A DNA stretch of 23,415 nt, from positions 1 to 23,415 of the IMG/VR virus record IMGVR_UViG_3300018080_001866; one strand, written 5' to 3'. The first letter of the stretch is position 1; every line of letters starts with the position of its first letter. A program made the position numbers and the translations under genes. The stretch comes from a virus. The notes under the pieces are model-generated. The model saw only the letters and a list, made by a program, of their open reading frames with translations. It was not told the origin of the DNA and made no database searches. Of the stretch, positions 1 to 23,415 are shown in pieces.

Positions 1-3000
1 CTCCTTCTTTCGCTTTTCCACCAGCCCATTTAGCGGCATCTTCCATCATATTTGGAAGTCTTTTTCCAGCATCTTCACGGAAATATCTGGCAATCTTATG
101 CCCTCTTAGTTTTTTCATCAATACCATAATTTTATCAATCCATGTCTTTTTCTTCTCTGGTGGTGCATCACTTTCTTTAATACGTTGAAGAGCTTCTTTC
201 ATTGTCATGGTTCCGGCTCCAACTTTTTTCATCATATTCCAAAATTCAAGATCAGTTCTATAGGGCATACTAAATTTAGACTCATCAAATGCGCTTACGG
301 ATTTTTGAGTAAATCCTTTTCCTGTGGCTAAACGAAGAGCTGTGGTTGGCTGTTTATCTTTCGGAAGAATTGGTTTAAATCCAGCTTCCATTCCAGAAAT
401 TTTGGGAGCGAATGCACTTACGGATTTTTGAGTAAGCCCGGGTTTCTTTTTCTTCAAATGCCTTCCAGCAGCTAAACGAAGAGCTGTGGTTGATTGCTTT
501 TCTTCTTCTTTCGCAGCCGCTTTTGCTTTATCTGTGGCAGCTTTATCTTCTTTCTTACCGAACTCTCGTCTCAGTTTGTCTGGAATATCTTTGATTTTCT
601 TCCATGTCCACTGAAGTGCTTCTGGGCCCTTGATCACTTTCTTTTTATGGAGGGTAGCCAGAATCTTCTTGGCTAACCCTTCACTTTTTGGTATCTTTAA
701 ATTACCTTTTTCATCATAAATATCTTTATAATATCTGGAATATAGAGTTCTTTGAATTTTAGATATTAACCAATTTCTATCATCACCCGGCATAGGTGGT
801 CCAAGTTCTTTCATGACCAGCTTATGTAACCATCCTGCTCGTCCACTGAAATCTGGAGTTTTTATTGATATTTCTTTTTCTTTCGCTTTCGCTTTCGGTT
901 TTCCACCCCAGAATTCGAGAGATTTCTGGTGTTGGATATATGCAGAATCTTTAGTCTTTTTCTTGATCTTTTCAGTTGCCTTCTGTTTCTTGAGTATATC
1001 CTTCATTGTTTTGTGTTTCTTTGATTTCCTGATGGCTTTTCCCTTGATTGTCTCTTCTTGCCATTTATCAAACCATTCATCTTGTTCAACAAAGGCTTTC
1101 TTTAATTTCTGATACCATTTTAATTTCTTTTCTTTCTTTTTGCCCTTCTCTTTTTCAGCCTTAACCTCAACGGCTATATCCTTTTTATCTTTATTCCAAA
1201 ATTCATATCCTCCAGTTGGGTCTATTCCTGAATATGGTTTTTTATCTTTCGATGCTTCTTTTGCTTTTTTAGCTTTATCTTTTTCATGTTCTAATTGATT
1301 GTTTCGTCTTACCGCTGACCAATCTTCACTTTCCTTAAATGCTTTCGACATTCTCTGTGCCCAACCCCACAATTTCTTTCCAGCAGATTTTTGGATATCA
1401 AACATGATTTGCATTTGTTTGGTTTTGACTTTATGAATCCATAGAGCACCACCCTTTAATTTATCTCCCCAACTTCTATGTTCTTTTTCTTCTTTTGGTC
1501 CAATAGCGGTTGGAGAAATGGGTTGTTGATCCTTATCCTTGGTTTTACCCCACCCCATTATATCTCTAAGTTCTTTAGCTGATTTGATAACCTTTCTACG
1601 AGTTTTTGATCCAATGTCAGGTAGATTGGGCTGTTTCAGAAATTTCAGAGTATCTTTATATACATCGCTTGATTTTTCTTTTGTTTTCCCAAATGTTCCA
1701 GTTATTGCCCCCGCAGTCGGCACCATAGGTTCGCTCTTTTCAATCATGTTGAAGATTCTTTCTTGGGCTTTCTTGGGTAAATCTGCGAATCCTTTATCAA
1801 TTTTTAGAGATTGTATTCTTTCTCTAACAGATAAATATTTATTTTTAGCAATATCTATATATTTCTTTTCTATTTTTTTCCGATGTCTGGAAAATAAATA
1901 TTCATTATAATCGATTCTTTCCTGTAATCCGGTTTTGATATTTGTTTCTTTAGCTTTTTTGATGAATTTTCCAAGTAGACCGGATGTCGCAACCCCAACT
2001 TTTTTGGCACCTTCCTTGAGTTTTTCAATTCCTACATCAGTCGCAGGTTTCAATTTTTCAACAATTCCCATTATCTTTTTACGAACCTTTCTCGGAAGAG
2101 CTTTGAATTCTGGATCAGCAGAGAATATTCGCATTTTATCAGCGGTGGAAATACTTGTATCTTTTGCAATATTCAGATATTTATTAATTCCTTTAATACC
2201 TTTTTTCCGATATTTCTTGAAGAAATCTTCGGTATCCTCTTTGATATCTTCAAGAGTACTCTCGACATCAAATTTACTTAACTTCTTATCCATCGCATTG
2301 ACCATTCCGATGGTCGCAGTGAGAGTTTTATTCCCTATATTCTTAGATTGTTTTTTAAATTTATCAAGAAGTTTCTCTGATTTTGGTTTATATTTATCTA
2401 TTAAATAAAGAATTTTTTCCTTCGATTTCTTAGAAAGTGATTTAAAATTATCGCTATTCGTTATAAATTTGATTTTATCTCTTGTTGACATTGTTCGATC
2501 TTTAGCGAAGGCAACCAGAGCTGGAAGCCCCTTTTTACCTTTTTCCTTAATTCTTTCCATAATATCTTTACCTTGTTCAGATATATCACTTATTTTCTCT
2601 TTACCCGATTCTACATAATCTTTTATATTACCTTTTGAAGATTCAACAAATTCTTTACCTTTAGTGAGTGCTCCTGTTGCGGCCGCTCCTGCTGTTCCAA
2701 TCGCAGAAGGTTTCATTTCAACAGCTCCGGTTAAACTATTTATAACCTTTTTAGGAATAAGTTTTCCGATTAATGGAACTTTTGAGATTTTTTCCAATAT
2801 CCATCCAATGATTCGTCTAGGAATTGATGAAATCAACATAATCCCTTTCCATGCCGCAGATGCAACACCAGTAACTTTCTCTTTTATGGATTTCCATGTT
2901 AATTGTTCTTTCATCCATAAGAATGATTTCTTTATCATTTTAAATGGATATGTGACAACAGACCAAGCCACTTTAGCCATTTTTACAATGGCTTTTTTGG

Positions 3001-6000
3001 CTCCCATGACTGCTTTAAATCCTCTTTCACCTCCAACCCATCCACCAATGGCTCCTGCAATTCCACCAACCGCAGCACCAATTGCCGTTCCAACACCAGG
3101 AACAATCATACTTCCGATAGATGCTCCAAGCCCAGCTCCTTTCAAGGCACCTTGTGCTGCTCCAGCTGCACCTTTCGATGTCCCCATTAAGGCTCCGGTT
3201 AGTCCAGCCGTGACTTTTTGACCACCAGTGGCTTTACCCCCGGCCCATTCGTCAGCCCTTTTGACCCCACCATAGAGATCTTTGGCCATCATAGCACCAC
3301 CGACAAGCCCACCACCAAGACCTATTTTACCAGCTGTTGTCAAACCTTTAAATCCAGTCCAACCCATAGTCCCTAATTTTCCAATTCCTTTTCCAATTCC
3401 TTTTCCAGCCCATTTCGTTCCCTGCCAAACAGCAGCCATAGCCGCAGCTATTTGTACAGGAAGAGCTTTAAAAATAGGACCAAAGAATGTTCCAAAGAAT
3501 CCTTTAATCAAAGACCAACCGACCAAGATCCATTTCCAAATACCTTTACCCATCTTTTTCAATCTATTCCCAAATGCAGACATTTTTTCACCAAGGAAGC
3601 CGGTCTTTTTCAACTGTTTAGTCATTAGTTTCGTCTTGATTTTTTCCCAGATTAATCCCTTTTTCGTATCTCTATACACATTACTTAAGAAATCTTTACT
3701 CTTTGATAAAATTCCCTGACTTGTTTTGAATCCAGATTTTAAGGTCAATTGAATTTTGTTGAGGATCTCTAACTCTTTCCGAACACCTGTTTGGATTCCA
3801 CCTTTTATTCGACCTTTGAGTCTTTCGGCCGCTCCGACCCCAGCTTCTCTAGCCTGCTCAGGAGTTCGATATACCATTCCACCCAGAGTTCCAACTTTCT
3901 TGGCTCCTCTTCTTAACGCACCAGCTCCCTTCCAAACACCCGTTCCTTCCCATCTCTTCTTCGCTGCACGATACGCTTTTTCTTTTAGAGGAACTTTCTT
4001 CTTTATGGTAGCGGCATGTTCAGCGAATATTTCTTCTTCAGATTTCACATCTTTCTCACTCCATTTAGGATCGTACTTTTCGGTTTTTGGAACGACTTTG
4101 AATCCTAGTGGGGCTTTCTCTTCTTTTCTAAATTCGGTTATACTCTCACCCATTCCCCATTTTTTTGAGGCTTTTTCTGCGGCAGTCTGTTTTTTCTTGA
4201 GAGCTCTCTCTTCTTCACCAACCGCTTTTTTCCTTTCAATTGAACTCTCTTCTGCTCTACCTCTCATCTCCATTATTAAATTAACAAGTTCGCTCAATTG
4301 ATGAGATGGTCCAACCGCTTGATATTCCATCTTGAGTTGTTCAAGAATCTGATCTAACTTCTCAACAGTTAATTGGGTTCCTGCTACTTGATATGATGTT
4401 TGATTTACGCTTTCCGACGCTTTATTCGCAATTATTTGTAATTGTTCGAGAGATGTTTTAGGTCTTACGGCTTCAGCTTTTCTTTTCTCAAGATCCTTTT
4501 TTTCACGTCTTTTTTCAATGGCATCTTGTACTCTCTTAGGGAGGAATTCACCAACCCTTCTCTCTTTTGTGAGAGCTTCGACATCTGATCCTGCAATTAA
4601 TTTCTTCTTCCCCGCAAATTCGGTTGCTTTCGTTGTTAGACCAACAGCTCCTCTAAATAATCCTTTTCCTGTACCGACAAGACCTTTTCCTAAGGTTGCC
4701 CCAACAGACGCAAGAGTTAACTCTCTTTGTTTGTTAAGGGTTTTCGACATTTCTTCTGGAAGAGTCTTTCCAATTGCAAATTCTATCGGAGCAGCAATCC
4801 CCCTTAACATCTTTCCGGCTACAGTATATGTAGTTTTCTGGACAGGTTCCATTTCATCTGCAACACCACCAGAAATCATTTGACTTGAGTCTTTGATCGC
4901 TCCAATCGTATCTTCTTGACGTTGAATTAAAACATCAAATTTTTGTGCATGTACGTCATATATAAGACCCAATGTCCCAGCGATATTCTGGAAAACATTA
5001 GCGGATCTAGGAACTTCAGAGCCATATTTACTTCTCGCTTTGAAAAGCATTTTGAATGGAGAAGAGACAACGGCCATGAAATCCTTGACACCATAATAAA
5101 TGAACCGCATCACAGGATTTTGAATCAACATTCTCTGCCATAACAGTGTCCACTTTCCAGTCATTCCGGTCATCGCATTACGCATATCCAGAATCGCTCT
5201 GGTCACATCTGTGGTAGATCTCTCATAATCCACATGAACATTCTTCATTGTATCTGCAAAACCTTTGAAGAATCCTTTTCTTTCTTTAGAAACCTCATCC
5301 ATAATCGCAAGATTCTGTTTTGTTTGGAATGAGAACAATCCCTTCATGAAGTCTTTTACAGACGAGGTTGTTTCTTTTCTAGACTTATCCATTTGATTGA
5401 ATAATTTAGAAACTGGAACAATAGCTTCACCCGCATGTGCCCGAATTGTCTTATCTTTTTCAAGAACTCCACCCTTTTGCATCTTCGGGATACTTTTTTG
5501 AGCCTTCTTCATTTTTTTATCGATTGTTGAATCAATATATCTTTTTTCTTCTGCTTTGGATTCACCCTGAATTACTTTTCTAGGAGTTGATTTTAAAGCT
5601 CTTCTTTCAGCCTTCAACTCATTGATTTTATGTCCTGCTTCATCTATAAATCCTTTTGTTCGATCAACTTCTCTAGACATAACCCCTTTAAATTTATCCG
5701 CAACTCCTGACATTGCATCAGTCATTCGAGATTTAATCTTTTCAGTTGCGTCTTTAAACACACTGGTTTCCATAAACTTCGACGCAAAATATCCGAATAA
5801 TGGGCTTGTTCTAGAAAGAGCCATCGTAACAAATTTTTGTTTGTCTATGCTGATTTCACCACTTATCGCTTGACTATATTGGGAGAGTGATTTTCTAGCT
5901 ATTTGAGCAGTATCGTATGAAATGGTCTTGGCACCTTTGGCCATAGCCTCGACTGTTTCTTCCATTTTTCCAAGAACTTTAATCATTGACCTTGACATGG

Positions 6001-6145
6001 TTCTAATTTCTTTGGATCTTCCTGCTTCTTTGATATCAACTATTCGACTACCAGTGGTTCCTTTCATTTTCCCGATGGCACCATTGATCTTATCAATGTC
6101 GGAGGTCTTTGCACGGTCTATCATGTCTGAATATTTATCTGGCAT
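1..6145 (-). CDS. Tail tape measure protein (3' end off the left edge)
   Basis: One open frame of at least 2,048 codons runs from an ATG at 6145 to the left edge; I checked the frame at both ends and in the middle and found it continuous. Tape measure proteins set tail length and line the tail tube before DNA ejection. Support is the extreme length, Lys/Glu-rich helical composition, a Gly/Ala-rich hydrophobic stretch (about residues 930-1050, positions 3000-3350, with AIGAAVGGIAGAIGGWVGG) and a segment near residue 235 reading AGEAIVPVSKL, which resembles the 'GEAGPEAVIPLSKL' motif common in phage tape measures. Three copies of a domain of about 43 residues lie at 1727-2512, and a two-copy 'TTALRLA...TQKSVSAF' module at 294-492. 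An SD-like AAGGA lies 12 bases before the ATG, just after the stop of the preceding gene. Confidence 0.85.
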   Translation of the reverse strand, partial: MPDKYSDMIDRAKTSDIDKINGAIGKMKGTTGSRIVDIKEAGRSKEIRTMSRSMIKVLGKMEETVEAMAKGAKTISYDTAQIARKSLSQYSQAISGEISIDKQKFVTMALSRTSPLFGYFASKFMETSVFKDATEKIKSRMTDAMSGVADKFKGVMSREVDRTKGFIDEAGHKINELKAERRALKSTPRKVIQGESKAEEKRYIDSTIDKKMKKAQKSIPKMQKGGVLEKDKTIRAHAGEAIVPVSKLFNQMDKSRKETTSSVKDFMKGLFSFQTKQNLAIMDEVSKERKGFFKGFADTMKNVHVDYERSTTDVTRAILDMRNAMTGMTGKWTLLWQRMLIQNPVMRFIYYGVKDFMAVVSSPFKMLFKARSKYGSEVPRSANVFQNIAGTLGLIYDVHAQKFDVLIQRQEDTIGAIKDSSQMISGGVADEMEPVQKTTYTVAGKMLRGIAAPIEFAIGKTLPEEMSKTLNKQRELTLASVGATLGKGLVGTGKGLFRGAVGLTTKATEFAGKKKLIAGSDVEALTKERRVGEFLPKRVQDAIEKRREKKDLEKRKAEAVRPKTSLEQLQIIANKASESVNQTSYQVAGTQLTVEKLDQILEQLKMEYQAVGPSHQLSELVNLIMEMRGRAEESSIERKKAVGEEERALKKKQTAAEKASKKWGMGESITEFRKEEKAPLGFKVVPKTEKYDPKWSEKDVKSEEEIFAEHAATIKKKVPLKEKAYRAAKKRWEGTGVWKGAGALRRGAKKVGTLGGMVYRTPEQAREAGVGAAERLKGRIKGGIQTGVRKELEILNKIQLTLKSGFKTSQGILSKSKDFLSNVYRDTKKGLIWEKIKTKLMTKQLKKTGFLGEKMSAFGNRLKKMGKGIWKWILVGWSLIKGFFGTFFGPIFKALPVQIAAAMAAVWQGTKWAGKGIGKGIGKLGTMGWTGFKGLTTAGKIGLGGGLVGGAMMAKDLYGGVKRADEWAGGKATGGQKVTAGLTGALMGTSKGAAGAAQGALKGAGLGASIGSMIVPGVGTAIGAAVGGIAGAIGGWVGGERGFKAVMGAKKAIVKMAKVAWSVVTYPFKMIKKSFLWMKEQLTWKSIKEKVTGVASAAWKGIMLISSIPRRIIGWILEKISKVPLIGKLIPKKVINSLTGAVEMKPSAIGTAGAAATGALTKGKEFVESSKGNIKDYVESGKEKISDISEQGKDIMERIKEKGKKGLPALVAFAKDRTMSTRDKIKFITNSDNFKSLSKKSKEKILYLIDKYKPKSEKLLDKFKKQSKNIGNKTLTATIGMVNAMDKKLSKFDVESTLEDIKEDTEDFFKKYRKKGIKGINKYLNIAKDTSISTADKMRIFSADPEFKALPRKVRKKIMGIVEKLKPATDVGIEKLKEGAKKVGVATSGLLGKFIKKAKETNIKTGLQERIDYNEYLFSRHRKKIEKKYIDIAKNKYLSVRERIQSLKIDKGFADLPKKAQERIFNMIEKSEPMVPTAGAITGTFGKTKEKSSDVYKDTLKFLKQPNLPDIGSKTRRKVIKSAKELRDIMGWGKTKDKDQQPISPTAIGPKEEKEHRSWGDKLKGGALWIHKVKTKQMQIMFDIQKSAGKKLWGWAQRMSKAFKESEDWSAVRRNNQLEHEKDKAKKAKEASKDKKPYSGIDPTGGYEFWNKDKKDIAVEVKAEKEKGKKKEKKLKWYQKLKKAFVEQDEWFDKWQEETIKGKAIRKSKKHKTMKDILKKQKATEKIKKKTKDSAYIQHQKSLEFWGGKPKAKAKEKEISIKTPDFSGRAGWLHKLVMKELGPPMPGDDRNWLISKIQRTLYSRYYKDIYDEKGNLKIPKSEGLAKKILATLHKKKVIKGPEALQWTWKKIKDIPDKLRREFGKKEDKAATDKAKAAAKEEEKQSTTALRLAAGRHLKKKKPGLTQKSVSAFAPKISGMEAGFKPILPKDKQPTTALRLATGKGFTQKSVSAFDESKFSMPYRTDLEFWNMMKKVGAGTMTMKEALQRIKESDAPPEKKKTWIDKIMVLMKKLRGHKIARYFREDAGKRLPNMMEDAAKWAGGKAKEG
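294..492 (-). repeat. Two-copy short module in the tape measure gene
   Basis: The DNA cttacggatttttgagtaa occurs at 294-312 and 417-435, and an exact 22-base repeat occurs at 327-348 and 471-492. Together they encode two copies of TTALRLA-x-G...TQKSVSAF separated by a variable Lys/Gly-rich linker (longer in the copy at 417-492). The near-identity at DNA level points to a recent duplication. More copies could lie past the left edge. Confidence 0.8.
1727..2512 (-). repeat. Three diverged protein repeats inside the tape measure
   Basis: Three copies of a domain of about 43 residues occur at about 2512-2384, 2172-2045 and 1857-1727. Each has the pattern [FI]AK[DN]-x4-[ML]S-x-[RA][DE][KR][IM], then F-x2-L-x-[KR]K, then [RK]I-x3-[ILV][ED]K-x3-P. 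Start-to-start spacing is about 315-340 bases. The DNA is diverged, so these are old protein-level duplications. They may be helical units of the tape. Confidence 0.75.
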
Positions 6146-6160
6146 AATTTTTTGATATCC

Positions 6161-7060
6161 TTACGAGAGTTGACTGAATGCTTTATAAATTTTGGGAGAA
6201 GGTTTTATCGAAGTCAAAATTGCGATAACCTCAGATGGGAAAACCAACTCTTGAATACAAAGTGTTGATAAATTCCTAGCACCGAAAGCCTTTTTATATG
6301 CTTTATACATAGGAGTTAAGATATGAACATATGATCTGCGATTCTGAACAAAGGTATTGAAATCTTTGAAGAAAAATGTCAGAGCATTTTCAAAATCGTT
6401 GAGATATTTGGTGAATTCATCTTGTTTGAGTGATGTATATGGTCTGAATGTTTTATCCAGAAGGTCTTTGTATTTAGGAATTTGTTTTATCATTCTGGAT
6501 GAATTCAACTCTGGGAGTTCGTAATATTTAAAGATAAATTTGATAATCGGAGAAACATCGACCTTTGTATTTTTCAACTTGAACATCTCATTGAATAATA
6601 CATAATAATATTTGATCAGCTCATTTTTGAATAACGACAGAAAGGTTGTCTTTTTGACATCTGCGTACATATGCATTCCCTCATGAAGAGTTAAATCTCC
6701 AAGAGCAGAATTAGATGCAAAACCCCAACTTATCATATTGTCAATTAATAGAATAATCGTTTTATGTTCTGGTGTGTAGAACCCCCTGATCATTTTGATT
6801 CCAGTTGGGGCAAATATCTTGAAAAGTGTAAGAGATCCAACACCTTTATTCATCCATACAGGGAGAACCTTTCCAGTTTCGACCAACTTCTGTAAATTAT
6901 CTGATATTGGGCTGGTTCTTTGAAGTTTAGCCATCGCTCGAAGATAATTTGCTTTCAACTTGTTGGACGAGAATAATTTCGCTCCATCAACTGTTGCTGC
7001 CTCATATGTATTGATCGGAAGAGCAAAAAGTTCTTCAATATATTGATCTAATTCTGTCAT
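6161..7060 (-). CDS. Unknown protein with HEGMH zinc-metalloprotease-like motif
   Basis: A 299-residue protein of unrecognised family lies between terL and the tape measure gene. Residues 126-130 read HEGMH, inside DLTLHEGMHMYAD, which fits the HExxH zinc-binding and catalytic motif of many metallopeptidases, preceded by a hydrophobic stretch (TIILLIDNMI). E158 in FNEMF, about 28 residues on, is a possible third ligand, but this is a guess. The rest is helical and Lys-rich with no signal peptide. The start ATG follows a GGAGG, and the gene begins 16 bases after the terL stop. Position suggests a virion or morphogenesis role, perhaps processing of tail or head proteins, but the sequence does not prove activity. 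Confidence 0.8.
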   Translation of the reverse strand: MTELDQYIEELFALPINTYEAATVDGAKLFSSNKLKANYLRAMAKLQRTSPISDNLQKLVETGKVLPVWMNKGVGSLTLFKIFAPTGIKMIRGFYTPEHKTIILLIDNMISWGFASNSALGDLTLHEGMHMYADVKKTTFLSLFKNELIKYYYVLFNEMFKLKNTKVDVSPIIKFIFKYYELPELNSSRMIKQIPKYKDLLDKTFRPYTSLKQDEFTKYLNDFENALTFFFKDFNTFVQNRRSYVHILTPMYKAYKKAFGARNLSTLCIQELVFPSEVIAILTSIKPSPKIYKAFSQLS

Positions 7061-7076
7061 CTAAATCCGTCCTCCA

Positions 7077-8687
7077 TTAGCTTCTGTCGTATAATGACAT
7101 AATATCAACAAAACCACCCATTTCTCCAATATTCTCTTTCACATATTTCATAACCTCTGGATTTCCAATATCTGATGGTCCGATGTCATTTAGTGTCATG
7201 ATATCCATAAACGATGACTCTTGTAATTTCATTGGAGCCATCATTAAAGGTGGGTCAAATTTACGAACATAAAAACAAACGGCACTTGCGAAAACCAAGT
7301 CATCATGACAATCGACATCAGCTTCAACTCTTCCTGATGACTTTGAAATCAATCCGACCAATTCAAGGGCTAATCGACTTGATCTCACACTCTCTGGGTA
7401 TTGACTGATATAAGAGTAGAGAGCATCAATCATTAAGGGTCTGGTCTTTGCAGTTGTAGCCAATCCCTTATAAAGTTGTTGACCTCTCTTCTCTTTGTAC
7501 ATCATCATCGAATATTCTGAGTTATGAATCTCTTCAACCACTTGATTTCCATAGGAATTTGATTCAATTACAACAAGACCAGGATATGTAGCACAAGCCA
7601 GTTTAACGATTTTCACAAAATCTTGAACTGGGCATTTCCCTTGATATTCCCACACTTGTCGAAGATCCCGATAATCCCAGACGACAACAGCAGATTTATC
7701 AGCCCCATGTTCAGGTGCGGTATCAACTCCAATAATATAGAAATTATCAGGAATTGGTTTCTCAAATGCCCACACTTCCCCGTTGAATATTTTAATCTTT
7801 TCAATAGGTTCCACGTTTGAGCTTTGGATTACTTCGATTGTTGATTCCTCGAAAAATGACCCCTCGCTCCCCAAGAATTTAAGTTCAAGTTCTTGTTGAA
7901 TCTTTCTTGGGTCATTATCCCACATCTCGCATTGTTGTCTATACCAATCAGGATCATTAGCCAATTCCTCTACATCCTGCCAATGAATTGTAAATGGTCG
8001 AAATAAACCATTTCCCGCATTTGCATTCACATATTTTTTATAAAACCATTTCCCAACACCAACTGTTCTATTCGGAGTTGAGAGAATGATTGTTCCATAT
8101 GGAACATTATTCTTTCTTGCAACTTTCTGATTGGTTGATAGAGTTGAAACCATTGATGTCCAAGCTACGTCGATATGTTTGATAAATGCAGCCTCATCGA
8201 TTACGAGAAATGTAATTGCTTGCCCTCTAAGGGTTTTCTCTGGAAAATTCGGGGCAACTGGTGTCGCATAACACTCACATCCATTATCCAAAATGAAAAC
8301 TCGTTCTGTTCTTTTATTGAACCCGGGTCTCATCCATTTAGGTAATTTATCAATCATCCCCATAATCGTTCTTGAGAATTTAGTCGCTTCTGGGCCATCT
8401 TTTGAGATGATCCCCACTACCACATTTTTATAAAATGTGGTTAACCATGCGACATATGCCTGTGTGATGGTCGATATTCCAATCTGTCTTGATTTCAAAA
8501 CGATTGCAAAATGATCTTTATTCAGGAGATTTGTTAACTTGGTCTGCGGTTTATACGGGGTTAATTTAAGGTCTTCACCGGGCACTTCGATAATAATATA
8601 ATTTCGGCAGAAGTAGTCAAATGAATTTCTACAGCGAAGAAACTCAAGAACATTTTCTTCTGCCATCTTGGGTAACTGCTTTGCCAT
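7077..8687 (-). CDS. terL: Terminase large subunit (packaging ATPase/nuclease)
   Basis: This 536-residue protein is the motor that translocates phage DNA into the prohead and cuts the concatemer. The N-terminal ATPase shows a variant Walker A, KSRQIGIST (residues 65-73), where the usual GK-[ST] lysine is absent and a lysine precedes SRQ, as seen in other phage terminases. Walker B is FLVIDEAAF with D164-E165, and the coupling motif is IILSTPN (about 200-206). The C-terminal RNase H-like nuclease has acidic residues at GVDTA (D322), VIESN (E375) and CHDDL (D462/D463). Length is typical for the family. An AAGGGAT precedes the ATG. It heads the terL / metalloprotease-like / tape measure block and lies behind a possible promoter motif at 8723-8740. 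Confidence 0.96.
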   Translation of the reverse strand: MAKQLPKMAEENVLEFLRCRNSFDYFCRNYIIIEVPGEDLKLTPYKPQTKLTNLLNKDHFAIVLKSRQIGISTITQAYVAWLTTFYKNVVVGIISKDGPEATKFSRTIMGMIDKLPKWMRPGFNKRTERVFILDNGCECYATPVAPNFPEKTLRGQAITFLVIDEAAFIKHIDVAWTSMVSTLSTNQKVARKNNVPYGTIILSTPNRTVGVGKWFYKKYVNANAGNGLFRPFTIHWQDVEELANDPDWYRQQCEMWDNDPRKIQQELELKFLGSEGSFFEESTIEVIQSSNVEPIEKIKIFNGEVWAFEKPIPDNFYIIGVDTAPEHGADKSAVVVWDYRDLRQVWEYQGKCPVQDFVKIVKLACATYPGLVVIESNSYGNQVVEEIHNSEYSMMMYKEKRGQQLYKGLATTAKTRPLMIDALYSYISQYPESVRSSRLALELVGLISKSSGRVEADVDCHDDLVFASAVCFYVRKFDPPLMMAPMKLQESSFMDIMTLNDIGPSDIGNPEVMKYVKENIGEMGGFVDIMSLYDRS

Positions 8688-8722
8688 TTTTTAATCCCTT
8701 TTAATTAATCAAAATATCAGTC

Positions 8723-8740
8723 TTTATATTTTGTTCTAAT
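8723..8740 (-). promoter_or_regulatory. Conserved upstream motif of terL
   Basis: On the minus strand this reads ATTAGAACAAAATATAAA, 36 bases before the terL ATG. A near-identical TTTAGAACAAAATACAAA lies 34 bases before the gene starting at 17208. The shared sequence, distance and orientation suggest a promoter or operator. It does not match a clear sigma-70 promoter. Confidence 0.45.
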
Positions 8741-8856
8741 TAAAATCTCTTTAGTTTTATTGAGATGGGTCTATATATATTAATTTATGATAGAGTTCTT
8801 ACCCAAACCAAACCCAAAAAAGAAAGGATTAAGCCAATGGACAATTAGAAAAAGCA

Positions 8857-8896
8857 GTCTCGTTTCTCCCCAGAGACAAGTAACGAAAAAGGGGAG
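8857..8896 (+). promoter_or_regulatory. Possible pseudoknot leader before the rightward genes
   Basis: GTCTC (8857-8861) can pair with GAGAC (8873-8877), and CTCCCC (8866-8871) with GGGGAG (8891-8896). The order 1-2-1'-2' is that of an H-type pseudoknot, or else two exclusive hairpins. It ends 28 bases before the start codon at 8925, so it could control initiation. This is pairing seen by eye only. Confidence 0.3.
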
Positions 8897-8924
8897 GGTA
8901 TGTTAGAAAGGAGGAAGTAATGAA

Positions 8925-9230
8925 ATGACAAAATCACCCAGGTTTTTTGGAGATCAGGCAATTTCTGAAACACTTTCCGACACCGAAACAATGTTCTCAA
9001 TGTTCAACTGGAATTCGGCACCAGTGACAGCTGAGGTTCTGGACAGAATTAATATCTGTCCTAAATGTGGACGATACGGCATATTTCGGAAACAAGAGGG
9101 GGGAAAGATGGTTCGGAAATTACGCTGTCAAATGTGTGGGCAGCGTGTAGTCGGGATCTTTAAACCAAAAAAGGAGGGGGGACCGAATGAGAATCGGGAG
9201 AGTGAGGAGCCGTGGCTCCCACCAGGATAG
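8925..9230 (+). CDS. Small zinc-ribbon protein
   Basis: A 101-residue protein of unknown family, the first of two rightward genes in an otherwise leftward window. A CPKC (C45, C48) and a CQMC (C68, C71) about 20 residues apart form a probable zinc ribbon with basic residues between them (KMVRKLR), consistent with nucleic acid or protein binding. The N-terminal 40 residues are polar and the tail is charged and Pro/Gly-rich. A strong AAGGAGG lies upstream. Another ATG five bases earlier (8920) gives a two-codon frame (Met-Lys-stop) whose TGA overlaps this ATG. The strand switch and separate leader suggest independent regulation. Confidence 0.7.
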   Translation: MTKSPRFFGDQAISETLSDTETMFSMFNWNSAPVTAEVLDRINICPKCGRYGIFRKQEGGKMVRKLRCQMCGQRVVGIFKPKKEGGPNENRESEEPWLPPG

Positions 9231-9282
9231 CAAACAATGCGAGAAATCTAATTATATCATACCCGAAGGAGGTGATACTCAG

Positions 9283-9474
9283 ATGAATCGAGCAGCCATA
9301 TTTGGCTTGCATCTTGCGGAAATTATGGGCCGCTCGATGAGAGTTGCACTAGCAGAAAAATGCAGTGCCAGCGACTTCCATCACGGAAGAGTGGGGAGTG
9401 AAAAATTAATCGACTCCTCTTCACCAAATAGTAGGACTCTCGTAGGGCCAACCAACTCCAAAGATACGATGTAG
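9283..9474 (+). CDS. Small hypothetical protein, second rightward gene
   Basis: A 63-residue protein with no recognised domain; the start MNRAAIFGLHLAEIMG is amphipathic and the rest is Ser/Thr-rich. The ATG follows a near-perfect anti-16S match, AAGGAGGTGAT, by about 10 bases from GGAGG. The same frame extends upstream to an ATG at 9187 that also has an AAGGAGG, giving a 95-residue form overlapping the end of the zinc-ribbon gene by 44 bases. The shorter start is preferred because the extra residues look unlike a natural N-terminus, but both may be used. Coding status is moderate, since no family is recognised. Confidence 0.45.
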   Translation: MNRAAIFGLHLAEIMGRSMRVALAEKCSASDFHHGRVGSEKLIDSSSPNSRTLVGPTNSKDTM

Positions 9475-9507
9475 ATTGAATTATTAACTTTAGAATACAT
9501 TTCATTC

Positions 9508-9526
9508 AATGGGGGGTTCCCCCATT
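9508..9526 (+). terminator. Hairpin terminator candidate between convergent genes
   Basis: AATGGGGG (9508-9515) pairs with CCCCCATT (9519-9526) around a 3-base loop, 34 bases after the stop of the last rightward gene. A six-T run follows only after eight more bases (9535-9540), so it is not a classic intrinsic terminator, but its position between convergent genes fits. Confidence 0.45.
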
Positions 9527-9562
9527 CTGTAATGTTTTTTGTACTTTTTTTTGCCAAAAAAA

Positions 9563-10807
9563 TTATGAATTGAGATTATGAGTTCTCATGAGAGTTATGA
9601 CTGCTTTCGCTTGCCATTCTCCTTCTTTATCAAGAAGTATGTCACTTGATTTTAAAATATATTTTCCAGATAGGGGAATATATTCTTGAGTCTCACATTC
9701 GAGTTTGAATTGTTCCCCAACTTTCAAAAGATTTTCGATCTGAATACTTCTTTCCATCATCAATTTGATTGTTGACAGATTTGAGACTTGTTTCGCAATT
9801 CTTGAAATCATGAATGCTGGAGTAGTCTCATATCCTGTAGAGCTTATATAATATCTTGTTCTTTCGGAAATAACGTCATCCATATATATTAGTTTATTAT
9901 CACTCGCAAGGCTGTAATCAGAACATATACTTTCGATATCATTTTCTATCGTCAAATAAAGTTGATCTCTTGGTTTTACAATAAATTTCAAATTATTCGC
10001 AAAATTTGCAAAGAATGTATTTCCTCCATAATGGGTGTCCAAGGCATATTGTGTATAGAAATTCTTTCCGTCTGTGGCCTTATTCGCAACTTCATCCTGT
10101 TTTCCTTGGTTTGATAAAAAAGTTATTGTTCCAGTTTGTGATTTATTGAATTGTCCTTTTAAATTCCTTACGCTTAGAGTATTATCATATTGACAATAAA
10201 TCGCTGGAACACCCTCATATAAACCAAAATGGTCATCTAAATATTGAATTGCTTTATAAATGGTTGTGGGAGGAACCACAATTTGATCTATAACCTCAGA
10301 ATTTTCACCATCTGTATCATAATCTAATGTTGCATCTGGAGCATATGTCCCAACTAAATCTTCAACTACTTGTTTTAGAGTCATCGCTTGATAAACTTCA
10401 TTTACAAGAGAAGTCATAATTTTAAATGGTGTTTGACACACTGTTAGAAATTCAACAGAAGTTCTTAATTTTTCTTCAGGTAATCCTTCTGTTATGTCTG
10501 GTTTTACTGGAGTTGGCATACTATTTGTCACAAACATCAATTCAAAATCTAATTGGTTTCCCATACCTTCCTGATCAACTCCAAGGAGTTTTAATGACAT
10601 TTTGATATTTTCTTTTCCATATATTTTTTCCAAAACAACATCATCAGGTTCAACATTCACAACGAATGTGACGATCGGATAAGCAGATGAAATTGATGAT
10701 GATATCCGAATACTCACAACATCTTGAGAAAAATCGATTCCTTTTATCTTCAGGCTGACATCATAACTTCGACCCGGCTTAAACTTTTGTTCTTCTGTTT
10801 CAGCCAT
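9563..10807 (-). CDS. Probable tail/baseplate hub protein
   Basis: A 414-residue protein starting at MAETEEQKF, where AAGGAGAT lies at good spacing; a longer frame to 10849 would begin inside that SD and is rejected. The N-terminal half is beta-rich (YDVSLKIKGIDFSQDVVSIRISSS). The middle has TLKQVVEDLVGTYAP, then VVPPTTIYKAIQYLDDHFGL and CQYDNTLSVRNL, an arrangement like the 'weak-helix, wd-x-iqyLa-x-yg, D-x-L-x-v' layout of gpD/gp27-type hub proteins of contractile tails. No strong single motif confirms this, so the assignment is by pattern. It is expressed downstream of a strong terminator and converges on the rightward genes. Other tail or virion roles are possible. Confidence 0.6.
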   Translation of the reverse strand: MAETEEQKFKPGRSYDVSLKIKGIDFSQDVVSIRISSSISSAYPIVTFVVNVEPDDVVLEKIYGKENIKMSLKLLGVDQEGMGNQLDFELMFVTNSMPTPVKPDITEGLPEEKLRTSVEFLTVCQTPFKIMTSLVNEVYQAMTLKQVVEDLVGTYAPDATLDYDTDGENSEVIDQIVVPPTTIYKAIQYLDDHFGLYEGVPAIYCQYDNTLSVRNLKGQFNKSQTGTITFLSNQGKQDEVANKATDGKNFYTQYALDTHYGGNTFFANFANNLKFIVKPRDQLYLTIENDIESICSDYSLASDNKLIYMDDVISERTRYYISSTGYETTPAFMISRIAKQVSNLSTIKLMMERSIQIENLLKVGEQFKLECETQEYIPLSGKYILKSSDILLDKEGEWQAKAVITLMRTHNLNS

Positions 10808-10850
10808 AGATAGATCTCCTTTTCTTTTTTGTTCCAGAAAAAACGACAAA

Positions 10851-10884
10851 AAAAGAGGGATGGTTTGAATTCCATCCCTCTTTT
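10851..10884 (-). terminator. Strong intrinsic terminator
   Basis: A perfect 13-base-pair hairpin, AAAAGAGGGATGG with CCATCCCTCTTTT around an 8-base loop, lies just after the stop of the 208-residue gene. On the minus strand it is followed by a T run, and the A/T flanks are symmetric, so it may act in both directions. It separates the hub gene from the upstream operon. Confidence 0.9.
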
Positions 10885-10896
10885 ATCAGACTCAAA

Positions 10897-11523
10897 TTAC
10901 TGAATGATCGGATCACCATTTTTGTCCTTCGGTATCAAGCCTTCAGAACTCATGGGTTCTGCGACAGTTCCTTCCGGAAGTTGCTCTTTGACCTTCCCGA
11001 CAACCATTTCCATATACTCTTGAGGGTCAACACCTTTAGGGATCTGGACCATCAATCCTCTCGAATTGTTTCCCAGACCCATACCTCCCATAACTTTTTC
11101 GATGTCCGCTTGAGTCAGTTTCGGCTCAACCCCATTCTTGATCAATTTCTCATCGATGAGTTCATACAATTTGGCATTGAGTTTGGAAATGATAATGGGA
11201 ATAACCATTGTCATATAACTCAATTTCAGAGTTCCCAATGCGGTCACAGCCTTCAACCCAGACAGAGTAGCCGCAGGCCAGAGGAGCTTCTTCGGAATGA
11301 GGGCTTCAATCAATGCCACAAATTCTTTTTCGAGCATATCCCGATATTCACCCCCACTCTCAAATGTGACCTTTGAGAATTCTTTCAATTCGGTAACATT
11401 CACACCCGGATAATATTTATCCAGATATTTGCAGAATTCCTCATGGTTTGTCTCCAAAGCACTATTCAGAGACTCGATAACCTTGAGGTTTTTCATGATA
11501 ATTCGAATCGCTCGTTTGCTCAT
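10897..11523 (-). CDS. Hypothetical protein with hydrophobic middle segment
   Basis: A 208-residue protein that I do not recognise. The N-terminal third is helical and charged (MSKRAIRIIMKNLKVIESLNSAL). The middle (about residues 75-120) is hydrophobic, with LLWPAATLSGLKAVTALG and MTMVIPIIISKL, and could be one or two membrane-associated helices. The C-terminus is Gly/Pro-rich and polar. The start has a clear GGAGAT. It directly follows the 82-residue gene and is the last gene before the terminator at 10851-10884. It could be a virion or membrane protein; nothing decides. Confidence 0.75.
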   Translation of the reverse strand: MSKRAIRIIMKNLKVIESLNSALETNHEEFCKYLDKYYPGVNVTELKEFSKVTFESGGEYRDMLEKEFVALIEALIPKKLLWPAATLSGLKAVTALGTLKLSYMTMVIPIIISKLNAKLYELIDEKLIKNGVEPKLTQADIEKVMGGMGLGNNSRGLMVQIPKGVDPQEYMEMVVGKVKEQLPEGTVAEPMSSEGLIPKDKNGDPIIQ

Positions 11524-11524
11524 T

Positions 11525-11773
11525 TTATCTCCTTCCTGCGAGTTTTATTTCTGGGTGAGAGAGACAAACACTGCTATCTCCACCATGTTTCTCATACCCA
11601 TCAGCCAGTATTTCCTGTATGTCATCTTCAGAATAATTCCTCCAATTCGGAATATTCCGCTCACATTCCCTTATAAATATCTCTTCCCCTTTTTTTGCCG
11701 CGTCTTCTGTGAAACCAGAGATCAAGATATTTTTGTGAACGACCCCGTTTTTGATGACAATTATGTTGACCAT
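11525..11773 (-). CDS. Small hypothetical protein, coupled to the DUF932-like gene
   Basis: An 82-residue protein, MVNIIVIKNGVVHKNILISG onward, followed by a charged helix (FTEDAAKKGEEIFIRECERN). Its ATG overlaps the stop of the upstream gene as TAATG, which marks translational coupling and sets the start; the longer frame to 11845 overlaps the upstream gene heavily and is rejected. The stop is followed at once by the start of the 208-residue gene. The fold looks like a small alpha/beta protein. Function unknown. Confidence 0.75.
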   Translation of the reverse strand: MVNIIVIKNGVVHKNILISGFTEDAAKKGEEIFIRECERNIPNWRNYSEDDIQEILADGYEKHGGDSSVCLSHPEIKLAGRR

Positions 11774-12684
11774 TATGTAGTCCGTCTTTGAGCTGCCCGG
11801 ACTTGCTTCAGGACATTGTCCATTTCGGTCGGGAATACAAGACATCTCTCGGCTGCATTTTCCAGAAGAAGTCTCGTATTGATGTTCTTTTCAATTGAAC
11901 TGAATCTTGTGATTGCGTGGAAAAGATTCCATCTGGTGATCACCTTCTGATCTTCTGAGTCCTTCTCGGAGATTGATTCAATAATCATCGAGACTGACTC
12001 TCTCCTCCTTTTCCCGATGCCCTCCACGAGTTCGAGAGTCTTCAGGAAATCATCCTCTGTCAACCGGGAATTCATGTTGGCCTCGATCATGCTCATGATT
12101 CCCTCTCCAAATGTATTCACATAGGAGCCGATGGCTGAGGATAATCTGGTCTTGGCATTCTTCATGTGGATCTGCCGCATGTTCCCGAATTTCCGGAATC
12201 CGAATCCCAAGAGTCTCTTTCTCTGCTCATTGTAGATCGAGATCCCGAAGGATACATTGATGGCCCGGGTCCCGTTGTACCCATTGGTGACGATCAACTG
12301 AGGATAAATATCCCCAACACTCGGAACAGATGTTTGATTCCGAATGACGATCTCATGATACATCTGGGCCCCAGCGTGGGAGATCAGGGTGTGTTCTGTG
12401 AAGATGGGAGATCCGATGTCTGCAATCGACTCTTTGATCTTGTTGATTGCATCAGTATTCCCAACGAATTGATAATGATCGGAAACGATTCCGGCCAGGG
12501 ACTGATTTGTGGCTTCTGCGGATTTCACGAATACTCCGAGGAAGGGAATGGCAATTCCATCCATTGTGGTCAGTTGTCTGTAAATGACCTCCCCGAATTC
12601 ATCCTCATATCTGTATCTTCCCAGGTCTTGGACCTCAAGGCCCATTCCTTCAGCTCGATTCAAAAAAGTTGTTTCTTCGCTCAT
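11773..12684 (-). CDS. DUF932-like phage/plasmid protein
   Basis: A 303-residue protein that resembles the DUF932 family (phage/plasmid-like TIGR03299 group). The similar parts are an early IVSDHYQFVGNTDAINKI, matching the family's 'vvs-x-rY-x-vvqn-x-ea' segment, and a late RWNLFHAITRFSS, matching its 'alfnavTe' segment. The biochemical role of the family is not settled; members are often abundant early products of phages and plasmids. The start ATG is preceded by GGAGAAT inside the end of the upstream gene. The DNA is visibly richer in G and C, with C/G-ending codons, than the tape measure or the right-hand array, which could reflect high expression or a different origin. Confidence 0.75.
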   Translation of the reverse strand: MSEETTFLNRAEGMGLEVQDLGRYRYEDEFGEVIYRQLTTMDGIAIPFLGVFVKSAEATNQSLAGIVSDHYQFVGNTDAINKIKESIADIGSPIFTEHTLISHAGAQMYHEIVIRNQTSVPSVGDIYPQLIVTNGYNGTRAINVSFGISIYNEQRKRLLGFGFRKFGNMRQIHMKNAKTRLSSAIGSYVNTFGEGIMSMIEANMNSRLTEDDFLKTLELVEGIGKRRRESVSMIIESISEKDSEDQKVITRWNLFHAITRFSSIEKNINTRLLLENAAERCLVFPTEMDNVLKQVRAAQRRTT

Positions 12685-12685
12685 T

Positions 12686-12973
12686 CTAATTCTCCACGAC
12701 CACTGTTCCAGTGACCCGAATCAGTTTATCGGTTTCTTCACAAACAAATCTCCAGCCGTCTGAACTGTTCTCGGATAAGACCTTGCCTGTTGATTTCCAC
12801 TGCTCGACCAATACACCACCGGAATACAGCTTGACAACTGCGCTGCTCCCGATGCTCGTGTAATTTTTCACGGTCGCATACATACAACCAAGAGTTATCA
12901 CTGTTGCGAGAAGGATTGCAAACGCAACGAAGATGAGGGTTGAGATTGTTGTGTGTTTTTGTGTAGAGTTCAT
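12686..12973 (-). CDS. Small membrane-anchored protein
   Basis: A 95-residue protein with a single hydrophobic segment (about residues 9-35, LIFVAFAILLATVITLGC) acting as a signal anchor, or as a lipoprotein signal with C30 as a weak lipobox cysteine. The outer domain reads VVKLYSGGVLVEQWKSTGKV...DGWRF...KLIRVTGTVVVEN, a short beta-rich pattern that I recall from other small phage membrane proteins of unknown role. A strong AAGGAG lies 4 bases before the ATG. The stop lies next to the DUF932-like start. It may act at the host envelope. Confidence 0.75.
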   Translation of the reverse strand: MNSTQKHTTISTLIFVAFAILLATVITLGCMYATVKNYTSIGSSAVVKLYSGGVLVEQWKSTGKVLSENSSDGWRFVCEETDKLIRVTGTVVVEN

Positions 12974-12983
12974 GATTCTCCTT

Positions 12984-13157
12984 TCACGAAATGTGTTTGG
13001 CTTTCACCTGCACCGTACAATACGGACATGTCACTATTTCTTTCACCTGATCTAGAAAGGTGGCATCCAACATCATATGTCCTGCACAATTCGGACATTC
13101 ATATGGTCCCTCCAATTCACACTTCTCAGAGGGGACCTCTTTCAACTCATTCGACAT
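12984..13157 (-). CDS. Small zinc-ribbon protein (57 residues)
   Basis: A short gene read from ATG 13157 to TGA 12984. The protein has CPNC (residues 21-24) and CPYC (44-47), two knuckles 20 residues apart, so it is a probable zinc ribbon. The N-terminus is acidic (MSNELKEVPSEKCELEGPYE) and the C-terminus basic (VKAKHIS). The stop lies 11 bases before the start of the membrane protein gene, with that gene's SD in between. Its own SD is weak. No homologous family is recognised. Confidence 0.7.
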   Translation of the reverse strand: MSNELKEVPSEKCELEGPYECPNCAGHMMLDATFLDQVKEIVTCPYCTVQVKAKHIS

Positions 13158-13184
13158 TTGACACTTTCTTCATCATTATTACAA

Positions 13185-13412
13185 TCATCCTATCAAAACG
13201 GATGATTCTTTCCCGTCACTTTTGTTTGTGACTTTCCGAATGAAAGATTTAAAAACTCCATTTTTTCGGACAATGGGTGTATGAGATTTACACCACTCAT
13301 CAGCCACATCTTTCTCAATTAAACCCGAATTTACAAGAGCTTCGACAGTGGTAAATTTCACTGTATCAAAATCCGATTCAAGCTCCTCTTTTGTGTGTTG
13401 ATACTTTTCCAA
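13185..13412 (-). CDS. Small hypothetical protein, TTG start
   Basis: A 75-residue charged protein (EKYQHTKEELESDFDTVKF..., ending in KSDGKESSVLIG) of unknown function. The start is TTG, supported by AAGGAGA eight bases upstream and by the absence of a better ATG. Predicted helices alternate with basic patches (RKNGVFKSFIRKVTNKS), so nucleic acid binding is possible but unproven. It begins 24 bases downstream of the tRNA-Asp gene and is probably on the same transcript. Confidence 0.65.
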   Translation of the reverse strand: MEKYQHTKEELESDFDTVKFTTVEALVNSGLIEKDVADEWCKSHTPIVRKNGVFKSFIRKVTNKSDGKESSVLIG

Positions 13413-13435
13413 TCTCTATTCTCCTTTCGTAAAAA

Positions 13436-13509
13436 TGGCGATGCTGAGGGGAATCGAACCCCTGTCGAATGATGGACAGTCAAACATGTTACCACTACAC
13501 CACAGCACC
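13436..13509 (-). tRNA. tRNA-Asp (anticodon GTC)
   Basis: A 74-base tRNA with encoded CCA. The acceptor GGTGCTG pairs with CAGCATC (one G-U), the D stem is GTGT/ACAT and the T arm AGGGG-TTCGATT-CCCCT. The anticodon loop is CTGTCCA (13473-13479), giving anticodon GTC at 13475-13477. Discriminator G73 and G10 agree with bacterial tRNA-Asp identity. The anticodon stem is poor: three pairs (TGA/TCA) and then two U-U mismatches. It sits inside a leftward gene cluster and is presumably cut from a longer transcript. Confidence 0.85.
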
Positions 13510-13513
13510 GCAA

Positions 13514-14110
13514 TTATATCCTTTGAGCTATACAATTCAAATAAATATCTCGGCCATCAAAATCGAACTTTTCAGCGATTGTCATAACTTTGAATCTTTG
13601 TTCCATCGCGAGGAACATTTTCAATCTATCCGCTGTCCAAATGCTCTTGTGAGGATCGTCTGGCTCATTCAGCATTTCGGTTGTGAGAAGAATGTTGTCT
13701 GTCCAGAATTCAATGTCGTAAACATCCTCAGCAATGAGCATTTGAGCGAGCATTTTGTAATCGGGGACAATGATATCAAGAAGGCCATCCTTCTTCACAC
13801 ACGTCGACAGAAGATAAATGAAATATAAAACTTGGTCCCTATGAATATGTTCTAAGATCCGGTAGAGACTTATAACATCGAATGTCACATTATATCTCGA
13901 AAGGAAATCAAACATATCATCATTTACGAAATATTCACCTTTGCTGCCCACAGGGAGGGCCCCCGTTTTATTTGTGAATCTGTGAGTCTTTTCCACATGT
14001 TCAATAGGATCTTCGGTGAAATAACATGTGTCCACATTTATAATGAGATCTCCTTCCTCAGCCATCAAAGGTCTTATTTTTCCTCCAGCCAGATTCAAAA
14101 TTGTCCTCAT
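13514..14110 (-). CDS. SAM-dependent methyltransferase-like protein
   Basis: A 198-residue protein starting MRTILNLAGGKIRPL, where LNLAGG stands in the place of the SAM-binding glycine motif I of class I methyltransferases. Later parts fit the family: VDTCYF after beta-2, then FDVISLYRILEHIHRDQVLYFI and KKDGLLDIIVPDYKML, very like the 'H-x-LEHi...VLKpGG-x-l-x-i-vPd' segment of COG4627-type predicted methyltransferases. Motif I is degenerate (AGG instead of GCG), so catalytic activity is uncertain. AAGGAGG lies four bases before this ATG; an ATG at 14125 overlapping the upstream stop as ATGA is an alternative start. Substrate unknown. Confidence 0.75.
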   Translation of the reverse strand: MRTILNLAGGKIRPLMAEEGDLIINVDTCYFTEDPIEHVEKTHRFTNKTGALPVGSKGEYFVNDDMFDFLSRYNVTFDVISLYRILEHIHRDQVLYFIYLLSTCVKKDGLLDIIVPDYKMLAQMLIAEDVYDIEFWTDNILLTTEMLNEPDDPHKSIWTADRLKMFLAMEQRFKVMTIAEKFDFDGRDIYLNCIAQRI

Positions 14111-14121
14111 CCTGCCTCCTT

Positions 14122-14847
14122 TCATGCAAATTCTAAACAGATTGATTCGGTGAATGGTCTGAGATAAAAGTCAAAATATCGACTCCTATCAATCTCATCC
14201 ACATCCAATAGGTTGACCATATTTTCTGTGATCCGAACTTCACCCATACCTTTGACGAATATGTTATATTCTCCTTCTCCAACTGGAATACAAAATAAAT
14301 CAGGATCGTCTGATCCCATAAATTCATCCTTCAATTTTTGTAAGTTTTTGAAGATGTCTGTTTTGTTCATGTAACTCATTCTGACTAATCTTCCCATGAA
14401 CTCATTCATTTCCTCGTATTTATGTGAAACCCCTTTGATTGAGATTTCTTTTCCATCAAAAGCCATATAACTCTTTCGATCAGATGAAATGATGAACGTC
14501 TGATAAATAGATCTTAATTCAAGGGGAAGATATTCCTGGTTTTTGTTTTTCAGGGGCCTTCGAAGAATTATCCCATCGTATTGTCTCGTAACAATGTCGT
14601 CTTCTTTGATATTGTTACGAGTTAAATGTTCACTTACAGTTGAGGTTGTGATGTCCCTCAAGATGTTCACCAGCTCTGGTCGTTCTCTCATCATCAACCC
14701 GATCTGGATATTTCTTTGAGTTTTATCGTCTTTATCCAGTTTCGAAAGATCGAAATTCATCTCTCGGAGGATTGAATAATGACAAGCCGAGATGTCATAG
14801 AGATAAACATCTCTCATGAAAAACGGACACGTTGAGTTTATATTCAT
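14122..14847 (-). CDS. Polymerase-palm-like small protein
   Basis: A 241-residue protein with three motifs in the order and spacing style of a family B DNA polymerase palm. DISACHYSIL (residues 18-27) lines up with motif A D-x2-SLYPSI. KTQRNIQIG (42-50) matches motif B K-x3-N-x2-[YI]-G. RQYDGIIL (88-95) stands where motif C Y-x-DTD would be, but keeps only one aspartate. The region between motifs A and C is far shorter than in any full polymerase, and there is no exonuclease domain. The C-terminal 140 residues are unrecognised. It overlaps the upstream zinc-finger gene and the downstream methyltransferase-like gene by ATGA. It could be a minimal nucleotidyl transferase, a relic or a polymerase accessory; function is inferred only. 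Confidence 0.7.
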   Translation of the reverse strand: MNINSTCPFFMRDVYLYDISACHYSILREMNFDLSKLDKDDKTQRNIQIGLMMRERPELVNILRDITTSTVSEHLTRNNIKEDDIVTRQYDGIILRRPLKNKNQEYLPLELRSIYQTFIISSDRKSYMAFDGKEISIKGVSHKYEEMNEFMGRLVRMSYMNKTDIFKNLQKLKDEFMGSDDPDLFCIPVGEGEYNIFVKGMGEVRITENMVNLLDVDEIDRSRYFDFYLRPFTESICLEFA

Positions 14848-15107
14848 CTTTGTTTTCCTGTGACTTGTGCAACCCAGTCAAGTTTGCCTTTTCCTTTACA
14901 TTTTTCACATGTAGCACGTTTGAATAAAGGGCCTTCATAAAAATCAAAATTTTCTTTTCGTGATTGAAAACATCTATCATCTATGACCTCTACAAATCTT
15001 GATCTGGATCTTCCAGTTCCGTCACATTTTGGGCATATTATTTCACTCATTTCTTCATTGAGTTCTAATTCTGAACTCCTGTGTTCTGTATTAGTGATAT
15101 CGCTCAT
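14844..15107 (-). CDS. DnaJ-like CxxCxGxG zinc-finger protein
   Basis: An 87-residue protein with CPKCDGTG (C25, C28) and CEKCKGKG (C67, C70), two half-repeats of the DnaJ-type zinc finger that bind one zinc ion between them. The ending GKGKLDWVAQVTGK resembles GHGKVDWIENVIGR at the end of the protein at 20423-20731. The N-terminus is acidic. A good AAGGAG precedes the ATG, and the stop overlaps the next ATG as ATGA. Such small proteins are frequent in large phages; their targets are unknown. It is not a J-domain chaperone, since no HPD segment is present. Confidence 0.75.
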   Translation of the reverse strand: MSDITNTEHRSSELELNEEMSEIICPKCDGTGRSRSRFVEVIDDRCFQSRKENFDFYEGPLFKRATCEKCKGKGKLDWVAQVTGKQR

Positions 15108-15127
15108 TTCAACTCCTTAGAAAAAGT

Positions 15128-15159
15128 GAGGGTGGAAGATCTGACACTCTCCCACCCTC
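15128..15159 (-). terminator. Intrinsic terminator after the T-rich-linker gene
   Basis: On the minus strand GAGGGTGG pairs with CCACCCTC (eight pairs, 16-base loop), followed by a five-T run (15125-15121). It lies 37 bases after the stop of the gene at 15196-15972 and upstream of the SD of the next gene. Confidence 0.8.
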
Positions 15160-15195
15160 GGGTTCTGCGATTAACCCATGCGACCTTATGGGGAC

Positions 15196-15972
15196 TTATT
15201 CGGTTGAGTTGACGATATGAATCATCGCATCATCCAGCTGGATAAGATGGGCCACATCATAGACGGTTGCTTGTCGGGCCAGGAGCCACCGAACTGCACT
15301 CAGATTGGTATCAATGTTGGATTCGACTTTCTTGATCTGCTTGTACAGCAGGGCTAGGTTTTCCATGTTGGCCGCTCTCGGAAGAGCATCGGTGACGGCC
15401 TGGGTCGGAGGTGTCTCCGGATACACGAACCGGTTCTCCTTCTTGTCGACCTTGACACGGCTGAACGGAATGAGCATTTCATCGACGGACACACAGTAGA
15501 CCAGGGTCATTCCGGACTTGGAGCCGTAGCATTTGACGAAATAGTTTTCGGCCAGCTGGCAAAGGATCGAGAAGGAATTGTGATTGTAGACCCGCATGGC
15601 CACCGGGGCATGATCAGGAACAGCAACCCCATCTGAATCTTCCATTGTGTAGATTCTTCGTCTGGGATTATCCCCGAACTCACCACCCTTCGGATGGGTG
15701 TCAGAGAGGACTAGGGTCTTGGAAGGATCAACACCCCTGACGGTGAGAGCGTGATTTTTCACATTCTCTACTTGGGCAATATGGGCACCGATCCACGCGG
15801 TCAGATTCGTGACTGCAATGGCATTGGCCGGAAGCGGCTCAGGCTCAGCCGGGGCCTCGGTAACGGGCTCTTCGGTTGTTGTGGTCGATGTGGTTGTGGG
15901 AAGTTCTGTTGCTCTGCCTTCGTCTTCTTCTGCGGGAAGATTGTCAACCATTTCTGCGAGATTATCAGTCAT
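15196..15972 (-). CDS. Hypothetical protein with Thr/Pro-rich N-terminal linker
   Basis: A 258-residue protein of unknown family. Residues 1-50 are acidic and low-complexity, with TTTSTTTTEEPVTEAPAEPE, a likely disordered linker. The folded part follows from ANAIAVTNLTAWIGAHIAQV, with a beta-rich centre (VAMRVYNHNSFSILCQLAENY) and a helical end. The SD is strong (AAGGAG, 7 bases) and the gene has its own terminator, so it forms a discrete transcription end. Its DNA is clearly more G+C-rich than the neighbours, like the genes at 11773 and 17262. That combination hints at an abundant product, which is inference. Confidence 0.8.
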   Translation of the reverse strand: MTDNLAEMVDNLPAEEDEGRATELPTTTSTTTTEEPVTEAPAEPEPLPANAIAVTNLTAWIGAHIAQVENVKNHALTVRGVDPSKTLVLSDTHPKGGEFGDNPRRRIYTMEDSDGVAVPDHAPVAMRVYNHNSFSILCQLAENYFVKCYGSKSGMTLVYCVSVDEMLIPFSRVKVDKKENRFVYPETPPTQAVTDALPRAANMENLALLYKQIKKVESNIDTNLSAVRWLLARQATVYDVAHLIQLDDAMIHIVNSTE

Positions 15973-16022
15973 GATAATACTCCTTTCTTTTTTCGTTTGG
16001 TTTCGGTTTGTGGATCACACTT

Positions 16023-16415
16023 CTAAAAATGGTTTGGTCCTTCTTCTTCTTCGGGGCCTCCTTTCTGCGGAACTTCTCCCGCTTCTTCCTTTCTCCAGTC
16101 TTCAATGTTGAAGAGAGTGTATGTCTCCAATGCTGCCCCGGCCAAGGCAAAGATTTTGACCAAATTCTCATAAGCCTGAACCGGTGCCGTAGCAGATCCG
16201 TATTCGATTTCTTTGGACCAATGGAGCCACTCTGGAAACTGGTCGATTGATTTCCATTCCTTCGTATATGATTCAACCATCTGATCTATATACGTTTTCA
16301 GGAATAGGATAAAACTTGGGAAGGATAATTCTGGAAGGTCTGAGTATTTACCAAATCTTTCAATTTGGTAATCTCTCTCTTTGAGGTACAATTTTATCAA
16401 GTCTTCTCTTGTCAA
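16023..16415 (-). CDS. Hypothetical protein, TTG start
   Basis: A 130-residue mostly helical protein. It begins TREDLIKLYLKERDYQIERF, has a central helix rich in Trp and Tyr (YIDQMVESYTKEWKS), then PVQAYENLVKIFALAGAALE, and an acidic Pro/Glu-rich tail. The conserved-looking ERDYQ-x2-RFG and ALAGAALETY segments suggest a small all-alpha fold of the kind found in phage proteins of unknown function. TTG is the start, with AAGGAGA at about six bases; no ATG competes. It lies downstream of the tRNA-Pro gene and ends 50 bases before the next gene. Confidence 0.7.
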   Translation of the reverse strand: MTREDLIKLYLKERDYQIERFGKYSDLPELSFPSFILFLKTYIDQMVESYTKEWKSIDQFPEWLHWSKEIEYGSATAPVQAYENLVKIFALAGAALETYTLFNIEDWRKEEAGEVPQKGGPEEEEGPNHF

Positions 16416-16454
16416 ATTGTTCTCCTTTCGAAATTCTGTTTTAACAGATAAAAT

Positions 16455-16531
16455 TGGTCTGCCGGGCAGGATTTGAACCTGCGACTTTCTGGCCCCAAAC
16501 CAGACGCACTACCCGGCTGTGCTACCGGCAG
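16455..16531 (-). tRNA. tRNA-Pro (anticodon TGG)
   Basis: A 77-base tRNA with encoded CCA. The acceptor CTGCCGG pairs perfectly with CCGGCAG, the D stem is GCAC/GTGC, the anticodon arm TCTGG-TTTGGGG-CCAGA and the T arm GCAGG-TTCAAAT-CCTGC. The anticodon TGG is at 16495-16497. C1-G72 and A73 are the identity features of bacterial tRNA-Pro. The 5' 23 bases also encode the end of the HNH endonuclease gene, including its stop codon. Confidence 0.95.
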
Positions 16532-17003
16532 ACAAATGTTTCCAAGTTCTATTGATAACATCCCATATAGTTTTATGAGATACGTTATACATTTTCGAAA
16601 TTTCCATTTGTGTATAACCACTATGATATAAATTTCTGATATTTAGGACGTCATCCTCTGATAATTTTGAATGACCATGTGAAGATCCACGAGCTTGGTT
16701 TTTAGGTCTAGGCATTCCTTTATAATGTATCTTCGCATGGCCAGAATAAGATGTCAAACTCAAATTATCTGAATCATTATTTAGCTTATTTTCGTCATCG
16801 TGATGGACTATTTTATTTCTCTTTAATTTTCTACCCAATTTTTGTTCCATCACATGTCGATGAATATGAACAACCTTTCCATCAGAATCGAGGAAATATT
16901 GATAACCAGAATGTTTATCAACTCTAATTTCACCACAAGTTTTCTTGTGTCTAGAAAATCCATGTGGGGTTGTAAATTCTCGACCGCATTCACATTTATA
17001 CAT
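16509..17003 (-). CDS. HNH homing endonuclease overlapping tRNA-Pro
   Basis: A 164-residue protein with three parts. An N-terminal C2HC finger (C4, C6, H19, C23) comes first. The HNH nuclease core is at about residues 44-93, with IHRHVMEQKLGRKL, then VHHDDENKLNNDSDNLSLTS containing H67-H68 and N76/N80, and H89. A C-terminal helix-turn-helix follows (about 130-152, YTQMEISKMYNVSHKTIWDV). This is the layout of free-standing phage homing endonucleases that cut a specific site and spread by repair. The last eight codons and the TAG stop lie within the tRNA-Pro gene, so the insertion sits flush on the tRNA. The start overlaps the stop of the 70-residue gene by eight bases, with AAGGAA upstream. 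Confidence 0.92.
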   Translation of the reverse strand: MYKCECGREFTTPHGFSRHKKTCGEIRVDKHSGYQYFLDSDGKVVHIHRHVMEQKLGRKLKRNKIVHHDDENKLNNDSDNLSLTSYSGHAKIHYKGMPRPKNQARGSSHGHSKLSEDDVLNIRNLYHSGYTQMEISKMYNVSHKTIWDVINRTWKHLSAGSTAG

Positions 17004-17208
17004 TATGTTTCTTTCCTTCTTTCACAATTTGTTTCTGAGCTCTATCTTGTAAATCAATTAGTGATTCTGAAATTGATGGATATATCAATTCTTCATATAA
17101 AGAGGCAAAAGCTAGAGCCTCTCCCTTTTTAAAACCTTTCTCAATTAGCCTACAGAACACATGAAGCGGATTTAATTGATGCTGGATATCTTGTAGGGCT
17201 TTTAACAT
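16996..17208 (-). CDS. Small helical hypothetical protein
   Basis: A 70-residue protein, MLKALQDIQHQLNPLHVFCR onward, almost entirely helical and ending in basic residues (QKQIVKEGKKHNV). No family is recognised. The SD is weak (AGGTAGGTG). The conserved TTAGAACAAAATA motif lies 34 bases upstream, so this gene probably starts a transcript that also covers the HNH gene and tRNA-Pro. Confidence 0.6.
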   Translation of the reverse strand: MLKALQDIQHQLNPLHVFCRLIEKGFKKGEALAFASLYEELIYPSISESLIDLQDRAQKQIVKEGKKHNV

Positions 17209-17241
17209 TTTTAAACACCTACCTATATTTGAGTATGGAGA

Positions 17242-17260
17242 TTTGTATTTTGTTCTAAAT
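17242..17260 (-). promoter_or_regulatory. Second copy of the TTAGAACAAAATA upstream motif
   Basis: On the minus strand this reads ATTTAGAACAAAATACAAA, 34 bases before the ATG at 17208, matching the copy before terL at 15 of 16 core bases. It lies just outside the stop of the gene at 17262. A promoter or operator role is inferred from the paired position. Confidence 0.45.
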
Positions 17261-17261
17261 T

Positions 17262-18350
17262 CTAGTCGTTAGCGACTGTTTCTGTCTTCTCCCAGACTCT
17301 CTTTCTGAGGCCCAGAATCTCGTCATCGTTGAATGTGAGCCGATCCCAGTCAGTCCTCTTTCCAGGCTGACGATATCCTTTCTCCCATTCTTTGTCCTTC
17401 AGCCATGCTGGCATTTTGTTCTGACCATATTTGAAAAGGGCCAGCTCTGTGGCTCGGGTCGCAAACCGCAGCTTCGTGGTGGTGGATATCATCTTCTTCC
17501 TCATCCTGGTAATCTCGATGAGGTTTTCTTGGGTGGCTTCATATGTAGGATACTCCCCTACGAGTTCGGGGAAATCCACCTCAACCTGGAAGGCCGGAAC
17601 CTTGATCTTCTTCCCGGCTTCTTTGGTCGTCCTTCCGTGTGATCTCGGGGCTTCGGTCGATTCTGGGGGATACTCGATGCCCTCTTCCAGAAGCCGCTTG
17701 ATTTCTCTATTCAGATGCGAGGCCTGTTCTGTCAGCCGGCTGATCATCGCTTTTGTGATGAAATAGTATTGGCCGTAGAAGCTGGTCCATCTGTTCGGGT
17801 GGACGAAGTTTTTGAAGATGACCATGTTGCCGGTCCACAATTGATTCTCTGTGATGAATTTGTTCTCATCGGCTGACGGGAGGAACTCGATCTTCTGCCA
17901 TCCCTTGTACCATTCACCTTCCAGATCTGTCAGAGCGAAATTCCGGAATGCCCCGACTGAATCTGAGGTCATCACATTCATGTCCTTGATCCGGACTGAG
18001 AATGAAAAGACATCTTTATTTGAGGTGAGGCCGATGACATTTCCATGTCGATTCTCGGCCGACGTGATCATCTCACCCTCTCTCCGAGTCCTGGCCCGAA
18101 GTCCCTTATATTTCGGGAGATTGATCACAGCCCCTCTGTTGGCCAGGGCATAGATGAAACATGCCAGATCCAGATCGGTTCCGACGAAGACACCGTCCCG
18201 ATATGCAGGACCTGGGCTTCTTGACATGAGGTCATAACCCCACCAGTAGACGACCTCATCCACAGAGGCCAGGATGTCCGAATCCCGATTGATAATGTCA
18301 TCCATTAATTGTGTCTCAAGCAAAGATGTCAATGATTGAGCCGCGCACAT
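17262..18350 (-). CDS. Hypothetical 362-residue protein, G+C-rich
   Basis: A 362-residue protein with no recognised family. The first half is mixed alpha/beta (VDEVVYWWGYDLMSR, FVGTDLDLACFIYALANRG). A Trp/Tyr/Phe-rich middle (NRWTSFYGQYYFITKAMISR) is followed by a charged helix (LNREIKRLLEEGIEYPPEST) and a Lys/Arg-rich end. The ATG at 18350 has AAGGAG six bases upstream and overlaps the preceding array gene by 35 bases. Codons end in C or G far more often than in the array genes next to it, a clear base-composition step at their junction. Like the genes at 11773 and 15196, it may be strongly expressed or acquired separately. Confidence 0.8.
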   Translation of the reverse strand: MCAAQSLTSLLETQLMDDIINRDSDILASVDEVVYWWGYDLMSRSPGPAYRDGVFVGTDLDLACFIYALANRGAVINLPKYKGLRARTRREGEMITSAENRHGNVIGLTSNKDVFSFSVRIKDMNVMTSDSVGAFRNFALTDLEGEWYKGWQKIEFLPSADENKFITENQLWTGNMVIFKNFVHPNRWTSFYGQYYFITKAMISRLTEQASHLNREIKRLLEEGIEYPPESTEAPRSHGRTTKEAGKKIKVPAFQVEVDFPELVGEYPTYEATQENLIEITRMRKKMISTTTKLRFATRATELALFKYGQNKMPAWLKDKEWEKGYRQPGKRTDWDRLTFNDDEILGLRKRVWEKTETVAND

Positions 18351-18759
18351 AATTTGCTCCTTCCTGATCGTATCGTTTTATGGTTTTGATTAATCCTTCT
18401 GTAAATTGATCACTCAGATTGTACTGTAACACGGTGTTCTCGACCATTAATCTCCAGTCTCTATTGAGCATAACATTGATCACACCCCAATGTAATAAGT
18501 TGGGATTATTATCCACTTTGAGTGGTACGAGTTCTTTAAATTCGTGATAAATCACTTTTCCTCTAAATTTCAAAAATCTGAAATGCCACATATATGTAAT
18601 TACTGGATATGACCCGACTCCATCAGTGATGATGTTGGGAGAATCTCCAAAGAAATTCACTATGGTGCTGTACCCAACATCTATTAAATGAGCTGATGTA
18701 TATCTCTGACTTTCCATTGTGAAAGATTCAATTTGCTCGAACTTCCCTCTCACTCTCAT
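18316..18759 (-). CDS. FG-motif array member A
   Basis: A 147-residue member of the tandem paralogous family. The family signature is present as VGYSTIVNFFGDSP (about residues 28-41; Ser replaces the usual His), then MWHFRF and VMLNRDWRLMV. The C-terminus is longer than in the short members. The ATG overlaps the stop of member B as ATGA. It is the last array gene in the direction of reading, overlapping the start of the 362-residue gene by 35 bases. The function of the family is unknown. Confidence 0.75.
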   Translation of the reverse strand: MRVRGKFEQIESFTMESQRYTSAHLIDVGYSTIVNFFGDSPNIITDGVGSYPVITYMWHFRFLKFRGKVIYHEFKELVPLKVDNNPNLLHWGVINVMLNRDWRLMVENTVLQYNLSDQFTEGLIKTIKRYDQEGANYVRGSIIDIFA

Positions 18760-19122
18760 TTCATATTTTTCTCCCCCTCACAGATATAGGTTCGGATCTT
18801 TTCCCACATGGGGGCAAGTCCATCTTTGTCTTTTTCCATTCCCACAACCACCAGCTGCCAGTTTGTATTCAGAAGACCTAATGTCATTTCCGGTAGATGT
18901 CTTTCGTATGCGATATACCCTTTGAATTCTCTTTCATTAACTGAGAATATCCATTCGTACACTTCCGCATCTGGTTCTAGAAATTTGCATATAAGTGGGT
19001 CTCCGAATAAATTGACTAAATTGTGATAGCTGGTATAGATATGTTTCGCATGTCTTCTTGTCGGTCTATATGGGGGGAATATCTACATATGATACTTCTT
19101 CTCGATCATATACCTGAATCAT
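18756..19122 (-). pseudogene. FG-motif array member B, frameshifted at a C6 run
   Basis: The gene starts at ATG 19122, overlapping member C, and reads MIQVYDREEVSYVDIPPI before a TAG at 19066-19068. The family signature (YTSYHNLVNLFGDP) and the rest, to a stop at 18756, are in the +1 frame, and that frame has no ATG, GTG or TTG before the motif. Removing one C from the run of six at 19072-19077 restores one frame of about 117 codons. YEWIFS and LLNTNWQLVVV then follow as in the siblings, with similarity to member C (REFKGY..., PMWEKIRTYI). It may be a true mutation, a sequencing error in the homopolymer, or a +1 recoding site at CCC CCC A. Confidence 0.75.
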
Positions 19123-19447
19123 CTCTGGTCTCATAAATATATTTTCGCATCAACCTCCACATCGGGAATATATATTTGTCATTCCCGACTACCGTCAATG
19201 TCCATCGTCTATTTAATACTACTGATAGATAACTGGAATCCATCTTCTCATAATTGAGAAACCCCTTGAGTCTTTTTCTGTAAAACACAAATTCCCATTC
19301 GTAAAATTCAGGAGAATGACTGACAAATGGATACCCAAACAGATTTACGAGGGTGTGATATCCTACGAATATGTCACGGCAGTAATGGAGTCTTGGATTT
19401 CTTGGTTCAATATCTTCATATTCATAGATATCCCTGATGATTCTCAT
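19106..19447 (-). CDS. FG-motif array member C
   Basis: A 113-residue member with VGYHTLVNLFGYP, YEWEFVF, VVLNRRWTLTVVG and FPMWRLMRKYIYE. The start is the ATG overlapping the stop of member D (ATGA); an upstream GTG at 19483 gives a longer frame lying over member D and is rejected. It is closest to member B in its second half, so the two probably arose from one duplication. Function unknown. Confidence 0.75.
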   Translation of the reverse strand: MRIIRDIYEYEDIEPRNPRLHYCRDIFVGYHTLVNLFGYPFVSHSPEFYEWEFVFYRKRLKGFLNYEKMDSSYLSVVLNRRWTLTVVGNDKYIFPMWRLMRKYIYETRDDSGI

Positions 19448-19812
19448 TCGACCCTCATCAACATATTCCGAAATTCGTACCACACAGTTTTCATATCTTT
19501 TACATTATGTGACCGTACATCTAGGGTCCAGTCTGTGGTGAGAAGAATTGAGTTTTCTTCTTCTAGACCATAGACTTCCCCGAAAATATTTCGGAACTTG
19601 AAGAATTTTGTCTCGTAAACGAAATACCAAGAGTACATATTTTTGGGAAAAGCCCACCCTAGGGATAATTGTTGAACACCTCCAAATTCACCAAATACAT
19701 TTGTGATCACATGATACGGAACCTTTACATTTCTTGCGTGGCTATATTTGAGATTCTTTTTATTTTCTGAGAAGGTTTCGTATGGAATCCTAATGATTTG
19801 TTTAGGATTCAT
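19444..19812 (-). CDS. FG-motif array member D
   Basis: A 122-residue member with VPYHVITNVFGEF, YSWYFVYETKFF and ILLTTDWTLDVR. The N-terminus is basic and polar. The ATG lies 11 bases inside the end of member E, and the stop overlaps member C as ATGA, so the three are translationally linked. Function unknown. Confidence 0.75.
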   Translation of the reverse strand: MNPKQIIRIPYETFSENKKNLKYSHARNVKVPYHVITNVFGEFGGVQQLSLGWAFPKNMYSWYFVYETKFFKFRNIFGEVYGLEEENSILLTTDWTLDVRSHNVKDMKTVWYEFRNMLMRVE

Positions 19813-20407
19813 TTTCAGATCCCGTAATCAAGACTACCGCATCATCCAGAATACGCTCCATGTGTTCTTTCGCACCTACATCAAATGCGATGATATCCAA
19901 CCACCAATCAGTCACCAACAGAGGATTCAATTTCCTCGTTGTGTCTGATCTTAGGACCAGAACAAATGCGGGCACACTGGGTAACATATCTCTCACATTC
20001 TGTTTTCCGATGAGAGTTCGGATATATTTGAAATTGAATGGAAACATATACTTTCTATCTGCGTAGTGTTCTACGGTCATGAACCATCCACACTCGTCGA
20101 CTTTCTCCCACATACATCCTTCTAATTTTTCGACGTGATCCCAAAATTCTGGCTCCCCGAATAAATTCTCAAGGGTGTGATATCCGATGCAAGGTAGATC
20201 TGATGTCTCCCCAGTTACATGTAATTTCGATTTCGATCTGGCACATAAAGCAGCTCTCATTGCGGAAAATTTCAGATAGTCGTATCTCGAAATAGTTTTG
20301 AAGTCACTCCTTTTCAGAGGTCTTGGTTCACTTGTTTTATATTTCAGCTTATTCGGAAATACTCTTCTGATCAATCGTTGGAAAAACCGAAGAATCGAAC
20401 CTAACAT
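19802..20407 (-). CDS. FG-motif array member E, long form
   Basis: The longest member, with 201 residues. The first 25 (MLGSILRFFQRLIRRVFPNK) form a basic amphipathic helix that could bind membrane. The signature follows as IGYHTLENLFGEPEFW, then GWFMTVEHY, an inserted segment and NPLLVTDWWLDIIAFD. A good AGAGGAG precedes the ATG, and there is a short gap after the zinc-finger gene. Of the array genes, only this one carries such an extension. Confidence 0.75.
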   Translation of the reverse strand: MLGSILRFFQRLIRRVFPNKLKYKTSEPRPLKRSDFKTISRYDYLKFSAMRAALCARSKSKLHVTGETSDLPCIGYHTLENLFGEPEFWDHVEKLEGCMWEKVDECGWFMTVEHYADRKYMFPFNFKYIRTLIGKQNVRDMLPSVPAFVLVLRSDTTRKLNPLLVTDWWLDIIAFDVGAKEHMERILDDAVVLITGSENES

Positions 20408-20422
20408 TTTTTTCTCCTCTTT

Positions 20423-20731
20423 TCAGTATTTTTTTCTGTATCTTCCGATAACATTCTCGATCCAATCCACCTTCCCATGACCTTGACATCTCCAACAGAA
20501 TCTATCCCAACCCTTACATCTATCACAATAAACTTCCCCACGCTCATCCCTCAATTGGATGACGGGGTTGGGCATTCCCAGTTTTTTCATGATGTTGAGG
20601 ATAAGTAGTTTTATTTTAGAACAGTGTTCACATATATACCCAAATGCGGGTCTCTTCCCTTCGCACATGTAACACCAACACCATTCTAATTCTTTGACAA
20701 GTTTCCTTATGATTTTGAAGATCAAATTCAT
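20423..20731 (-). CDS. Cys-rich zinc-finger protein inside the array
   Basis: A 102-residue protein with nine cysteines: WCWCYMC (C18, C20, C23), CEHC (C34, C37), CDRC (C69, C72) and CWRCQGHG (C79, C82). These could bind two zinc ions. The N-terminus, MNLIFKIIRKLVKELEW, is a basic amphipathic helix like that of member E. The end, CQGHGKVDWIENVIGR, resembles the end of the DnaJ-like protein at 14844-15107. AAGGAG lies upstream, and the start overlaps the stop of member F as ATGA. It does not carry the FG motif. Confidence 0.75.
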   Translation of the reverse strand: MNLIFKIIRKLVKELEWCWCYMCEGKRPAFGYICEHCSKIKLLILNIMKKLGMPNPVIQLRDERGEVYCDRCKGWDRFCWRCQGHGKVDWIENVIGRYRKKY

Positions 20732-21120
20732 CCCCTCTCCTTTATGTAACCCTTCAAGAGGTCAAAACATCTAGTACAACATTGGTAATCCTGATCGAAT
20801 ATCTGAACATTCCAATTTCGATTTAGAAGAATCGGACCCAACCTTGATTTAGCCTCTAACCATTGGATTATCCCATATATCCAATCAACTTTGAAGCTCC
20901 ACACAAAATGCAGGACTTCGAAATTGTCCACATATATCGTCGCAATTTCTCCAAATAAGTTACACAAGGTATGATAACCCACATCTTCCAACATAAAATC
21001 TGACCATGATATCCCATTAAGGGAGAGATCATTATAATAATATTTCAAAACTTCCATGTAAGGTGTGGGTTGAACATTCTTGAGATATTTGTATAATCTA
21101 TTCTCGACCGACGATCCCAT
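20728..21120 (-). CDS. FG-motif array member F
   Basis: A member of about 130 residues with DVGYHTLCNLFGEI, FVWSFKVDW and GPILLNRNWNVQIFD, and a CCTRC near the C-terminus. The start is uncertain. ATGs at 21153, 21132, 21120 and 21057 are in frame and none has a clear SD; 21120 limits the overlap with the clpP-like gene. The stop overlaps the zinc-finger gene as ATGA. Function unknown. Confidence 0.7.
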   Translation of the reverse strand: MGSSVENRLYKYLKNVQPTPYMEVLKYYYNDLSLNGISWSDFMLEDVGYHTLCNLFGEIATIYVDNFEVLHFVWSFKVDWIYGIIQWLEAKSRLGPILLNRNWNVQIFDQDYQCCTRCFDLLKGYIKERG

Positions 21121-21670
21121 CGACAAGCCCATATTTGATACACTCTTTTGCATCGAGATATAGATCCCTCTTTAGAAGTTCAGAGATGAAACTTTTGGAC
21201 ATCTTTGTATGTTTGCAATATATATTCTTTATCATTTTCATGAGTTTTCTTGAGTTCTTTCCCCAATCAACCAACTCTTCATATTTCCCCCAAAATCCAT
21301 GAGACATTTGATGAACCAGGATAAATGCGTGGGGGTTGATCAATCGTCTTGTTCCTACCACGCTCATGAATGTTCCAGCACTCATGCAACATCCGTCAAT
21401 GACGGTTGTCACTGGGACGATTTCTTTCACATTCAAAATTTCATCCATCATGGCAATTCCTGCAAAGACAGATCCACCAAATGTATTTATGTGGACAAAT
21501 ATATTTCCGGGGTCGTCCATCTCTTCAACGACTTGTCTCCTGATAAGACCGTTTTTCATGTTCCGGATCGATTTGTTGAAGTCCAATGCTGTTGATCTTT
21601 CAACATCGTTGTAAAAATAGATTCTATTCTTGACAACCTCAGATTTCGAAACTGTTTTTATCTCTGCCAT
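21098..21670 (-). CDS. clpP: ClpP-like serine protease (family S14)
   Basis: A 190-residue protein with the ClpP/crotonase fold signature. HINTFGGSVFAGIAMMDEI (about residues 60-78) matches the 'InSpGG-x-v-x-aG-x-aiyd' segment. The nucleophile region is CMSAGTFM with Ser97, followed by FILVHQMSHG with His120, and KRDLYLDAKECIKYGLVDGI with Asp169, so the Ser-His-Asp triad is complete. It is about as long as cellular ClpP. Phage S14 proteases usually act in head maturation next to portal and capsid genes, but this one sits inside an array of unknown genes, so another substrate is possible. AAAGGGA precedes the ATG. It overlaps both neighbours. Confidence 0.92.
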   Translation of the reverse strand: MAEIKTVSKSEVVKNRIYFYNDVERSTALDFNKSIRNMKNGLIRRQVVEEMDDPGNIFVHINTFGGSVFAGIAMMDEILNVKEIVPVTTVIDGCCMSAGTFMSVVGTRRLINPHAFILVHQMSHGFWGKYEELVDWGKNSRKLMKMIKNIYCKHTKMSKSFISELLKRDLYLDAKECIKYGLVDGIVGRE

Positions 21671-22046
21671 GTAATTCCCTTTCTTCGTAAGATTGAATGA
21701 AATCGACTATTTCTTGGAGTTGTTTCTGTATGGATGGTAGACCATCTCTTCGACACACTCGAATATACATCGTCCACGATTCAATGAAGAATATATGTTC
21801 CTTTTTATATTCCTCTCCGATTATAATACCAATATGGGTATCTGTTTTAAAATACCACATATGCTGAAAATATTGAATTGTGAGATTCACTTTCGTTGAA
21901 TGATGTATATCTCCAAAAATATTACATATTATGTGATATGGAACATAGATTGTGTATCCCGATGTCGTATATGAGGTATCCCCCACGGCATGTTGGGCAA
22001 TTACGGTTTCATAATATTCTTTCAAAGTGATGGGTTCGATGTTCAT
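21639..22046 (-). CDS. FG-motif array member G
   Basis: A 135-residue member beginning MNIEPITLKEYYETV, the same N-terminal pattern as members H, I and K. The signature follows as VPYHIICNIFGDI, then MWYFKTDTHIG and IFFIESWTMYIRV. The C-terminal helix runs into the start of the clpP-like gene with a 32-base overlap. The ATG overlaps the stop of the shifted frame of member H as ATGA. Confidence 0.75.
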   Translation of the reverse strand: MNIEPITLKEYYETVIAQHAVGDTSYTTSGYTIYVPYHIICNIFGDIHHSTKVNLTIQYFQHMWYFKTDTHIGIIIGEEYKKEHIFFIESWTMYIRVCRRDGLPSIQKQLQEIVDFIQSYEERELHGRDKNSFEI

Positions 22047-22392
22047 GATTCTTTATCCGCATATGTGATATGTTCAACAACTTCTTTCAATATGTGGACG
22101 TGTTTTTTCTGACCTTGAGACTCCAATTCTTGCACAACAGAATTGAGGATCTCCCCACTTCCTCTTTTCCCATTATCATACCGGAAATTTTATAATTAGT
22201 GAGGAAATACCAACAATGTTTATTTACCTGTGGGCCAGAATTTGTGGGAATAGGGACAGTGATCATAATATGATCAGGTTCTCCGAACATATTGATTATC
22301 GTATGATAGCTCGCATTAAAATATATGTTGATTGTATTCACCACAACTCCAAGCGAGAGATATTTATAGAAATCAATCGGTTGTATCTTCAT
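22043..22392 (-). CDS. FG-motif array member H with a frameshift at A_AAA_AAC
   Basis: The gene starts at ATG 22392 (MKIQPIDFYKYLSL, AGAGGA upstream) and has ASYHTIINMFGEP, CWYFLTNYKI and ILLCKNWSLKVRK. In the zero frame it stops at 22087, without the C-terminal helix of its siblings. A minus-one shift at A_AAA_AAC (22102-22108) continues as KKHVHILKEVVEHITY and ends at TGA 22043-22045, overlapping the next ATG as ATGA, exactly like the other members. So the original gene was about 117 codons. It is either a one-base loss in a homopolymer, a sequencing error, or programmed minus-one frameshifting. Confidence 0.75.
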
Positions 22393-22720
22393 TTTCAATC
22401 CTCTCGAAAAGCTCGACCATGTATTCGATATGATGAGGTTGACAATTCGACATGGTCATGACCCAATCTCTTTTGAGAAATATGGGTTCACCTGTTTTTT
22501 TAATCATTGCCATCACGTATCCGATAACCACATTATCCAATTCGAAATTCCAGAAATAATAATTATGGGTGGTGCTCAGAGTGGTCGTAACATACACCAC
22601 ATCACCGAGGACTTTCACGATTGTATGATACCCAACATCCTCGATTCTCTGCATACCCAATGTGTCTTCCAATTTAATTCTTTTGTGATATTCGTCTTCA
22701 TCAATCGATCTCAGGTTCAA
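22373..22720 (-). CDS. FG-motif array member I, TTG start
   Basis: A 115-residue member with DVGYHTIVKVLGDV, YYFWNFELDN and PIFLKRDWVMTM. The start is taken as TTG 22720, because the resulting NLRSIDEDEYHKR matches the N-terminal pattern of members G, H and K and GGAGG lies upstream; an ATG at 22738 is the alternative. It overlaps member J by 20 bases and member H by 20 bases. Confidence 0.7.
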   Translation of the reverse strand: MNLRSIDEDEYHKRIKLEDTLGMQRIEDVGYHTIVKVLGDVVYVTTTLSTTHNYYFWNFELDNVVIGYVMAMIKKTGEPIFLKRDWVMTMSNCQPHHIEYMVELFERIENEDTTD

Positions 22721-23048
22721 TTTTTCCCTCCTCCACATCGATGAAATATTCTAGAATTTCCCCAAACATCGTTTCTCCAATTGACCCATCATAATAGATG
22801 AACACTTTCCAGGTCTTATTCAAGAATACAGGGATGCGATCATCAGCCTCAATTTCATATACAAGATCATCAACTTTAAAATACCACCCATATTTACCGT
22901 AATCGACCTCTCCCCACACGACCGTCCATGTATTTTGAATGGGTCCTAAAATTTTGTAGATGGTGTGAAATGATATTCCACATAGATGAGTGGCAGCTCG
23001 GAGTTCCCAATTGGGTATATCATGTATGGTGGCTAGTTGAATATTCAT
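22701..23048 (-). CDS. FG-motif array member J
   Basis: A 115-residue diverged member: ISFHTIYKILGPI, YGWYFKVDDLVYEIE and PVFLNKTWKVFIYYDG. The G-E/D after the FG-type motif is replaced by G-P. It has a clear AGGAG before the ATG, and its tail (EGKIEPEID) overlaps the start of member I. Confidence 0.75.
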   Translation of the reverse strand: MNIQLATIHDIPNWELRAATHLCGISFHTIYKILGPIQNTWTVVWGEVDYGKYGWYFKVDDLVYEIEADDRIPVFLNKTWKVFIYYDGSIGETMFGEILEYFIDVEEGKIEPEID

Positions 23049-23056
23049 CGCTTCTC

Positions 23057-23407
23057 CTATATAATTGCGACTTCGAATAATCCCCTGATTTTATTATATA
23101 CCTGTTCACTTTGTTTCTCGATAAATTCATGATGCCCTGAGAATAAGAATAACCACATTCTATTTAGCAGGATATGTCCCCCAGGTTTCTGTATATGTGT
23201 ATGTATGAAACACTTGATTGGATAATTACGGAATCGAAAGAACCATCTATATTGGGAGAATGCGTCTGCATCCATGATATTAGGTTCTCCCAGAATATTA
23301 ACAATTTCGTGATACCCAATATTGTCGATTAGAATTGATCTGGATAGTGATTTTTTCCAATGTGAGGTTGCGACATATTCGTCTGCATCAATTAGAATTA
23401 ACCCCAT
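23057..23407 (-). CDS. FG-motif array member K
   Basis: A 116-residue member with MGLILIDADEYVA at the N-terminus, then NIGYHEIVNILGEP, YRWFFRFRNYPIKCFIH and HILLNRMWLFLFSG. It ends eight bases before member J. Its start is only eight bases from the right edge of the window, so the SD is not visible and the array may continue beyond. Confidence 0.75.
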   Translation of the reverse strand: MGLILIDADEYVATSHWKKSLSRSILIDNIGYHEIVNILGEPNIMDADAFSQYRWFFRFRNYPIKCFIHTHIQKPGGHILLNRMWLFLFSGHHEFIEKQSEQVYNKIRGLFEVAII

Positions 23408-23415
23408 ACATTATC

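Follow-up and report, generated by a model that had tools for sequence, protein, structure and literature searches.

A 241-residue viral protein predicted to be a strongly reduced family B DNA polymerase

A 23.4-kb virus record (IMG/VR record IMGVR_UViG_3300018080_001866; all 23,415 nucleotides were analysed and are hereafter called the window) contains a short open reading frame whose product carries, in the usual order, what look like the three palm motifs of family B DNA polymerases (PolBs). This raises the question of whether so small a protein is a polymerase relative at all and, if it is, whether it could still add nucleotides. The frame at 14122-14847 is a real gene, as the original prediction had supposed, and it lies on the minus strand, a detail absent from that prediction. 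The gene, hereafter the mini-polymerase, and its nearest neighbours are as follows.

14122-14847, minus strand: predicted mini family B polymerase core (palm and thumb), 241 aa, defined by the open reading frame and the predicted fold
14844-15107, minus strand: upstream CxxC zinc-ribbon-like frame, 87 aa, overlapping the mini-polymerase start by 4 nt
13514-14125, minus strand: downstream methyltransferase-like frame, 203 aa, overlapping the mini-polymerase end by 4 nt
15196-15972, minus strand: conserved upstream gene, 258 aa, with its family present in 62 of 64 loci

Scans of viral contigs in IMG/VR recovered 3 relatives at first, 16 in the next round and at least 116 in the last, of which 80 were kept. 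A first alignment of 15 sequences showed 37-52% identity, and 83 loci, reduced to 63 at 90% identity, gave together with the window protein the 64 rows of alignment A3. Purifying selection on the mini-polymerase gene is strong, with pairwise dN/dS values of 0.04-0.17 among the 25 closest pairs listed. The protein also matched the profile of phrog_21037 (E 5e-12, residues 14-202), which is the same family without a functional name; it is annotated as function unknown, includes AR9 gp238 and PBS1 gp130, and was found by tblastn and in PHROGs in 18 records of Bacillus, Staphylococcus and Listeria phages. Furthermore, a profile built from the joint alignment matched 9 of 12 records, eight of the nine being members of the profile or sequences identical to one, and recognized gp276 of Yersinia phage phiR1-37 (E 5e-23); among the 12 records, phiKZ, SPN3US and T4 gave no match. 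The jumbo phages with orthologues are PBS1/AR9-like ones, those of Staphylococcus and Listeria, and Yersinia phiR1-37.

A scan of genome contigs (genome_contigs) returned 21 pattern matches, none of them a relative, and a scan of plasmids returned no match. Rows from Synechococcus phages in the tblastn search (E about 2) were rejected as chance matches, which in the record examined overlap the gene for the head maturation protease. The mini-polymerase had no PolB (PF00136) match in Pfam and no match in PADLOC or NCBIfam. None of the titles and abstract openings searched in the open-licence literature names the family, an absence that carries little weight, and phrog_21037 appeared in no paper; the passages of PMC5312081 gave no expression class for AR9 gp238.

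Because it overlaps both neighbours by 4 nt, the mini-polymerase frame reads as a member of an operon. Frames related to the 87-aa CxxC neighbour occur in only 5 of the 64 loci, and the methyltransferase-like frame has a weak Methyltransf_23 match (E 0.018, below the cut-off). The conserved block of the window lineage, counted over the 64 loci, comprises a gene of 254 aa (62 loci), a DUF932 gene (58), the methyltransferase-like gene (53) and the terminase (52), which in the window is a T4-type terminase at 7077-8687. In addition, an RNA polymerase beta subunit of about 1,000 aa lies upstream in many relatives (for example, L003:129-3230), and its cluster is present in 39 of the 64 loci, which places the lineage among the phages with a multisubunit RNA polymerase.

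The original prediction of a minimal protein with a reduced or repurposed family B polymerase fold was supported by structure prediction. AlphaFold2, run on alignment A3, yielded a confident model of residues 1-241 (pLDDT 92.9, pTM 0.85) with a palm and a thumb of the family B type. The model consists of a strand at residues 14-18, a motif B helix at 42-55, a hairpin of strands 85-88 and 92-95, and C-terminal helices and strands. In the model, D18 ends the first of these strands and D91 lies in the turn of the hairpin; these are the places at which a polymerase palm has its two catalytic residues. A Foldseek search of the PDB with this model gave 51 matches at E <= 1e-3, and all 50 that were listed are family B polymerases (TM scores 0.36-0.62 on query length). 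VIA-align superposed residues 1-241 on residues 396-890 of RB69 (Z 12.3, 3.3 Å, 237 residues) and also aligned KOD (Z 12.1), Pol alpha (Z 11.4) and Pol II; the top rows are herpes simplex virus UL8 (Z 12.9, 4.5 Å, 231 residues), which counts as tied with RB69 because rows within 1 Z were treated as equal. The best viral fold match was BFVD entry G4KKL4 (253 residues, E 1.6e-11, TM 0.74), which is presumably phiR1-37 gp276, itself of 253 residues.

We also modelled the conserved neighbour at 15196-15972 in search of a partner function. Its model was likewise confident (pLDDT 90.9) but had no PDB match at E <= 0.001, with a best Z of 4.3 and none at or above 5; thus, the PolB matches of the mini-polymerase are not a habit of the method. 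Judging from the model, a PolB fold and homology to PolBs are very probable.

The spacing of the motifs is tighter than in replicative polymerases, as had been pointed out from the sequence: D18 and K42 are 24 residues apart, compared with 149 in T4, and K42 and D91 are 49 residues apart, compared with 63. The short distance between motifs A and B follows from the reduction of the fingers to about 25 residues, with the motif order unchanged, so that no fingers domain lies between these two motifs. Motif A begins at residue 17, leaving no room upstream in the frame for an N-terminal 3'-5' exonuclease. The parts of the protein map to the window as follows.

14767-14799, minus strand: motif A, residues 17-27, YDISACHYSIL, with D18 as predicted metal ligand
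14698-14724, minus strand: motif B, K-x3-N-x2-I-G (residues 42-50), with which helix 42-55 begins
14563-14586, minus strand: motif C, RQYDGIIL (residues 88-95), with D91 in the turn of the hairpin formed by strands 85-88 and 92-95
14431-14478, minus strand: hairpin with R/K-x-x-Y and K-G, residues 124-139, corresponding to the KKRY...G region of PolBs
14125-14415, minus strand: thumb-like C-terminal region, residues 145-241, covered by the whole-length alignment to RB69 gp43 396-890

Motifs A, B and C stand in the predicted order (D18; K42-x3-N46-x3-G50; D91), and the stretch from D18 to D91 spans 74 residues. D18, K42, N46, G50, N78, D91, K138 and G139 are each present in 63 of 63 distinct sequences of the window lineage, the window protein included, although for motifs A and C this invariance is partly ascertained since most loci were recruited by patterns of those two motifs. 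This way of recruitment does not bias the motif B and KG residues, the Bacillota-phage branch or phiR1-37, and the same eight residues are found in 7 of 7 sequences of the distant Bacillota branch (21-25% identity in the joint alignment). With M1 added, these are the invariant positions of alignment A3. M1 and N78 apart, each of them belongs either to one of the three motifs or to the KG hairpin. By comparison, the T4 residues invariant in an alignment of ten phage PolBs are D408, K557, N561, G565, D620 and G726; the pairing with the mini-polymerase was made from motif order and spacing, and K138 has no invariant counterpart in that alignment.

Within the motifs, agreement with PolBs is uneven. 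The motif A match that had been read from the sequence holds for D18 but not for S20, which is not conserved (E in 29 and S in 19 of 63); at the PolB-like D+7 position (S25), 53 of 63 sequences have T, N or S. In motif B, K, N and G are kept in both branches with exactly the PolB spacing, the same as that of T4 K557-N561-G565; in the rest of the PolB pattern K-x3-N-S-x-Y-G, the S is mostly replaced by I, T or V, and the Y by I or V. Motif C has, as noted at the outset, a single aspartate and does not follow the two-Asp pattern Y-x-D-T-D-S. We take D91 as the second Asp of DTDS, with Q89 standing for the first, a position occupied by Q in 59 and A in 4 of 63 sequences and by K in 7 of 7 from the Bacillota branch. 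In phiR1-37 gp276, read by eye, Q takes the place of N46, with D, K, G, D and KG unchanged.

In family B polymerases, the position five residues after the motif A Asp is the steric gate, a role played by Y416 in RB69. We take H23 to sit at the position of this Tyr; it is H in 63 of 63 sequences of the window lineage and G in 7 of 7 Bacillota-phage sequences, as well as in phiR1-37.

Of 200,000 shuffled versions of the protein, 38 matched a motif pattern set post hoc, as did 1 of the 171 AR9 open reading frames of at least 150 aa, namely the orthologue gp238; conservation is the stronger evidence. Profile comparison gave no significant link to PolBs. hhalign against ten phage PolBs gave P values of 0.07-0.1, which are not significant, whether the fingers columns were included or removed, although the KG region was in register; nothing was obtained against AR9 gp151. 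Searches of PDB sequences with profiles A1 and A3 found no match, and profile A2 found one, Sulfolobus PolB1 (1s5j), at a sub-threshold E of 0.26 with the 124-139 hairpin in register. The assignment thus rests on the predicted structure together with the order, spacing and invariance of the motifs.

Most carriers with large records encode a PolB, full or split, so that the mini-polymerase is an extra palm. In AR9, two proteins divide the PolB between them, gp131 with the exonuclease and motif A, and gp151 with motifs B and C; PolB families were also matched in the complete carriers phiR1-37, SA1, LPJP1, Machias, MarsHill and S6. A single PolB in a frame of about 1,080 aa was found in 4 of the 17 metagenomic carriers tested, which are four of the five largest; the remaining 13 contigs, of 92-207 kb, may be fragments. 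The PolBs of two contigs (G001 and G004, loci L096 and L097), the two examined by Pfam, have a uracil-DNA glycosylase (UDG) domain (PF03167) fused to the N terminus. A guanylate-kinase gene is annotated just upstream of the mini-polymerase gene in AR9, PBS1 and 3 of the 5 Staphylococcus records fetched, and an RNase H or dCMP deaminase gene lies close by in AR9, PBS1, BpSp, SA1, MarsHill and S6.

We propose that the protein is a family B DNA polymerase strongly reduced to a stand-alone core and accessory to the PolB of the phage, a reading to which we give a probability of about 0.5. It would consist of a palm with motifs A, B and C, the KxY-KG hairpin and a thumb, and of the fingers only the base of the motif B helix would be left. 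From the fold and the conservation, D18 and D91 would bind two metal ions, K42 and N46 (the counterparts of RB69 K560 and N564) would hold the nucleotide triphosphate, and the hairpin at 124-139 would hold the primer-template duplex together with the thumb. Nucleotide addition would be distributive and without proofreading, would proceed alongside the phage's own PolB, and could serve gap filling, extension of lesions or mismatches, or end tailing. As to function, an accessory polymerase or nucleotidyl transferase without proofreading is the most likely.

Whether catalysis is retained is, in our estimate, evenly balanced. Against it, the motif B Tyr is replaced by I or V, the steric-gate Tyr by H or G, and the fingers are almost gone; in RB69, the fingers helix that is lost here supplies further contacts to the phosphates. 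The loss of the first motif C Asp is compatible with activity, since PolB2/Dpo2 and piPolB also lack it and are active. In RB69, D411, D621 and D623 form the catalytic triad and bind metal directly or indirectly (excerpt of PMC3792054); PolB2 is described as an efficient polymerase despite lacking the first motif C Asp (excerpt of PMC8764526), and piPolB, also without it, polymerises (excerpt of PMC7544198). PolB2 furthermore resembles the mini-polymerase in being without exonuclease activity (PMC8764526, same excerpt). However, PolB2/Dpo2 and piPolB are full-sized enzymes of proven activity, and the likeness is one of features and not of a close sequence link. The replicative enzymes RB69/T4 gp43, KOD, Pol II and Pol alpha share the palm and thumb fold in the same order, and replicative PolBs share the motif A Asp, K-x3-N-x3-G, the second motif C Asp, and the Y and then the G of KKRY...G; the mini-polymerase differs from them in having no exonuclease, nearly no fingers, no first motif C Asp and about a quarter of their size. 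The divergent DNA polymerase of phiKZ (PF20286) is likewise a jumbo-phage PolB but forms large single or split chains, and phiKZ and SPN3US have the PF20286 polymerase without a mini-palm.

The main rival is a non-catalytic subunit of the replisome or of nucleotide sensing, derived from a PolB palm in the manner of UL8 or the C-terminal half of Pol epsilon, which would bind primer-template, or dNTP and metal, and bridge other replication proteins. We consider it less likely than the accessory polymerase but clearly more likely than the readings below. UL8, the highest VIA-align match, has the same fold, belongs to the herpesvirus helicase-primase and is accessory to another PolB, although it is far longer (aligned chain of 717 residues). 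The missing fingers, the lost first motif C Asp and the presence of a PolB in the carrier phages would all suit such a subunit, and UL8, F12 and Pol epsilon C are precedents (excerpts of PMC4304020 and PMC7544198). However, inactivated PolBs lose their catalytic residues: UL8 is described as an inactivated PolB, and in F12 most palm residues are replaced (excerpt of PMC4304020). In the mini-polymerase, only the first motif C Asp has been lost, and both branches, at 21-25% identity to each other, keep D18, K42, N46, G50 and D91 without exception. Going by the sequences, we therefore lean towards an active nucleotidyl transferase over a repurposed fold.

The steric-gate position bears on two further possibilities. 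With H or G in place of the Tyr, ribonucleotides might be tolerated or preferred; a bolder form of the reduced-polymerase reading, in which an active PolB of about 240 residues with almost no fingers and no exonuclease has this property and serves priming or lesion handling in jumbo phages without recognisable primases, seems to us unlikely. Somewhat less likely still is a primase-like or ribonucleotide-using nucleotidyl transferase that would provide the phage PolB with short primers, either starting them or extending them. The absent fingers and Tyr gate would fit it, none of 10 carrier records (10/10) has a match to DNAG_N, Toprim_4 or DNA_primase_S, RNase H is encoded close by in several carriers, and Group 1 jumbo phages are said to be without known primases but to have RNase H (excerpt of PMC7824862). 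However, AR9 gp224 is annotated as a DNA primase (with no Pfam primase match), LPJP1 has a weak, sub-cut-off Toprim_2 match (E 0.009), the mini-palm is absent from phiKZ and SPN3US, and the phage RNA polymerases could prime.

Given the split of the AR9 PolB into two chains, the mini-palm could be a third fragment that completes the replicative enzyme. This is very improbable, because gp131 and gp151 together hold one full set of A, B, C and KKxY, to which the mini-palm would add a second, and because the PolB is a single chain in the four metagenomic carriers. That the motifs arose by chance in a frame that is unrelated or spurious, a view for which the absence of a curated family name and the non-significant profile comparisons might speak, is contradicted by the confident model, its whole-length PolB match, the at least 116 relatives and the low dN/dS.

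A strongly reduced, accessory PolB would offer the first functional lead for a conserved protein of unknown function in PBS1/AR9, Staphylococcus S6-like and Yersinia phiR1-37 jumbo phages. The mini-polymerase may be a very small working polymerase; if active, it would rank with the smallest enzymes of the PolB type and demonstrate that the fingers are dispensable. It makes testable which parts of a family B enzyme nucleotide addition truly needs: the repurposed PolB relatives UL8 and F12 have also lost their active sites, whereas the mini-polymerase family, without exonuclease and nearly without fingers, keeps D, K, N, G and D.

Elsewhere in the window, about ten short frames (103-201 aa) on the minus strand at 18316-23407, often overlapping, have a common motif like GYHTI-x-N-x-FGE and look like a tandem paralogue family; no Pfam match was found for any of them. 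Within this run, a ClpP-type protease (PF00574, E 1.6e-27) is encoded at 21098-21670 on the minus strand. The window also contains two tRNA genes on the minus strand, tRNA-Asp at 13436-13509 and tRNA-Pro at 16455-16531, the latter overlapping the end of an HNH frame at 16509-17003.

Follow-up and report, generated by a model that had tools for sequence, protein, structure and literature searches.

An array of at least eleven diverged paralogs in a phage contig and its likely kinship with a widespread, unnamed phage protein family

The viral contig analyzed here (the window, a whole record of 23,415 bases) carries eleven diverged copies of a small protein (m1 to m5, m7, and m9 to m13) between positions 18316 and 23407, each encoded on the minus strand. 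Among tailed phages, large and diverged tandem arrays are unusual. Profile comparisons and structural models suggest that this apparent orphan array is instead a diverged branch of a widespread, unnamed, and nearly virus-only phage family, a link that is new. Our preferred reading, to which we assign a probability of roughly 0.45, is a lineage-specific amplification of a small binding scaffold whose copies would have been diversified for host takeover or counter-defence.

The original prediction described eleven paralogs in this region, with a ClpP-like and a zinc-finger gene as the sole interruptions, and both the count and the interruptions hold (Table 1), the second interrupting gene being Cys-rich and zinc-ribbon-like. 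The shared motifs are present, namely [YF]H..x[NK]x[FL]G, W-x-F about 20 residues later, and a second invariant tryptophan, with m1 deviating by YS in place of YH; G45, W63, and W92 are invariant in the alignment of array members. A profile built without a given member recovers that member in each case, with E-values between 5e-6 and 3e-18 among the 261 ORFs of the window, and the best non-member ORF in these leave-one-out searches is never better than 0.019. The divergence is as deep as had been proposed, pairwise identity being 13 to 36% and mostly 20 to 28%. Neighboring members are slightly more alike than non-neighbors (24.8% versus 22.5% identity, permutation p 0.017), which agrees with tandem duplication. 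Tandem arrangement, paralogy, and overlapping genes are thereby supported, whereas the description of the members as proteins of mostly 113 to 147 residues has to be amended: m2 lies in two frames, the m10 ORF is short, and m5, with an N-terminal extension and an internal insertion, exceeds this range.

Table 1. Coordinates of the array genes and of the gene directly downstream in the window.
Feature	Positions	Strand	Description	E-value when left out
Conserved 362-aa gene	17262..18350	-	directly downstream of array; anchor for locus comparison	
m1	18316..18759	-	paralog, 147 aa, last of array; ATGA overlap with m2	1.1e-11
m2	18756..19122	-	paralog in two frames	2.6e-18 (body)
m3	19106..19462	-	paralog	5.5e-15
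m4	19444..19812	-	paralog, 122 aa	2.7e-13
m5	19802..20407	-	paralog, 201 aa	5e-6
Zinc-ribbon-like Cys-rich protein	20423..20731	-	inside array, non-paralog	
m7	20728..21153	-	paralog, at most 141 aa; internal ATG starts possible	2.5e-16
ClpP-like protease	21098..21670	-	inside array; Pfam CLP_protease 1.6e-27	
m9	21639..22046	-	paralog, 135 aa	5.6e-17
m10	22043..22392	-	paralog, C-terminal helix in -1 frame	8.8e-14
m11	22373..22738	-	paralog, structure modeled	5.7e-17
m12	22701..23048	-	paralog, 115 aa	1.4e-11
m13	23057..23407	-	paralog, 116 aa, first array gene on contig	1.2e-15

Overlaps between most array genes measure 4 to about 40 nt and in several cases take the form of an ATGA; the genes are probably coupled. 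The m3 ORF opens at 19483 and its start is uncertain, the ATG in the ATGA overlap with m4 being likely, and the true start of m11 is probably a TTG slightly inside its ORF, behind GGAGGAGGG. Because the contig ends 8 nt upstream of the m13 ATG, eleven members represent a minimum count, and the array probably continues beyond the contig, which in all probability is itself only part of a larger phage genome. The large terminase has T4-type relatives, with Flavobacterium phage immuto as the best named one (29% identity), and 78 relatives in IMG/VR at about 51 to 64% identity, some of them in records of 150 to 277 kb. The gene content of the stretch from the terminase to the 362-aa gene is partly conserved in these IMG/VR relatives. 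A promoter scan gave a result at shuffle level.

The route to the wider family passed through the record of L048, which holds a member that still has IYNYK and WHVGG and leads to a protein of ct2os315 (UOF82029.1), encoded next to an ArdC anti-restriction gene. From ct2os315, the family was traced to phages of Prochlorococcus, Methylophilales, and Flavobacterium. Its proteins are 90 to 120 aa long and carry the signature FGEP...EW...IYDWK...WHIGG (further examples are P-SCSP2 ULF50207.1, immuto QQO92051.1, and Melnitz-3 QZI95072.1). A DNA pattern for YDWK-x10-WHIGG occurs in at least 120 environmental viral contigs, with one match in 84,980 cellular genomes. Among the loci examined, which are fragments, there is never more than one copy per locus, and the gene often lies near genes for a T7-type primase-helicase, DNA polymerase A, ArdC, and Gp88-like proteins, neighborhoods that point to early or replication regions. 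Pfam and PHROGs each returned nothing significant for ten window members or for the zinc-ribbon-like protein, nor did Pfam and NCBIfam for 31 wide-family members; PHROGs gave no match for the one wide-family protein scanned, and a literature search found nothing relevant on the motif or on such arrays. Beside the wide-family member in L080, three genes (3-260, 801-1166, and 1694-2212) begin with MKIK[NV]DFITNSSS[TA]SFI and form a small paralog group with a fixed N-terminus.

Aligned with hhalign, the array and the wide family match over 72 columns at a probability of 89% and a score of 37.3; with the columns shuffled 100 times the score never exceeds 16.7, and reversing the alignment yields 12.8. 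A profile built from the window alone and run against 21,558 ORFs ranks its own members first, followed by L002, L080, and then the wide family in a nearly unbroken series, whose proteins have E-values from 1.8e-4 to about 0.1. In the reverse direction, the first matches of the wide profile outside its own family are L002 (0.0036) and three window members (0.07 to 0.3). These scores are individually modest, and because they combine with the shared folds described below, homology between the array and the wide family is very likely. Searches by tblastn with the single members m11 and m3 gave no match in named phages, m3 alone gave none in viral contigs, and neither did a DNA pattern for YHT[IL]xNxFGE. 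A profile search of the records of 37 relatives returned one match only and missed the L002 member that HMMER detects; hence, its empty results are weak evidence of absence.

AlphaFold models of m11 (pLDDT 88.5, pTM 0.81, from an 11-row alignment) and of a wide-family protein (pLDDT 89.2, pTM 0.82, from 31 rows) show the same order of elements, b-a-b-b-b-a, with a strand, a helix at the FG motif, further strands, and a C-terminal helix. A compact fold of this type is thus predicted to be common to both branches. Neither refuting outcome named in the original prediction was observed: profiles recover the omitted members, and in a structural comparison run in part, the fold modeled for a single member is also predicted for distant relatives. 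When searched independently against a viral library, both models match the same uncharacterized models (A0A6J5MR94, A0A6J5RUC8, A0A516LKV2, A0A7S9SU48, and A0A1J0GVZ8 of phage BRock), with E-values of 0.0025 to 0.34 for the m11 model and 1e-4 or better for the wide-family model.

Against solved structures, the best match of the m11 model is the AP2 beta2 appendage (Z 8.1) and that of the wide-family model reaches Z 6.8, where the best background match is typically 7 to 8; the latter model also lists an RnlA toxin domain (Z 5.3) and TBP chains (Z about 3 to 4.3). The strand-helix arrangement of the models resembles that of the adaptor appendage platform, TBP-like, and RnlA structures, suggesting a platform or TBP-like arrangement, but the scores are at or below background, no sequence similarity was found, and no function is transferable. 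If the fold were TBP-like, the paralogs could be nucleic-acid-binding regulators, each copy serving a different promoter, RNA, or DNA structure, as the TBP and RnlA rows would favor. We consider this improbable, given that these Z values fall in the background range of such models, that adaptor appendage platforms, which are peptide binders, appear among the top rows, and that no conserved basic surface is evident from the alignment. Two further candidates were rejected: alanyl-tRNA synthetase, the only kind of PDB match of the sequence profile (0.035, chance level), and a BamE/BLIP-like fold, considered because of a helix-GxP look, with BamE reaching only Z about 2.4.

The joint alignment separates what the array has kept from what it has lost. 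The G of FG, the W of EW, and the W of WHIGG are kept, whereas K, YDWK, and HIGG are absent from all eleven copies. In the wide family, K, YDWK, and WHIGG are nearly unchanged, although the invariance of YDWK and WHIGG in its alignment (A4) is partly a selection artefact, as the seeds were selected solely by the YDWK/WHIGG pattern; A3 and L080 were not chosen in this way. Because these residues are missing from every copy, the array is described as a diverged sister branch and not as a member of the wide family. The two branches are alike in profile-level homology, predicted element order, FG turn, two tryptophans, and similar size, and differ in that the wide family is seen as a single copy per locus with K/YDWK/HIGG conserved, compared with at least eleven copies without these motifs. 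We infer that the folding core was retained, the ancestral site was abandoned, and the copies moved apart in different directions. The array would then represent a natural mutational series for the family, distinguishing residues needed for folding (kept) from those needed for the ancestral job (lost).

This pattern also bears on gene dosage, in which copies would be retained to raise the amount of a single counter-defence product. The tandem array belongs to a phage with a T4-type terminase, and T4 itself repeatedly amplified its counter-defence operon dmd-tifA under toxIN selection (PMC9391042). The two cases are both tandem amplifications of small genes in a T4-type phage. In T4, however, the repeats that arose in laboratory evolution spanned whole segments and served dosage, whereas the array copies, at 13 to 36% identity, have diverged far beyond what simple dosage would leave, and the ancestral conserved site is gone from each of them. 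Dosage is therefore very unlikely.

The age of the amplification is a separate matter. The original prediction called it old, which is not established: with the 362-aa gene as anchor, tblastn finds homologs at 62, 51, and 56% identity in L002, L058, and L069, and in all three a folE2-like gene (named by eye from sequence) lies upstream of the homolog, separated from it by small genes, and no member of the family was found in this region. The closest phage, L002 (terminase 64%), has a single family member at a different place, and a more distant relative, L213 (46%), carries other small genes upstream of its 362-aa homolog. Because three of the closest relatives hold a folE2-like gene in place of the array, the amplification may be lineage-specific and fast-evolving, and because relatives carry other genes at this position, the array represents, as far as sampled, an accessory insertion specific to its lineage. 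The genes upstream of the homolog in L213 include a different small look-alike pair (4261-4599 and 5383-5742, sharing LETD.EF..R...E), a hint that small gene families accumulate at this locus. In the record of L069, apparent large multi-subunit RNA polymerase proteins of 928 and 901 aa (L208:1456-7280, by eye) lie just upstream of the folE2-like gene.

The same comparison weighs on the idea that the paralogs are subunits of one hetero-oligomeric phage complex, such as a ring, a shell, or a decoration of the virion, whose parts would be produced in a constant ratio from a single operon. The co-directional, overlapping genes would fit this, as would the location of the array, which precedes a long stretch of leftward genes with the terminase gene among them, and the presence inside it of a ClpP-like protein akin to head maturation proteases (phrog_94, 6.5e-38). 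Nevertheless, the array is absent here in relatives with the same flanking genes, the wide family is single-copy and has replication or early genes as neighbors, and a search of the records of 16 relatives, which had no positive control, did not turn up the ClpP-like gene. A single complex is hence an unlikely explanation.

Binders for host takeover or counter-defence fit best because the proteins are small, virus-only, single-domain, and associated with early regions, and because they amplify and diverge in an accessory spot. The T4 dmd-tifA amplification is a precedent that illustrates the onset of an array of this kind. Repeated rounds of unequal recombination at an accessory locus would have multiplied a single-copy gene, after which the copies would have kept the folding core (FG turn and two tryptophans), dropped K/YDWK/HIGG, and diverged elsewhere. 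The outcome would be a set of small binding modules made together from one operon, each suited to its own partner among host or defence proteins. That every copy has its own target is a little short of an even bet; if the copies do bind different host proteins, they would offer ready-made probes for finding host or defence targets in a host yet to be cultured. The earlier suggestion of diversification against host targets is a plausible hypothesis. Counting against such binders, the ClpP-like gene could indicate a late or structural context, and two of the eleven copies are broken as written.

In these two copies, m2 and m10, the complete protein can be read only with a shift of one base at a homopolymer of six bases; the nine others are intact. 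The N-terminus of m2 (MIQVYDREEVSYVDIPP, ATG at 19122) and its body lie in two frames that a +1 shift joins at a C6 run (19072-19077). The m10 ORF encodes 103 aa without the C-terminal helix and ends at a 0-frame stop at 22087; the missing helix (HVHILKEVVEHITYADKES) lies in the -1 frame after A_AAA_AAC (22103-22108; codons AGA AAA AAC), and this frame ends at 22043 in an ATGA overlap onto m9. In the register of m10, A_AAA_AAC is a classical -1 slippery heptamer. The shifts may reflect programmed shifting, slippage switching, mutation, or assembly error. As about 20 runs of at least six A in a 2048-aa ORF all stay in frame, a high homopolymer error rate is unlikely, though single sequencing errors are possible.

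The need for such shifts could also mark accessory DNA in decay, left by an old duplication whose copies have no function and drift. With nine intact copies, dense packing, overlapping starts, and retained core residues, we give this little probability, and coding DNA of about 5 kb that serves no purpose is seldom retained by phages. Returning to the preferred binding scaffold, its most specific form would be a virus-only repertoire without the ancestral site, in which at least eleven copies each have a host or defence protein of their own as target and some (m2 and m10) are switched by homopolymer slippage or frameshifting; taken in full, this is rather unlikely.

Elsewhere in the window, a tRNA-Pro(TGG) lies at 16455-16531 and a tRNA-Asp(GTC) at 13436-13509. 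A small Cys-rich protein outside the array (14844-15107) has a C-terminal pattern similar to that of the zinc-ribbon-like protein inside it, C..C.G.GK.DW[IV]..V.G.
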